Source: Pseudanabaena sp.
GTDB taxonomy: Bacteria > Cyanobacteriota > Cyanobacteriia > Pseudanabaenales > Pseudanabaenaceae
Length of the DNA: 57,188 bases
Assembly (NCBI GenBank): GCA_003249035.1
Contig: QBMK01000025.1
Span: 1 to 57,188 of the forward strand
Direction of reading: 5' to 3'
Each line of letters opens with the position of its first letter. Within the stretch, counting starts at the first letter, position 1. The notes under the pieces are model-generated. The model did no database searches and was not told the DNA's origin. It saw only the letters and a list, made by a program, of their open reading frames with translations. Shown here piece by piece: positions 1 to 57,188 of this stretch. A program made the translations under genes and the position numbers.

Positions 1-69
1 CTAAATTTCTTTGACATTTGGCTTTGCCTAACTCTTCTTCTTTTTTACCTCTTTTTGCGCGTTGCGTAA
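1..69. mobile_element. Possible end of an insertion element interrupting devC
   Basis: No frame here continues the DevC homology that begins at about position 70; the devC frame meets a TAA at 67-69. The junction reads TGCGTAAGTCC, whose reverse complement resembles the GGACTTACGCA termini that I recall from cyanobacterial insertion sequences. The element would lie mostly outside the window. The identification is inference: no transposase or second terminus is visible. Confidence 0.35.
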
Positions 70-951
70 GTCCTATATATTTCCGTTGGAGGTCAATGGC
101 GCAACCCCGAAACTCGCCAAAATCGAGCGATTCTTATTTGGGGAGTCGATGCGGGTAATCCTAGCGTCAAATTACCCGATCCTGCTCGGCAAATCCCGCA
201 GATTCAACAACTCGATCGCGTCCTCTTCGATCGCGCTGGTCGTCCAGAATATGGCGATGTTGCTAATATGTTTATGCAAAAGGGCGAACTGGAAGTCCAG
301 TTAAACAATAAATTAGTGCAGGTAAGTGGATTGTTTGAGGTAGGGTCTTCCTTTACCGCCGATGGCAATATCATTACCAGCGATGCGACTTTTTTGCGTT
401 TATTTCCCGAACGAAGCAGCGATCGCATTGAGATGGGATTGATTCATTTGAAAGAGGGAGCCAATATTCAACAAGTTAAAATAGAACTCGCTAGTCTGCT
501 ATCTGGTGATATGCGCGTTCTGACCATCGAAGAATGGGCAGGTGTCGAAAAAAGTTATTGGGAAACGGGAACTGGTATTGGCTTCATATTTGGATTGGGA
601 GTTGTCATGGGATTTATTGTCGGGATCGTGATTGTCTATCAGATTCTCTATTCCGATGTCTCCGATCACCTTGCGGAATATGCCACCCTCAAGGCAATGG
701 GCTACAGCGATCGCTTTCTCTTGAGCATTCTGTTCCAAGAAGCTATTTTGTTAGCTTGTCTAGGATTTTTGCCTAGTTTCCTGCTTTCAATAGGACTCTA
801 TCAAGTTACCTACGCCGCCACTCTGTTACCAATAAAAATGACGGTAGAACGAGCTGCTTCGGTATTTGTGATGACCGTAGTCATGTGTACTGTTTCGGGT
901 GCGATCGCCATGCGAAAACTCCAAACCGCCGATCCTGCTGATGTTTTCTAA
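70..951 (+). pseudogene. devC: DevC-like ABC exporter permease, 5' end missing
   Basis: The open frame encodes about 293 residues matching the periplasmic and C-terminal parts of DevC, the membrane subunit of DevBCA-type exporters (MacB/FtsX-like fold). Homology starts just after the TAA at 67-69 with LYISVGGQWRNPETRQN, a segment normally about 90 residues into a protein of roughly 385. Three hydrophobic segments remain in the C-terminal half (roughly GFIFGLGVVMGFIVGIVIVY, the LLSILFQEAILLACLGFLPS region and a last helix before ADPADVF). The first in-frame ATG is at 268, so any product would lack TM1 and half the periplasmic domain. A GAP-family gene and devA follow closely on the same strand, showing the original operon. 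Likely inactive unless translation starts inside the insertion. Confidence 0.75.
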
Positions 952-967
952 TCATTTTTTTAACTTT

Positions 968-1642
968 ATGTCAGCCTTACTTCCCTCGCTAATTGCGATC
1001 GCGGCTCTCGATAGCCTTAATCCATCCGCGATCGCAATGCAAGTCTATTTGTTAGGAACGATAAAACCAATTCCGCGATCAATCGCCTATATAACTGGCA
1101 TATTTTTCGCCTATTGGACATCAGGATTATTGGCAGTATTGGGATTAAATAGATTGATTCAGACGGTGTTTGTAAAGTCTGGATTCTCCTTGTCCACGCC
1201 ATTATTTTATGCGATTCAATTTCTGACTGGACTAATTTTATTGATAGTAGGCCTTACTCTCCGAATTTCTCCTCAATCTGAATCAGTAAAAGTACCGAAA
1301 AAATTAAACTTGGCAAAAACTTTCCTATTAGGAATGTCTGTAACGATTTTAGAACTTCCTACTGCTTTACCATATTTTGCAGCGATCGAGCAGCTCGTCC
1401 GCGCTAACCTAGATCTGCTCTCAACTATGAGTATCTTGGCACTGTATAACCTAATTTTTGTCCTGCCACCGAGCGCCCTAGTTGTTATATATATTTTCTT
1501 TCATCGTCAGAGCTTTGCCATGTCTCTAATCCAGCACTTTAACCGCTCCATTGCTATCTACTCTCCTCATATCATCCGTTTTCTGATCTTGGGATTAGGC
1601 ATATTTCTCATCGCCGATAGCCTCTTTTATTACATTGCCTAA
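968..1642 (+). CDS. GAP/Sap-family membrane protein
   Basis: A 224-residue polytopic protein with about six hydrophobic helices. The first helix carries the DSLNPSAIA signature (D-x-x-N-P) of the GAP family (sulfolipid-1-addressing protein, distantly LysE-like), whose members are linked to export of small molecules or glycolipids. I start it at ATG 968, after the devC stop, because that puts the first membrane helix at the N-terminus; an upstream ATG at 899 overlaps devC and adds 23 unconserved residues. It lies 16 bp after devC and 35 bp before devA, so it was probably co-transcribed with them. A link to DevBCA-type lipid export is inference. Confidence 0.75.
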   Translation: MSALLPSLIAIAALDSLNPSAIAMQVYLLGTIKPIPRSIAYITGIFFAYWTSGLLAVLGLNRLIQTVFVKSGFSLSTPLFYAIQFLTGLILLIVGLTLRISPQSESVKVPKKLNLAKTFLLGMSVTILELPTALPYFAAIEQLVRANLDLLSTMSILALYNLIFVLPPSALVVIYIFFHRQSFAMSLIQHFNRSIAIYSPHIIRFLILGLGIFLIADSLFYYIA

Positions 1643-1677
1643 GCCTTTGGAAATCCATCAATTAAACTCCCATCGTC

Positions 1678-2394
1678 ATGAATTCCACTCTTTCCTTTGC
1701 TACGACACCCGTGATTTCTGCCCAAAATCTCAATCATTATTTTGGCGATGGCGACCTACGCAAACAGGCGCTTTTTGATATCAATCTCGATATCCATGCT
1801 GGCGAAATCATCATCATGACCGGGCCATCTGGCTCAGGCAAAACTACACTCCTAACCCTTATGGGTGGCTTGCGATCGTCACAGGAAGGCAGCTTAAAAA
1901 TTCTGGATCGAGAAATTCATGGTGCTGACAAAACCTCGCTGGTGCAAATCCGCCGCAATATCGGCTATATCTTTCAAGCCCATAATCTGATGACCTTCCT
2001 CACCGCTAAACAAAATGTGAGAATGGCGCTCGAACTTCACGATGGTGATGGAACTAGCGATCTCGATGCTTCCGCAACTGCGATGCTGGAAGCGGTTGGA
2101 CTCGGACATCGCCTCGATTATTATCCCGACAGCCTCTCTGGTGGTCAAAAACAACGGGTAGCGATCGCGCGTGCGCTAGTTTCTCAACCCAAAATCGTTC
2201 TAGCCGATGAACCTACGGCTGCCCTAGACAAAAAATCGGGTCGCGAAGTGGTGGAACTCATGCAAACCCTCGCCAAACAAAAAGGCTGCACAATTCTCCT
2301 CATCACCCACGACAATCGCATCCTCGACATCGCCGATCGCATTGTCTATATGGAAGATGGTAAGCTCGTTCCAAATATTGAATCTGGTCATTAG
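1678..2394 (+). CDS. devA: DevA-like ABC transporter ATP-binding protein
   Basis: A 238-residue ATPase of the LolD/MacB/DevA type. It has an intact Walker A (GPSGSGKTT), Q-loop region (FQAHNL), signature (LSGGQKQRVAIARAL), Walker B (IVLADEPTAALD) and H-loop (LLITHD). In DevBCA exporters this subunit powers TolC-dependent export of glycolipids or other substrates. It follows the truncated devC and the GAP-family gene. With devC broken, its membrane partner may come from another locus or the system may be dead; devB is not in view. The family is clear; the substrate cannot be read from sequence. Confidence 0.88.
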   Translation: MNSTLSFATTPVISAQNLNHYFGDGDLRKQALFDINLDIHAGEIIIMTGPSGSGKTTLLTLMGGLRSSQEGSLKILDREIHGADKTSLVQIRRNIGYIFQAHNLMTFLTAKQNVRMALELHDGDGTSDLDASATAMLEAVGLGHRLDYYPDSLSGGQKQRVAIARALVSQPKIVLADEPTAALDKKSGREVVELMQTLAKQKGCTILLITHDNRILDIADRIVYMEDGKLVPNIESGH

Positions 2395-2781
2395 TTGATA
2401 GCGATCGCCTAAAAATCACGACTCACAGTAATAGCGATCGCCTTAACGAACTATTTGCCAAACGATTGATTAAGGATATCGTGCGATTTCTAGGCGATCG
2501 CAAGGCTATAATCTTAATCTAATTAGCATATTTAATTGGTAGTTGAAGGACTCCATTACTATCAATCTTCCAGACTATCAACTTTAAAAAACACAGATTC
2601 AAGAAATCTCCAGACTTAGATACAGAAGAGAACCTTCATTTTGATGCTGGCAAGCATGAAGATATTGGCAGTCATGACGAAGTTTACTGAAATGAGTAAT
2701 TGATGAGTAGCAACCCTTACAATCCATGCTGAAAGATATTAGAATAGATCAGCTATAATTTCGGCTTGGTTAAACACTTTC
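2395..2781. other. Intergenic region upstream of miaB
   Basis: A 387-bp gap with three HIP1 or HIP1-like sites in its first 130 bp and no ORF, RNA gene or strong hairpin that I can support. The only signal is the possible miaB -10 box near its right end. Confidence 0.5.
2754..2759 (+). promoter_or_regulatory. Possible -10 box of miaB
   Basis: A perfect TATAAT lies 22 bp upstream of the miaB ATG. No convincing -35 box sits 17 bp before it, so it is a weak to moderate prediction. It would give a leader of about 15 nt. Confidence 0.4.
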
Positions 2782-4134
2782 ATGACTGCTCAGAAATACC
2801 ACATCATCACCTTCGGCTGCCAAATGAACAAGGCGGATTCTGAGCGCATGGCAGGCGTATTAGAAAACATGGGCTACCAGTCAACCGAAGAAACCGAAGA
2901 AGCCGACTTGATTTTATATAACACTTGCAGCATTCGTGACAATGCCGAGCAAAAAGTTTATTCGTACTTGGGCAGACAAGCCAAGCGTAAACGCGAAAAT
3001 CCAAAACTAACACTGGTCGTCGCAGGATGCGTCGCCCAGCAAGAAGGTGAAGCCCTAATGCGGCGTGTTCCTGAACTCGATCTAGTCATGGGTCCACAGC
3101 ATGTTAATCGTCTTGGCGATCTATTGGGACAAGTATTTAATGGCAACCAAGTTGTCGCCACCGATGAAGCCTACATCGAAGAAGACATCACCACACCACG
3201 TCGTAATAGTGCAGTTTCGGCATGGGTGAATATTATTTATGGCTGCAACGAAAACTGTACTTATTGCATCGTTCCGGCGGTAAGAGGGAGAGAACAATCG
3301 CGATCGCCTGAATCTATCCGTAAGGAAATCGAGAATCTTGCAGCGCAGGGCTACAAAGAAATTACCTTACTCGGTCAAAATATTGATGCATATGGGCGCG
3401 ACCTTCCTGCAGGTGGTATTGGGGCAGGCATCGGCGGCAAAATCACATTTACGGATCTGCTTTACTACGTCCATGATATAGAAGGTATTGATCGCATTCG
3501 TTATGCAACTAGTCATCCTCGCTACTTCAGTCCACGCTTGATCAAAGCTTGTTATGAACTACCAAAGGTTTGCGAACATTTTCATATTCCTTTTCAATCC
3601 GGCGATAACGACATTCTCAAAGCGATGGCGCGGGGCTACACCCATGAGCGTTACCGCCGCATTATTGATGACATTCGCGAGATTATGCCAGATGCAGCGA
3701 TTACTGCCGATGCGATCGTTGCTTTCCCAGGAGAAACTGAGGAGCAATTTGAGCGCACAGTGCAGTTAGTCAATGACATTGGCTTTGACTTAGTAAATAC
3801 GGCGGCTTATTCGCCTCGCCCAGGAACACCTGCAGCGGTTTGGGGAAATCAGTTGAGCGAAGAAATTAAAGGCGATCGCCTTCAGCGTCTCAACCATGCT
3901 GTAAATCAAAATGCTGCCGAGCGATCGAATCGTTACGCAGGAAGAACCGAAGAGATCATGATCGAAGGTACAAATCACAAAAATCCTTTGCAGATTATGG
4001 GGCGCACTCGCACCAATCGGATTGCTTTTACCGAAAACACCACAGGCAAGCCATTAGCTGAGCTAATTGGTCAAACTCTTTCCATAAGAATTACTGAGGT
4101 AAGACCATTTAGTTTGACAGGTGTAATTTGCTAA
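2782..4134 (+). CDS. miaB: tRNA-2-methylthio-N6-dimethylallyladenosine synthase MiaB
   Basis: A 450-residue radical-SAM methylthiotransferase that converts i6A37 to ms2i6A37 in tRNAs reading UNN codons. The N-terminal UPF0004 domain has the three auxiliary-cluster cysteines Cys13 (TFGCQMN), Cys49 (NTCSIRD) and Cys83 (VAGCVAQ). The radical-SAM motif CNENCTYC follows near residue 155, and a TRAM-like RNA-binding domain ends the protein. Length and motif order are normal. A tRNA-Lys(UUU) gene lies immediately downstream; it is not an i6A substrate, so the proximity is probably chance. Confidence 0.96.
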
Positions 4135-4210
4135 ATGCATGCTAAACTAGCCAAGCGCGTAAACGAAAAGTTTGCATTTTGCAAATAAAAGTTCACATTC
4201 TGCAACAAAA

Positions 4211-4282
<72 letters not shown>

Positions 4283-4293
4283 TAAAATACTTC

Positions 4294-4326
4294 AGAAAAG
4301 ATAGCACTGATGCTATCTTTTCTTTT
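4294..4326 (+). terminator. Intrinsic terminator after tRNA-Lys
   Basis: A 13-bp perfect stem (AGAAAAGATAGCA with TGCTATCTTTTCT) around a CTGA loop, followed by a T-rich run. It starts 11 bp after the tRNA. Confidence 0.8.
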
Positions 4327-4406
4327 TAGCTTTAAAAGATAGCGTTCAAGCTTCGAGCTGCCTCTACTTTTGGTATTATACGTCTGGTAATAATGTGGTG
4401 GAGTTC

Positions 4407-5567
4407 ATGCATATTGCATGGTTAGGTAAGAAAACGCCTGCTTGTGGCAACGTGACCTATAGTCGCGAGATTACAAATGCGTTACTCGATCGCGGACATC
4501 GTGTCAGCTTTATGCACTTTGCCCCTGAGCATGATGCAGACCATGAAGAGTTAGAACAACATGCTCAAGAGACTCAAGATGTCGCTTTACCATTTCTCTA
4601 CAAATCCACCATTTATACAGTTCCTTCTCTAAGGGCGAATAAAATTCTTGTTGATTCTTTGCGATCGCTAAAGCCCGATCTTATTCATGCATCCCTTGCC
4701 ATATCCCCTCTCGATTTTCGATTGCCAGAAATTTGTGCAGAACTCGATTTGCCCCTTGTAGCCACATTTCACCAACCCTTTGATCTCAAGCGGCGTAATA
4801 TTGCTTCTAGTACACAACAACTCACATATCAAATCTATGCGCCATCCCTAGCGGATTACAATCAAGTTATTATTTTCTCCAATATTCAGAAAGAACTTCT
4901 CAATAAATTAGGAGTTCCCAACACTAGAATTGCCGTTATTCCTAATGGAGTTGATAGCGATCGCTATTCTCCAGGAGATTCAAATATTAAGGCTGAATTG
5001 AATGCTGACATGCTTTTTCTCTATCAAGGACGACTAGCGGCAGAGAAAAATGTTGAAGCTTTGATCAAGGCATGGCGCAAATGCCGAATGCCGAAAGGAT
5101 GTAAACTTGCGATCGTGGGGACGGGTCCCTTATTGGCAGGCTTAAAGACTTTTTATGGTAACGATCCCAGCATTATTTGGATGGGATACATTGCTGATGA
5201 GCAAAGGCGGATTGAGATTTTACGTGGCACTGATGTGTTTATCTTACCTTCACTAGTGGAAGGCTTATCGCTATCATTATTGGAAGCAATGTCCTGTGGT
5301 GTTGCCTGCATTGCAACTGATGTAGGCGCTGATGGCGAAGTAATAGAGAATGGTGCAGGAATTGTTCTTGATTCACATAAGGTTACATCTCAACTTTGCA
5401 CACTTTTACCTCTATTTGTCGATCATCCAGAGATGGCGAAGATTATCGGAATCAAGGCAAGACAGAGGGTTTTAGATCGTTATACGCTGGTGAAAAATAT
5501 TGATCGTTTAGAAGTCCTATATGAACAGACCATGAGTCAGCAATGGGTTCGAGTTAGTGCGTTCTAG
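4407..5567 (+). CDS. Glycosyltransferase, GT4-like family
   Basis: A 386-residue GT-B glycosyltransferase. The N-terminal half starts MHIAWLGKKTPACGNVTYSRE, a start I recognise from cyanobacterial homologues. The C-terminal half has the nucleotide-sugar-binding features of GT4 enzymes: YQGRLAAEKNVEAL, a VGTGPL turn, and the E-x7-E region FILPSLVEGLSLSLLEAM. I chose ATG 4407 over GTG 4395 or 4398 because GGTGGAG sits a few bases upstream and homologues begin here. The acceptor and sugar are unknown; a role in cell-surface polysaccharide or glycolipid is the usual inference. It appears monocistronic. Confidence 0.85.
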   Translation: MHIAWLGKKTPACGNVTYSREITNALLDRGHRVSFMHFAPEHDADHEELEQHAQETQDVALPFLYKSTIYTVPSLRANKILVDSLRSLKPDLIHASLAISPLDFRLPEICAELDLPLVATFHQPFDLKRRNIASSTQQLTYQIYAPSLADYNQVIIFSNIQKELLNKLGVPNTRIAVIPNGVDSDRYSPGDSNIKAELNADMLFLYQGRLAAEKNVEALIKAWRKCRMPKGCKLAIVGTGPLLAGLKTFYGNDPSIIWMGYIADEQRRIEILRGTDVFILPSLVEGLSLSLLEAMSCGVACIATDVGADGEVIENGAGIVLDSHKVTSQLCTLLPLFVDHPEMAKIIGIKARQRVLDRYTLVKNIDRLEVLYEQTMSQQWVRVSAF

Positions 5568-5634
5568 CTCAACGCTACAAAGAATATGCAAAACCAAAAA
5601 GATATAGATACAGCCACTTGTCCTTGGACAAATC

Positions 5635-5689
5635 AAAACCCAAGAATTGATTGATGGCGTGGATCGCCGTTAATCAATTCTTGGGTTTT
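5635..5689. terminator. Long hairpin after the glycosyltransferase gene
   Basis: An 18-bp perfect outer stem (AAAACCCAAGAATTGATT and its complement) continues through wobble pairs into a GGCG/CGCC inner stem with loop TGGAT. A-rich and T-rich ends let it terminate transcription from either side; pepA converges on it. It shares the CCCAAGAAT...ATTCTTGGG outer arm with the hairpin at 40974-41030. Confidence 0.7.
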
Positions 5690-5745
5690 ATGTCTTAAGC
5701 AAAACTTTCATTGCTATATACAATCTCATTCAAGCTAATAAGACC

Positions 5746-5835
5746 AATTCACAAAAGTGTGACGACACTTTTGTGAATTAAAAAGCAAGCCTAGCAAGGG
5801 TTTTAAACGCACAAAATGGCTACGCCATTTTGTGC
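5746..5835. repeat. Two-hairpin dispersed repeat, copy A
   Basis: A 15-bp hairpin (AATTCACAAAAGTGT arm, loop GACG) is followed by a spacer AAAAAGCAAGCC...AAGGGTTTTAAA and a 12-bp hairpin (GCACAAAATGGC arm, loop TAC). The spacer and second hairpin recur at 11230-11298, and the start of the first arm recurs at 11097. It encodes nothing visible. Together with the hairpin at 5635 it fills the 353-bp gap between the convergent glycosyltransferase and pepA genes. Confidence 0.65.
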
Positions 5836-5920
5836 ATTGGGATAAACTATTCCTTGATGAGAAGGAAATATCTTCAATATATGAGAACTAAAAAGAAAAG
5901 TGCACATTATGTCCCTTTCT

Positions 5921-7450
5921 TTAATTAAGAATCAAATTAACTAAAGTTCTCACTGCGAAACCAGTGCCGCCAGCATTGTTATAACCTGACTCACGCTCAG
6001 TCCAAACTGCGCCAGCCACATCAAGGTGCGCCCAAGCCGAAGTTTTTTCCACAAATTGTTTCAGGAATAAAGCAGCCGTAATCGCACCACCGGCGCGAGA
6101 ACCTGTGTTTTTGAAATCAGCTACGACGGACTTCAATTGATCGAAATAGGGATCTTCGAGGGGCATCCGCCAGAGTTTCTCGCCTGCGGCTTTAGCGGCT
6201 TTAGCGATCGCATCGGCAAAATCATCATCAATCGACCACATCCCTGCAATATCTTCACCTAATGCGACCACACAAGCGCCAGTAAGCGTTGCAAGATCGA
6301 CGACCGCATCTACACCCAATTTGTCGGCATAGACTAGTGCATCAGCAAGTGTAAGACGACCTTCAGCATCAGTATTATTAACCTCAATGGTTTTGCCATT
6401 AGAAGCGGTGAGGATATCTCCTGGTCTCATCGCACTACCATTAACCATGTTTTCGCAAGCCGCGATGATAAAGTGCAATTCGACGTTGGTTGGTTGCAGC
6501 TTTGCGATCGCCTTAGCTGCACCAAGTGCCGCCGCTGCGCCACCCATATCGGTTTTCATCAGTTCGATGCTGCTGCCCACACCAGTTTTTAAATTCAAGC
6601 CCCCAGAATCAAAGGTTAAGCCTTTGCCAACGATCGCTAATTTCCGCTGCGGAGTGCCATTGCTATAAATTAGGTGAATGAACTTTGGGGGAATATCTGA
6701 AGCTCTCGCTACACCTAGAAATGCGCCCATCTTTAAAGCTTCGCAATCGGCTTGCTCAAGAATTTTGGCAGTGAAATAATCGGACTCGGCAGCGATCGCT
6801 ATAGCAGTATCCGCAAGAGTAATCGGCGTCACAATATTCGCAGGTGCAGAGACTAACTCTCTTGCCAAAATTACACCATCGACAATTTGCTGTGCCTTAG
6901 CGATCGCCGGATTGGCTAAGTCTGGATCAGTTTCTAAAATCTCGATTTGATCTAGAAACTGGGAGTTAGCATTTTGGGATTTAAAACGTTTGTCTTGATG
7001 GGCTGCGAGTAAAGCGCCTTCTGAGATCGCTTGGGCTGTCAAACTCACATCTTGGTTATAAGCAGGAAAAGACAGAGCCAGCTTTTTCACCTTCTCTTTA
7101 TTTGCCCATTTCACTGCCAATGCAGCAGCTTTGCGCCAGATATCAGCATTAGCTTTAGCAGGATCGCCCAATCCGATCAAAATCACCTTACGGATAGCAT
7201 AATCAATACCGACACGCCCACTAACTGATGCACCCATTTCCCCCGAAAATTCTGATTCAGTAATCAAATCAGTCAAAGTGCAAGCCAAAATCTGAACATC
7301 TAAATTTTTCAGTGATTCAGATAGTTCTAGTGCTTTCTTTGCTGGATTTTCTAATTGCTCATTACTAGATTTAGGGCTAGCAAAAACAGCGATCGCAAGG
7401 GCATCACCATGCCAACCCTGTGGAGCCGTTACTGATGTAAGAATATTCAT
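5921..7450 (-). CDS. pepA: Leucyl aminopeptidase (M17 family)
   Basis: A 509-residue cytosolic M17 aminopeptidase that removes N-terminal residues from peptides. The C-terminal catalytic domain has the family signature NTDAEGRL near residue 358, the preceding metal and active-site segments ([15 protein letters not shown] and [10 protein letters not shown]), and a typical C-terminus. The less conserved N-terminal domain covers about residues 1-170. Length is normal or slightly long. It stands alone between a repeat-filled gap and the divergent TolC-like gene. Confidence 0.95.
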
Positions 7451-7722
7451 TTATGGATACAGTCTGTAAATTTTGTCACGACGTTACACTTAAATATTAA
7501 AGCTTAGAAAGCAGCAGCAGGGGCAATTGCTATTTTTCTATAGACAATCAGCAGCATTGCTTCTAAAATCCTAAACTTGTACTACAATCTGCATGATAAA
7601 CATCCTGCTATTCACATCTTTAGCCTGATAGCATGATGATTGTGATACGACAGCTATCAGAAGATGCTTTAGCATATTAGCTACTATTTACTATTTAAAT
7701 GTGAGGAGTGACGGACTTAGTT

Positions 7723-9405
7723 ATGCGAATTTCTTCCAGTTGGTTGACGCTTGGTGCGAGTTTGTCGCTTCTGATTCCAGCTTGGACTGCCAATGCTCAG
7801 GAATTTACCTTGCCTCTAAAACCTTATACAGATTTCGTTCTAGAGCCTGACGCGACAATCAAAATCACTTCATTTATCCCCACATCGGTAAATACGCCTA
7901 AAAAGTCAGAGATCCTTAAACCCAAGGCTGAATTAGTAAGTAATCATCAACCCATCCTTCAAGACATTCAAGTAATGATCGCAGCTTTGCCAAAAGCTGA
8001 TCTTTCTGACACATCAAAATTAGCTGCTTCAGAGTCAACTATCACTCAAGATAGTCAGCGATCGCAACCAGAAAAAGTCAGTTCCTCTACTGAACCAGCT
8101 AGAGTTCTTCCTAGCGCTGCTGCATCTAACTCAGGGCAGCTTGATCCCGCACAGACGCTAGTTGTACCAACTACACCTAGCCAAGTTAGATTGGATATCA
8201 CTAAGCCAGTCACCTTGTCAGAAATCCTTGACTTAATTGAAAAAACAAACTCTGATGCAATTCGCGCCAGAATTGCGATCGATCGCGCTCGTGCTGTCTT
8301 ACAAGAAGCCGAAGCAGCAAGAGCACCAACGCTTGATGGATCATTGCAATATAGTTACAATGGTTCTGTCCGGCTTAACAATAACCAACCAAGTACTAAT
8401 CCACTCAGTGCCAGTTTAGAAGCCAATTACAACATCTATGACTCAGGACTGAAGGAAGCATCAATTCGCGTAGCTGAAAATAACTTACGTATCGCTGAAG
8501 CCGATATGAGTCGGATCAGACAAAATATCCGATTGGGTATCGTCACAGCTTATTACAAATTACAAAGTGCTGATGAAAACGTTCGTATTCAACGCAAAGC
8601 TGTTGAAAATGCTGAAAGAAGCTTAAAAGACACAAAGGCTAGAGAAAGAGCGGGTGTTGGCACGAAGTTTGACGTATTGCAATCTGATGTCCAGCTTGCT
8701 AATTCTAAGCAAGATTTACTCAATGCTGAGGCGGCTCAATTGGTTGCAAGACGTGAGTTATCGCGTCAGCTAAATTATCCCGCTACGGTCGAGATTACGG
8801 CAGCTGATAAAATCGAGCCTGTACCCGAGTGGAAATTACCAATCGAAGAAACCATTTTGCTAGCATTGCGGAATCGTGCCGATCTAGACATTCGTAAATT
8901 GGAGCGGGAAGTTGCTCGAGATCGTGCTAGTACTTCTCTAGCTAGAGTAGGTCCTCGAGTTAATTTATTTGTCAACCTGAATCCTTCCAATGAATTTATC
9001 AGTGGGAGTAATTTCGGTGTTGGTTATCAAGTTGGGGCAAGATTAGATTGGAATCTCTATGATGGCGGTAGAGCCAATGCTCAAGTCGATCAATCTAAGG
9101 CGGATCAAGCAATTGCCGAAACCCGGTTTGAACAAGATGCTCGTCAAGCTCGTTTTGATGTGGAAGATTCATATATCAATCAGAGATCTCGCCTCCAACA
9201 AATCGACACGGCAACTAAAGCCGTTCAGCAGGCAGCTGAAGCCCTGCGTCTAGCCCGTTTGCGCCTTGATGCAGGAGTTGGCACGCAACTTGAGGTTATT
9301 ACGGCTGAGTCAGATTTAACCCGTGCTGATGTCAACCGAGTGCAAGCAATCATCGGTTATAACCAGTCCCGCGCTAATCTTGAGCGAGCTGTAAGTGGTT
9401 TGTAA
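7723..9405 (+). CDS. TolC-like outer membrane efflux protein
   Basis: A 560-residue exported protein. It has a signal peptide (MRISSS then a hydrophobic core to about ANA-QEF), a low-complexity linker of some 130 residues rich in Ser, Pro and Ala, and two OEP repeats (roughly residues 165-355 and 375-555) with the long amphipathic helices of TolC barrels. Such proteins form the outer-membrane duct for RND and DevBCA-type exporters. I prefer ATG 7723 to GTG 7708 because GAGGAG at 7703-7708 runs into the GTG; the spacing to 7723 is rather long, so the start is uncertain. A long hairpin follows the stop directly. Confidence 0.88.
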   Translation: MRISSSWLTLGASLSLLIPAWTANAQEFTLPLKPYTDFVLEPDATIKITSFIPTSVNTPKKSEILKPKAELVSNHQPILQDIQVMIAALPKADLSDTSKLAASESTITQDSQRSQPEKVSSSTEPARVLPSAAASNSGQLDPAQTLVVPTTPSQVRLDITKPVTLSEILDLIEKTNSDAIRARIAIDRARAVLQEAEAARAPTLDGSLQYSYNGSVRLNNNQPSTNPLSASLEANYNIYDSGLKEASIRVAENNLRIAEADMSRIRQNIRLGIVTAYYKLQSADENVRIQRKAVENAERSLKDTKARERAGVGTKFDVLQSDVQLANSKQDLLNAEAAQLVARRELSRQLNYPATVEITAADKIEPVPEWKLPIEETILLALRNRADLDIRKLEREVARDRASTSLARVGPRVNLFVNLNPSNEFISGSNFGVGYQVGARLDWNLYDGGRANAQVDQSKADQAIAETRFEQDARQARFDVEDSYINQRSRLQQIDTATKAVQQAAEALRLARLRLDAGVGTQLEVITAESDLTRADVNRVQAIIGYNQSRANLERAVSGL

Positions 9406-9462
9406 ATAGCAAGATCAAAATAGAGGGGGTGCTTAGCGCCCCCTCTATTTTGATCTTGCTAT
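9406..9462. terminator. Long perfect hairpin after the TolC-like gene
   Basis: Starting at the base after the stop codon, a 24-bp perfect stem runs 9406-9429 against 9439-9462. A GGGGG/CCCCC core at its top continues through three inner pairs to a TTA loop. Confidence 0.85.
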
Positions 9463-9495
9463 ATTAGGCTAAAAAACAAAAACTAGAGATTAATT

Positions 9496-9813
9496 ATGGT
9501 GACCGCAACAGACGGGCTTATTTATGCGTCTTGTCTCTTCGTTATCGTGTGGGTTATCCTTAGTCTTCAATCAAGTATTAGACGGCTTGAGCAAAAGATA
9601 AAGCGCATCGATCTTTCTCTAAGCCTGCTATTAAATCGGATGGAGATTGAAATTCCATCTCAACTCTCTGATCAAGTCAAACAGATTGCACTTGATCCCT
9701 ATCGCAAGCTAGAAGCTATCAAGCTCTATCGAGGAGAAACAGGAGCGAGTCTTGTAGAAGCAAAAGAAGCAATAGAAGAGTTTATAGAGCAGAATCAAGA
9801 AAAGTGGAGATAA
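9496..9813 (+). CDS. Small membrane-anchored protein with an L7/L12 C-terminal-like motif
   Basis: A 105-residue protein with one N-terminal hydrophobic segment (about residues 8-25), then a coiled-coil-like stretch (LQSSIRRLEQKIKRIDLSLS). The C-terminus (KLEAIKLYRGETGASLVEAK) resembles the ribosomal L7/L12 C-terminal fold seen in several small bacterial proteins. The usual picture is a membrane-bound protein with a cytoplasmic interaction domain. Function is unknown. It sits between two long hairpins and so is probably its own transcription unit or a read-through product of the TolC-like gene. Confidence 0.7.
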   Translation: MVTATDGLIYASCLFVIVWVILSLQSSIRRLEQKIKRIDLSLSLLLNRMEIEIPSQLSDQVKQIALDPYRKLEAIKLYRGETGASLVEAKEAIEEFIEQNQEKWR

Positions 9814-9850
9814 AAGAATATATAGCCTTTTCATAGCTGCAAAAATAAAA

Positions 9851-9897
9851 CCGATTCATAGAGTTGCGGCACCTCGTGCCGCAACTCTATGAATCGG
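9851..9897. terminator. Long perfect hairpin after the L7/L12-like gene
   Basis: A 22-bp perfect stem (9851-9872 with 9876-9897), loop CTC, flanked by A-rich and T-rich ends. Confidence 0.85.
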
Positions 9898-10050
9898 CTT
9901 TGAACGGCTATATGTCGCGATCTTTTTTAAGTGTGTTAAAAAACTCTATGAGTTTGGGTAACATCCTGCTTGTTACAAACAAAGCAACCACATACTCAAA
10001 AAGTTGCTAAATGACGATGGACCTAGTTAGGGTCAAGATGAGGATAAATC

Positions 10051-11094
10051 ATGAAAGCAGTGCGATTAAATCTTGAAGATAGACAGGCGTGGCAGAAATT
10101 GCAGCATGTCCTGACTAGTCTTGCTTCCGATTATATGGATCTAGTGGCTGCTGAGCAAACAGAATATAAGTTTGAGCAGCAAATTCTATCCATTGCTTTT
10201 ACCTTGATTGCTTCAGATGCCGATCGCGATCGCCTAAACGAATTTACACAAAATATTGATCGGTATTTCAATCGTATACAGTTAGTTGGGGTGCGGCGAA
10301 TTGAATGGGAATTTTATGTAATTGGGGAAGCATCACCGTTCTTAGCACAGGGACGTGACATTCAACTTGTCGCAGCACCAGCACCATTACCTCAAAATGC
10401 CCTTGCACGTAGTGAAGCTAGACGATCGCCTGTTCGTAATGTCAAACAGAGTTCTCTTTCTAAAGGGAAATCGAAGGTTAGCAATTTAGTTCACCGGTTA
10501 CGTGGCTGGTTAGTTAATCCAAAGACTATCCAAGCCGCACGTACCGCTAGTCGCATCACAATTCGCGATCCTAAAGGCGCTCTGGATGCAGTGCGGGTTA
10601 ATGCGATCGCTAAGTTTAATGACACTATCCAATGGGTTGACACTTTTCCTTGGGAGACTTGGACAAAGGAAAAAGCACAACAAATCAAACGTCGTCATCA
10701 ACGTAATTTGTTCCGAGCTGTAATTGAAGATGTCCTAATTTTGGGAGTGATGTTGATTGCCCTATATTGGCTGACCGAAGCTCTATCAGGTCCAACTATT
10801 AATCTTGCACTCATGCCTAAGCGCCATCATGACACCAACATCACTAGCGTTCAGTACCGTTGCGGAAATCCTGCAGTATCTCTTAAAAATTACGTCTGTC
10901 TAGGTAAAGGGATGCGTTATGACCAAGTGGCAAGTATCTTAGGTGCTGAAGGTAAGCCTTTGGGAATTGACCACAATTTTGGTGATCGGGCTGTGGTAGT
11001 TAGTTGGTCAGGTGCAGACTTAAGTATGAATGTCACATTTGTGGACGACAAACTAGTTTCAAGAGCTTATCGTCAACTGACAGCAAGCAAGTAG
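10051..11094 (+). CDS. Hypothetical membrane protein with a BamE/SmpA-like C-terminal motif
   Basis: A 347-residue protein. The first 110 residues are alpha/beta and charged, residues 125-220 are basic, one transmembrane helix lies near residues 228-247 (DVLILGVMLIALYWL), and a C-terminal domain of about 80 residues contains GKGMRYDQVASILGAEGKPL. That last motif resembles the GM-T-x-x-Q-V-x-x-ILG repeat of BamE/SmpA and related lipoprotein-like domains. The protein is probably a single-pass inner-membrane protein with its C-terminus outside. I do not recognise a named family for the whole protein. Confidence 0.65.
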   Translation: MKAVRLNLEDRQAWQKLQHVLTSLASDYMDLVAAEQTEYKFEQQILSIAFTLIASDADRDRLNEFTQNIDRYFNRIQLVGVRRIEWEFYVIGEASPFLAQGRDIQLVAAPAPLPQNALARSEARRSPVRNVKQSSLSKGKSKVSNLVHRLRGWLVNPKTIQAARTASRITIRDPKGALDAVRVNAIAKFNDTIQWVDTFPWETWTKEKAQQIKRRHQRNLFRAVIEDVLILGVMLIALYWLTEALSGPTINLALMPKRHHDTNITSVQYRCGNPAVSLKNYVCLGKGMRYDQVASILGAEGKPLGIDHNFGDRAVVVSWSGADLSMNVTFVDDKLVSRAYRQLTASK

Positions 11095-11096
11095 TT

Positions 11097-11300
11097 CCAA
11101 TTCACAAAAGTGCACTGCCCCTTTTAAGTAGATGTACATAATTAATTACACATCCAAACCCATAAAATTGCGCCCCTACGGGGCGCAATTTTATGGGTTT
11201 GGGTAATTTATTTTGCAAAAGTACTTATTAATTAAAAAGCAAACCCCGTAAGGGTTTTAAAAACACAAAATGGTTACGCGATTTTTGTGTTTTGGTATAT
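11097..11300. repeat. Two-hairpin dispersed repeat, copy B (interrupted)
   Basis: 11097-11112 repeats the start of copy A (CCAATTCACAAAAGTG). 11230-11298 repeats the copy A spacer and second hairpin (AATTAAAAAGCAAACC, AGGGTTTTAAAA, CACAAAATGGTTACGC), with a less perfect stem. Between them lie about 117 bp absent from copy A, including the perfect hairpin at 11154-11202. This looks like one repeat interrupted by, or rearranged around, another palindrome. It occupies about half of the 401-bp gap. Confidence 0.55.
11154..11202. terminator. Perfect 23-bp hairpin
   Basis: CCAAACCCATAAAATTGCGCCCC pairs perfectly with its complement around a TAC loop. It has the shared design of outer AAACCC/GGGTTT, a GCGCCCC core and a 3-nt loop. 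It lies 60 bp after the BamE-like gene and probably ends that transcript. Confidence 0.75.
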
Positions 11301-11350
11301 AAAGACTAAGAGTCTATCCAACCTTGATTTGGGAGACTTTAGTAATTATA

Positions 11351-11447
11351 AAAATCAGTTTTGATTTAAAGTCAGCATAAGGCTGTAATTAAATCAAAAC
11401 TGATTTTGTTTTTTGTCGTCAACGACGACAAAAAACAAAATCAGTTT
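11351..11447 (+). promoter_or_regulatory. Mutually exclusive hairpins upstream of a TPR gene
   Basis: Three complementary segments lie in a row. Segment 1 (11351-11369) pairs perfectly over 19 bp with segment 2 (11389-11407). Segment 2, extended to 11397-11420, also pairs perfectly over 24 bp with segment 3 (11424-11447, loop AAC). The two hairpins share 11397-11407 and cannot form together. The second ends 48 bp before the TPR gene start. This is the layout of an attenuator or of nested terminator palindromes; no promoter or leader peptide is evident, so a regulatory role is inference. Confidence 0.4.
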
Positions 11448-11495
11448 CATAATTGAAATTGCCACCTTTTTTGTATAACCAACGGGAAGTTTGTC

Positions 11496-12239
11496 TTGAA
11501 ACGATCGCTAAAAATCTTAGGTTGTTTGAATTTGTGCGTAATACTAATGAGTATCACGCCAGTATTAACTGCGGTCGCGGTTAATACTAAAGAAAATTCA
11601 TCCCAAACACCCAAGGTAACCCAAGCTGATAAACGCGCTGCCGATGAATATCGTCAGATGGGACTTAATTATCGCCGACAAGAACGATTTGATGATGCGA
11701 TTGCGGCTTTGCAAAAATCCGTTGCTCTCGATCCCAGCAATATTGATGGGCATATTATCCTTGGCTGGACACAGCATCTCTCTAAGAAACATGATGATGC
11801 AGCCAAATCACTATGGGATGCAATTTATCTATCACCAACATCGCCACAAGCATTTAACGCGATAGGGATTGTCTACTTAGTGCGTGGTGATTTGCCGCAA
11901 TCTGTAGTTTTACATAGCTGGGCAGCGCTGCTTAAAACCGATAATGAAATTGCTCATTACAATCTCAGCCTGGCTTATCAAAGACTGCAACAATACGATC
12001 TGGCGATCGCCTATGCTCAAAAAGCGATCGAACTTGAACCGAATAATCCCCATCACTTTGTTGCTAGTGCGATCGCCCAATGGGCATCAGGCGATCAGAC
12101 GAATGCAAAAAAAACTTTTCGCGATGCAATTACTGTTGATTCTCGGTATCGTAGTCCTGAATTTTTAAACTTTCTTAACGAAGCCGGGTTTAACAATGAT
12201 CAAATTCAAATTGCCAAACAAGTTTTAGCAAGCTCGTAA
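11496..12239 (+). CDS. Exported TPR-repeat protein
   Basis: A 247-residue protein with an N-terminal signal or anchor (KRSLKILGCLNLCVILMSITPVLTAVA). At least four tetratricopeptide repeats run from about residue 48 to 215; clear units are MGLNYRRQERFDDAIAALQK and LAYQRLQQYDLAIAYAQKA. It is a likely periplasmic or membrane-attached protein-interaction scaffold. I accept TTG 11496 as the start because GGGAAG lies six bases upstream and the signal peptide begins there; the next in-frame ATG falls inside the hydrophobic core. No partner can be named. Confidence 0.8.
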   Translation: MKRSLKILGCLNLCVILMSITPVLTAVAVNTKENSSQTPKVTQADKRAADEYRQMGLNYRRQERFDDAIAALQKSVALDPSNIDGHIILGWTQHLSKKHDDAAKSLWDAIYLSPTSPQAFNAIGIVYLVRGDLPQSVVLHSWAALLKTDNEIAHYNLSLAYQRLQQYDLAIAYAQKAIELEPNNPHHFVASAIAQWASGDQTNAKKTFRDAITVDSRYRSPEFLNFLNEAGFNNDQIQIAKQVLASS

Positions 12240-12246
12240 CTTTATA

Positions 12247-12296
12247 ATCCAAAAATAATAATGGTGGCACAAGTGCGACCATTATTATTTTTGGAT
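12247..12296. terminator. Hairpin after the TPR gene
   Basis: A 19-bp perfect stem (12247-12265 with 12278-12296) has a small inner GCAC/GTGC hairpin at its tip. It starts eight bases after the stop codon. Confidence 0.8.
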
Positions 12297-12433
12297 TTGA
12301 CTCTATAGAAACCATGTAATTTTCGCGATCGTACCCTTATTCCTAGAGGGTAAGCTATTATTACTTAACTAGTTTAGAATCTTTATAAAATCAGAAAGAT
12401 ATTGTTTGGGTCGCATAACGCAGAGGATACATC

Positions 12434-13555
12434 GTGGAAAACCCAAGAACATTTCGTATAGATCGTGGGATCGGTCAATATGACTTTAATGATTACTACG
12501 CTGTGTTGGGCTTACCACTGACAGCCGAATCTTCTCTTGTGCGTAGGCGATATCTGCTGATTGCCAAATGCTTACATCCGGATATCCATGGGCGATCGCA
12601 TTCTGAGAAAGAAGTAGCAACTCAATATCTATCAAAGCTAGTTAACCCTGCTTACAATGTGCTGTCCCAAGAACGAGAACGGACAGAGTATTCAGCAATT
12701 CTCAAACTGCTGGGCAAACGCTTGATGAAGCGCAATCAAAAATTTATCCCGCAGTCAGATATTGCCCAGCAGTATTTAATTTCCTCAAAAGATTTTAATT
12801 ATGAACAAACAATTCATGAAGTCGCCAAAGTTCAGTACCAAAATCTAGGTCAAGCATTAGATAACATTGGCTTATTGAGTGAACTAAATTTAGTGCATAT
12901 CTTGCTACAGGAGGGGTACAAATATATCCCTAATGCTGGTTCTTACTCTTCTCCTGCAAATCTTGACAATGATGAGACTACTATTCAAGCTCGCAACACG
13001 AGTGTTAATAACACAGGCGTTAATAGAGCAAGTTCAGGCAATACGGGCGTTAACAATACTGGATCTAATAGGTCTAGTTCAGCTTATTCCAGTAACGCGG
13101 GTAACAGTTACCAAATGAGAACTGAGTCTCAATCGCCATTGCGTAATACCAGTAGTACGTCCAATACTTCAGCAAAAAACACCAGTCAAGCTAGCAATAA
13201 AAATAATGCTGCTGATGGCTCACTTGCTCAATGTATTCGACAAGCTGAAAACTATATCAATCAGAAATTATGGACTTCAGCCTTAAAGGAACTGCGTAGC
13301 GCAATTCAAATTGATTGCAACAATAGCAAATGTCATGCTTTGTTAGGTTTTGTCTATATGAATCAAAAATTATCAGGCATGGCTAAAGTGAGTTTTCTAC
13401 AAGCGCTGAAACTGAATCCTGATGAACCTATAGCCAAGCAATATATTGAGCAAGTGGGTGGGACAAATTCTGGCGGCAATACAGCAGCAAAAACTGATCC
13501 TACAGCTAAGAATGATAAAAAGGGTGGATTTTTTGGTTGGTTAGGTGGTAGCTAA
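12434..13555 (+). CDS. J-domain protein with Asn/Ser-rich linker and TPR
   Basis: A 373-residue protein. The N-terminal J domain (about residues 18-90) has YYAVLGLPL and the HPD tripeptide needed to stimulate DnaK (CLHPDIHGRS). A middle helical region is followed by a low-complexity segment of Asn, Ser, Thr and Gly (about residues 185-255). A TPR-like region lies at 262-340, with a short Gly-rich end. It lacks the Gly/Phe and zinc-finger regions of true DnaJ, so it is a class C co-chaperone. The start is GTG 12434, preceded by GAGG. The repetitive linker probably diverges fast. Confidence 0.85.
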   Translation: MENPRTFRIDRGIGQYDFNDYYAVLGLPLTAESSLVRRRYLLIAKCLHPDIHGRSHSEKEVATQYLSKLVNPAYNVLSQERERTEYSAILKLLGKRLMKRNQKFIPQSDIAQQYLISSKDFNYEQTIHEVAKVQYQNLGQALDNIGLLSELNLVHILLQEGYKYIPNAGSYSSPANLDNDETTIQARNTSVNNTGVNRASSGNTGVNNTGSNRSSSAYSSNAGNSYQMRTESQSPLRNTSSTSNTSAKNTSQASNKNNAADGSLAQCIRQAENYINQKLWTSALKELRSAIQIDCNNSKCHALLGFVYMNQKLSGMAKVSFLQALKLNPDEPIAKQYIEQVGGTNSGGNTAAKTDPTAKNDKKGGFFGWLGGS

Positions 13556-13605
13556 TTGGTTTGGTTAATTAGTGCTTTGACCTGTTTATCATGCCTTTGG
13601 AGATG

Positions 13606-13636
13606 ATTGTTTAGGTCGCAAAGCGCCCTAAACAAT
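13606..13636. terminator. Hairpin between the J-domain gene and queG
   Basis: ATTGTTTAGG pairs with CCTAAACAAT around a smaller CGC-AAA-GCG hairpin. The core resembles the other intergenic palindromes. Confidence 0.65.
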
Positions 13637-13654
13637 TAGTTTGTGGTTCTCAAT

Positions 13655-14593
13655 ATGAAAAAATTATCGCCAGCAGAAATTAAATTAGCGATTCAACAAA
13701 AAGCGATCGCTCTTGGGTTTAGTAAAGTTGGCATAGCTAGAGCCGAGTCTGGGCTTGAGTCAGAACGTTTGCAGGAATGGTTGGCTTTGGGATACCAAGC
13801 AGATATGGCTTGGATGACAAATCCCAAGCGTCAAGATATTACTCAGGTTATGGAAGGAGTAAAGTCGGTAATTTGTGTGGCTTTAAATTACTACACTCCG
13901 CACCAACATTCATCTGATCGCAATGTGGGTAAAATTTCTCGCTATGGTTGGGGACGAGACTATCACAAGGTTTTGACTAAGAAGCTCAAAGCTTTGGCAG
14001 CTTGGTTAAATACTCAAGGAGAGAATATTCAAACTCGTTATTATGTCGATACTGGTCCGATCGCGGAAAAGGCTTTTGCTCAGAGAGCAGGAATTGGGTG
14101 GATTGGCAAACATAGCAATGTAATTTCGCGGGACTATGGTTCTTGGTTGTTTTTGGGAGAATTGCTGACTAATTTAGAATTAGAGCCTGACACCCCACAT
14201 ACTGATCATTGTGGTACTTGTAGGCGCTGCCTTGATGCTTGTCCGACTGGAGCGATCGTTCAGCCATTTGTTGTCGATGCTAATCGCTGTATTGCCTTTC
14301 ACACAATTGAAAATAAAGCCGAACAAATTCCCGACGCCATCGCGGCTAACTTACAAAACTGGGTAGCAGGTTGTGACATTTGCCAAGATGTTTGCCCTTG
14401 GAATCAACGTTTTGCTCAAGAAACCTTAGAATCTGACTTTCAACCTTTTACCCACAATGTTGATCCTAAGCTAGCGGATTTGGTGAATATGACTGATGAG
14501 CAGTGGGATCAGAATTTTACAGGCTCAGCGCTGAGACGGATAAAACGCGATCGCTGGCAACGCAATGCAAAACAATGCAACTCAGCCATTTAG
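13655..14593 (+). CDS. queG: Epoxyqueuosine reductase QueG
   Basis: A 312-residue enzyme for the last step of queuosine synthesis in tRNA, reducing epoxyqueuosine to queuosine with cobalamin and two [4Fe-4S] clusters. The N-terminal DUF1730 domain includes CVALNYYTP and YGWGRDYHK. The ferredoxin-like domain has CGTCRRCLDACPTGAI and a second cluster motif CDICQDVCPWN. I start at ATG 13655 rather than GTG 13643. The length is at the short end because the HEAT-repeat C-terminus of some QueG proteins is absent, as is common in cyanobacteria. Downstream spacing of 75 bp suggests an independent unit. Confidence 0.94.
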   Translation: MKKLSPAEIKLAIQQKAIALGFSKVGIARAESGLESERLQEWLALGYQADMAWMTNPKRQDITQVMEGVKSVICVALNYYTPHQHSSDRNVGKISRYGWGRDYHKVLTKKLKALAAWLNTQGENIQTRYYVDTGPIAEKAFAQRAGIGWIGKHSNVISRDYGSWLFLGELLTNLELEPDTPHTDHCGTCRRCLDACPTGAIVQPFVVDANRCIAFHTIENKAEQIPDAIAANLQNWVAGCDICQDVCPWNQRFAQETLESDFQPFTHNVDPKLADLVNMTDEQWDQNFTGSALRRIKRDRWQRNAKQCNSAI

Positions 14594-14668
14594 CTTATCT
14601 AGATTTATTCTATAAAACAGCTTAAATTAGAACTATCTCTAAACATCAATTTGAGTAATTAAGACATC

Positions 14669-15766
14669 TTGGCTGATCTAAAGATTGTTAGACATATCAA
14701 AGACGGTGCCGAGCGTTGGAATGCTTGGCGTGAAAAAACTCAGCTTGAGGCGATTGACCTGCAAAAAGCCGACTTGTCTGGGCTAAAGCTAGTTGGGGCA
14801 AATCTGTCACAAGTTAATTTAAGTAAAGCCAACTTTAGTAAGGCTGATTTAACTCAAGCAGATCTATCGGGAGCAAATCTAAGTGAAGCTGCCTTCGTAA
14901 ATGCCAATTTGAATGGAGCCAATTTAAGTTGCGCAATTTTGCATCGGGTAAATTTTAGTCTAGCAAATCTTCAAGATGCCAATCTGACTGGTGCTGATCT
15001 GCGATCGCTAGAATTGAGAGGCATAAATCTTGGAGTTGCAAACCTCAGTGGCGCGGACTTGCGCGGCGTAAATCTCAGTGGGGAAAGTTTCAAAGGTGCA
15101 AACCTCAGTGGCGCAAATCTCAGTGGCGCAAATCTCCAGAATACTGATTTTAGTGGCGCAAACTTGAGCACTACGAACTTCAGTAAGGCGCATCTGAATC
15201 GAGCCAAATTGAGAGGAGCATTATTAACTCGTGCAAATTTATGTGGCGCATCCCTTGATTTTGCTGATATCAGCATGGCGGGATGTCTGATGGCAAATTT
15301 TAGCGAGGCAATTTTAAACAATGCAATTTTGAACAATGCAAACTTAGGGGGCGCGATTTTAAGTGGAGCACAACTGATCGGGGCATCTCTATGTAATACA
15401 TTTTTAAATGATGCTTCTATGAGCATGGCTAACTTCACTAAAGCTAATCTCAGTAATGCTGATCTCAGTCAAACCTATATGTATCGGGTAATTTTGTCAC
15501 AGTCAAATTGTGTTGAAACTAAATTTCGCCATGCGGAGATGCAAGAAGTTGACTTGAGTAGAGCAATTCTCAAACAAGCTAATTTTGCGATCGCAAACCT
15601 TCAAAATGCATACTTTGGCGGTGCAGATTTGAGTGGCGCGGTCTTAATTGGAACTAACTTAGAGAATGCAAATCTGGCTAATGCTAATTTAACTGGTGCT
15701 GTCCTAGAAAGCACTATTTTGACTGGTACGAATGTCCAAGGTGTGATAGGTCTTTCACAGAAATAA
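14669..15766 (+). CDS. Pentapeptide-repeat protein
   Basis: A 365-residue protein. After about 30 residues with the recurrent cyanobacterial opening (IKDGAERWNAWRE), nearly the whole chain is A(D/N)LSG-type pentapeptides, predicting a right-handed quadrilateral beta-helix about 65 coils long. There is no signal peptide or membrane segment, so it is probably cytosolic. The function of this class is unknown. The start is TTG 14669: the frame is closed by TAA just upstream and no ATG precedes the conserved WNAWRE block. A strong terminator follows at 15823. Confidence 0.85.
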   Translation: MADLKIVRHIKDGAERWNAWREKTQLEAIDLQKADLSGLKLVGANLSQVNLSKANFSKADLTQADLSGANLSEAAFVNANLNGANLSCAILHRVNFSLANLQDANLTGADLRSLELRGINLGVANLSGADLRGVNLSGESFKGANLSGANLSGANLQNTDFSGANLSTTNFSKAHLNRAKLRGALLTRANLCGASLDFADISMAGCLMANFSEAILNNAILNNANLGGAILSGAQLIGASLCNTFLNDASMSMANFTKANLSNADLSQTYMYRVILSQSNCVETKFRHAEMQEVDLSRAILKQANFAIANLQNAYFGGADLSGAVLIGTNLENANLANANLTGAVLESTILTGTNVQGVIGLSQK

Positions 15767-15822
15767 TTCTAATTGCTAAATTAGAGAGCCAGTGCAAAGC
15801 TCTGACTGTAATTTAAGCTCTC

Positions 15823-15851
15823 AAAAGCGTGAAGAGGCGCTTCACGCTTTT
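15823..15851 (+). terminator. Intrinsic terminator after the pentapeptide gene
   Basis: A 12-bp perfect stem (AAAAGCGTGAAG and its complement), loop AGGCG, ending in a T run. Confidence 0.85.
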
Positions 15852-15911
15852 TGGGTTTTGAAATGCTAGGATTCAGAGGAAAGTCATTGTATCAATTCTG
15901 TAAGGATTAGC

Positions 15912-16769
15912 ATGGGAAGCATTGCATATTTGGATTGTCCGACAGGAATTGCGGGTGATATGTGTCTAGGCGCATTGGTGAGTGCAGGTGTGCCGTTAGA
16001 GTATTTGCAAGAGGTTGTTCATAAATTAGAACTGGATCGCGAAGTTAAGTTATGGACAGAATCAGTTCATCGTGGCGGCATCGAAGCCATAAAAATGCAT
16101 GTCGAATTGCTAAATCATAGCGGTGACAATCCACCCACAGTTGCGTCTGAACATTCGCATTCTCATGCTGAGCATGTTCATTCCCATAGCCTTGAAGAAC
16201 ATACTCATGATCATTCCCATAAAGCACATTCCCATCCAAACCATCGCCACTTACCTGATATTGAGAAGATAATTCGTAATGCAAAATTACCGATACAAGT
16301 TGAAGCTTGGAGCTTAGCAACGTTTAAAGAATTAGCGATCGCCGAAGGAGCCGTACATGGCATTGTGCCAGAGGCAGTACATTTTCATGAAGTTGGTGCG
16401 ATCGATGCGATCGTCGATATTGTCTGCACCTGTGCAGGATTTGTTTGGCTGGAAGTTGAGAAAATCTATTGTTCGGCTTTACCTGCGGGCGGAGGCTATG
16501 TCGATTGCGATCACGGTAAGATGCCAGTACCGGCACCAGCTACATTGAAGTTATGGGAAATGCATGGCGTGACTACATTTGATAACGGGATTAGGAAGGA
16601 ATTAGTAACTCCCACTGGAGCCGCGATCGCAGTCACCCTCTGTGAAAAGTTTGGCGAAGTTCCATTAATGAAGATCAAAAAAGTGGGACTAGGTGCAGGT
16701 ACGCAGGAATTAGAAATTCCTAATGCTTTGCGTCTATGGATTGGTAAGAGCAAGAAAAAAAAAGACTAG
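15912..16769 (+). CDS. larC: LarC, N-terminal part (0 frame)
   Basis: LarC (pyridinium-3,5-bisthiocarboxylic acid mononucleotide nickel chelatase) inserts nickel into the pincer cofactor of lactate racemase-type enzymes, using CTP. This 285-residue frame holds the N-terminal domain: it opens YLDCPTGIAGDMCLGALV, has a His-rich insertion around residues 78-113, probably for nickel, and contains VHFHEVGAIDAIVDIV and ELVTPTGAAIA. It ends KSKKKKD at TAG 16767 just after a run of nine A. The rest of LarC continues without a stop in the -1 frame, so this is one gene in two frames. Confidence 0.92.
   Translation: MGSIAYLDCPTGIAGDMCLGALVSAGVPLEYLQEVVHKLELDREVKLWTESVHRGGIEAIKMHVELLNHSGDNPPTVASEHSHSHAEHVHSHSLEEHTHDHSHKAHSHPNHRHLPDIEKIIRNAKLPIQVEAWSLATFKELAIAEGAVHGIVPEAVHFHEVGAIDAIVDIVCTCAGFVWLEVEKIYCSALPAGGGYVDCDHGKMPVPAPATLKLWEMHGVTTFDNGIRKELVTPTGAAIAVTLCEKFGEVPLMKIKKVGLGAGTQELEIPNALRLWIGKSKKKKD
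16755..16764 (+). promoter_or_regulatory. Candidate -1 frameshift (slippery) site in larC
   Basis: In the 0 frame the codons are AAG AAA AAA AAA GAC TAG. The in-frame heptamer A AAA AAA at 16757-16763 allows tandem slippage back by one base. The -1 frame is then open from 16763 to the LarC C-terminus at 17263. LarC of Lactobacillus plantarum is known to be made by a programmed frameshift joining LarC1 and LarC2. Confidence 0.65.
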
Positions 16770-17263
16770 ATCTAGGCAATATTTTTTCACTTGGGAACGA
16801 ACATTGTCTAGATAGTGGAACGATCGGCGAAACAGTTGTGATCCTAGAAACTCAAGTCGATGACATGACCGCACAGGCGATTGCTTACACGACGGAAGAA
16901 CTATTGAGCCAAGGAGCTCTTGATGTCTACACACAAGCGATCGGCATGAAGAAATCCCGCACTGGGATATTAATTACTGTAATTTGTCCTTGCGATCGTC
17001 AAACCATTTGTGAGCAAATCCTCTTTCGGGAAACTAGCACTCTCGGTATTAGGTATCGTTTTCAAGAGCGCAAAATTCTCTTTCGAGAAATTCGTGAAGT
17101 AGAAACAGAATATGGAAAGGCGAGAGTAAAGATTGCGCGGCGGGATGGATTCTGTACGATTCAGCCAGAATATGAGGACTGTGCAAGATTGGCGCGATTG
17201 AATGATATTCCATTAATGCAAGTACAATCTGCCGTTAATCTAGCAGCACAATCACTGAAGTAA
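16763..17263 (+). CDS. larC: LarC, C-terminal part (-1 frame)
   Basis: About 166 residues in the -1 frame relative to the upstream LarC part. It is open from the A run through RLDLGN..., then gives the conserved C-terminal domain: VILETQVDDMTAQAIAYTTE, GALDVYTQAIGMKKSRTGILI and LFRETSTLGIRYR. The fused product would be about 450 residues, normal for LarC given the His-rich insertion. The only internal start candidate before the conserved block is GTG 16838, with no clear ribosome-binding site, so independent translation is less likely than frameshifting. A sequencing error or real disruption in the A run is the alternative. Confidence 0.88.
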   Translation, partial: RLDLGNIFSLGNEHCLDSGTIGETVVILETQVDDMTAQAIAYTTEELLSQGALDVYTQAIGMKKSRTGILITVICPCDRQTICEQILFRETSTLGIRYRFQERKILFREIREVETEYGKARVKIARRDGFCTIQPEYEDCARLARLNDIPLMQVQSAVNLAAQSLK

Positions 17264-17284
17264 TCCCAAAACATAAGATTTATA

Positions 17285-17327
17285 AAATATGGGGAAAGTC
17301 TGACATCGGCAGACTTTCCCCATATTT
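17285..17327. terminator. Hairpin after larC
   Basis: An 18-bp perfect stem (AAATATGGGGAAAGTCTG arm), 7-nt loop, then a T-rich tail. Outer CCCAAAA/TTTTTGGG segments extend the symmetry. Confidence 0.85.
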
Positions 17328-17379
17328 GTTTTTGGGGTTTTTAGTACGTTAAACTGATAGAGTCGCTTAAATCGTGGTT

Positions 17380-19506
17380 ATGGCAAGTTTTTTGTTAGAA
17401 GTTGGTACTGAAGAGCTACCTGCTAGTTTTATTGTTGATGCTTTGCGCCAATGGAAAGATCGCATCCCCAAAAATTTAGATGAACACCAACTAACCACGA
17501 GTAAGATCAATGTCTATGGCACACCTCGCCGTCTTGCTGTATTAATTGAGGGTTTGCCTACACAACAAAGCGATCGCAGTTTAGAAATTAAAGGGCCCGC
17601 GATCGGCTCGGCTTTTGTTAATGGCGATCCGCAAGGTGAACCGACTAAGGCTTTGTTAGGTTTTACAAAATCTAAGGGTATTGACCTTAAAGATATTTTT
17701 ATTAAAGAAACTGATAAAGGTGCGTTCGTAATTGCAAATCAGCAAATTGTGGGTCGAAAGACTACTGATATTTTGCAAGAGCTGGCACCAAATTGGATCA
17801 CGGGTCTCGATGGGAAGCGTTTGATGCGCTGGGGCAATGGCAATCTCAAATTTCCTCGTCCGATTCGTTGGTTGGTGTCATTATTTAACTCGCAGATTTT
17901 GCCGATCGCTTTAGAAAATGTGCATTCTAATCGCACCAGTCAAGGTCATCGAGTACTCCATCCGCGCTCAGTAATTATTGACACAGCATCAGATTATGTA
18001 GAGACTTTGCGAGAAGCTTTTGTCTTAGTAGATGGCAAAGAGCGTCAAAGGCATATCCTTACTCAGATGAATAGTATTGTGGAACTATTTGGCGCTAAGG
18101 CAGAAATTCCTGAAGATCTGTTAGAAGAAGTTACTTACTTGGTGGAGTTTCCCACAGCGATAATTGGTGAATTTGATCGTGAGTTTTTAGAGCTGCCGCA
18201 ACCAGTAATTAAGACGGAAATGGTCAGTCATCAGCGCTATTTTCCCGTACATTCGATCAAGAATCCCGATCAATTATTGCCACGTTTTATCACAATTTCC
18301 AATGGAGATCCTGACAAGTCAAGGCTGATTGCGGCTGGCAATGGGCGGGTAATTCGGGCGCGTCTATCCGATGGCAAGTTTTTCTATGATAGCGATCGCG
18401 CTGCGCATTTAGAAACTTTCTTACCACTCTTAGAAAAAGTCACCTTTCAAGCGCAACTTGGCTCTGTTGCAGAAAAAGTATCAAGAATTAGGGCGATCGC
18501 TAAATCTGTAATAGCGTCTATCACAAATTTAGAAACCACCGAAGCTGATAAGGAGCTGATTGATCGCACGGCTCAACTCGCAAAAGCCGATCTTGTCACC
18601 CAGATGGTCAAGGAATTTCCTGAGCTACAAGGACAAATGGGATATTACTATGCGCTCTCCAGTGCAGAATCGCTCTCTGTCGCCACAGGAATTCGGGAGC
18701 ATTATCAACCACGCGGTGCAAGTGACTCGTTACCAACGACCTTAACTGGCAAAATTGTGGCGATTAGCGATCGCATTGATACTTTAGTTGGTATTTTTGG
18801 TTTAGGGATTATTCCCACGGGCTCGTCAGATCCATTTGCATTACGCCGCGCGGCAACTGGTGTTGTCCAAATTGCGTGGGAAAGTGGTTTTGCTCTCGAT
18901 TTGCCGAAACTTTTGCAAGCAGCGATCGCCATTTACGCCGCAAAAAATTTACTGGCAACACCTGCGGAAACTATTCTTGAGAACCTATACAAATGGTTTA
19001 AGCAACGCTACGAGACGATTTTGGCCGATCAGGGTATTGAATACGATCTTGTTAATGCGGTTTCAGGTAATGAAGATCTCGCCTATACCTTGCAAGGCTT
19101 GAGCAATCTCACGCGCATTAAAGAACGTGCTCACTTCCTCCAAAAATCTCGCGAAGAGTCAACACTCAGCACCATCTATGAGCCGATTGTCAGAGCTTCT
19201 CGACTGGCAGTTCAGGGCGACTTGGATAGTGTGACAGTTGATATGACGGCGATTATTAAGCCTGAAACTTTGACTGAACCTGCGGAACAGGATTTATATC
19301 GAGCGATCGCAGCTTTGCCAAGTCAGCCTAGCGATGAGCAGTTGATGGAAGGGATTATTGCGATCGCGCCAGTTTTAGCGAAATTCTTTGATGATGTATT
19401 GGTTATCGCGGAAGATCCATTGGTTCGGCAAAATCGCCTGAACCTGCTGGGCATTATCCGCAACTACAGCCGCAAACTCGCAGACTTTAGCGCCATCCTG
19501 AAGTAA
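17380..19506 (+). CDS. glyS: Glycine--tRNA ligase beta subunit
   Basis: A 708-residue beta subunit of the bacterial alpha2beta2 glycyl-tRNA synthetase, which binds and helps charge tRNA-Gly together with GlyQ. It starts with the family opening FLLEVGTEELPASF, contains KRLMRWGNGNLKFPRPIRWL, VSHQRYFPV and the HD-like region GIFGLGIIPTGSSDPFALRRAA, and ends in a helical DALR-like anticodon-binding domain. I use ATG 17380 rather than GTG 17374. glyQ is not in this window; split glyQ and glyS loci are common in cyanobacteria. Confidence 0.97.
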   Translation: MASFLLEVGTEELPASFIVDALRQWKDRIPKNLDEHQLTTSKINVYGTPRRLAVLIEGLPTQQSDRSLEIKGPAIGSAFVNGDPQGEPTKALLGFTKSKGIDLKDIFIKETDKGAFVIANQQIVGRKTTDILQELAPNWITGLDGKRLMRWGNGNLKFPRPIRWLVSLFNSQILPIALENVHSNRTSQGHRVLHPRSVIIDTASDYVETLREAFVLVDGKERQRHILTQMNSIVELFGAKAEIPEDLLEEVTYLVEFPTAIIGEFDREFLELPQPVIKTEMVSHQRYFPVHSIKNPDQLLPRFITISNGDPDKSRLIAAGNGRVIRARLSDGKFFYDSDRAAHLETFLPLLEKVTFQAQLGSVAEKVSRIRAIAKSVIASITNLETTEADKELIDRTAQLAKADLVTQMVKEFPELQGQMGYYYALSSAESLSVATGIREHYQPRGASDSLPTTLTGKIVAISDRIDTLVGIFGLGIIPTGSSDPFALRRAATGVVQIAWESGFALDLPKLLQAAIAIYAAKNLLATPAETILENLYKWFKQRYETILADQGIEYDLVNAVSGNEDLAYTLQGLSNLTRIKERAHFLQKSREESTLSTIYEPIVRASRLAVQGDLDSVTVDMTAIIKPETLTEPAEQDLYRAIAALPSQPSDEQLMEGIIAIAPVLAKFFDDVLVIAEDPLVRQNRLNLLGIIRNYSRKLADFSAILK

Positions 19507-19509
19507 ATA

Positions 19510-19542
19510 ACAAAAAGGAACGCTTTGCGTCCCTTTTTGTTT
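19510..19542 (+). terminator. Intrinsic terminator after glyS
   Basis: AACAAAAAGGAACGC pairs with GCGTCCCTTTTTGTT with one mismatch. It starts a few bases after the glyS stop and ends in T-rich sequence. Confidence 0.85.
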
Positions 19543-19552
19543 TAAGTAGTTA

Positions 19553-19695
19553 AACCCAAGTTGCTACCTATCAAAAACCGTCTCAAAACAAGTTAAAAAC
19601 AGCCTCGCTAAGTGCTAAACAACGCTATTTCTGTATAAAAATCCAGCATTTTTATTTTTATTTTAGTTTTGGATAAATAGGTAGCAACTTGGGTT
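19553..19695. mobile_element. MITE with 19-bp inverted repeats and a 5-bp target duplication
   Basis: AACCCAAGTTGCTACCTAT at 19553-19571 is perfectly inverted at 19677-19695. The flanks carry the same 5 bp, AGTTA (19548-19552 and 19696-19700). The 143-bp AT-rich interior encodes nothing. Terminal inverted repeats with a target-site duplication mark a non-autonomous insertion; the parent transposase is not in this window. Confidence 0.8.
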
Positions 19696-19806
19696 AGTTA
19701 AGCAAAATTAATATCATGTATCAAAATGGATTTAAAGAAGCAAATCGTCTTACTAGCTAATCGCTTAATCTGAGTTCGTAAAGTTAGATGATCGTGTTCA
19801 ATTTTC

Positions 19807-20088
19807 TTAGTGTTTTGCTTGCCGATCGCGCATTGCTTCATCAAGTTTAGGATTTTGCAAGGTGAATTCTTGAATTGCTTCTAGCCTTGCGGACATCGGC
19901 ACATGACGCACAGCTTCACGGAGTCCCATGTTTGCCAAGATTCCAAGATAAAATCCTGTTAAGTCTTGTCCACCATAACCATAGAATCTACTCTATAGTT
20001 CTAGTTTTTCGGGTGTGTATTCACAGTATTGATCGGAGATGATTGGGGTGCGATCGAGTTGGGGTTGGGGAAGTGGTGGTTTAGTCAT
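19807..20088 (-). pseudogene. Decayed duplicate of the gene at 22344-22667
   Basis: Read on the minus strand from ATG 20088, it gives MTKPPLPQPQLDRTPIISDQ and aligns without gaps to the intact gene 2.3 kb away. A TGG to TAG change stops it after TPEKLEL. The frame beyond the stop keeps the homology (FYGYGGQDLTGFYLGILAN) and ends early with MRDRQAKH. It is a clear dead copy; function is unknown for both copies. Confidence 0.85.
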
Positions 20089-20175
20089 AAGTTTTACTGC
20101 GCTTTTTTAGGCAATCAATAGTTAAAGATCGACATGTTCGCATAGCATTTTTGGCTTGGGATTAGCATCCCATCT

Positions 20176-20586
20176 TCAGATCTTGTCATTCCGCCAGTTC
20201 TGAATTTGCAGATTTGGGATTCTTTCAAATTCGCGAACATTAGCAGTTACAAGAATTAATGTATGTGTTATTGCTGTTGCTGCAATGAGTACATCATAAG
20301 CACCGATTGGAGTTCCTGCCTGCTTTAGGAAATTCCTAATTTGAGCAGTTTGCTTTGCTTCTTCTTCGCCAAAAGTCAAAATGGTAACTGAACTAAGAAA
20401 AGAGTCTATTAGTGGCTGAATTTTGACCGCACGTTGTGGATTATTGGCTAATCCATATTTCAGTTCCATAGATGTTATCGCCGAAACAGCAATATCTTCA
20501 GGAGAAACTGACTTTAATTTTTGTGATGTATTTGCATCACCTTTTACAAAGTCACTGACTACACAAGTATCTAGTAAATATCGCAT
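20176..20586 (-). CDS. PIN-domain toxin, VapC-like
   Basis: A 136-residue PIN-domain protein. Acidic active-site positions are visible in order: LLDTCVVSDF (first Asp), SAITSMELKYG (Glu), GAYDVLIAATA (third Asp) and LVTANVREFERI (last region). VapC-type toxins cleave tRNA or rRNA in a metal-dependent way. The gene lies 28 bp after an AF2212-like antitoxin candidate on the same strand, giving the usual antitoxin-first order. It looks intact. Confidence 0.9.
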   Translation of the reverse strand: MRYLLDTCVVSDFVKGDANTSQKLKSVSPEDIAVSAITSMELKYGLANNPQRAVKIQPLIDSFLSSVTILTFGEEEAKQTAQIRNFLKQAGTPIGAYDVLIAATAITHTLILVTANVREFERIPNLQIQNWRNDKI

Positions 20587-20614
20587 AAATAAAAATTTAC
20601 AAATTCAAACAAAT

Positions 20615-20830
20615 TTAAAGCGTTATTTCTTGGGGTGGCAGTAGCTCCTCTCGATAAGACTCAAAGGTAATACTTTCGGCAAAACCTTGATGCTGCAAAA
20701 TTAGATCCGACCAAGTAGTGATCTTGTTTTCTAGAAAGGTAACAAATACGGTGCTTTCGAGAATGCCTTGTGGTACTTCAGTAAGACGAATTTGCCCATT
20801 TTTATAAATTCCCTGTACGGTTTTGAGCAT
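20615..20830 (-). CDS. AF2212-like antitoxin candidate
   Basis: A 71-residue protein starting MLKTVQGIYKNGQIRLTEVP, which resembles the AF2212/DUF104 group of small proteins paired with PIN toxins in cyanobacteria. The C-terminal half should wrap the toxin. A strong GGAGG precedes the ATG. It is the upstream partner of the PIN gene at 20176. The toxin-antitoxin role is by family and context, not from a recognised DNA-binding motif. Confidence 0.75.
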   Translation of the reverse strand: MLKTVQGIYKNGQIRLTEVPQGILESTVFVTFLENKITTWSDLILQHQGFAESITFESYREELLPPQEITL

Positions 20831-21002
20831 GGATTAACCTCCAAAATTGCGCGATCACTACTTTCATATTTTGCCATAGGCGAGAATATATTGAGCTTGA
20901 CTTCTCTCTGACCCTGCGTTTGATTAATGGCACTTCAAATTTCAATTTTCTCGATATTGGGCTATCCTAAATAAAGTTTCTTAGAAAGATACGAGGTGAG
21001 AA

Positions 21003-21296
21003 ATGATTACCCAATCAATGGTGCAGCCATCGTCACTTATACCTGTGGGGATGAATATTGTTCCTTTAGGTAATGTCTTTCTATTTCATCTCACGGATGA
21101 TTTGCAAGATCGGCTAGAAAACCTTCTAGATCGAAAGAAGGCAGATGCTCTCACTAATGAGCAAATCGCTGAACTTGAAGGTATTATTGAACTGTCTTGC
21201 ATCTTTACTCTGATAAATGCCCAAATTGCTGAAAAAGCCGCATGGTGTCCCCTAAAGCCAGAAAATTTGTCCGAGAACAATTCTAGGATAAAGTGA
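21003..21296 (+). CDS. Conserved small cyanobacterial protein, unknown function
   Basis: A 97-residue soluble protein with a helical core reading LTDDLQDRLENLLDRKKADA and LTNEQIAELEGIIELS. I remember similar short cyanobacterial proteins of unknown function near toxin-antitoxin genes. GAGGTGAG lies just before the ATG, supporting expression. It converges tail to tail with the broken HEPN gene at 21300, only three bases away. It could be an antitoxin-like partner, but nothing in the sequence proves it. Confidence 0.6.
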   Translation: MITQSMVQPSSLIPVGMNIVPLGNVFLFHLTDDLQDRLENLLDRKKADALTNEQIAELEGIIELSCIFTLINAQIAEKAAWCPLKPENLSENNSRIK

Positions 21297-21299
21297 TTG

Positions 21300-21683
21300 C
21301 TAAGAAATCTCTAGGTATTGTCGTATTACTTGGCGAATCTGAGTACAGTCAGAAAAAGCATTATTGGCAATTGCTTCGTCGCCAGATATGCCAGGGTATC
21401 GGAACTCAACAGCATAAGCAGTTAGCTCATCAAGGTTATTTCGTAGATTTTCCCAACTTGGCTCTACTGTCAAGAATGCGTCTAGCAATTTCGTTAGGTC
21501 ATGGGTTCGACCAAAGGCAATATTGTTTTCTTGCAGACAGGATTTTAAGTATTTCTCTATACATTACTGACTATGGAAGCAGACGGCATCATAGTTGGGA
21601 TTGTCTTCAACATCGATTTCTCTTTGGGCAGTTGCAAAGTCGCCTTCTGCTTTATCAACCCACTCTTGCGTGATTGGTTTCAT
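21300..21683 (-). pseudogene. HEPN-domain protein with a premature stop
   Basis: From ATG 21683 the frame reads MKPITQEWVDKAEGDFATAQ and later NYDAVCFHSQ, then meets TAA where homologues have the second Gln of a HSQQC motif (CAA to TAA). After the stop the HEPN domain continues in the same frame (IEKYLKSCLQENN, RTHDLTKLL, AYAVEFRYPG) to TAG at 21300, for 127 codons in all. It overlaps the 3' end of the MNT gene by 29 bp, as in intact MNT/HEPN modules. The toxin half of the module therefore looks inactivated by one substitution. Confidence 0.85.
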
Positions 21684-21984
21684 AGATAATACGACCTCTT
21701 TGGAGAATGTATTGAATAAAAAAATCACCCATCTCTAAACGCTGTTGAATTTGTTTGGAAGTTCGAGCGATTAAATCCAGTGAGAAGGTAGGTCTGAGCT
21801 TTTTGCGGATTTCGATCGCTTTATAAACTGGTAGCCCTTCAAAAGGCAATATCACCAGTAAATCAACGTCGGAGTCTTGATTTGGTTGACCATAGGCATA
21901 GGAACCAAACAGAATAATCTGATCGGGCTGAAACTGCTCGACAATCTTTTGGCTAAATGCTTGAATTTGGCTATGGCTAATCAT
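21655..21984 (-). CDS. MNT-type nucleotidyltransferase antitoxin
   Basis: A 109-residue minimal nucleotidyltransferase with the full motif GSYAYGQPNQDSDVDLLV (G-S-x10-D-x-D) and a later Asp in TFSLDLIART. In MNT/HEPN modules this enzyme AMPylates and silences the HEPN RNase. It lies directly upstream of and overlaps the HEPN gene, which carries a nonsense mutation here, so the antitoxin may be a leftover. Confidence 0.88.
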   Translation of the reverse strand: MISHSQIQAFSQKIVEQFQPDQIILFGSYAYGQPNQDSDVDLLVILPFEGLPVYKAIEIRKKLRPTFSLDLIARTSKQIQQRLEMGDFFIQYILQRGRIIYETNHARVG

Positions 21985-22083
21985 TTGACAAATCTTAGTG
22001 GCTTAATTCATTTTTATCATAACATTCGGGCGATCGCTACTTTCATATTTTGCGATAGGCGATCGCTGTCAGGAGAAGATGGT

Positions 22084-22269
22084 TTATCGTTCAAATAAGC
22101 GAATTATTTTTGGCAAAACAACTTCATCGAAATGACAACGGACTGCATCACGGATTAGCTCGTATAAATCTTCTAAAGAATCGGCTTCTGTGAAAATAGA
22201 TGCACCTAAAGCACGGGCAATGTATCCGCCTTCATCGGCATCTTCGATAATAAACATGATCTCGTTCAT
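22084..22269 (-). CDS. HicB-like small protein without a visible partner
   Basis: A 61-residue protein (FIIEDADEGGYIARALGASI, then DLYELIRDAVRCHFDE) of the HicB-like fold, often annotated in cyanobacteria as an antitoxin or mislabelled as 2-oxoisovalerate dehydrogenase. HicB normally pairs with a HicA toxin, but the next 99 bp downstream encode no HicA. The C-terminus ends at RLFER, some residues shorter than I expect. It may be an orphan antitoxin. Confidence 0.65.
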   Translation of the reverse strand: MNEIMFIIEDADEGGYIARALGASIFTEADSLEDLYELIRDAVRCHFDEVVLPKIIRLFER

Positions 22270-22343
22270 TGATTACCTTAATTTTGCTGACATAAATGTA
22301 TTATCTCTACTCTCACATTCTGCTATGTGAAGTTTGGGTTTCT

Positions 22344-22667
22344 CTAATGCTCTTCTAAATACTCGGCAACTGCCTGTAAATCAGCTAAGCCTCGGTTGAG
22401 CCGATCGCGCATTGCTTCACCGAGTTTAGGATTTTGCAAAGCAACTTCTTGAATTGCTTCTAACCATTTAGATATTGGCACATGACGCACGGCTTCGCGG
22501 AGTCCCATGTTTGCCAAGATGCCAAGATAAAAGCCTGTTAGGTCTTGACCTCCATATCCATAGAATCCACTCCATAGTTCTAGTTTTTCGGGGGTGTATT
22601 CAAAGTATTGATCGGAGGTGATTGGGGTGCGATCGAGTTGGGGTTGGGGGAGTGGTGGTTGAGTCAT
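22344..22667 (-). CDS. Conserved cyanobacterial protein, unknown function
   Basis: A 107-residue soluble protein beginning MTQPPLPQPQLDRTPITSDQ, with motifs LELWSGFYGYGGQDLTGFYL and LREAVRHVPISKWLEA. I recall close relatives in many cyanobacteria with no assigned function. I start at ATG 22667; an upstream frame to 22748 adds unconserved residues. A dead duplicate lies at 19807-20088, so this family was copied locally. Confidence 0.7.
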   Translation of the reverse strand: MTQPPLPQPQLDRTPITSDQYFEYTPEKLELWSGFYGYGGQDLTGFYLGILANMGLREAVRHVPISKWLEAIQEVALQNPKLGEAMRDRLNRGLADLQAVAEYLEEH

Positions 22668-22998
22668 AAGTCTTACTGCTATTGTTACTTCACATTCTGT
22701 CATGCCAGCTTGTATTTCAGGGCGATCGCTGTAACCCCTTGTTGGCAAAATCTCATTTGGTTACGATATCGCCATAATGGCAGATTTATCATAGGAGCGA
22801 GAACGTTATGGCTCAGAGGTGGTTGGCATCCTCCCGATGGAGATCCTTGTTTGTAAGCGGCGATCACACTAATCTCATAGGCACAACATCAAAAATCTCA
22901 ATGGAATGCGAAACAAAGCGATCCCAGCAACTTGCTAAGTTAATCAACTTAAAATAATAGTATTTATTAAAGCTTAAATTATTATTACAGTAGAATCT
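22668..22998. other. Gap with a possible gene remnant
   Basis: A 331-bp gap with no gene I can support. A plus-strand frame ending at 22856 reads RTLWLRGGWHPPDGDPCL, which could be a fragment of an unrelated gene, and a HIP1 site lies at about 22723. A short sequence CTACTTTCATATTTTGC seen near 22037 also occurs near 20858. Confidence 0.4.
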
Positions 22999-23367
22999 TT
23001 ATTCATCTTCCATTTTCTTTTTGTACTCAATATAGATTATTACAATAACAGTTGCAATAAACACAAAAAGCCCTGTACTAGTAAAACGATAACCTTCTGG
23101 AGACCAATAAAATAGAAGATTACTAATTTTCTCTAACCCCCAAAGCGTACCTTTAAATGGAATGAACAGACTGGCTATAAACTGACTAGTATTTATTCCT
23201 GAAATTTTCTCTAATATAATACTTATAATTGCTATGGCAAGAGCAGGAAGAAGTACTATTGTCAACACGACAGCGAGAATTACAAATATAGTCAGGTATA
23301 TATTAATTACATTCCAGAAGACCGCTATTACAATTCTTCCCACTTTCCTTTCCAGCTTTTTATTCAT
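22999..23367 (-). CDS. Small membrane protein, unknown function
   Basis: A 122-residue AT-rich gene for a protein with two or three hydrophobic stretches (IVIAVFWNVINIYLTIFVIL and following, then GLFVFIATVIVIIYIEYKK) and charged ends. The start at ATG 23367 overlaps the upstream frame by eight bases, suggesting translational coupling. It has no HIP1 site and its base composition differs from the housekeeping genes, which hints at transfer. I do not recognise a family. Confidence 0.6.
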   Translation of the reverse strand: MNKKLERKVGRIVIAVFWNVINIYLTIFVILAVVLTIVLLPALAIAIISIILEKISGINTSQFIASLFIPFKGTLWGLEKISNLLFYWSPEGYRFTSTGLFVFIATVIVIIYIEYKKKMEDE

Positions 23368-23814
23368 TTTCTTTCTTATATATTCCAAGCAACTGTTTGA
23401 TCTCTCTTTCCCATTCGTCCATAATCATCATGTCTGCCTCTGGATTGAAAAGCAAATTTGATAAGCCAATTAATCTTTTTGAGGCCAAGTCAATAGCAGA
23501 GAATTTTGGTACAACACCCAAATTCTCCCATAACCAGTAAAGCTTTAAAGAATACGTTTTAGCTAACAATTGACTAGCACATTTTCGTAACGATTCCGAA
23601 GCTTCATACATTTTCTCTTGTTTTACGACTCCAGCATTTCCATAGATATTTGAGTACATAGTCAATGAATAAGCGATTTCGCCAATGGTGCTCGCTTGAG
23701 CGTAGATAGGCTCAATGAGAAATTTTGTAATGATTTGCCCAGATACGAAGACAATATAATGCCCCCTATGACAGTTAAGCTAGATGTGAGAATTATTTTA
23801 AGTGGCTCTGACAT
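23360..23814 (-). pseudogene. Frameshifted gene for a membrane-anchored protein
   Basis: From ATG 23814 the frame gives MSEPLKIILTSSLTVIGGII, an N-terminal membrane anchor. Another frame then continues as VSGQIITKFLIEPIYAQAST and GEIAYSLTMYSNIYGNAGVV down to 23360. Homologues I remember read through GQII(S/T)KF(F/L)IEP in one frame, so two extra bases (an AT repeat in ATTATATTG near 23755) appear to break the gene. Repaired, it would be about 150 residues. The surviving downstream frame alone encodes 101 residues from ATG 23665. Function unknown. Confidence 0.65.
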
Positions 23815-23829
23815 ATAAATGTAGTTAAC

Positions 23830-23970
23830 TCAATGATCAGTTACTTCCTTAAACTTACTGGCTTCATTTGCCACATCTTCACGCCCAATTTGCGTTACTT
23901 CAACTAGAATTGTCGTGCCATCTTCCAGTTCTACAGGAATAGTCTGAATGAGATCGCTATCATTTGACAT
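23830..23970 (-). pseudogene. Truncated Trypco1-like (trypsin-co-occurring) domain
   Basis: A 46-residue frame reads MSNDSDLIQTIPVELEDGTT, then ILVEVTQIGREDVANEAS, then stops at VTDH. The LEDGTTILVEV block is characteristic of the small CU044_2847/Trypco1 proteins that accompany trypsin-like and effector-associated-domain proteins in bacterial conflict systems. Intact members are around 100 residues, so this copy ends early. With the frameshifted gene downstream it suggests a decaying cluster. Confidence 0.5.
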
Positions 23971-24048
23971 AATTTACTGCTCTCGATTACTAAAGCGCTT
24001 GATTTAGACTCTACAAAGATTAGACCATATTTATACAGATGTAATTAG

Positions 24049-25179
24049 CTAAACTACACGCAAATCTCGAACGTTACGAACTGCGATCGCCTCACCATTT
24101 ATCACAACTTCACCATAACAAGAAATTTTGCGCCTTGCTAAATGGGCGTGAACAGCTTTTGCATAAAAACTTTCGCTTAGTTCCAATTGCAACTCGCGAT
24201 CGCTTCCTTCTATTTTTGCCAAGATCGTCACGCTAGCTACCGCCGCATCATCACGGCGCGTCAAACCAATCACCTTACCTGAGATCGGAGTAAGGCGATC
24301 GCTAGTCTGTGATTGAATTTTAGTTTCGGAACGTTTGCGAATGATATCTTTGCTCTTGAGAAGCTTGCTTGCCTCCTTGAGAACGGGGAAAGTTTGTTTA
24401 GAGAGAGCCAATTTTTCCTTAGCGATCGCAGGCGCATCCCACATCGGCGACCATTGCCAGCGAAAACTGAGATCTTGCAGATCGGTATAATTGCCAACCT
24501 CCAGAAGAGCGTCGCACAAATTGGAACTAACCCCAGACTCTACGGACTGTTCAAAAATATCGATATTGCTTCCCGCCAAGACATATTTGGTAGTCGTATT
24601 AATTGCAGTTAAGGCTCTATTCAGAAAGAGATTGACCTTGCGCCCGAAGTTCTCATGCTCCCGCATGATCGGCGATAGAACGTTGATAATATAACTACCC
24701 TGTTGTGTTTCGCCAACGCGGAGTTCGTGCAGATATTCTCTTACTTCGGCAAACATACCACCGCGATAAACGGAACGAGGTTGCACAGTTGCAGAAGCGA
24801 CAAACTTCATGATTTTAGAAGTTGCTTCATATAGCCGCACGGCTTCATCAATCGGAATCGTGCCGCCAATAATATCTGGACTGTCGATACGGATTTTAAT
24901 TAGGTCAGTTGGTTGTAAGAGTAAATCGTTTAAAATTTGTTGGCGATCGCGATGTTCGGAAAGTTCTAGTACATCGATAATTTCGCAAACCCTAGTTTTA
25001 TAATCGCGAAGGCGATCGCTTTTAGGCAACAGAACTTCTAATTCTTCGCCGTGATGCCATATAGAAGCATTGCCCAAAAAATCTCCAGCCTCGTGCCAGC
25101 CTCTAGCCCTGAGATATTGGCTGAGGGTTTCAGGACTAATGGCTTCTATTGTATTTGCAACTGAAGTTTTTAGAGTCAT
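24049..25179 (-). CDS. Uncharacterised partner of the DUF4365 protein
   Basis: A 376-residue soluble protein. After an N-terminal region with LSQYLRARGWHEAGDF and ELEVLLPKSDRLRDY, the middle is helical and the C-terminal 80 residues (GKVIGLTRRDDAAVASVTIL and following) look like a small beta-rich, possibly OB-like, domain ending in VVINGEAIAVRNVRDLRVV. I start at ATG 25179, whose ATGA overlaps the stop of the upstream DUF4365 gene, a sign of tight coupling. I do not recognise the family. An obligate partner of the nuclease-like protein is the natural reading. Confidence 0.75.
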   Translation of the reverse strand: MTLKTSVANTIEAISPETLSQYLRARGWHEAGDFLGNASIWHHGEELEVLLPKSDRLRDYKTRVCEIIDVLELSEHRDRQQILNDLLLQPTDLIKIRIDSPDIIGGTIPIDEAVRLYEATSKIMKFVASATVQPRSVYRGGMFAEVREYLHELRVGETQQGSYIINVLSPIMREHENFGRKVNLFLNRALTAINTTTKYVLAGSNIDIFEQSVESGVSSNLCDALLEVGNYTDLQDLSFRWQWSPMWDAPAIAKEKLALSKQTFPVLKEASKLLKSKDIIRKRSETKIQSQTSDRLTPISGKVIGLTRRDDAAVASVTILAKIEGSDRELQLELSESFYAKAVHAHLARRKISCYGEVVINGEAIAVRNVRDLRVV

Positions 25180-25688
25180 GGTAGCTCTCTCTGCGCTAGT
25201 CTCTGCATCATCGCCTGTAGAGCGAGAACCGTAAACTGATTTTGACGAGGTATTCGTATTGTAATGTTTTTTGTATTGCTTGTCGCGGGATTGCCCCGCA
25301 ATGATACCCAGTAGCCGCAGCGCTTCATACAAAGCTCAGTTTCAGAATGCTCCAACCAGTCGTCAGCAAGATCGGGGACGAGAACGACGACGAGAATGCG
25401 CGGAATGACAAAATTATCAGCTCGCAGCTCTTCGTAATTTTTAAGCTTGAGTGGAAATGAGAGATTATCCCCAAGCGGCGTTGGGGCTGCGGTGCATTTT
25501 AGTTGCAGTTCTAATCTTGGCGATCGCATGGTTACAACGCCATTAGCCTGAGAACTAGTCCGCGCCGCGATCCCAAGATCAACGCTATCGTCGTCGGGGC
25601 TGGGTTTATAAGTGCCATATCCTGCGGTTGCAGCTACGGCTAGGACATAAGCCTCGCTAAATTTTTCTTTTTGTGCGCTTAAATCCAT
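25176..25688 (-). CDS. DUF4365 domain protein, Mrr-like nuclease fold candidate
   Basis: A 170-residue DUF4365-like protein. Residues fit a PD-(D/E)XK-type core with a Mrr-like Q-x-K variant: Glu12 (FSEAY), Asp37 (DDDSVDLGI) and Gln62-x-Lys64 (LELQLKCT), then NFVIPRILVVVLVP. DUF4365 proteins are generally taken as restriction-endonuclease-like and are common in defence contexts. It is the first gene of a two-gene operon, overlapping the 24049-25179 gene by ATGA. Nuclease activity is inference. Confidence 0.75.
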   Translation of the reverse strand: MDLSAQKEKFSEAYVLAVAATAGYGTYKPSPDDDSVDLGIAARTSSQANGVVTMRSPRLELQLKCTAAPTPLGDNLSFPLKLKNYEELRADNFVIPRILVVVLVPDLADDWLEHSETELCMKRCGYWVSLRGNPATSNTKNITIRIPRQNQFTVLALQAMMQRLAQRELP

Positions 25689-25874
25689 GAAACCTGTAAA
25701 TTCCCGCCAGAGCGATTATGCCACATCCCCTAATAGCATTGGGCTAGCTTTGGGCGATCGCTGTGGCAACCTGTGTGATTTTCGCAACTAGGCAAGCCTG
25801 TCAAAAAGATGTAATAATTTGTAACAGAATTAACAAGCGATCGCTTAAACATACCGATCAACTCGATCAAACCC

Positions 25875-26276
25875 ATGGAACCCGAATCAATAAATACGGA
25901 AACTTCTGAATCAGAAATTAAGCCCGTTTTAAATATCACAATAGTTGAAGCCACTGAAGCCGAGGAAGAACTGCATCGTCATGAATGTGGCGTATGTGGC
26001 TATATATATGAACCATCTATCGGCGATACCAAACGCAATATCCCTGCTGGTACAGCCTTTGAGACCATAAGTGAAGATTGGCGCTGCCCTGTGTGCAACA
26101 CCAAGAAAAAAGCCTTCTCAGATATTGGTATTGCCTCCAAGCCCTCAGGCTTTGCCGAAAACCTCGGCTATGGATTTGGCGTAAATGTAATGACCCCAGG
26201 TCAAAAAAATCTACTTATATTTGGCTCTTTAGCCCTAGCAGTAGCATTCTTTATCAGTCTCTATGCCTTGGATTAA
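25875..26276 (+). CDS. rubA: Membrane-anchored rubredoxin RubA
   Basis: A 133-residue rubredoxin with an acidic N-terminal extension, the iron-binding pairs CGVCGY and CPVCN, and a C-terminal transmembrane anchor (LLIFGSLALAVAFFISLY). RubA is needed for assembly of photosystem I, and for photosystem II in some species, in the thylakoid membrane. It is followed 58 bp later by ycf48, the conserved cyanobacterial order. Confidence 0.95.
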   Translation: MEPESINTETSESEIKPVLNITIVEATEAEEELHRHECGVCGYIYEPSIGDTKRNIPAGTAFETISEDWRCPVCNTKKKAFSDIGIASKPSGFAENLGYGFGVNVMTPGQKNLLIFGSLALAVAFFISLYALD

Positions 26277-26334
26277 TTTATTCATTCGCAATTTTAATTA
26301 GCATCATAACCATCATTATTTTTACCGAATTTTT

Positions 26335-27336
26335 ATGAAAAAAAGCATAAAACGTTTTCTTAGCTCCTTTTCGATTTGTGTATTGCTCATTTGCTTAACC
26401 TTATTGGGCAATATTCCTAGCGCCTTTGCAAGTTCTGGTAGTTGGCATAAAGTCGAGCTGCCAGTTGCAATTACCCCCCTGGATTTATGGTTCGACAAAT
26501 CTGAACCTAATCATGGCTGGCTCGTTGGTACTGAAGCAACTCTGCTCGAAACCACCGATGGCGGCAACACATGGGAAGAACGCAAACTCGATCTTGGTGA
26601 TAGCATCTATCGCTTTTCATCGGTTAGCTTCTCTGGGGATGAAGGATGGATTACAGGACAACCTGCGCTATTGCTACATACCACTGATAGTGGTAAATCT
26701 TGGTCACGGATTGGGCTGAGCTCTAAGCTACCTGGCGATCCTTTTGCGATCGTGGCTTCTGGTAAAAACTCCGCCGAAATGGTCACAGACTTGGGTGCGA
26801 TCTATGCAACTGAAGACGCTGGACAAAATTGGAAAGCATTAGTTACCCAAGCCGTTGGCAATGCTCGTAACCTCAACCGTAGTGAAGATGGTCGTTATGT
26901 TGCCATCTCTGCAAATGGAAACTTTTATTCCACATGGCAACCAGGTGATATAACTTGGATTCAACACAATCGTAATAGCTCTCGCCGAGTGCAGAATATG
27001 GGCTATACCCCAGATAATCGCCTATGGATGTTGAATCGTGGCGGACAAGTCCAGTTTAGTGAAGCTGGTGAATTCGATACTTGGGATAAAAAGCAAGCAC
27101 CTAAAGAAGGTGGCGGATTTGGGCTATTGGATCTTGCTTATCAAGACGAAAATAATGTCTGGATCTCAGGTGGTAGCTCAAGATTGCTCCATAGTGAAGA
27201 TGGAGGCAAAACATGGAAACGTGATATGTCTGCGGCGAATGTCGGCGCTAATCTCTATCAGATTGCCTTCTTTTCACCCGATCGAGGTTTTGTAATTGGA
27301 CAAAACGGCACATTACTTGCCTATTCTCCAGATTAA
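26335..27336 (+). CDS. ycf48: Photosystem II assembly factor Ycf48 (HCF136)
   Basis: A 333-residue protein with a signal sequence (KRFLSSFSICVLLICLTLLG to about AFAS) and a seven-bladed beta-propeller made of repeats such as GWLVGTEATLLETTDGGNTW and VWISGGSSRLLHSEDGGKTW. Ycf48 binds D1 early in photosystem II assembly on the lumenal side. In many cyanobacteria rubA and ycf48 are followed by psbEFLJ. Here a strong terminator and a convergent plsC follow instead, so psbEFLJ must be elsewhere. Confidence 0.96.
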   Translation: MKKSIKRFLSSFSICVLLICLTLLGNIPSAFASSGSWHKVELPVAITPLDLWFDKSEPNHGWLVGTEATLLETTDGGNTWEERKLDLGDSIYRFSSVSFSGDEGWITGQPALLLHTTDSGKSWSRIGLSSKLPGDPFAIVASGKNSAEMVTDLGAIYATEDAGQNWKALVTQAVGNARNLNRSEDGRYVAISANGNFYSTWQPGDITWIQHNRNSSRRVQNMGYTPDNRLWMLNRGGQVQFSEAGEFDTWDKKQAPKEGGGFGLLDLAYQDENNVWISGGSSRLLHSEDGGKTWKRDMSAANVGANLYQIAFFSPDRGFVIGQNGTLLAYSPD

Positions 27337-27368
27337 GTAAATAGACTCCTTTCGCGAGATTATTTGTT

Positions 27369-27409
27369 AAAAAAAAGTTGAGGCTCTTTGTGCCTCAACC
27401 TTTTTTTTT
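27369..27409 (+). terminator. Intrinsic terminator after ycf48
   Basis: An A run, then GTTGAGGC paired with GCCTCAAC around a 7-nt loop, then nine T. It can work on both strands. Confidence 0.92.
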
Positions 27410-27502
27410 CTAGCTGTAACAAAAAAACAAAAGTAGAGTTGTGGCGTGCAGCACTGCAACTTCTCTTTTGGGCTTTATTCTGACTTAGTGAGGGCTTTCA
27501 GG

Positions 27503-27534
27503 AAAGAAATGGTTCTATTTAGAACCATTTCTTT
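27503..27534 (-). terminator. Terminator of plsC
   Basis: A 14-bp perfect stem (AAAGAAATGGTTCT and its complement) with loop ATTT, directly after the plsC stop on the minus strand. Confidence 0.75.
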
Positions 27535-28230
27535 CTATCTTCCTAATTCGTGCAGAGCGTTAATCGCATCCGCACATCTTTGTGTATATTCTTCTAAAGT
27601 GGCGCGATCGCTTGCTTCAGGCGGTGGAAGTAGCTTACCGATTCTGACCGTGACAGGCTGAAATAACTTCGGAAACTTTGCCCCCTTCGGTAAAATTGTT
27701 TCTGTTCCCCAAATACTAATTGGCAAAAATGGAGCTTGAGTTTTTGCCGCAATCATTGCAGCACCCAACTTAGGTTCTGTCACTCGTCCATCAGATGTCC
27801 GTGTGCCTTGCAAAAAAATACCCGTTGCCCAACCTTTCTCAATAGAAGCGATCGCTGCTCGAATTGCGGCGCGATCGCCAGCTCCACGTCTGACTGGATA
27901 AGCGCCAAAGGCAAGAATTGCTTGTTTGAGCACAGGTATTTCAAATAATTCCTCTTTTGCCATAAATGCGACAGGACGCCCCATGCAACTACCGACAATT
28001 AACGGATCAAAGTCACTAGCATGATTACTAACGACGATAAGATTGCCCTTTAACGGCACATTTTCAGTTCCATAAATTCGCTCTTGATAAAACAAATACA
28101 GCAGCGGTCTAACTACTAACCACTTGAACATTTTATATAAGAGAGGATTGCCACCTTTATCTTTTGCACTGTTAATAGCGTTTCTATTTGCATCAGTTTT
28201 TTTGATTTCAGAGCTTTTATCTTGTTCCAT
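27535..28230 (-). CDS. plsC: 1-acyl-sn-glycerol-3-phosphate acyltransferase
   Basis: A 231-residue PlsC-family enzyme that acylates lysophosphatidic acid to phosphatidic acid at the membrane. It has motif I NHASDFDPL (NHx4D), the G-Y-P-V-R-R segment of motif II, and motif III FLQGTRTSDGR. The first 20 residues are charged and variable. It ends at a terminator shared with the convergent ycf48 region; bolA lies 81 bp past its 5' end on the same strand. Confidence 0.92.
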   Translation of the reverse strand: MEQDKSSEIKKTDANRNAINSAKDKGGNPLLYKMFKWLVVRPLLYLFYQERIYGTENVPLKGNLIVVSNHASDFDPLIVGSCMGRPVAFMAKEELFEIPVLKQAILAFGAYPVRRGAGDRAAIRAAIASIEKGWATGIFLQGTRTSDGRVTEPKLGAAMIAAKTQAPFLPISIWGTETILPKGAKFPKLFQPVTVRIGKLLPPPEASDRATLEEYTQRCADAINALHELGR

Positions 28231-28311
28231 TTAATCAAATTCCTACAAAATTTTCATAACAAACAAATCCAAATTTAAATAGAAGAAATAGCACTAATGA
28301 TTCTATTTAAA

Positions 28312-28596
28312 CTAACTTTGCTGCCATTGTTCGGGCGTATAAGTTTTGAGCGATAGGGCGTGAATTGTGGTTTGCATCTGCTCGGATAAGGCGTCATAGA
28401 CCATGCGATGCTGTTGCATCATGGTTTTACCAGCGAAACTAGCAGCTACAACGATCGCATCATAATGACCGCTTCCAACAGGGGCATTCATTCGACCTTG
28501 GTGGTGCTTGTGCAAATCACTGCGATCTTCAATTTCGACAATTGTTGCACCGATTTTTTCTTGCAAAATAGTTTTGATTGTTGCGGTTGCATCCAT
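28312..28596 (-). CDS. BolA-family protein
   Basis: A 94-residue BolA-like protein with the class II BolH fold: ATIVEIEDRSDLHKHH, then GSGHYDAIVVAASFAGKTMM and QQHRMVYDAL. BolA proteins work with monothiol glutaredoxins in iron-sulfur and redox sensing. No glutaredoxin gene is nearby. An 11-bp hairpin near 28273-28310 lies past its 3' end. Confidence 0.93.
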   Translation of the reverse strand: MDATATIKTILQEKIGATIVEIEDRSDLHKHHQGRMNAPVGSGHYDAIVVAASFAGKTMMQQHRMVYDALSEQMQTTIHALSLKTYTPEQWQQS

Positions 28597-28691
28597 GTTT
28601 TTGCTATGGCTATGTTTAGACCTAAATTACTATATCGTTTTGCAACCACTCTAATGTAGCGCTTCGTGCTGAAACGATCTCTGCATGGCAA

Positions 28692-28742
28692 AAACAAAAA
28701 CATGAGAGACGGCGCAAAGCGCCGTCTCTCATGTTTTTGTTT
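28692..28742. terminator. Perfect 24-bp hairpin between bolA and the exonuclease gene
   Basis: 28692-28715 pairs perfectly with 28719-28742 around an AAA loop, with a GGCGC/GCGCC core. It overlaps the stop codon of the exonuclease-like gene, whose transcript (minus strand) it would end. Confidence 0.85.
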
Positions 28743-29454
28743 AATTAGAAGGTCTTTGTAAAGCAGCTCCCCTTCTAGACCTGATGCGCTGTTCCGATCT
28801 CGGATCGATTTTTAGGTTTATTATCTGGTGTTTATGGCGATCAACTAGAGGAAACTGAGTTTGCCAATTGCTAATAATATGAAAATAGTTTTCGGCATCT
28901 TCTAAACAATATTCATAGATTTCATTAAGAATTGTTTCATATCCTCTTTCTTTTCGTAATACCTTAATCCCATTCCGAAAAACATAATATCCCTTAATTT
29001 TTTTATAAATAGGAATTTCCAAATAAGCAAATAAATTATTCAAACCTTGGTTAAGATCTGTACGTTTAATAATTCTTTGTAAATCTAGGATTTTAATACT
29101 ATCAACTTTGGGAATAAAATCTAGAGCATCGATTCTTTGACGTAAGCAAAACATGTCGCTAGTTGATAGACCATAACCAACAAAATATTTGCCCTGTAAG
29201 CTATTTAAGTCATTTAAGATGTCTTGAATTATCTTCTTTTCTTGTGCGCTTGATTCAATAAATTGAATTTTTATATACTGTTCATTGCTATTCTCTAAAA
29301 TGCGAGTCAGTGTATAACCAAATATTTTTTGTACCAATCCATCTTTATGAAAATCGCGACACCATTCTAAGTCTAAAAAAACAAGATCGTAGATTGAGCC
29401 ATCGTAGAAATTGTTTATATATTGACTTGGAAGCTTGAGTTCCCTTTTATACAT
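28741..29454 (-). CDS. Putative DEDDy-type 3'-5' exonuclease
   Basis: A 237-residue protein with the pattern of RNase H-like DnaQ exonucleases. Exo I is VFLDLEW (D-x-E) near residue 28, Exo II is YGLSTSDMFCLRQR with an Asp, and Exo III is YEYCLEDAENYF (Y-x3-D) near residue 180. The C-terminal 30 residues are basic. There is no helicase or polymerase domain. The gene is AT-rich and has no HIP1 site, unlike plsC and bolA beside it, suggesting recent acquisition. The substrate is unknown, and the family assignment is from motifs alone. Confidence 0.6.
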   Translation of the reverse strand: MYKRELKLPSQYINNFYDGSIYDLVFLDLEWCRDFHKDGLVQKIFGYTLTRILENSNEQYIKIQFIESSAQEKKIIQDILNDLNSLQGKYFVGYGLSTSDMFCLRQRIDALDFIPKVDSIKILDLQRIIKRTDLNQGLNNLFAYLEIPIYKKIKGYYVFRNGIKVLRKERGYETILNEIYEYCLEDAENYFHIISNWQTQFPLVDRHKHQIINLKIDPRSEQRIRSRRGAALQRPSN

Positions 29455-29682
29455 AAAGTTTGGCTTAGAGGTGGGCTAGGAGAATGGCTACCAAGTAGAT
29501 AACTAGTATCTATATATCTATACATCGTAACGGTAATATTCAGTTTGCGATCGCTAATTTGGGGATCGGCTCTTTATAGCAAATTGTGAATGAACTAACC
29601 ACAAGATTTTTGTTAAAGATGTTGCTTTGCAGCACTTTTAACAGGAATATTGGTTTGGGTTTCAGTGAATGGCACTATAGGT

Positions 29683-30396
29683 TTAGATTTCAAAATTAAA
29701 TCCATTTTGTTTCAGTTGTAAGTATTTATCCTCATCAAACCGATACAGCTTAGCTGCACGATGGGAAACGCCTTGCTCAATTTCACCTATATCGAGGAGT
29801 AAGTCCATACTTAGGATCTTTTTACGGAAATTACGTTTGTCTAGAGATCGATCTAACACAGTCTCGTAAAGTTTTTGTAATTGAGACAGGGTGAATTTTT
29901 TTGGCAATAGTTCAAAGCCAATCGGCTCATACCGAATTTTGCCACGCAATCTGGTAATTGCCATTTGCAAGATTTGCTCATGGTCAAAGGCTAGTTCAGG
30001 AATTTTAGAGATCGGAAACCATTCAGCCACACGCGCATCGGTGGTTGCTTGGATTTTTTGCTCGACTAAATTTATAAGCGCGTAGTAAGCAACAGTGACA
30101 GTGCGATCGCGAGGATCGCGATTTAGATCGCCAAAAGTATATAGCTGTTCTAAGAAAACGTTATGAATACCTGTTTCTTCTTGCAGCTCTCGTAAAGCTG
30201 CAGCTTCAAGGGTTTCTTCAATGCGAACAAATCCACCTGGGATCGCCCATTGCCCCTGAAATGGCGGAATATTACGCTGAATCAGCATGACTTTTAGTTC
30301 TTGCTGGGCATCAAGTCCAAATACGACGCAATCAACTGTAAGAGCGGGTCGTGGATATACATAGTTATACATTTGATAAGTTTTTTCATTTTCCAT
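29683..30396 (-). CDS. nrtR: NrtR-family Nudix regulator
   Basis: A 237-residue protein with an N-terminal Nudix domain and a C-terminal winged helix ([25 protein letters not shown], then [13 protein letters not shown]). It fits NrtR, a repressor of NAD metabolism genes whose DNA binding is relieved by ADP-ribose. The Nudix box is complete: Gly55, Glu61, Arg69-Glu70, Glu73-Glu74 and Gly76 in G-x5-E-x7-RELQEETGI. It may therefore still hydrolyse ADP-ribose or a related compound; many NrtR proteins have lost the box. It is transcribed away from an operon with two matching palindromes in the 80-bp gap, so it probably controls that operon and maybe itself. Confidence 0.88.
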
Positions 30397-30418
30397 TTAA
30401 ATTTTTCCTTGATCGCTC

Positions 30419-30447
30419 TTGACATAGTGTAAAAATGACACTATATT
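30419..30447 (+). promoter_or_regulatory. Sigma70-type promoter of the NAD/ADP-ribose operon
   Basis: TTGACA at 30419-30424 and TATATT at 30442-30447 are separated by exactly 17 bp. Transcription would start near 30454, about 23 nt before the first ATG of the operon. Confidence 0.75.
30424..30444. promoter_or_regulatory. Operator 1, likely NrtR site
   Basis: A perfect palindrome ATAGTGT-N7-ACACTAT, 21 bp, fills the space between the -35 and -10 boxes. NrtR proteins bind palindromes of about this length. Confidence 0.7.
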
Positions 30448-30449
30448 GG

Positions 30450-30470
30450 TTTGTGTAGTTTATACACTAT
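30450..30470. promoter_or_regulatory. Operator 2, likely NrtR site
   Basis: TTTGTGT-N7-ACACTAT has the same geometry as operator 1, an identical right half and a left half differing at two positions. Its centre is 26 bp downstream, over the predicted transcription start. Confidence 0.65.
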
Positions 30471-30476
30471 ACAGTT

Positions 30477-31331
30477 ATGCAAGAGCAAGTTGAAGTCCCT
30501 GATATGAGATCGCTGCAAGTTCCTGCCTCAGAAATGCAAAATGGAATGCAAAATTTGTCAAGTCAGTTTGAATATGCCTGCGGATCAATTATTGGACGAA
30601 ACCATGTTCTTGCTAGCAAAAATAATCAGGATGCTCTGCGGATTGTCCTGTGGGATAACTTTGTAACGGCTGTAGTTTGTGACGGCTGCGGCAGTGGTAA
30701 ACATAGCGAAGTTGGGGCAAAACTCGGTTCGCGGATGGTAACTGACGCGATCGCGGATTTAATCAATCAAGGGCTAGCAATATCTGAGTCTGACTTTTGG
30801 GATGTTCTCAAAATAAACCTACTGCAAAAATTGACAGATTTTGTCGAGATCGCCAATGACGCTCAAGAATCAGGTATGGAATTTGTGAATAATTATCTAT
30901 TATTTACAATTGTGGGCTTAGTCATCACTCCTAGCGAAACGGTTACTTTCTCAATGGGCGATGGTGCGATCGGCGTCAATGGCAAACTCATTCAAATTCC
31001 TGCCTATCCTGATAACGCACCTCCCTATCTTGCTTATGGTTTATATCGATCTGACGCTATTGAGTTTGAGATTCGCGATCGGCTACCCACAGCAGAAGTA
31101 GAATCAATTTTGATTGCTACAGATGGAATTGATGATTTGATTGCGGCTGAGGAAGTTAATCAGTTTTGGCAAGAAGATCGTTATTTCAAAAATCCTGATG
31201 CGATCAGGCGCAAATTATCCATGCTAAATCGAGAAGAAGTTAAGCCAGATTGGAATAAAAGAGAATTGATTAAGAGATCGGGAGTTTTGTCTGACGACAC
31301 AACTTTAGTAGTAATTAGAAAAAAGAGGTAA
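30477..31331 (+). CDS. PP2C-family protein phosphatase
   Basis: A 284-residue Ser/Thr phosphatase of the PP2C type used in TerY-P-like systems. Metal-binding motifs are visible: VVCDGCGSGKHSE, FSMGDGAIGV, IATDGIDDL and SDDTTLVVI. About 35 N-terminal residues precede the domain, and ATG codons in that stretch leave the exact start open. It is the first gene of the operon, six bases past operator 2 and six bases before the ADP-ribosylglycohydrolase gene. It probably opposes the kinase encoded two genes downstream. Confidence 0.88.
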   Translation: MQEQVEVPDMRSLQVPASEMQNGMQNLSSQFEYACGSIIGRNHVLASKNNQDALRIVLWDNFVTAVVCDGCGSGKHSEVGAKLGSRMVTDAIADLINQGLAISESDFWDVLKINLLQKLTDFVEIANDAQESGMEFVNNYLLFTIVGLVITPSETVTFSMGDGAIGVNGKLIQIPAYPDNAPPYLAYGLYRSDAIEFEIRDRLPTAEVESILIATDGIDDLIAAEEVNQFWQEDRYFKNPDAIRRKLSMLNREEVKPDWNKRELIKRSGVLSDDTTLVVIRKKR

Positions 31332-31336
31332 TAATC

Positions 31337-32119
31337 ATGTTAGGTGCAATTGTTGGTGATATCGTTGGTTCCATTTATGAGTTTAACAATCATCGCTCGA
31401 AAGACTTCCCTCTCTTTGGCGAAGACTGTAAATTCACCGATGATACAGTATTAACTATAGCGGTTGCTGATTGTTTAATGAACAATGGTAACTACACCGA
31501 ATACATCAAGAACTATGCCCGCAAATATACAGGTAGAGGTTATGGTGGTCGCTTTAGACAATGGATTAGCTCTGAGAGAATGGAACCGTACAATAGCTGG
31601 GGTAATGGCTCAGCAATGCGAGTTAGCGCGGTAGGATTTGCCTATAACGATTTAGAAGCGGTGATGAATGAAGCTAAGAGATCGGCTGAAGTTACGCATA
31701 ATCATTCAGAAGGAATCAAAGGTGCACAAGCGACGGCAGTAGCGATCTTTATGGCTCGCAAAGGTCAGAGCAAAGAGCAAATCAAAGCGGCGATCGCGCA
31801 ATCTTTTGGCTATGACTTAAATCGAACTGTGGATGAAATTCGTCCAACCTATATTTTTAATGAGTCATGTCAAGAAACAGTCCCAGAGGCTATTATCGCT
31901 TTTTTGGAATCAAACGATTTTGAAGATGCTATCAGGAATGCAATTTCTTTAGGTGGTGACAGCGATACGCTTGCCTGTATTACTGGCGGTATTGCGGAAG
32001 CTTTCTATGGCGGTGTTCCAGAAGATATAGCTATAAAAGCATTGAGTTATCTCGATTCTAATATGCGAGAAGTTGTGGAGAAATTTTATGGAAGTCTATC
32101 TCAATCAGAAACGAATTAA
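31337..32119 (+). CDS. ADP-ribosylglycohydrolase
   Basis: A 260-residue DraG/ARH-type enzyme that releases ADP-ribose from modified proteins or small molecules. The dinuclear metal motifs are intact: an N-terminal GAIVGDIVGSIYE, FTDDTVLT, and C-terminal SLGGDSDTLACITGGIAEA. It follows the PP2C gene by five bases and overlaps the kinase start by 32 bp. Free ADP-ribose, its product, is the known effector that lifts NrtR repression, which makes its place under NrtR control notable. Confidence 0.93.
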   Translation: MLGAIVGDIVGSIYEFNNHRSKDFPLFGEDCKFTDDTVLTIAVADCLMNNGNYTEYIKNYARKYTGRGYGGRFRQWISSERMEPYNSWGNGSAMRVSAVGFAYNDLEAVMNEAKRSAEVTHNHSEGIKGAQATAVAIFMARKGQSKEQIKAAIAQSFGYDLNRTVDEIRPTYIFNESCQETVPEAIIAFLESNDFEDAIRNAISLGGDSDTLACITGGIAEAFYGGVPEDIAIKALSYLDSNMREVVEKFYGSLSQSETN

Positions 32120-33947
32120 ACTCAATCCGAAATCTGCGATCGGTAAAGGTGGCGAAGCGGATATTTATGATATTGGTAATGGCAAGGTTCTCAAGTTGTT
32201 TAAACCCGCCAATCATCCTGATTATGAGCTACAGCCCCAAGAGCAACAGGCTGCAACAGCAAGACTTGCATTGCATCAGCAAAAATTGCGTGTTTTTCCT
32301 CAAAATCTTCCAGCAAGAGTTATCAAGCCTGAAACTCTTGCAACGGATAAGCAAGGTACTAATATCCTTGGCTATACGATGCCATTTTTGCAAAACACAG
32401 TTACCTTGTTGAAATATAGCGATCGCACTTATCGCAGCACCAATGGCATCTCGCAGCAATTTGTCACAAACCTATTTCGCGATCTGCATAATACAGTTCT
32501 CCAAGTCCATCAAGCAAATGTGACGATTGGCGATTTCAATGATTTGAATTTGCTAGTTTCTCAAAATCAAGTCAATCTTATTGATGCTGATTCATTCCAG
32601 TTTGGACAGTTTCCCTGTCAGGTCTTCACAGCAAGATTTGTCGATCCGATCTTGTGCGATCGCAACGCAAATCAACCAATTCTCACCAGTTCTCACAATC
32701 CCGATTCTGATTGGTACGCATTTACGGTAATGCTTATGCAAAGCCTCCTCTATGTCGATCCCTATGGCGGTGTATACAAGCCCAAATCTCAAAGCGCGAT
32801 GATTCCCCATAGTGCTAGACCATTGCAGCACATCACAGTTTTTCATCCTGACGTGCGCTATCCCAAACCTGCGATTCCTTATAAAGTTCTTTCAGATGAT
32901 TTGTTACATCATTTCCACAACTGCTTTGAAAAAGATTGGCGCGGAGACTTCCCAAAGCCACTTCTCGAATCAATGCGTTGGACAAGGTGTAATCAATGTG
33001 GAATTGAGCATTTAAGAACTTCTTGCCCAATTTGCACAATCGCTGTTGCTGTGGTGGAGAAGAGTCTAGGAACGACGACTTGCAAGGTTGTTCAGATATT
33101 TCAAACAGAAGGTGTGATCTTGCAAGCGGTTTTACAAAACAACTCGCTCTACTATCTCTATCACGATCGCAATGAATTTAAACGAGAAGATAATGCAGTG
33201 TTACTGTCAGGTGAACTTGATGCAAATATTCAATTCGCGATTTTTGGTAAGTCTACAATTGTTACAAAAAAAGGTGATGGACAAGGCAAAGCGATTACCC
33301 TCGCCCAAGGACAGCCACCGAATGCAATCGCCGCCGATCTGATTCGCGCAAATTCTTTCTCTCGTTATTGGATCGGCAATGGTCAACTATTACGCGATGG
33401 CAAACTTGGCAATGAATATGTCGGTGATATTCTCGAAGGACAAACCCAATTCTGGATTGGCGAACCCTTTGGCTTCGGATTTTATCGCGCAGGTAGTCTC
33501 AGCGTGGCTTTCACCTTTGATGCTAAGCGTGCAGGCATCTGCGATCGCTTGCAACTTCCACCGATTCGAGGAGAACTAATTGATGCAAACTGTGTCTTTA
33601 GCGATCGCATCTGCTGGTTCTTTACAGCCACTCAAGAGCAAGGCAAAATCATGCATCGAGTTTCTGTATTGAGGGATACTGGCGAATTGGCTGCTACGCT
33701 TGTTGCTCAAAAAGGTGATATTACATGGCTAGATAATTTTCATGGATGCAGTGCGATCGCCAATTGGCTATTCGTTCCCACCGATGAAGGCATCGCTAGA
33801 GTTGAGGTGAATAATGGACAGCTTATGATTACGAAAACTTTTCCCGAAACTGAACCCTATGTTGATAGTGGATGCGCTCTCATTGTTGGCTCACAAGGTA
33901 TCTATGTGATTCACACCCAAAAGATTTTGCAGTTGCAGTTAGCTTAA
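32088..33947 (+). CDS. Kinase-like protein with zinc ribbon and beta-rich C-terminus
   Basis: A 619-residue protein. The N-terminal kinase domain (about residues 12-300) has a Gly-rich loop GKGGEA, Lys36 in VLKLF, a catalytic loop GDFNDLN in place of HRD-x4-N, and DAD (LIDADSFQ) for DFG. A zinc ribbon follows (CNQCG...CPIC, about residues 310-325). The remaining 290 residues are beta-rich, perhaps a propeller. This resembles the YegI/TerY-P-associated kinases. I use ATG 32088, with GGAG upstream, rather than 32073. HIP1 sites are frequent. Its phosphatase (PP2C) and vWA partners are in the same operon. Confidence 0.8.
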   Translation: MEVYLNQKRIKLNPKSAIGKGGEADIYDIGNGKVLKLFKPANHPDYELQPQEQQAATARLALHQQKLRVFPQNLPARVIKPETLATDKQGTNILGYTMPFLQNTVTLLKYSDRTYRSTNGISQQFVTNLFRDLHNTVLQVHQANVTIGDFNDLNLLVSQNQVNLIDADSFQFGQFPCQVFTARFVDPILCDRNANQPILTSSHNPDSDWYAFTVMLMQSLLYVDPYGGVYKPKSQSAMIPHSARPLQHITVFHPDVRYPKPAIPYKVLSDDLLHHFHNCFEKDWRGDFPKPLLESMRWTRCNQCGIEHLRTSCPICTIAVAVVEKSLGTTTCKVVQIFQTEGVILQAVLQNNSLYYLYHDRNEFKREDNAVLLSGELDANIQFAIFGKSTIVTKKGDGQGKAITLAQGQPPNAIAADLIRANSFSRYWIGNGQLLRDGKLGNEYVGDILEGQTQFWIGEPFGFGFYRAGSLSVAFTFDAKRAGICDRLQLPPIRGELIDANCVFSDRICWFFTATQEQGKIMHRVSVLRDTGELAATLVAQKGDITWLDNFHGCSAIANWLFVPTDEGIARVEVNNGQLMITKTFPETEPYVDSGCALIVGSQGIYVIHTQKILQLQLA

Positions 33948-34040
33948 CCTATTCTATTTCCTCCTCAAGGAATTACAACGAAGAATCAGCTATAAGTCTC
34001 GGTAAACAAAAGAACATTTATTAATTTAGGAGAAAATAAC

Positions 34041-35048
34041 ATGCAAGGATTTAAAAGACATTCAGAACTTCACTCATGGGAAAATATCGAGCAACATTTT
34101 AGGAGGTCAACAATCCTCATTGGCAATGGAGCAAGCTGTGCTGTTTGGGATAAGTTTAGATATTCGTCGCTATATCAACAAGCTTTATCCAATTCTAATC
34201 ATCCTCTGTCGGATTCAGATATACAACTTTTTACTGATTGGGAAGCAAATGGAAATTTTGAAAAAGTTCTAGCTAACCTTTTAATCACTAGAAAGACTAA
34301 CACAATACTTGGTCAGCCAAACAATTCGGAAATTCAGGAGATTATTCGTGAGCGTTATAATAATGTTCGGAATGCTCTGGTTGAAGCTGTGCAGAAAGTC
34401 CATGTTGAATGGTCAGTTGTCTCACCAAACATTTTCAATTCTATTCAAGAAGCTCTTAGTAAGTATAGTTGCGTGTATTCTACCAACTATGATTTACTAA
34501 TTTATTGGTCAATTATGTCAAATAAAACTCTTTTTAAAGACTATTTTTGGAATGGTCAACAAAGATTTGATATTACAGATACAGAAATTCGCGGTAACTC
34601 GACAAGAGTTCTTTATCTTCATGGCGCTCTCCATCTCTACAGACAAGCAGGAAGAACGAGAAAACTGGGTAATAGTTCAGGTGGAACCATTTTAAATCAG
34701 TTTGAAAATTTATGGGCTATAGAAAATGATGTAACACCTGTATTTATTGCTGAAGGAAGTTCAAGAGAGAAGTTAGAATCAATTTACAAATCTGATTATC
34801 TATCATTTGCATACTCAGAATTCCAGAAACACAAGGATTCTCTTGTTGTATTTGGTCATTCATTAGGAGAGAGCGATCAGCACCTTATAAATGCTATGAA
34901 AACTGCGAATATAAATAAGATAGCCATTTCAATGAGGCAGCTAGATGAAGTATTCATAGCAAAGCTTCATAGAGATTTCCCTTCCTCAGAATTGTTTTTC
35001 TTTAATGCTCAATCCCATCCTTTAGGCGATCCAAGTTTAAAGGTTTAA
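34041..35048 (+). CDS. DUF4917 protein, SIR2-like candidate NADase
   Basis: A 335-residue protein matching the DUF4917 pattern, which resembles SIR2-like NAD-binding folds: a Gly-rich opening STILIGNGASCAVW, VYSTNYDLLIYW, YLHGALHLYR with a candidate catalytic His, and a late DSLVVFGHSLGESD. Relatives of this fold hydrolyse NAD+ in anti-phage defence. It has its own AGGAG site, starts 93 bp after the kinase gene, and contains no HIP1 octamer in 1 kb, unlike its neighbours, suggesting separate acquisition. NAD hydrolysis is inference. Confidence 0.7.
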   Translation: MQGFKRHSELHSWENIEQHFRRSTILIGNGASCAVWDKFRYSSLYQQALSNSNHPLSDSDIQLFTDWEANGNFEKVLANLLITRKTNTILGQPNNSEIQEIIRERYNNVRNALVEAVQKVHVEWSVVSPNIFNSIQEALSKYSCVYSTNYDLLIYWSIMSNKTLFKDYFWNGQQRFDITDTEIRGNSTRVLYLHGALHLYRQAGRTRKLGNSSGGTILNQFENLWAIENDVTPVFIAEGSSREKLESIYKSDYLSFAYSEFQKHKDSLVVFGHSLGESDQHLINAMKTANINKIAISMRQLDEVFIAKLHRDFPSSELFFFNAQSHPLGDPSLKV

Positions 35049-35088
35049 TAATCAAGCTAGTCAAATTTTACTAATAGGTACAATACTA

Positions 35089-36141
35089 ATGAAAAATGTA
35101 ATTGCCACGCAACTTCCTGTTCCTATCTTCTTCGATCGCCACAAAGTCGGATCGGTATGGCGCGTTCCCTATCAAGACCGCGCTAATCAAGCCGAAGCAT
35201 GGGCGAAACAACATGGCATCGCCCCCACAGCTAAGGATCGCAAGAAAATTTGTCTGATGGCGATCGACGTGCAGAATACCTTTTGTATTGCCGATCATGA
35301 GTTGTTTGTGGGCGGTCGATCTGGCACTGGTGCGATCGAGGACAACGTGCGTCTGTGTGAATTTATTTATCGCAATTTGCACCACATCAGTGAAATTGCA
35401 CCCACGATGGATACTCACACCGCCATGCAAATCTTCCATCCTATCTTTTGGGTGAATGATGCTGGCGAACATCCAATTCCCAATGCAACATCAATTACGT
35501 TAGAAGATGTTCAAAAGGGCAAGTGGAAAGTAAATCCTGCGATCGCATATAGTCTTGCCAAAGGTAATTACATGGCTATTCAACGCCATGCTCTGCATTA
35601 TGTCCAGAAGCTTAGCGATGAAGGTAAGTTTCCGCTTACGGTTTGGGCTTATCACTCCATGCTCGGTGGTATCGGTCACGCGCTAGTTTCGGCTATCGAG
35701 GAGGCAATGTTTTTCCATAATATTGCTCGTCACAGTCAGACTAACTTTGAGATTAAAGGCGGCAATCCTCTCACCGAGAACTATTCCGTATTGCGTCCTG
35801 AAGTAATGGATGGAGCTGATGGCAGACCGATCGCCCAGAAGAATACGCGCTTTTTGCAAAAGTTACTGGAATTCGATGCGGTGATTATTGCAGGTCAAGC
35901 CAAGAGCCATTGCGTAGCATGGACAATCCAAGATTTACTCAGTGAAATTCTTGCCCATGATCCCAAATTGGCTAAAAAAGTCTATCTACTCGAAGATTGC
36001 ACTTCGCCTGTGGTTGTTCCTAACGTTGTGGACTACACCGATCAATCCGATGCTGCATTTCAGCGCTTTGCTGATGCTGGTATGCACTTGGTGAAATCTA
36101 CTGATGCGATGGAAAATTGGGTAGATCTCGAACTTACTTAA
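35089..36141 (+). CDS. Isochorismatase-fold cysteine hydrolase, nicotinamidase-like
   Basis: A 350-residue cysteine hydrolase. Asp60 (LMAIDVQNTF) and Cys275 (AKSHCVAW) fit the catalytic Asp and Cys, and MDTHTAMQIFHP holds the metal-binding Asp/His as in nicotinamidases. Long inserts (about residues 140-250) make it far larger than PncA (roughly 210), so its substrate may differ from nicotinamide. It lies 40 bp after the DUF4917 gene. A role in clearing nicotinamide produced by NAD cleavage is the attractive reading, but it is inferred. Confidence 0.85.
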   Translation: MKNVIATQLPVPIFFDRHKVGSVWRVPYQDRANQAEAWAKQHGIAPTAKDRKKICLMAIDVQNTFCIADHELFVGGRSGTGAIEDNVRLCEFIYRNLHHISEIAPTMDTHTAMQIFHPIFWVNDAGEHPIPNATSITLEDVQKGKWKVNPAIAYSLAKGNYMAIQRHALHYVQKLSDEGKFPLTVWAYHSMLGGIGHALVSAIEEAMFFHNIARHSQTNFEIKGGNPLTENYSVLRPEVMDGADGRPIAQKNTRFLQKLLEFDAVIIAGQAKSHCVAWTIQDLLSEILAHDPKLAKKVYLLEDCTSPVVVPNVVDYTDQSDAAFQRFADAGMHLVKSTDAMENWVDLELT

Positions 36142-36174
36142 AATAATTACACTTTGCTTTGGAGAGAAAAAGCC

Positions 36175-36336
36175 ATGATGAGTATAAATCTTGACAGTCA
36201 TACCGAGAGATATCTTGTGACAATTCTCGCGCAAGAAAATACAACCAGTTCTGAATTGATTGAACGCTTGCTAAGAGAATATTGGGATTCTATTCAACCT
36301 AAGAAAAATTTTCTGGAACGGTTGTTGTCGATGTAA
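36175..36336 (+). CDS. Small ribbon-helix-helix-like protein
   Basis: A 53-residue protein (MMSINLDSHTERYLVTILAQ, then SSELIERLLREYW) with the strand-helix-helix pattern of RHH DNA-binding proteins or antitoxins. GGAG lies upstream of the adjacent ATG codons at 36175 and 36178. It follows the hydrolase by 33 bp. It could autoregulate the 3' part of the operon or act as an antitoxin for a neighbour; neither can be told from sequence. Confidence 0.6.
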   Translation: MMSINLDSHTERYLVTILAQENTTSSELIERLLREYWDSIQPKKNFLERLLSM

Positions 36337-36456
36337 TTATCCCCGAAGTGGCATAGCATTCCTGCCGCAATTCATTAATTTTAAGATCATCTCAATACAG
36401 GAAAGCTATGCCCAAAACCTCACAACGCAGGGGCAATTTATCTATAAAAGCAGAGA

Positions 36457-36522
36457 GGGTTGAGCATTTGCGGATAGATGTTCTTGCAGGATGTTAAAAA
36501 TTGTGGCGTAAATGCTCAACCC
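36457..36522. repeat. 66-bp imperfect palindrome before the vWA gene
   Basis: GGGTTGAGCATTTGCG is inverted at 36507-36522 with one mismatch, around a 34-nt centre. The flank to 36569 is made of short ATCACCAAT/TATCAATTA-type repeats. It resembles the small mobile palindromes of cyanobacteria and may separate the vWA gene from the rest of the operon. Confidence 0.55.
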
Positions 36523-36569
36523 CTACATATCACCAATCACTAATCACCAATTATCAATTATCAATCACC

Positions 36570-37343
36570 ATGACCAACATTAACGACCTCTTTCAATCTG
36601 CATTAGATGACGGAACCCTTTCCAATGAATCTTTGCAAGCGCTTACAGTTTATGACCTTGGCGCACAAATCCAAGCGGGACTTGGCATCCATGTTGATGA
36701 AGTGATGTCCAGCGAAGTTGTGCTTGTCACGATTATGCCTGATGACTCTGGCTCGATCCAGTATTCAGGCAATGCTCAAGCCGTGCGTGGCGGACATAAC
36801 TCTGTCATCGATGCACTGACCTCTTCGCAACAACAGGATAATATCCTCATTCACAATCGCTACTTAAATGGAACTGTTCTCTATCCCTACTGCCCGATCG
36901 CACAAGCGATTCGGATGGACACCAAAAATTACACTCCCAATCAAGGTACGCCGCTTTACGATCAAGTTGTGGTGCTATTGGGAACTGTCTTGGCTAAATC
37001 TCAAGAATTTTCTGATAATGGTGTGCCAGTGCGGACGGTGACGCTGATTATTACTGACGGTGATGATTGCCATTCTGTGCGTCATACGGCAAAGGATGTG
37101 GCTGCGATCGCCCACGATATGCTGAGAATGGAAAATCACGTTATTGCCGCAATGGGCATTGATGATGGCTCTACGGATTTTCGCAAAGTGTTTAAAGATA
37201 TGGGAATTCGTGATGAATGGATTCTCACACCTGCGAATAGCGATAGCGAAATTCGCAAAGCTTTTCAAGTCTTCTCACAGTCGGCAATGCGAGCTAGTCA
37301 GAGTGCTGCTAATTTCAATTCTCTAGGAGGATTTGGCGGATAA
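36570..37343 (+). CDS. von Willebrand factor A-domain protein
   Basis: A 257-residue vWA protein with a complete MIDAS: Asp58-x-Ser60-x-Ser62 in PDDSGSI, the Thr of NQGTPLYD, and Asp in IITDGDDCHS. A flexible Gly/Ser-rich tail ends in NFNSLGGFGG. In TerY-P-like systems a vWA protein is the likely target or scaffold for the kinase and PP2C phosphatase. I start at ATG 36570; an ORF from 36501 runs through the repeat and has no homologous N-terminus. It converges with a histidine kinase gene 26 bp away. Confidence 0.85.
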   Translation: MTNINDLFQSALDDGTLSNESLQALTVYDLGAQIQAGLGIHVDEVMSSEVVLVTIMPDDSGSIQYSGNAQAVRGGHNSVIDALTSSQQQDNILIHNRYLNGTVLYPYCPIAQAIRMDTKNYTPNQGTPLYDQVVVLLGTVLAKSQEFSDNGVPVRTVTLIITDGDDCHSVRHTAKDVAAIAHDMLRMENHVIAAMGIDDGSTDFRKVFKDMGIRDEWILTPANSDSEIRKAFQVFSQSAMRASQSAANFNSLGGFGG

Positions 37344-37373
37344 TGGAAAGGGGCTTAAGCCGCTTTCCATTAT
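37340..37373. terminator. Bidirectional terminator between the vWA and histidine kinase genes
   Basis: ATAATGGAAAG pairs with CTTTCCATTAT around an inner GGCTT/AAGCC hairpin. It overlaps both stop codons. Confidence 0.75.
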
Positions 37374-39040
37374 TTAATATACTCAGCTTGTGACATTTTT
37401 TGATGTAGGGGGATGCGGATATTAAATCTGGTTCCTTGGTTGAGTATAGAAACACATTCTATGTTTCCACCATGTTGTTCAACAACGATTTGATAGCTAA
37501 TGGACATACCCATTCCAGTTCCTTTGCCTACAGGTTTGGTGGTAAAAAATGGATCAAATATTTTGTCTTTAACTGATTCTGACATACCCATGCCATTGTC
37601 TTCAATAACAATTTCCACCCAATCTAAATCAATTAGTGATGTACGAATTTGAATCTGACCTGATTGTGCTTGCGCTAATTGATTGCTCTCGTTAGGATTT
37701 ACTGACCGAAAGCTAGTTTCTTCTAAAGCATCTATAGCATTAGTTAAGATATTCATAAACACTTGATTTAGTGAACCTGCATAGCACTCTACCAAAGGTA
37801 AATCACCATACTTCTTGATCACTTCAATATGTGAACACGCTGGTTTAGACTTTAAGTAGTAATCCAAAATCAGTAATGTACTATCGATACCTTCATGGAT
37901 ATCAACTTTCTTAAAATCAGCTTCATCCATACGTGAGAAATTTCGTAATAATAGAACGATCTTGTTAATTCGTTCACTACCAATCTTGATGGATTTCAAG
38001 ATTTTGAGTAAATCCACCTGTAAAAAATTGAGATCGATTGACTTTAGAGCTTGCTGAATCTCAGCTACGGGTTCTGAATAATGTTTTTGATATAAATGAA
38101 TGAAATTAAACAAATCTTCGGAGTATTCTTGAATGTATTGAACATTACCGTGAATAAAGTTGACTGGATTATTAATCTCATGGGCAATTCCGGCAACTAG
38201 AAGACCTAAGCTAGACATTTTCTCGTTTTGAACCATTTGGGTTTGGCTCTGCTTTAAGTCCTTCATCGTTTTTTCTAGGGCTTCCGCTTTTTGTCTTAAG
38301 GCAGCTTCGGATGTTTCTAGGCTTTCATTGGTATTCTCTAACTTGGTTTGCGTCTCTAAAAGCTTCTTTTCGATAAGTCGGCGATAATTTATATATTGGT
38401 TTACAAGAACCAGAATAGTCCCCCAAGCCACTATCAAAATCAATAGACTAAACAAGCTAAACAAACTAGACCAAGATAAAGTTGAGCCATAAAAATCTAG
38501 ATTCGATCTGACTCGCTCTTGCAGAGCTGCATTAGTTTTCAGCATTCCTTGGCTATAAATACGTTTTTGTTTTTCATATTCGGAGCTAAACAATACAGAA
38601 AGTGCTTTTTCTGGGTTCCCTTGACTGATTAATTTAAATGCTTCATTTTCCATGCCAACTAATTTCATGTTAGCTTCATCGGTCTGAATAGCAGGATTAG
38701 CAAAGGCTTCTGGAGCGATCGCAATGCTTTGCTTGATTGCCGTATCTAGCTTTGGTTCAAAAATGCGATACCGACTTTCCCATTGTAAATCTCCTGTAGA
38801 TGCTGCCATCCTTGCCGACATTGTAAGGACTTCGTCGAGATAGATAATCTCATCACTGAGTCGTTGTAATTGAAATTCGGGAGTGACTTTGAGCTTAAAG
38901 CTTTGAGAGATTTGCCAAGCATTCCAACTTCCTAACGCAACTAAAACAAAACTAAAAATCACCGCTACAGTAAGCAGAGGCATTATAAATCTATTGGTTA
39001 AATTGTTTAGTTTGCGAATTGGTCGCCCTATATTTCTCAT
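37370..39040 (-). CDS. Membrane-bound sensor histidine kinase
   Basis: A 556-residue kinase. Two transmembrane helices (about residues 19-42 and 200-225) flank a helical sensor domain, and a coiled coil (about 225-275) leads to the HisKA region with phospho-acceptor His287 in IAHEINNPVNFI. The ATPase has an N box NILTNAIDAL, G1 DNGMGMS and G2 GKGTGMGMS. There is no receiver domain and no response regulator gene next door, so it is an orphan kinase. The signal is unknown. Confidence 0.9.
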   Translation of the reverse strand: MRNIGRPIRKLNNLTNRFIMPLLTVAVIFSFVLVALGSWNAWQISQSFKLKVTPEFQLQRLSDEIIYLDEVLTMSARMAASTGDLQWESRYRIFEPKLDTAIKQSIAIAPEAFANPAIQTDEANMKLVGMENEAFKLISQGNPEKALSVLFSSEYEKQKRIYSQGMLKTNAALQERVRSNLDFYGSTLSWSSLFSLFSLLILIVAWGTILVLVNQYINYRRLIEKKLLETQTKLENTNESLETSEAALRQKAEALEKTMKDLKQSQTQMVQNEKMSSLGLLVAGIAHEINNPVNFIHGNVQYIQEYSEDLFNFIHLYQKHYSEPVAEIQQALKSIDLNFLQVDLLKILKSIKIGSERINKIVLLLRNFSRMDEADFKKVDIHEGIDSTLLILDYYLKSKPACSHIEVIKKYGDLPLVECYAGSLNQVFMNILTNAIDALEETSFRSVNPNESNQLAQAQSGQIQIRTSLIDLDWVEIVIEDNGMGMSESVKDKIFDPFFTTKPVGKGTGMGMSISYQIVVEQHGGNIECVSILNQGTRFNIRIPLHQKMSQAEYIK

Positions 39041-39276
39041 AGCTTAAAAAGGGGTAAAAACTAGTTAGAGATAAGGTTGTTTTTAAATCAAAATAGTCTG
39101 ATTTGAGAACTTCACTAGACTGGGAAGCAATATATAGTAAGCTTTATACATCAGAATTTGTTAAATAAATGTCGTAATTAAGCAATTTGCATTGCTAAGT
39201 ATATCCATCAGTGGTGTTCCAGCTTACATAGTCCTTTCCCAGTGAAAGATTGAACGTTATGTGAATTTTCTATCCC

Positions 39277-40746
39277 TTAGTCTAATTCGTTGGCAAATAC
39301 TGTTGCGATCGCCTGTTTTGCATCAGTGCGAAATTCCTGAACATTCACTCGACTGAGTAGGCTTACCGCAATAATCATCACGAAAGCCTCACAGACAAAC
39401 ACAAAACTATAGGCATAGATTGAAGTACTAAAGATTTTCTTGCCAATATCAAGCACTATACCGCCTGAGAGCGTGGCAATACCCCTTGCGATCGCTTGAG
39501 ACAATCCCCAAGCGCCGATAAATGTACCTGCGGTTTCAGCGGCTGTAAGGTCTAGCATGAGACTTAATGCCCCTGAAGTGGTGATCCCTGAAGCAAAACC
39601 GAATAGAGCAAGGGCTGCTTGTAGTGCCCAAGTTTTTTGGATAAAGCCTGAAATTAATAGCAAAGCGCAACTAGCTGCAACTAAGTAACAACCTAACTTG
39701 GTGGAGTTCTCTTTGCCTAGACGTGGCACTATTAAAAATCCTGAAGAACTTAAACCAATGAGTGTGCCTGTTCCAAACGCTGCATTAAGCTGGGTTGTTG
39801 CACAGATACTCATGCCAAATACAGCGCCGCCAAATGGTTCCATGATCGCATCTTGCATGAAAATACCGATTGTCATCATTAGCAAAAATGAAAAGAATAG
39901 ACCAGTCTGCTTGCTGGCAGTTAGCACGCGCAAAGCACTACCTAAGCTCAGTTTATCCTCGGTCGCCGTAGTTCCATTCAGAATATTGTTTTGCGAGACA
40001 CGCAACTTATAACGTGAATATTTTTTTTCAATGCCGTAGGTAGAGAAGAAGGTTATCCCAACCACTGCTAACGGAATAATCATGAATACAGAATTAATCG
40101 CTTTCTGGAGTTGTGCTAAGCGATCGCTATTTGCATAAATAGATATCTCACTTGGGGGCGCACCAGTGCAGGGTAGAAGTCTTGAAACTGCGATCGCACC
40201 AATCACAATACCAACCATGAGCATCGACCAAACAATTCCTACTAATTTTGAGCGCTCCTCTTCATCGGATATATCCACTAACAGCGCTGCAAAAGGAGTG
40301 GAACTAAAGCTAATCGCCATGCCATAAATGGCAAACATTGCCCCAAGCAAAATCGCCCATGCATAGGTCATACCAGTCCAGCCGATTTCATGAATACTCA
40401 GTCCCATTTGCCACATAACTTGTGTAAGTAAAAAGGAAACCACTGCAAACACCACAGCCCCAATCCAGACGTAGCCGGAACGATGGGTTCCAAAGATTGT
40501 TTTGGCATCGGAGGTTTGTCCAAACCATACTCTAGTTGGAGACACAAAGAGGGGCATGGCAATAAATCCTGCGGCAAGGGTTGCAGGAACAGTTAGTTCA
40601 TTAATCATTAAGCGATTTAGCAGCCCTGCAATCAGCAAAGACATGATGCCCAAGCCCATCTGAAATAAACCGATCCGAAACATTTGGATCAGTGGCAGTT
40701 TTGGCGTCTGTGCGTCTGAATTTGTGATATCCACTTGATTATTCAT
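39277..40746 (-). CDS. PucC/BCD-family MFS protein
   Basis: A 489-residue, 12-helix protein of the bacteriochlorophyll/chlorophyll delivery (BCD, PucC-like) branch of MFS carriers. Typical segments are FRIGLFQMGLGIMSLLIAGL, PTRVWFGQTSD, HRSGYVWIGAVVF and SFSSTPFAALLVDISDEEER. Relatives act in chlorophyll-protein assembly in thylakoids, including with IsiA or light-harvesting proteins. No photosynthesis gene is adjacent. Its 236-bp 3' flank shows nothing recognisable. Confidence 0.85.
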   Translation of the reverse strand: MNNQVDITNSDAQTPKLPLIQMFRIGLFQMGLGIMSLLIAGLLNRLMINELTVPATLAAGFIAMPLFVSPTRVWFGQTSDAKTIFGTHRSGYVWIGAVVFAVVSFLLTQVMWQMGLSIHEIGWTGMTYAWAILLGAMFAIYGMAISFSSTPFAALLVDISDEEERSKLVGIVWSMLMVGIVIGAIAVSRLLPCTGAPPSEISIYANSDRLAQLQKAINSVFMIIPLAVVGITFFSTYGIEKKYSRYKLRVSQNNILNGTTATEDKLSLGSALRVLTASKQTGLFFSFLLMMTIGIFMQDAIMEPFGGAVFGMSICATTQLNAAFGTGTLIGLSSSGFLIVPRLGKENSTKLGCYLVAASCALLLISGFIQKTWALQAALALFGFASGITTSGALSLMLDLTAAETAGTFIGAWGLSQAIARGIATLSGGIVLDIGKKIFSTSIYAYSFVFVCEAFVMIIAVSLLSRVNVQEFRTDAKQAIATVFANELD

Positions 40747-41417
40747 CGTTGGCGATTAAAATTTAAAAACTAATAAAAATGTTATTATTCACTTTAGCAC
40801 TATGAGCGGAAAGCCCTACTCTGTAAAGGTTTAATTACAACAAGTACTTTGTATATGATGTAACTATTTTGTAAAATCTAGAATAAAGTTAGAATTTTTG
40901 GATTCCCCAAAAATCGTATAGGAGTATCACATAGTTTTCTAATTTTATGGCTGTCGCCAAATGTATAAAGATTTAAACCCCAAGAATAGATTGGCGGCGC
41001 TCCGCGCCGCCAATCTATTCTTGGGGTTTAGCTATAGAAGATAGTCCTTAAATTAGTGTTTGAGCTATTTCCACCGATATGAAATATGGGTTTCAGAATC
41101 TATACCGAATCAACATTCTAGGAGTGTTGGTGCATTTTTGATTTTCGGTTCTTCTGAATCTCCCGTGGTAGACAGTAGATATAGCGTACCGCTATGAAGA
41201 GGATTCCCCTAGTGGGAAAAACCTCTCATATCCTCTCTTGACGAGACTTTGCAGATATAACTCCCAAAAGCATGGTTCTAATGGTTTTAGATTTAGCCAA
41301 GTCGTTTCTCCTATTAGCTGCTCTTGCTTTAGGATGCGTTCTCCGTTTAACATGCTTTCTAATCGTTTGCTGCCGATCCGCTCCTAATTTCCCAATATGT
41401 CCTAAATCATAAAATTT
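40747..41417. other. Large gap between divergent genes
   Basis: A 671-bp gap. It holds the long hairpin at 40974-41030 and a short inverted repeat near 41208 (CCCCTAGTGGG). A 46-codon plus-strand frame from ATG 41274 encodes a hydrophobic peptide (LAKSFLLLAALALGCVLRL), but it has no ribosome-binding site and I do not call it. The hairpin lies between divergently transcribed genes, so it is not an obvious terminator for either. Confidence 0.5.
40974..41030. repeat. Perfect 27-bp palindrome in a divergent gap
   Basis: TAAACCCCAAGAATAGATTG starts the left arm, which continues to a GGCGGCGC core and a TCC loop; all 27 bp pair perfectly with 41004-41030. It matches the hairpin design seen after other genes and shares CCCAAGAAT with the one at 5635. 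Here it does not follow a gene end. Confidence 0.75.
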
Positions 41418-43733
41418 ATGTCGATCGCCCAACTTGCCTCCAAAATCGAAAAAGTTAAAGTTTACTCCGAAGGCTCTACTGTGAGGCGTTTGGCAAGTAT
41501 GTCAGCGATCGCATGGCAAAATGAAAATACTGAAAATGTCGAAGTCGAGATAGTGGGATTACCGCTGGCTCTGGATGATGCGAGTGTCAGGGTGCGGGTG
41601 GACAATGGCGAAACTGGGGCAGATGAAAATGTAATTGTTACAGATGTGCGGGTTGGCTTGAATGTCCCGCCACCCGTGGAAGTTCCCATATCGGATTTAG
41701 AAGAATTAATACAGACAGCAAAAACTGAGGTCGATCGCTTAAATGATCTCCAAGGTGTAATTGCTATAGAAATGTCGGCTTTGAATGTGTTGAATGTCCC
41801 CGATCGCCCTATAGGTGAAGAGGGCAAAGCGCCACCAACTTCACCTACGGGAGCAAGAGTAGCTTTAGCAAATTTCAAGGATGAGCAGAAACAGTTACGC
41901 ATCAAAGAAAAGCGCGAACTTGATATGCAATTGCGAAAAGCCATAGAAAACCTGCGCGATCTGCAACAACAACAAACCCTTGCTTCAAATGCGAATGTTG
42001 CCAAAGAAAATGAGTTACGCAAAACCATTGTCGCTCGTTTACAAATAAGCGATCGCATTGCCTCATCTTTAGCTATACCTGACAATCTGCAACTGATAGT
42101 GGAATATTTTGTGCAGGGGGCAAAATGGACACCCACCTATGTTTGTCGGCTCAATAGTGCCAACAATACGGCTGCGATCGCCTTGCGTGCTTTGATTTGT
42201 CAGCGTACTGGTGAGGATTGGTCGGGTGTGCAGATCGAGCTTTCGACGGCTACGCCGACAGGGTGGTGTGAGTTACCAGAATTAGCATCTTTGAGGTTAG
42301 GGCGATCGCAAGCAGTCTCGTCCCAAAAAGCTTGGCGCAATCCACCGAAGGGAGCAGAGATTCTTTTTGAAGATTACGATCTTCAGAGACAGATCGCCTA
42401 TAGCGCAATTAGTACTACTTCAGTTTCGCAAAGTTTTCAAATTCCAGCCCTAAAGCCATTATCATCAGTAACCCAATCGATTCTGAACCAGAAGCTTGAA
42501 AATTTAAAAATAGATACCTTTGCCGATCTTAGTCAAAATCTGCTGGTTAGTGGAGGCAGCTCGGTTGAGGTATCAAGTGCAACCTCCTCGTTTGACGAAC
42601 AAAACCAATATTTTGCTGCTATGTCACCAGAAGTTGATGCAGAGTTGGCAGAGCTTAAATCTATGATGCAATCTAGAGTTAGCAGAAGTGCACCAGCTCC
42701 TGCTCTAGCAAGAATGGAAGAAAGAGTTATGATAAGTGAAGCAAAAGCTCCTCAACCAGCTATGAGTAAGGCAATGGCTCCTGCTCAAAGGTCTACGCTT
42801 CTCGATCGTCCCGGGGCAGTAATGCGAGAATCCATCTTTGATCCTGTTCAAGAGATTACGAACTATGGGCTGATGCGATTGGCTGATCCTAGTAATACCG
42901 CGCAACGAGGAAAACTCAGTCTACCTGATGTGAAGACTATATATTTGGAGTCGCTGAAGCGATCGCAAATGACCGTTAACTTTGACCTAGCCGTAGTTTT
43001 GCAACAAGCATTAAGTCTGGCTGCTTGCCAGAACACTCATTTACCTGCGGGTACTGTCAATGTGCGGCAAATGGTAGGCGCTTTCGACTTTGCATATCTT
43101 GGAACGGGACTTGTCGATATTCCGTCCGATGGGAAGTTTCATTCAGTTGCATTGCTGGAAGAGAATGCGGAGATTGATTTGCGCTATATCGTCGTCCCCC
43201 GTGAAGACACCAATGTTTTTCGGATAGCACAACTTCGTAATCCACTGCGATCGCCACTATTAGCAGGCTCTACGGATGTCTATGTGGATGGTGAATATAT
43301 TCTCTCAACTAGAATTAATACAGTGCCACCTAAAGGACAAATGGAACTGGGCTTAGGAGTGGAACAGTCAATCAAAGTGGCGCGAAATACTTCCTTTAAA
43401 GAAGTGCGATCGGGCATGAGTCTGGTTGCCTTTAACGAGTTGCGTCACAGTATTCATATTGCGATCGCCAATCGACTAGGGCGAGATGCCAGAATCGAAG
43501 TACGCGAACGTATTCCTGTGCCACAAGCTGATGTAAAAGTAGATGTGACAGTCACACAGGTTGCCCCAGCATGGGAGAAATACGAACAGCAAGAACGCAA
43601 TGCCGTGATTAAAGGCGGCTATCGTTGGCAAATTAGCGTTCCCGCAGGTGGTGAAACGGAATTAACCGCCGACTATACAATTAAGACTTTTGTGGATAAC
43701 GAATTAGTTAACGGTAATCGGAGAGAGGAATAG
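41418..43733 (+). CDS. MuiA-like protein (DUF4140/DUF4139), long form
   Basis: A 771-residue protein of the mucoidy-inhibitor MuiA type. The N-terminal DUF4140 strand (KVKVYSEGSTVRRLASM) is followed by a long coiled coil (about residues 95-220). A DUF4139 domain starts near 230 (WTPTYVCRLNS), is interrupted by a low-complexity region (about 390-470, many Ser/Ala/Met), and resumes as LRHSIHIAIANRLGRDARIE to the end. There is no signal peptide. A shorter paralogue starts three bases downstream. The biochemical function of this family is unknown. Confidence 0.85.
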   Translation: MSIAQLASKIEKVKVYSEGSTVRRLASMSAIAWQNENTENVEVEIVGLPLALDDASVRVRVDNGETGADENVIVTDVRVGLNVPPPVEVPISDLEELIQTAKTEVDRLNDLQGVIAIEMSALNVLNVPDRPIGEEGKAPPTSPTGARVALANFKDEQKQLRIKEKRELDMQLRKAIENLRDLQQQQTLASNANVAKENELRKTIVARLQISDRIASSLAIPDNLQLIVEYFVQGAKWTPTYVCRLNSANNTAAIALRALICQRTGEDWSGVQIELSTATPTGWCELPELASLRLGRSQAVSSQKAWRNPPKGAEILFEDYDLQRQIAYSAISTTSVSQSFQIPALKPLSSVTQSILNQKLENLKIDTFADLSQNLLVSGGSSVEVSSATSSFDEQNQYFAAMSPEVDAELAELKSMMQSRVSRSAPAPALARMEERVMISEAKAPQPAMSKAMAPAQRSTLLDRPGAVMRESIFDPVQEITNYGLMRLADPSNTAQRGKLSLPDVKTIYLESLKRSQMTVNFDLAVVLQQALSLAACQNTHLPAGTVNVRQMVGAFDFAYLGTGLVDIPSDGKFHSVALLEENAEIDLRYIVVPREDTNVFRIAQLRNPLRSPLLAGSTDVYVDGEYILSTRINTVPPKGQMELGLGVEQSIKVARNTSFKEVRSGMSLVAFNELRHSIHIAIANRLGRDARIEVRERIPVPQADVKVDVTVTQVAPAWEKYEQQERNAVIKGGYRWQISVPAGGETELTADYTIKTFVDNELVNGNRREE

Positions 43734-43736
43734 AAC

Positions 43737-45320
43737 ATGATATCAACCGAAATTCAGACTCTAGATCTAAATGCTCCTGTTACTACCGTGACGCTACTCG
43801 AAGATCGCGCTCAAGTCCAACGGATGGCGAAGGTAACCTTAACAGGGGGACTTTGGCGCGTTCATGTGGCTAAAGTTGCGCCCATTCTCTCTGATAAGTC
43901 CCTGCGTGCTGAATTTAGCGATCGCATATCAGGAGCAAAAGTAAACGATGTACGTGTACGCCGACAGATGTTAATTAAGGAATCCGATCGCTCAGGTTTG
44001 TTAGAAGAGTTAATGCTTGAATGGCGATCGCAATTCGATCAATACAATATCCTCACTGAAGATCGCCAACAACTCGAAGCCCAGTTTCAACAAATCGGCA
44101 TAATTTTGGGAAAAGCTTTGCAAGAGCTTCCCATTGACGCGGCTTGGGGAAAAGTCGATCCCATGGCATGGAGATCGCAATTACAGCCACTATTTCAAAA
44201 AATGCGGGAAGCCCGTAGCGAAATCCTCAATACTTACCATGCACAGGCGAAGTTAAAATCGGCGATTGAGCGACTAGTAAGCCGTATTCAAGCTGAATCT
44301 AGACCCGATCAGATGTTTGCGGCGCATCTCGAAGCGGATTTAGCGATCGCGGAAACTGGCGAATATGAACTAGCTTTTGATTATGTCGTTCCCAATGCCT
44401 TCTGGCGACCCTATCATCAAGCCCAGTTACAGATGGGAGATAAGCAAACGGGAGAAAATTCGCAATTAACCTTCCGTACCGATGGTTGCGTTTGGCAAAA
44501 CACAGGCGAAGACTGGCTAAATGTGGATTTAGTCTTTTCCACCGCTCGTGCTTCCCTTGGCACTGAGCCACCTTTACTCACCGATGATTGGCTGAATATC
44601 CGCGAAAAAGCGAAGAAGATAGCCGTAGAAATGCGCGATCAAACGGTTAAAACGACGGGGCTAGGCACAGGCGCAAGACCAGATGCGATCGATTTACCTG
44701 GAGTTGATGATGGCGGTGAAGTGAGAACTCTCCGCGCCTCCAAAAAAGCAAATCTTCCCTCCGATGGAAATCCCTATCGTGTGCCACTATTTCAGTTCCA
44801 ATCCTCAGCCAAGATTGAGTATGTACTCATGCCCGAAATAGCTCTGCAAGTCGTTCTTAAAAGCGAACAAACTAATAATTCCACATTGCCAATTTTGGCT
44901 GGCCCCGTCGATCTAGTGCGGTCTACAGAATATGTCGGGCGAACAACTGTATCTTTTATCGCTCCCCAAGAAAAATTTGCCCTTGGTTGGGGAACTGATG
45001 CGAATATGCGTGTCCAGCGCACCCAGTCACAAAAACGAGAGAAGAATCATCTCACCCAATGGAATACTATTACCAACACTGTCAGTATCTTTCTCTCAAA
45101 TATTGGCGATGAAACTAGAAAAATCACCATGACTGAGCGAATACCTGTCTCAGAATTGGAGAAGGTAAAAATTGAAGTAGTTCAGGATGAAACCAGCGAT
45201 CGCATCCAACCCGATCTCAATGGCTTTTGCAATTGGAATTTACATCTCCTACCCTATTCCCAAGCCAAAGTGATCCTAGTCTACAAAATTGCTGCTGCTC
45301 CTGATGTGGAAGGTTTATAA
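43737..45320 (+). CDS. MuiA-like protein (DUF4139), short form
   Basis: A 527-residue paralogue of the upstream protein. It has DUF4140 (PVTTVTLLEDRAQVQRMAK), a coiled-coil middle (about residues 95-190), and DUF4139 (AFDYVVPNAFWRPYHQAQLQ, then YVGRTTVSFIAPQEKFALGW). It lacks the low-complexity insert of the longer copy. GAGAGAGG precedes its ATG, and only three bases separate it from the upstream gene, so the two are surely co-transcribed and may form a hetero-complex. Confidence 0.85.
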   Translation: MISTEIQTLDLNAPVTTVTLLEDRAQVQRMAKVTLTGGLWRVHVAKVAPILSDKSLRAEFSDRISGAKVNDVRVRRQMLIKESDRSGLLEELMLEWRSQFDQYNILTEDRQQLEAQFQQIGIILGKALQELPIDAAWGKVDPMAWRSQLQPLFQKMREARSEILNTYHAQAKLKSAIERLVSRIQAESRPDQMFAAHLEADLAIAETGEYELAFDYVVPNAFWRPYHQAQLQMGDKQTGENSQLTFRTDGCVWQNTGEDWLNVDLVFSTARASLGTEPPLLTDDWLNIREKAKKIAVEMRDQTVKTTGLGTGARPDAIDLPGVDDGGEVRTLRASKKANLPSDGNPYRVPLFQFQSSAKIEYVLMPEIALQVVLKSEQTNNSTLPILAGPVDLVRSTEYVGRTTVSFIAPQEKFALGWGTDANMRVQRTQSQKREKNHLTQWNTITNTVSIFLSNIGDETRKITMTERIPVSELEKVKIEVVQDETSDRIQPDLNGFCNWNLHLLPYSQAKVILVYKIAAAPDVEGL

Positions 45321-45337
45321 ATTACTCCCCAAAAGCG

Positions 45338-46546
45338 ATGAAAAATTTACGCCATTCGTTCAGTCTTGTAATTAGCGCGATCGCTCTGACGATAGGAAGT
45401 TGTACTACCCCAGCAACAACCTTGAATCCATCAATAATTGCTCAACCCACAGCTTCAGCGATCACCATTAATAAAGAAGATATTGCGAACAAATTCAAAC
45501 AAGTCACAGTAGCTAAAGATTTAGAAAGACCTTGGGGAATGGCATGGTTGCCCGATGGCGCAATTCTAATTACCGAGCGAGTTGGTCGAGTCAAAATCTT
45601 CCGCAATGGATCTGGATCGCTAGAGCAAATTGCGATCGCAGAAATCCCCAATTTATTTGTATCTGGACAAGCAGGGTTGATGGATATCTCACTCCATCCA
45701 CGCTTTGCTCAAAATAATTTGGTTTATCTCACATACTCCAGAGGCGATTTCCAATCTAATCACACCAGTATTTTGAGGGCAAAATTTGATGGTAAAGCTC
45801 TGGTGGAAACACAAGTAATTTTTGAAGTGAAACCTTCAAAATCAGGGAATCAACACTTCGGTTCACGTATCGTTTGGCTGCCCGATGACACAATGCTGAT
45901 TGCGATCGGTGACGGAGGTAATCCTCCACTACAACTGAATGATGAGTTGATTCGCAATCAAGCCCAAAAGCTAGATAGTCAGCTTGGTAAAGTCCTACGG
46001 CTTAAAGATGATGGCTCTATTCCTTCTGATAATCCCTTTGTGAAAATGGCTAATGCTAATCCAGCGATATGGAGCTACGGACATCGCAATATTCAAGGGC
46101 TATTTGCCGATCCCCTGTCAAAGCAAGTATGGTCAACTGAGCATGGTTCAAGAGGTGGTGATGAATTAAACCTGATTGAAGCTGGCAAGAACTATGGCTG
46201 GCCAGTTGTAACTTTCAGTCACGAATATACGGGAGGTAAAATTTCTAACGAAGTATCCCGCCCCAATATGGTCGATCCAAAATTGGTATGGACTCCTGCG
46301 ATCGCTCCATCTGGGTTGCTGCTATATCGTGGCAATATCTTTCCAAATTGGCAAGGCAATTTGTTTGCAGGTGGATTAGTTTCCAAATCAGTCGTTCGCA
46401 TCAAGATCGAAGGCAATAAAACCATAGTTCGAGAAACTATTCCTGTCGGTCAGCGAGTAAGAGATGTACGCCAAGGAAAAGATGGATTTATCTATATTCT
46501 GACCGATGAACAAGCAGGGCAGCTTATCCGCCTTGAACCAATGTAG
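45338..46546 (+). CDS. PQQ-type soluble sugar (aldose) dehydrogenase, lipoprotein
   Basis: A 402-residue six-bladed propeller of the glucose/sorbosone dehydrogenase family. A lipobox (IALTIGSC, Cys near residue 22) predicts a lipoprotein. Key segments are LERPWGMAWLPDGAILITER, GSRIVWLPDDTMLIAIGDGG, GHRNIQGL and EHGSRGGDELNLI. Such enzymes oxidise aldoses using PQQ, but many homologues are uncharacterised. It starts 17 bp after the MuiA-like pair and probably shares its transcript, suggesting a cell-envelope context. Confidence 0.88.
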   Translation: MKNLRHSFSLVISAIALTIGSCTTPATTLNPSIIAQPTASAITINKEDIANKFKQVTVAKDLERPWGMAWLPDGAILITERVGRVKIFRNGSGSLEQIAIAEIPNLFVSGQAGLMDISLHPRFAQNNLVYLTYSRGDFQSNHTSILRAKFDGKALVETQVIFEVKPSKSGNQHFGSRIVWLPDDTMLIAIGDGGNPPLQLNDELIRNQAQKLDSQLGKVLRLKDDGSIPSDNPFVKMANANPAIWSYGHRNIQGLFADPLSKQVWSTEHGSRGGDELNLIEAGKNYGWPVVTFSHEYTGGKISNEVSRPNMVDPKLVWTPAIAPSGLLLYRGNIFPNWQGNLFAGGLVSKSVVRIKIEGNKTIVRETIPVGQRVRDVRQGKDGFIYILTDEQAGQLIRLEPM

Positions 46547-46659
46547 TCTCAGCTCATCCGTTTATTTGCGATCACCAATTCATCACCATAACCAGCGATC
46601 GCCTTTTCTTCCATCACCCTTAACTCTTCCCAAATATCTCACTAAGGGTGAAGCAATCT

Positions 46660-47001
46660 CTATTTACTAGGACGATTTATGCGAATTAGTTGGTTGGTTA
46701 GATCTACCGTGTTACTAATTGCTTCGTGAATTTGTGTAGCGAGTCTTTGTCTATTGAGGTCTTCTGTACAAACGATAATACTTGTATGGCTAGGATGTAA
46801 GTTATGCAGTCGAATGAAGTCGCTTCGATTAATCGTTAACACAGCACGGATATCTGCGATCGCAAAGGCTAATACGTCTTCATCGGGGATTCTTTGGTTG
46901 GCTTTTCCTGCTTCTTGGACTGTCAAAATATCATGCCCTAGTGCGCGTAGTAGTTTGACGACAATTCGGGGGAATTGCTCATCGGCATAGAGACGTGCCA
47001 T
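46660..47001 (-). CDS. DUF5615 PIN-like toxin candidate
   Basis: A 113-residue PIN-like protein (Mut7-C-like): LYADEQFPRIVVKLLRALGH, then DEDVLAFAIADIRAVLTINR with catalytic Asp positions, and DFIRLHNLH. DUF5615 proteins pair with DUF433 antitoxin-like proteins; the partner lies one base upstream at 47003. This is the first of two such modules in 1.4 kb. Confidence 0.82.
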   Translation of the reverse strand: MARLYADEQFPRIVVKLLRALGHDILTVQEAGKANQRIPDEDVLAFAIADIRAVLTINRSDFIRLHNLHPSHTSIIVCTEDLNRQRLATQIHEAISNTVDLTNQLIRINRPSK

Positions 47002-47002
47002 G

Positions 47003-47329
47003 TTAAGCTGCCTCTTGTCTATGAATGGCTGCTTCTATCTCATCGATGTGAGTTTCGGCGTAACGCCATGCGTTTGCTAGGTCTGTTGCAGATAGGGTGG
47101 GATAGTCTTCGAGGATGTAGGCTTCGCTTGCGCCTTGGCTTTGGAGGCTCACTAGTAGCCATACGGGGATGCGGGTTTGACGAATGCAAGCGTCGCCGCC
47201 CATGACCTTGGGAATTTTTTCGATGCCTTGCCATGTATTGCTGAGGCTTTGTACTAATATTTGGATTGCTTGAGATTTTTCTTCTGGGGTTAGGTTGAGT
47301 AGTTGTGGTTGTAGTTCTTTGAGTGTCAT
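47003..47329 (-). CDS. DUF433 antitoxin-like protein with N-terminal extension
   Basis: A 108-residue DUF433 protein: VMGGDACIRQTRIPVWLLVS and YILEDYPTLSATDLANAWRY mark the winged-helix-like domain. About 35 extra N-terminal residues (QPQLLNLTPEEKSQAIQILV) distinguish it from the copy at 47803. It is the antitoxin half of a DUF433/DUF5615 pair. Confidence 0.85.
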   Translation of the reverse strand: MTLKELQPQLLNLTPEEKSQAIQILVQSLSNTWQGIEKIPKVMGGDACIRQTRIPVWLLVSLQSQGASEAYILEDYPTLSATDLANAWRYAETHIDEIEAAIHRQEAA

Positions 47330-47512
47330 GTTATGTCTCCTTTTCTATCGGTAAGTCTCGCAAGCAGTAAAAGCGATCGCCATTTTCTCCATCACCCTTA
47401 TCTTTTCCCAAATACAGATATTGTCTGTGTTAATTTTTTAATCATCACTTTGCTGATAAATACGAATGCGTCCTCGTTGAATGATCCAGAGCTTTCCTGT
47501 AATATCTTCACG

Positions 47513-47806
47513 CTATAATCCATTAATTAGAGTCTGAATCGCATCTGTCAGATCATCTATAGTTGCTCTAGGAGGTAATCTTAAAACAGCTATTCCTTTG
47601 TATTGTGAGGGTACATATTGTAGAGGATTGCTAAAGTCTAAGTCGAGAGTAACCAGACAGCGATCTTCTTGTTGGCAAACTTTTATGACGGTGGGATCGG
47701 AAGCTGAGGTTAGTCCTTGTTCAAGGACAGTAGAAACATCGTAGCCTGCTTGTTTTAGCTGTTTGATGCCCCTTTGACCAATGTTTTCATCTAGTTTGAA
47801 TTTCAT
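47513..47806 (-). CDS. DUF5615 PIN-like toxin candidate, second copy
   Basis: A 97-residue PIN-like protein: FKLDENIGQRGIKQLKQAGY, then DRCLVTLDLDFSNPLQYVPS. Active-site Asp residues are visible in DEN and TLDLDF. It overlaps the DUF433 gene at 47803 by four bases and is only distantly similar to the copy at 46660, so the two modules arrived separately or diverged long ago. Confidence 0.85.
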   Translation of the reverse strand: MKFKLDENIGQRGIKQLKQAGYDVSTVLEQGLTSASDPTVIKVCQQEDRCLVTLDLDFSNPLQYVPSQYKGIAVLRLPPRATIDDLTDAIQTLINGL

Positions 47807-48051
47807 GCTGATTTCTCGATGGGAATATCAACATAGCGATCGCTTGACATAGCTGCTCCATAGGCAATACAGGCATAAATATCTTCTGGTTGCAGTTGGG
47901 GATAGTCTTCTAGCAATTCAGGGATGCTAGTACCATTAGCTAGAAAATCAAGGATTAGGGATACCCAAATGCGATGTCCTCGAATACATGGTTTCCCGAA
48001 GCAGATATTTGGGTTAACTGAGATGCGATTGAGGAGTTCTACTCGTTTCAT
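47803..48051 (-). CDS. DUF433 antitoxin-like protein
   Basis: An 82-residue DUF433 protein with the full signature: ISVNPNICFGKPCIRGHRIW, FLANGTSIPELLEDYPQLQP and EDIYACIAYGAAM. It is the upstream, overlapping partner of the DUF5615 gene at 47513. Confidence 0.88.
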   Translation of the reverse strand: MKRVELLNRISVNPNICFGKPCIRGHRIWVSLILDFLANGTSIPELLEDYPQLQPEDIYACIAYGAAMSSDRYVDIPIEKSA

Positions 48052-48155
48052 AGCTGTTTTTTTTTATTTTAATTAGGTTGAATAAATCGGTAAGTCTCGC
48101 AAGTAGTAAAAGCGATCGCCTTTTCTCCCTTCACTCTTATCTCTTCCCAAATATC

Positions 48156-48386
48156 TTAGGCTAATGAGAAAACATCAATGGCGATCGCTCTAACTGGTTT
48201 GGCTTGGCTGTGAAGCATCAGGCGAATTTGTTCTGTTGTTTGGCGGCTAAAGGTTTGTTCCCCGCATTGATTGCAAACTTTTGCGGGAATATGCTCGACT
48301 AAAACGGGTTTACCTGAAATATAGAAAATTTCATCAATCAGTTCGTTGTGAATTTCACTTGAGCCGCATACATGACATTTATTCAT
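48156..48386 (-). CDS. YgiT-type zinc-finger protein
   Basis: A 76-residue protein with two CxxC pairs (KCHVCGSSE and VCNQCGEQTF), as in the zinc-binding half of MqsA/YgiT antitoxins, without the HTH half. It starts at ATG 48386; ORF sequence upstream belongs to the preceding gene in another frame. It follows a DUF4258 gene by one base, the common arrangement of this toxin-antitoxin type. Confidence 0.85.
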   Translation of the reverse strand: MNKCHVCGSSEIHNELIDEIFYISGKPVLVEHIPAKVCNQCGEQTFSRQTTEQIRLMLHSQAKPVRAIAIDVFSLA

Positions 48387-48387
48387 T

Positions 48388-48588
48388 TTATTTTCTCCTT
48401 GTAAATTGAATCCATTGATTAGGATCGGGTTCATATATTGTAATGATTTTGACGATCGCTGATTCTTGCATTGATACTTGTAAGTGGAGTGGTCTATTGG
48501 TTTTAGTGGTTCCAAAAATCAAACAACTTGGGGAGTATTTATCATCTGGGTATTCCTCAATAATGGTCGCATTTTCAGCTATTTGCAT
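48388..48588 (-). CDS. DUF4258 protein with a damaged N-terminus
   Basis: The called frame has 66 residues (EYPDDKYSPSCLIFGTTKTN and IITIYEPDPNQWIQFTRRK), the C-terminal two thirds of a DUF4258 RelE-like protein. The upstream frame still encodes the expected start (FEFSRHAFKRTVERNISEQE) but has no start codon: GAGGAG is followed by TTG in a different frame. A one-base change at the 5' end probably removed the normal start. ATG 48588 has a GGAG four bases away, so a shortened product is possible. It pairs with the YgiT-like gene. Confidence 0.65.
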   Translation of the reverse strand: MQIAENATIIEEYPDDKYSPSCLIFGTTKTNRPLHLQVSMQESAIVKIITIYEPDPNQWIQFTRRK

Positions 48589-48679
48589 GATCTCCTGTTC
48601 GCTAATATTCCTTTCAACTGTGCGTTTGAAGGCATGACGGCTAAATTCAAAATCTCCTCGCTAAAGTTGGTAGCAAATC

Positions 48680-50140
48680 TCAGTTATGGTTTTCATTTTC
48701 TATTGGTAAGTCTCTCAAATAATAAAAGCGATCGCACTTTTTACCATCTTCTTCAACTCTTCCCAAATATCCCACCAACGGCGAAGAAAGCTCAATGAGT
48801 AGATCTCTTACTATTGGATCACTTAATTTCTGTTTAGGATCTGTTACATATTTTGCATTGTAGGTCGATCTGATTTCAGTAACAGAAAGATACTGATTAT
48901 CATCTTGTTCTTCTTTTACAGTTTGAACAATATACGATCGCAACTTGATTTTTGGCTTAATCTCAAGTTCAGATTTTTCAATAAACTGTAAAAGCTTAGA
49001 ATTAGCCTCTTCTCCAAAAGGTTCTTTTTCTAAGCATGACTTTAATTCCCGTAGATTAACTGAACCTACATATGAGATTTTAAGTTTCACTATCTTTTCT
49101 AACGTCTCTGGTCTAATGACATTCATTCTATTTCCTATTGCCACTGGGTTGGAATGATGATTTAGAGCACCTGCGGCAATTATTAGCTTGATTGCTTTTT
49201 CGTATTCTTTTTGGAAATGAGCTTGACCAAGATAAATAAGTTGGCTACAGACATCGGTAGGAATTTTTCCATTAGCACTTGCTTTGCACTCTCCGATGAC
49301 TGGATATGGATATTCACAACACAAGTCTATTCCACCTGCTCCGCCTGTAGCTTCTGGATCGAGACTAGCTTTAGGATTGGTGTTTGAATTGCTAAATCCT
49401 AACTCTATAAAGCTTTTTCTAACCAGTTTTTCAAATTCATGACCGCCGCTAGAATTTCCAACTGCGGCAATTCGGTCAAACCAATCTAGCTGATTAGCCG
49501 ATTCTATTTTTTGTTGCTCAGTTTCGTTTGGTTGTTCACTTAAATCTCCAACGACTAAATCTCCGTCAGATGTAGTTGTTGGCTCTACTCCATCAATAAA
49601 TCCATCTAGAAGGTTAGGATGTATATCTAGAAATTCATCAACCACAATAGAAGTGGTCGAAATCTCGTTGGGAATTACTGATAAATCTATACTTTGAAAT
49701 TGTTTTTGAGCTTCTTGAAACTGCTCATCATTTAGAATAGGTAGTCGATCAACGATTGTAACTGCTTCTGATAAAGGGACAAAATTACCTGTTGCTTGCG
49801 GTTGAACTTGAATGGGATTAGGCAATTGATAAACGCGCAAAGATAATAGAAATATATTTGCGCGTTGTTGAAAGATGCTTTCTAATTCTTCAGTAGGCAA
49901 TGCTGTGAGTTTTGAAAGATTTGATAAGGGGAAAGTATTATTAATCGATTCACAGTTTTTACATTCTGCCCAAAATTCGACATTTATTGTCTCTGAGTCT
50001 GGGACTTGTATGTCGGGATAGAGCGCAAAGCATTTGTCGAGAGCAAGAAAAGTCTTAGAAAAAGCGCCAACGATTTTCCCGCTTTTTAAAGCATCTAAAT
50101 TTGTTGCCGAAATGCGTAAACCGTTGGCGATGGATATCAT
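48680..50140 (-). CDS. PD-(D/E)XK nuclease of a three-gene cassette
   Basis: A 486-residue protein. The first 120 residues are a helical domain (two CxxC-like Cys in WAECKNCESINN), then an acidic linker to about residue 225. The nuclease core has Glu in GHEFEKLVRKSF, Asp272 in GAGGIDLCC, and Glu284-x-Lys286 in VIGECKAS, a standard D-x(n)-E-x-K arrangement. A mostly helical C-terminal domain covers about 360-486. It is the last gene of a cassette with the AAA+ ATPase at 50164 and a small protein at 52144. I know no named system with this exact set; DNA cleavage in defence is the inference. Confidence 0.75.
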   Translation of the reverse strand: MISIANGLRISATNLDALKSGKIVGAFSKTFLALDKCFALYPDIQVPDSETINVEFWAECKNCESINNTFPLSNLSKLTALPTEELESIFQQRANIFLLSLRVYQLPNPIQVQPQATGNFVPLSEAVTIVDRLPILNDEQFQEAQKQFQSIDLSVIPNEISTTSIVVDEFLDIHPNLLDGFIDGVEPTTTSDGDLVVGDLSEQPNETEQQKIESANQLDWFDRIAAVGNSSGGHEFEKLVRKSFIELGFSNSNTNPKASLDPEATGGAGGIDLCCEYPYPVIGECKASANGKIPTDVCSQLIYLGQAHFQKEYEKAIKLIIAAGALNHHSNPVAIGNRMNVIRPETLEKIVKLKISYVGSVNLRELKSCLEKEPFGEEANSKLLQFIEKSELEIKPKIKLRSYIVQTVKEEQDDNQYLSVTEIRSTYNAKYVTDPKQKLSDPIVRDLLIELSSPLVGYLGRVEEDGKKCDRFYYLRDLPIENENHN

Positions 50141-50163
50141 AAATTTTCTAAGAACTGTTTTAT

Positions 50164-52089
50164 TTATTCAAGAAAGCTATCGATATCAATATTAACTTCA
50201 TCAGTAATATCAATAAAAGTTGGTTTTACTTCATCGCTTTCATTCTCAATTACTGGTTCAGCCTCACTGTCATCATCAGGAATTACATTTGCAGGATTGC
50301 TTAAGATGTCTCTAATCAGGAGATTATTGAAAGCAATTTGTGAATCAGCAATAAAAGTTGAGATAGCATCTTCGCTGACACCGTATACTTCACGCTTGTC
50401 ATAAACAGCAAGAATCGCTATAAGGGGTTTTACTTGTTCAGCTTCTAGATGGATAAATTCACCACCCATCTGATCAAGTTTAATTCGCAAATTGTGTGCT
50501 TCCCATCTTTTGTTAATCTTTCGGTCTTCAGATCGAATCATACAACCACGAGTAAGTTTAAATGTGTCATACATCGTCAGTCTTAGCATTCTTGAACCAA
50601 CTGTCATTCCGTGAGTATGCTGAATCACCCCAACACCAATTGAATCCTCTTTTCCATCCTCTATTGCGATAATCTTAAATTGAATTGATCCTTTATTTTC
50701 TCCTATAGGTTTGATTTGATTCGTGACATCTTGAATCAGAACATTCTCAATTGTTTGTCCCTTGAGCGTTGTCAATCCGAGATAGAGCGCTCTGGCGATG
50801 AGGTCGCTATCATCCAAGAATTCTTCACTATCATGAGCAAATTCTAGTTCATAGGCTTTTTGAACCAATTCTTTCGGAGGTGGTGGTGGAGTGGAGACTC
50901 TAAAGTTGTCGCGACACCATTTCAATAGTGATCTGATAGTTGGCTTTTCACTTCCTAAAGATCTCAACTTTTCCTCTTCAAAAGGAAATACAGGATTAGG
51001 CGGCACAAGATTTTGAGATGTGTAAAACTCCTCAAGCCACAGACTGATAAGACTAATAACTGTCTCTCCGTCTGCATACTTTAGCTCAAGAGGTTCTGAA
51101 TACTTTGAAGAAAGTCTATCCTTTATCCCCCCTCCCTCACTTGCTCCTGTATTTTTGAGTAAGTCCTTCCAATAACCTTGAGGAATTACTGATAAGATAG
51201 CAATTCCTTTAGTGACATCAGATTGTTCAATTGCATCAAATAAATCTTTGATTAGTCCTCCAACAACTTGAGATTTGAAGAAACCAGCCTCATTAACTTC
51301 TAGTCCTTCTAGCTCATCAAAACAGATTAGAATAGGGTTGTAATCAGAAGCTATACTGATGATTTGCAGCGCTGCACTAAGTGCATCTGCCTCTAATAAT
51401 TTGATTTCCTTCGTCGGATTTGGCAGCCCCAGTTCTTTTGCTTTTGCGTCCGACAGTTCCTTCCCAGCAAGCCATTTGATAGCAAAAGGTGCATGGGCAG
51501 TATCTCCTAATGTCCATAGAATAGCTCTAACGATATCGGGATCGCCAACTTTCGGCTTAACTTTAAGAATGGCATTTGTTAGTTTGTCGATCAGATCATG
51601 ACTTCTTGTCAAAGCCAGAGGAAACTTTTCAACCAGTTCTAATGCTGTTTTTTTGCTAGAAACAACTTGGTTGACCATAGCCGCAGCTAATTCTTGCCAC
51701 TGCGTAACTCCCTGACCATTTGACTGTTTTAGGCTGTCCGCTAAAATTTGGCGAAATTGATAGTGAATCAAATTCAAATCACCATATTTGTTTGCGTAGA
51801 CAAAAAAGGCGCTTTTATCTGCTTGCAAGCGCTGGCGAACTCGCCTAATAAGGTGACTTTTACCAACACCAATTTCAGCACTGAATACAAGAGAAGTAAC
51901 TTTTGGCTTGCCTGAGCGGACTTGCTCAATCACTTCAAAAACTGCATCAGAAGCATGAGCATTTAAAGTCGTCAGATCGGGAAAACTACCATTCCAAATA
52001 TCTTGACCTGTGACAATTGGCGGCACATCAAAGGGATTATTCTTATTGATTACTTCGTAAAGTTCATCAAATGATGATGGTGTAGACAT
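50164..52089 (-). CDS. AAA+ (Orc1/Cdc6-like) ATPase of a three-gene cassette
   Basis: A 641-residue ATPase. Walker A is AEIGVGKSHL (Lys77, Ser78) and Walker B is ILICFDELEG (Asp258 region); helical lid and winged-helix-like sequence follow to about 440. A C-terminal beta-rich region (GSIQFKIIAIEDGKEDSIGV, then THGMTVGSRMLRLTMYDTFK) ends in an acidic tail. It has no HIP1 octamer that I can find. It is separated by 23 bp from the nuclease gene and 54 bp from the small upstream gene. It may load or license the nuclease, as in other ATPase-nuclease defence systems. Confidence 0.75.
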   Translation of the reverse strand: MSTPSSFDELYEVINKNNPFDVPPIVTGQDIWNGSFPDLTTLNAHASDAVFEVIEQVRSGKPKVTSLVFSAEIGVGKSHLIRRVRQRLQADKSAFFVYANKYGDLNLIHYQFRQILADSLKQSNGQGVTQWQELAAAMVNQVVSSKKTALELVEKFPLALTRSHDLIDKLTNAILKVKPKVGDPDIVRAILWTLGDTAHAPFAIKWLAGKELSDAKAKELGLPNPTKEIKLLEADALSAALQIISIASDYNPILICFDELEGLEVNEAGFFKSQVVGGLIKDLFDAIEQSDVTKGIAILSVIPQGYWKDLLKNTGASEGGGIKDRLSSKYSEPLELKYADGETVISLISLWLEEFYTSQNLVPPNPVFPFEEEKLRSLGSEKPTIRSLLKWCRDNFRVSTPPPPPKELVQKAYELEFAHDSEEFLDDSDLIARALYLGLTTLKGQTIENVLIQDVTNQIKPIGENKGSIQFKIIAIEDGKEDSIGVGVIQHTHGMTVGSRMLRLTMYDTFKLTRGCMIRSEDRKINKRWEAHNLRIKLDQMGGEFIHLEAEQVKPLIAILAVYDKREVYGVSEDAISTFIADSQIAFNNLLIRDILSNPANVIPDDDSEAEPVIENESDEVKPTFIDITDEVNIDIDSFLE

Positions 52090-52143
52090 TACAAACCTCT
52101 TTTTATTATTTTTTAATTTAATTACCTCGGATCTAATGTTTCT

Positions 52144-52776
52144 CTATAGAAGCTTGGCATAGTAGCGCAATCCGCCTAATTCGGTTGTAATCGAATCACG
52201 TTCTTTGTCTGGAGTAAGGTCTGCAACTCTACCTGTAATAAGCTGAAAAGTCTCGTTGGCTTGAGATTCCAGTAACCATTTATCAAATTGAGTGCGAGTA
52301 ACCCGATCAGAGATAGCTCGTCTAATCCGATAAATTGGCACAAGATTGTCATAGTTGTAATCACGATTAAGCTGATCGTAAGTTTCTAAAGCCACAACCT
52401 TAAACTCATCGTAAGAAAAGATCTTCGGCGCAGACTCAACACTTAAAGCCTCTCCAGAATTTTGCTGAAACCATCGCAAAGCCGCATTTGCTAAGCGACT
52501 ACTGACTAACGTTGCCCCCTCGAAACTAAAATCAGGCGATCGCAAACCACTAGCCAACCTTTGCAAACCCTCATCCGTCAGTGAATACTTAGTAGAAGCA
52601 GCGATCGCCCCACTATCAATCAAAATCTGCAAAGCATTCTTATACTCCGCCTTCTTGATATCCTTATCTTTTCCACTAAAGGACGGCAAAACCTTACCCT
52701 TATTCACCACGCCTTGACCTTCTCCCAAATCCCATAGATTTAGAAGCAAACGAATCTCAGTATTATTTATAGACAT
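52144..52776 (-). CDS. Small winged-helix-like protein of a three-gene cassette
   Basis: A 210-residue protein. The N-terminal half looks like a winged-helix domain (KAEYKNALQILIDSGAIAAS, YSLTDEGLQRLASGL). The C-terminal half has YDQLNRDYNYDNLVPIYRIR and ISDRVTRTQFDKWLLESQ, a second helical DNA- or protein-binding module. I use ATG 52776, as the frame upstream to 52866 is hydrophobic and unlike the rest. It is probably the first gene of the cassette and may recognise DNA or regulate the operon. Confidence 0.65.
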   Translation of the reverse strand: MSINNTEIRLLLNLWDLGEGQGVVNKGKVLPSFSGKDKDIKKAEYKNALQILIDSGAIAASTKYSLTDEGLQRLASGLRSPDFSFEGATLVSSRLANAALRWFQQNSGEALSVESAPKIFSYDEFKVVALETYDQLNRDYNYDNLVPIYRIRRAISDRVTRTQFDKWLLESQANETFQLITGRVADLTPDKERDSITTELGGLRYYAKLL

Positions 52777-53003
52777 CTTGATTGACTCTAGATAGACTTT
52801 GAGGACAATTCCCCAGAAATTTGCAGAAATTAGAGCAACACCAAACTTAAAAAACACCACGCCCACTATATTTTAGGATAATACTTTTATGTCCCCTTTT
52901 CTAAATTTTCTAGGGGCTAAAAGTTTTTAAGATATGTAAAATTTATAGATTGATTGAAGCGATCGCTACACTCATAAACCTATCAGCAAGTACAAGGCGA
53001 TCG

Positions 53004-53453
53004 CTAAATACTTTGCCATTCCCTAGCATCCGCAAACAACGACAAATGCTTAGTATTACTCGTAGCAATAATTACCTCATGTCCATAACTGGCGACTAAT
53101 GCTGCCTGAGCAGCCAAAATCTCATCACCATCCAACGATTTATTGTCAGCTGTCGGCTTACCAGCATTTCTTCCCCTAGCCCATAACTCCGCAGCCTTTA
53201 ACATTACTTCTGTCGTAATTGGTAAATATGTAAGCTCAGATTTTAAAAAATCTAGTTTTCTAATGCTCGATAACTTATTAGCCCGTAAAAGCTCTCGTCT
53301 AACTTCATAATCGATAATTTCAGACAGAACCACTTTCATGTTTCTAGCCAAGAGACTATCAAACCATTGCTGACACTGTAAAGCCAAAGGAGTCGCTTTA
53401 GGGTTTGTAATCAATCCAACAGGAGTAGAGTCCAAAAAGATGATCTGACTCAT
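53004..53453 (-). CDS. PIN-domain toxin candidate
   Basis: A 149-residue PIN-like protein with LDSTPVGLITN (first Asp), SEIIDYEVRRELL (Glu) and LDGDEILAAQAAL (third Asp), then VIIATSNTKHLSLF. The downstream partner in a pair whose antitoxin-like gene overlaps its ATG by one base (TAATG). It probably cleaves RNA. Confidence 0.82.
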   Translation of the reverse strand: MSQIIFLDSTPVGLITNPKATPLALQCQQWFDSLLARNMKVVLSEIIDYEVRRELLRANKLSSIRKLDFLKSELTYLPITTEVMLKAAELWARGRNAGKPTADNKSLDGDEILAAQAALVASYGHEVIIATSNTKHLSLFADAREWQSI

Positions 53454-53749
53454 TAGATAGAAACACCTTCAACAGATTCAATAATTTTCAAAGCTTCTTT
53501 CTGCTCATCTTCACTATCCAACAAAGACCATTTTGTAAACAATTGATTGATTCTTTGTCGTCTGAGATTTTGCTTTTCTAGATTGCTACTATTAATCTCA
53601 CTCATGGCAACATCCCAAGCACTTGCAGATGAAGCTTGCATGATTCGCTGTTGACGAAAAAAATGCACAAAATTCAACAACTCTGGAATATCTTCTTCTG
53701 GAGTTTGCTCGATCGCATCTAATAGTTCAAGCCTTTGTTTAGTTATCAT
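53453..53749 (-). CDS. Antitoxin-like partner of the PIN protein
   Basis: A 98-residue protein beginning MITKQRLELLDAIEQTPEED, with a helix-rich end (LRRQRINQLFTKWSLLDSED). Position, size and the TAATG overlap with the PIN gene mark it as the cognate antitoxin. GGAG precedes ATG 53749; the longer frame to 53830 is unsupported. Confidence 0.72.
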   Translation of the reverse strand: MITKQRLELLDAIEQTPEEDIPELLNFVHFFRQQRIMQASSASAWDVAMSEINSSNLEKQNLRRQRINQLFTKWSLLDSEDEQKEALKIIESVEGVSI

Positions 53750-53863
53750 ATGCAGATTCTCCAAGCGATACGATGAAATCTTGAATTTAGAGGATATTTT
53801 AGCAATATTCTCTACGCGATATACTCGCAAGACTGTAAATAAATACAGAAAGACGATCGCGCA

Positions 53864-55096
53864 TTACAACAAACCCGCGATCGCAGTTTGAACAGAATAA
53901 CCTAAATGCTTCCACGCTGCGGCTGTAGCCACCCGACCGCGAGGCGTGCGATTGATATAGCCAATCTGTAATAAATATGGCTCATAAACTTCCTCAATCG
54001 TGTGAGCATCCTCACCAGTCGCCGCCGCTAATGTATCCAAACCTGCGGGACCACCATTAAAGTTCTCAATTAAAACCGTTAGTAATTTGCGATCGATCCA
54101 GTCCAAACCTTTAGGATCGACATTAAATAATTCCAGTGCCGATTCGGCGATCGCACCTGTAATCTGTTCGCCCTTTGCCTTAACTTCAGCATAGTCTCGC
54201 ACTCGCTTTAAGAGACGATTAGCAATCCGAGGCGTACCCCTAGATCTTGCCGCAATCGCAATTGCTCCATCATCATGGATTGGAGTCTCCAGAATCTTGG
54301 CACTGCGGGACACAATCTGCGTTAGTTCATCCTGCTCATAGAAACGGAAGTGCTGCACAAAGCCAAAGCGATCGCGCAATGGTGAAGATAAAGCTCCAAT
54401 TCTCGTAGTTGCACCAATCAGCGTAAATTTATTTAACTGCACACTGCGAATCCTTGCCCCTTGCCCTTTCCCAATTGTAATATCCAATCGATAATCTTCC
54501 ATCGCAGGATAGAGAATCTCTTCCGTTACACTCGGTAAGCGATGGATTTCATCGATAAAGAGAATATCTCCCTGTTGCAAAGATACCAGTAAACCAGCGA
54601 CATCACGGGGACGTTCAAGGGCAGGAGCCGAAGTGATTTTACATTGCACGCCCATTTCCTGAGCAATGATGAGAGCCAGAGAAGTTTTCCCTAACCCTGG
54701 GGGGCCATATAACAACAAATGATCGAGAGCTGACGATCGCGATTTTGCCGCTGCGATCGCAATATTTAGGAGTTCTTTTAAATCTTTTTGTCCAATATAG
54801 TCAGCGAGATTTTTAGGACGAATATTAATGTCTACCGAAACTTGAGCAGGCGCATCTTTTGCTAGTTGATCTTCTAGTTTCTCCTCTGGTGTAGCTTCCG
54901 CTTGCAACAAGTCTAACGCCTGTTGCATCTCTGGCGATGTTACTTCTTTTTTGGACGATTTTTTAGGTGATCGAGAAGTTGTTTTTTTGCTGGCTGCTTG
55001 TTCAGGAACTGGTGCAGATTTTTGAGCAGTTTGATCGTTCAGGCGATCGCCTTCTGGATTCTGATTTTGAGTTGGTTTAGAGGAGATGATTGCCAT
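53864..55096 (-). CDS. ruvB: Holliday junction branch-migration ATPase RuvB
   Basis: A 410-residue RuvB. An unusual N-terminal tail of some 90 residues (Ser/Lys/Pro-rich, [10 protein letters not shown]) precedes the core, which has [12 protein letters not shown], Walker [11 protein letters not shown], Walker [11 protein letters not shown], sensor 1 GATTRIG and the winged-helix C-terminus TPRGRVAT. With RuvA it drives Holliday junction migration. It starts at ATG 55096 and overlaps the creatininase-family gene by 20 bp, so the two are translationally linked. Extended RuvB N-termini are common in cyanobacteria. Confidence 0.97.
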
Positions 55097-55892
55097 ATGC
55101 TTTAGGTTGCTCAAATTTGTATATATCTTCGATCAATTGCACCCAACCATCAACTAGAGAACTAAGTATCTTGTCACCCTTTTCTCTAGTCGCAGCCTTA
55201 GCATCGCCCAAAACACCGCTATGAGTCAAATCGCGCATCACCCATGCAAAGGGATTTGCCGATTCCATACTAAGCAAACTATGTTCAGGCAATCCATAGG
55301 GATATTCGGTAACGGCTTTATCCATTTGCACCTGTTCAGGCAAAAGTGCCAACATCAAGCTAGTTTCGGCATCACCACCATGAATTCCAAATTCTAATTC
55401 TTTTGCCGTTAAAAGGTCTTTGGCAACATTGGGAACGCGCCAAGTAAAGAGAGGAAATATGGCAAAATCAGGATATTTCTCATGGATATCGCGAGCAACT
55501 ATTTCCAAAATTTGTGGTTGTCCGCCGTGGGAATTCATCAAAGCTAACTTCCGAAATCCTGCTCGATAGACACTCTCAGCAATGTCTGCCAAAACCGCTA
55601 GCATCGTCTGCGATCGCATCGTAATCGTGCCTGCAAAAGTACTATGCTCATTCGATTTACCATAATACAGAGGCGGCAAAGCATAGGCAGGAATCACTGG
55701 GTCTAATTTTTCTAAAGCCCTTGCCAACACTCCAATACTAATCGCCGCATCAACAATCAATGGTAAATGCGCGCCATGCTGCTCGATTGCCCCCATCGGT
55801 TGAATAATTACCACATTTTGCTTATTTGGCATTGAGGCGATCGCTGGTGAAGTAAGGTAAGCAAAATATCGATGATTAGGAAAGTAGTACAT
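55077..55892 (-). CDS. Creatininase-family amidohydrolase
   Basis: A 271-residue creatininase-fold protein with metal-binding motifs [30 protein letters not shown] and NSHGGQ plus [11 protein letters not shown]. Family members act on creatinine, formamides or biosynthetic amides (MftE, ArfB types); the substrate here is unknown. I use ATG 55892 because homology begins shortly after [13 protein letters not shown]; an extension to 55967 is not conserved. It overlaps ruvB. Confidence 0.9.
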
Positions 55893-55928
55893 AACATTGA
55901 GTGAAATTATGGTTGTGCTAAGCAAGTT

Positions 55929-56078
55929 ATGCAAACACTTCGTCACGATATCATTGTAACAAGTCAAGATGGTGAATATCCTATGGTCGTTGAGATAAAG
56001 CTTAACGACTGAGCAATTATCGCTATGGCTCCTGACTCTGATGGTAAGATTCTAATAGATGCCAATTTTGACACTTAG
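55929..56078 (+). pseudogene. Short gene fragment with an internal stop
   Basis: From ATG 55929 the frame gives LRHDIIVTSQDGEYPMVVEI, then LND and TGA at 56010. It continues in frame AIIAMAPDSDGKILIDANFD to TAG at 56076. The VTSQDGEYPMVVEIK pattern resembles the start of small nuclease-like or Uma2-like proteins. It is too short and broken to be functional; the assignment is tentative. Confidence 0.35.
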
Positions 56079-56099
56079 CTATTCCTCATTTAACCTCTT

Positions 56100-57122
56100 A
56101 TGGCTCAAAGAACCAAGACCTCTAATCCTACTACATCTTCTAAAAGTGAACTTGGGCTTTCAGACTTACGGTTTCGCTTAAACTTCTTAGAGAAGGAAAA
56201 TAGCAAGTTAATCAAACAAATTGAGACTAGCCGCACTAAGCTAAATAATCTCAATGACAGCATCAAGGAGGTTGGCATCCAGATTACTAAACGTGTCGCC
56301 CCTTTCCGTCAAAAGATTATGGAACTGGATGAGCAAATTCATGCTGTTTTCCAAGAAATCCTTACTGGCAGAAAATTGGGCAAGAAATCCCGTAAAGATA
56401 TTGAGACTGTTTACTATCATCTCCAATTAGAAGGAATCATCAGTCCTAAACATTTACCGATGGAACCAGATACTTTTGAAAATGAAGATGATTCTGATAA
56501 TGAGCCTAATTGGGATAGTCATAGAGGACGATCTCATCAACAAGTTGTAGAAGGAATTCCCAAACCAGACCGAGATGAGCTTAAAAAAATCCGACAACTT
56601 TTCTTGCGTTTAGCGGACAGCTTTCATCCTGACAAGGTGACTGATGAAGCGGAAAAGGAATACCGCACCGAGATCATGAAAGAAATTAATTTAGCTTATC
56701 AAAATGGTGATTTGGCGAGACTTTTGGCGATTGAAAAGCAGCAAGAGTTAGGTGCAATTATCGATCTCGATAACTCTGACGATCTGACGCGCCACTGTGC
56801 CAAAGTGGAAGCAGAGAATACTTACCTTAAGGATCAACTTGAAACCTTAAAACGACAACTTAAACTCACGAAAAAAACGCAGCAAGGAGAAATGACCGCT
56901 GTTTTCAAGAAGATTACCAAGTATGGCGGCGATCCAATGGACGAAGCTTTGCGCGAGGTTGAGACTCAAATTTCAATCATCGAACAAATGCATCAGTTTG
57001 TAGTCGATTTTCGCGATCGCCGTATCACGATTAAAGAGTTTTTAAGAGGACCCACAGATCTGATGCAGCAGCAAATGTCTGAAGAGGAGTTAATGCTGGA
57101 ATTTTTGTCACAATTCCGGTAA
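56100..57122 (+). CDS. Coiled-coil protein with a J-like domain
   Basis: A 340-residue protein. A coiled coil (about residues 22-100) is followed by an acidic linker (about 120-150), a J-like domain near 155-215 with HPD in RLADSFHPDKVTDEAEK, and a second coiled coil (about 228-300). The J domain sits centrally and the HPD is intact, so it may recruit DnaK. I do not recognise a named family. Confidence 0.75.
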   Translation: MAQRTKTSNPTTSSKSELGLSDLRFRLNFLEKENSKLIKQIETSRTKLNNLNDSIKEVGIQITKRVAPFRQKIMELDEQIHAVFQEILTGRKLGKKSRKDIETVYYHLQLEGIISPKHLPMEPDTFENEDDSDNEPNWDSHRGRSHQQVVEGIPKPDRDELKKIRQLFLRLADSFHPDKVTDEAEKEYRTEIMKEINLAYQNGDLARLLAIEKQQELGAIIDLDNSDDLTRHCAKVEAENTYLKDQLETLKRQLKLTKKTQQGEMTAVFKKITKYGGDPMDEALREVETQISIIEQMHQFVVDFRDRRITIKEFLRGPTDLMQQQMSEEELMLEFLSQFR

Positions 57123-57145
57123 GTAACATCCTTTGCATATAAAAC

Positions 57146-57188
57146 CCAAAATTGGTTCGGCGGGCGAAGCCCGCCGAACCAATTTTGG
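57146..57188. terminator. Long hairpin at the window's right edge
   Basis: A 20-bp perfect stem with a GGCGGGC/GCCCGCC core and GAA loop, starting CCAAAATTGG and reaching the last base of the window; the left flank AAAACC suggests it continues. It follows the J-like gene and has the shared hairpin design. Confidence 0.75.

Follow-up and report, generated by a model that had tools for sequence, protein, structure and literature searches.

Expression of the larC gene of a Pseudanabaena sp. genome (GCA_003249035.1; 4.55 Mb in 60 contigs) very probably involves programmed recoding at nine consecutive adenines, which would yield both LarC1 (285 aa) and full LarC (450 aa). The gene lies in the window, by which we mean the whole 57,188-nucleotide stretch of contig QBMK01000025.1 that was analysed. 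In the proposed mechanism, standard reading would end at a TAG after 285 residues to give LarC1. In some events the reading frame would move by one base inside the A run: the ribosome would slip -1 on A_AAA_AAA, aided in this genus by a downstream stem-loop, or RNA polymerase would add one A to the message, or both machines would act. Translation would then continue through the C-terminal domain, and the resulting 450-residue LarC would insert nickel into the nickel-pincer nucleotide (NPN). The sequences themselves show the frame break, its conservation, the constant A run, coding constraint on both halves, and the hairpin; that slippage occurs, how ribosome and polymerase would share it, and that the cell benefits from both proteins are inferences. 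The features of the locus are as follows.

15912..16769, + strand: larC N-terminal ORF (LarC1, 285 aa, TAG included); TIGR00299 211.6 bits, PF01969 positions 1-246
16152..16250, + strand: His-rich stretch, LarC1 residues 81-113, read from the translation
16748..16769, + strand: frameshift box, from the last -1-frame stop (16745-16747) to the end of the 0-frame stop; 22-base overlap
16755..16763, + strand: A9 run, proposed slip site, containing 0-frame A_AAA_AAA; kept in 25/25 larC-bearing genus members
16763..17263, + strand: -1-frame continuation, predicted linker plus LarC2 domain, 166 aa post-shift; NF052512 145.8 bits, 6bwo/12bi matches
16766..16818, + strand: predicted 3' stem-loop, main 11-bp stem 16770-16780 with 16803-16813; MFE -16.4 kcal/mol
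16767..16769, + strand: 0-frame stop TAG, from the sequence

In the ORF reading of the window, larC consists of an N-part (15912-16769) and a C-part (16763-17263) in a -1 relation. The A run at their junction is exactly nine long, within the 0-frame codons AAG AAA AAA AAA GAC TAG, and the TAG begins three bases past it, in keeping with a preliminary description of this DNA that placed a stop just after an A9 run. Because the -1 frame opens only at 16748, seven bases before the run, the shift must fall within the 22-base box that holds A9. The -1 frame then stays open to 17263, and the match of the C-part to the LarC2 model bears out the earlier statement that it runs through the LarC C-terminal domain. 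The N-part matches the LarC1 model and the C-part the LarC2 model, each above its curated cut-off, placing the gene in the LarC family (PF01969). The predicted fusion comes to 284 + 166 = 450 residues, the length first proposed. The best LarC1 and LarC2 stretches cover residues 84-254 and 264-412, respectively, of the solved 414-residue LarC 12bi_D, which places the junction in the linker between the domains. The 0-frame A_AAA_AAA within the run has the X_XXY_YYZ form of -1 ribosomal frameshift sites. Separately, the His-rich stretch of LarC1 is perhaps nickel binding.

The break is deeply conserved. We found larC in 37 of 38 family genomes, and the -1 break was kept in all 25 larC-bearing Pseudanabaena genomes, with A9 in 21, A10 in four, and run codons that always read AAA AAA AAA. 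The 37 family junctions comprise 31 with A9/A10, two with A6G, one with A8, and three that are fused. Programmed frameshifting predicts that the break and a slip-prone sequence are kept together, as they are in the 33 family genomes with A9/A10 or A6G in -1. The preliminary description had proposed looking for a kept A run and frame break in relatives; both are present in 25/25 of the genus and 31/37 of the family, which supports its suggestion of a likely programmed frameshift rather than an error. One same-genus genome (G008, rated 99% complete) gave no larC match, alone among 26 genus members.

Other family genera with A9 and a -1 offset are represented by L027 (phase 2), L028, L030, L031, L097, and L100 (phase 1), so that A runs of at least nine occur in codon phases 0, 1, and 2 across the family. 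In L032 and L098, from family genus g8, CCA AAA AAG stands directly before the stop, and the heptamer A_AAA_AAG replaces A9. Of the 34 split family genomes, 33 have the C-part in -1. The sole +1 case, L099 (G035), is a draft genome with A8, whereas its genus mate L100 has A9 and -1; this reflects either a real length change or an assembly fault. In L102-L104, three genomes of one family genus, larC is fused and has no A run, so LarC1 alone is not needed everywhere. The closest named relatives are Pseudanabaena. The same site is found in 18 of 19 named-strain loci, although these 18 junctions are identical over 140 compared bases to others in the set and count as the same data, not as extra cases. 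The remaining named locus, L047, holds a C-part alone: Pseudanabaena biceps O153 (L047/L147) has, roughly 7 kb away from larC, another LarC C-domain that lacks an N-part and is preceded by DNA resembling a YoeB-type toxin gene. In a LarC tree of 69 rows, which omits L001 and L002 (both = L003), L101 (= L030), L033-L051, L053-L084, and rows lacking either part (L047, L096), the family forms one group (SH-aLRT 95) and the labels require at least seven changes.

An A9 run as such is not rare. The two strands of the window together hold three, compared with 5.0 expected in shuffles, and those outside larC both fall in gaps between the longer listed ORFs. The larC loci of the 19 named relatives (107,282 bases) contain one other A9/T9. 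What is beyond chance is the presence of A9/A10 with a -1 offset at exactly the larC junction in all 25 larC-bearing genus members.

The run is also more constrained than its surroundings. When the 25 genus sequences were anchored at the run, there were 0 changes at its nine positions and 3-11 at each of 91 flanking positions, with the caveats that anchoring demanded a minimum of eight A's and that codon indels inflate the flank counts. Lysine codons elsewhere in these larC genes include 387 AAA and 213 AAG, but AAG occurs in no run codon. The A10 of L004 and L005 aligns as a changed base after the run, not as an inserted base. Differences by codon position were 119/97/773 in the N-part (20 of 24 comparisons, four being dropped for unequal length) and 478/374/1461 in the C-part (24 comparisons, no realignment). 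Third-position differences dominate with each half in its own frame, which indicates coding constraint on both sides of the break. In none of the 37 larC-bearing family genomes does an A run leave both parts in frame. That no indel in the run has brought any of the 34 split genomes into frame suggests that the cell may benefit from the short product or from a limit on the amount of the long one.

Many genus members carry a predicted hairpin just 3' of the run. In the window, its main stem begins six bases after A9, with a z of -3.37 in one fold (2/200 shuffles as good) and -2.69 in another. A z of -3 or lower was obtained just 3' of the run in 14 of 25 genus members (15 with fewer shuffles), compared with 0 of 275 control windows at 11 other offsets, and several of these hairpins are nearly unbroken stems of about 24 bp. 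We measured covariation in two sets, entering L004 and L005 one A shorter to keep register. In all five genus members with a 71-base linker (set A2), paired changes occurred at 8 of 17 pairs, and the covariation score was 0.512 versus 0.205 in shuffles (none of 500 reached it), and sliding gave no more than 0.182. In six other close relatives (set A1), picked from the 25 for carrying the hairpin, paired changes occurred at 4 of 25 pairs. Selection on the hairpin is therefore likely from these alignments, although palindromes can also stay alike by copying between arms. Folding found no strong hairpin in L013-L019, L021, L026, and L029, nor in any of nine tested split rows from other genera, and the L032/L098 junctions likewise lack a strong one. 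Because 10 or 11 of the 25 genus members and every one of these nine other-genus rows have a weak hairpin or none, the hairpin is not required. The 3' structure typical of -1 ribosomal frameshifting is predicted in 14-15 of 25 genus members, weaker in the window, and missing in the rest and in the other genera tested.

We considered whether these hairpins are mere dispersed repeats. The ATCGGGC palindrome of L009, L010, and L023 occurs in three of six genomes, once each, at larC, and this idea was rejected. An exception is L020, where the hairpin core is a dispersed GGGCGGCGC palindrome that has larC as one of its places in G020. Dispersed palindromes of the form GGGCGGCGCNNNGCGCCGCCC occupy 35 places in G029, 14 in G020, eight in G016, and two in G000. 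An antisense terminator, formed on the other strand by the hairpin followed by T9, was also considered; it would leave the frame break unexplained.

Both ribosomal and polymerase slippage may contribute. As a tentative and possible account, an A run of at least nine would serve polymerase slippage, a 3' hairpin that varies in sequence yet keeps its shape would add ribosomal -1 slippage in Pseudanabaena, the A_AAA_AAG of a sister genus would be ribosomal only, and free LarC1 would be wanted. The polymerase component fits a run whose length stays at nine or above in all three codon phases, which exceeds the ribosome's need; such a homopolymer (about nine or longer) is found in 31 of 37 family genomes, the split exceptions being L032/L098 (A6G) and L099 (A8). 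The ribosomal component fits the steady -1 direction, the heptamer, the A6G site, and the 3' hairpin. If this two-machine reading is true, recoding at a single orthologous site has passed between transcription and translation.

Each machine could also act alone. Ribosomal -1 slippage on A_AAA_AAA with the 3' stem-loop, the extra A's being historical or efficiency-raising, is possible, if somewhat doubtful, as the whole explanation. It would account for the uniform direction, for a heptamer in every split family row except the +1 L099, for A_AAA_AAG right before the stop in L032/L098, and for a position-specific hairpin with paired changes. However, the first two A's of a phase-0 run are unneeded by the ribosome, yet they are unchanged in 25 sequences, and some 10 of the 25 genus members, like every other genus tested, lack the hairpin. 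RNA-polymerase slippage alone would produce messages with nine, ten, or more A's, of which A10 messages would give full LarC and the hairpin would be incidental; we regard this as about equally possible, and likewise somewhat doubtful. In its favor, runs of at least nine occur in phases 0, 1, and 2 (L100 in phase 1, L027 in phase 2) where a -1 heptamer needs only seven, and the run excludes AAG though AAG is common elsewhere in these genes. According to passages of PMC5009743, runs of nine A's slip with high efficiency in vivo, and Thermus dnaX relies on one of this kind. However, the A_AAA_AAG of L032/L098 is too short for it. Moreover, passages of PMC3711429 describe polymerase-slippage families as often showing both directions among orthologues, unlike the nearly uniform -1 seen here. 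The hairpin also counts against polymerase acting alone because, lying 3' of the run, it is not yet RNA while the run is transcribed. A 5' hairpin as a stimulator of polymerase slippage was rejected, as folding upstream of the run showed none on average (mean z about 0).

Two explanations dispense with recoding. Under the first, LarC1 and LarC2 would be separate proteins, with LarC1 ending at TAG and LarC2 beginning at an internal start codon. The window has a C-frame GTG at 16838, and 20 of 34 family rows have a C-frame ATG, GTG, or TTG before a conserved C-domain motif, but 14 of 34 have no start before that motif, start positions are not shared, and the kept A run is left unexplained; we therefore disfavor a separate start as very unlikely. 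Sequencing error, a decaying pseudogene, or DNA-level phase variation is the least credible explanation: A9 runs are prone to error and mutation, and lactobacillus plasmid copies differ between A10 (split) and A11 (in frame), but it was rejected on conservation and coding constraint, error and decay being already contradicted. Against it stand the recurrence of this break in every one of the 25 larC-bearing genus members (including the single-contig assemblies G014 and G029), constraint on the C-part, the lack of any larC-bearing family genome in which an A run joins the two parts in frame, and the A10 alignment of L004/L005.

Programmed recoding of this gene family has precedent. LarC1/LarC2 frameshifting is reportedly documented in Lactobacillus plantarum, and the parallel drawn in the preliminary description holds in sequence: on plasmids of L. 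plantarum Heal19 (L131) and L. paracasei W56 (L130), larC is split at TTC GAA AAA AAA AAC TAA (A10) with the C-part in -1. The two systems share the gene, junction, poly-A run, -1 offset, and a stop one codon past the run's codons. They differ in that the lactobacillus A10 is in codon phase 1 and the window's A9 in phase 0, and in that lactobacillus larC is in an operon with larA, larB, and larE, while the window genome lacks larA. The splits are probably of independent origin because most cyanobacterial larC genes examined are fused. Other lactobacillus copies are fused, L133 with A11 in frame and L132 without a run. The L. paracasei plasmid copies L130 and L133 have near-identical larC genes, split at A10 in one and in frame with A11 in the other, which is either strain variation or a sequencing difference.

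The older name of PF01969/LarC is DUF111. In the main-text passages of Antonov et al. 2013 (PMC3711429), DUF111 is a new recoding cluster whose cassettes frameshift at up to 39% in E. coli. That cluster resembles the present case in protein family, two ORFs, fused homologues elsewhere, and reporter frameshifting, but those passages describe no hairpin or family-wide series, and the word Pseudanabaena is absent from the available text. The same source gives magnesium chelatase frameshifting of 10%, 40%, and 63% with 7, 9, and 11 A's. In passages of PMC5009743, Thermus thermophilus dnaX undergoes polymerase slippage at nine A/T; it shares with larC a homopolymer of nine and nearby stops in other frames, but its long product is in the genomic frame whereas that of larC needs a shift. 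The -1 frameshifting of E. coli dnaX and IS elements, as those passages present it, likewise combines an A-rich heptamer with a 3' stem-loop that follows within a few bases, and A_AAA_AAG is shared with L032/L098. The Pseudanabaena run, in contrast, never carries G, and its stem base is often 1-3 bases after the run rather than 5-9. A literature search by titles and abstract openings returned no cyanobacterial larC frameshift among the matches listed. Recoding of the LarC family is thus already known; that search turned up neither the Pseudanabaena case nor its depth or hairpin.

These results bear on cofactor synthesis and on annotation. Synechocystis PCC 6803 LarC completes NPN synthesis in the account of PMC11796402, which treats it as one gene and whose available text does not contain the word frameshift. 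The window genome has LarB and LarE, and a search of it gave no match to LarA, which most cyanobacteria lack according to the same account. CTP-dependent nickel insertion by the window LarC would be predicted from its family and the genomic LarB and LarE. Recoding would bear on NPN synthesis in cyanobacteria, most of them without LarA (PMC11796402), and on whether the LarC N-domain has its own job. The apparently broken gene would mark a recoding site conserved in a cyanobacterial family, and larC would best be annotated as one recoded gene. The junction variants of the family (A9, A10, A6G, A8, and fused, some with a hairpin and some without) also form a natural series, all at the same position, in which slippage by polymerase and by ribosome could be told apart.

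Our survey of 290 genomes included 255 from outside the family, of which 25 with odd matches were examined closely and the other 230 were assessed by genome table only. Most genomes outside the family are in frame by this survey. Two have A9 with -1: G290 (GAA AAA AAA ACA) and G234 (AAA AAA AAA GAC TGA). The gene appears broken at the N/C junction without an A run of at least seven in G068 (-1), G252 (+1), and G260 (-1). The family of G234 (63 genomes, 58 with a match, G188, G297, and G300 being left unclassified in the break count) includes a further -1 break without a run in G310, and in the three G234 genus mates that were read larC is fused with no run. In the genomes surveyed, larC breaks outside the family are therefore rare, and the four apparent ones without an A run (L086, L088, L148, L158) outnumber the two with A9. 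Such breaks speak against the simple idea that A-run recoding arose again and again. The gene is in frame across the junction in 11 loci that were read (L089-L095, L127, L153, L160, L161), and the match table gives one unbroken match across it in G044, G061, G117, G216, and G270. Contigs end at the junction in four followed genomes, leaving the N- and C-parts on separate contigs or one of them absent: the draft contigs of G133 and G188 end within or near the larC linker, and G218 and G064 show an N- or C-part only. The -1 break of L148 (G260), at the linker, lies beside a repeat of ATCCCTC-like units. In other cyanobacteria (L089-L093), in-frame larC genes have long interdomain linkers, with 196-589 bases between matched parts in a scan that reads short where the N and C matches overlap.
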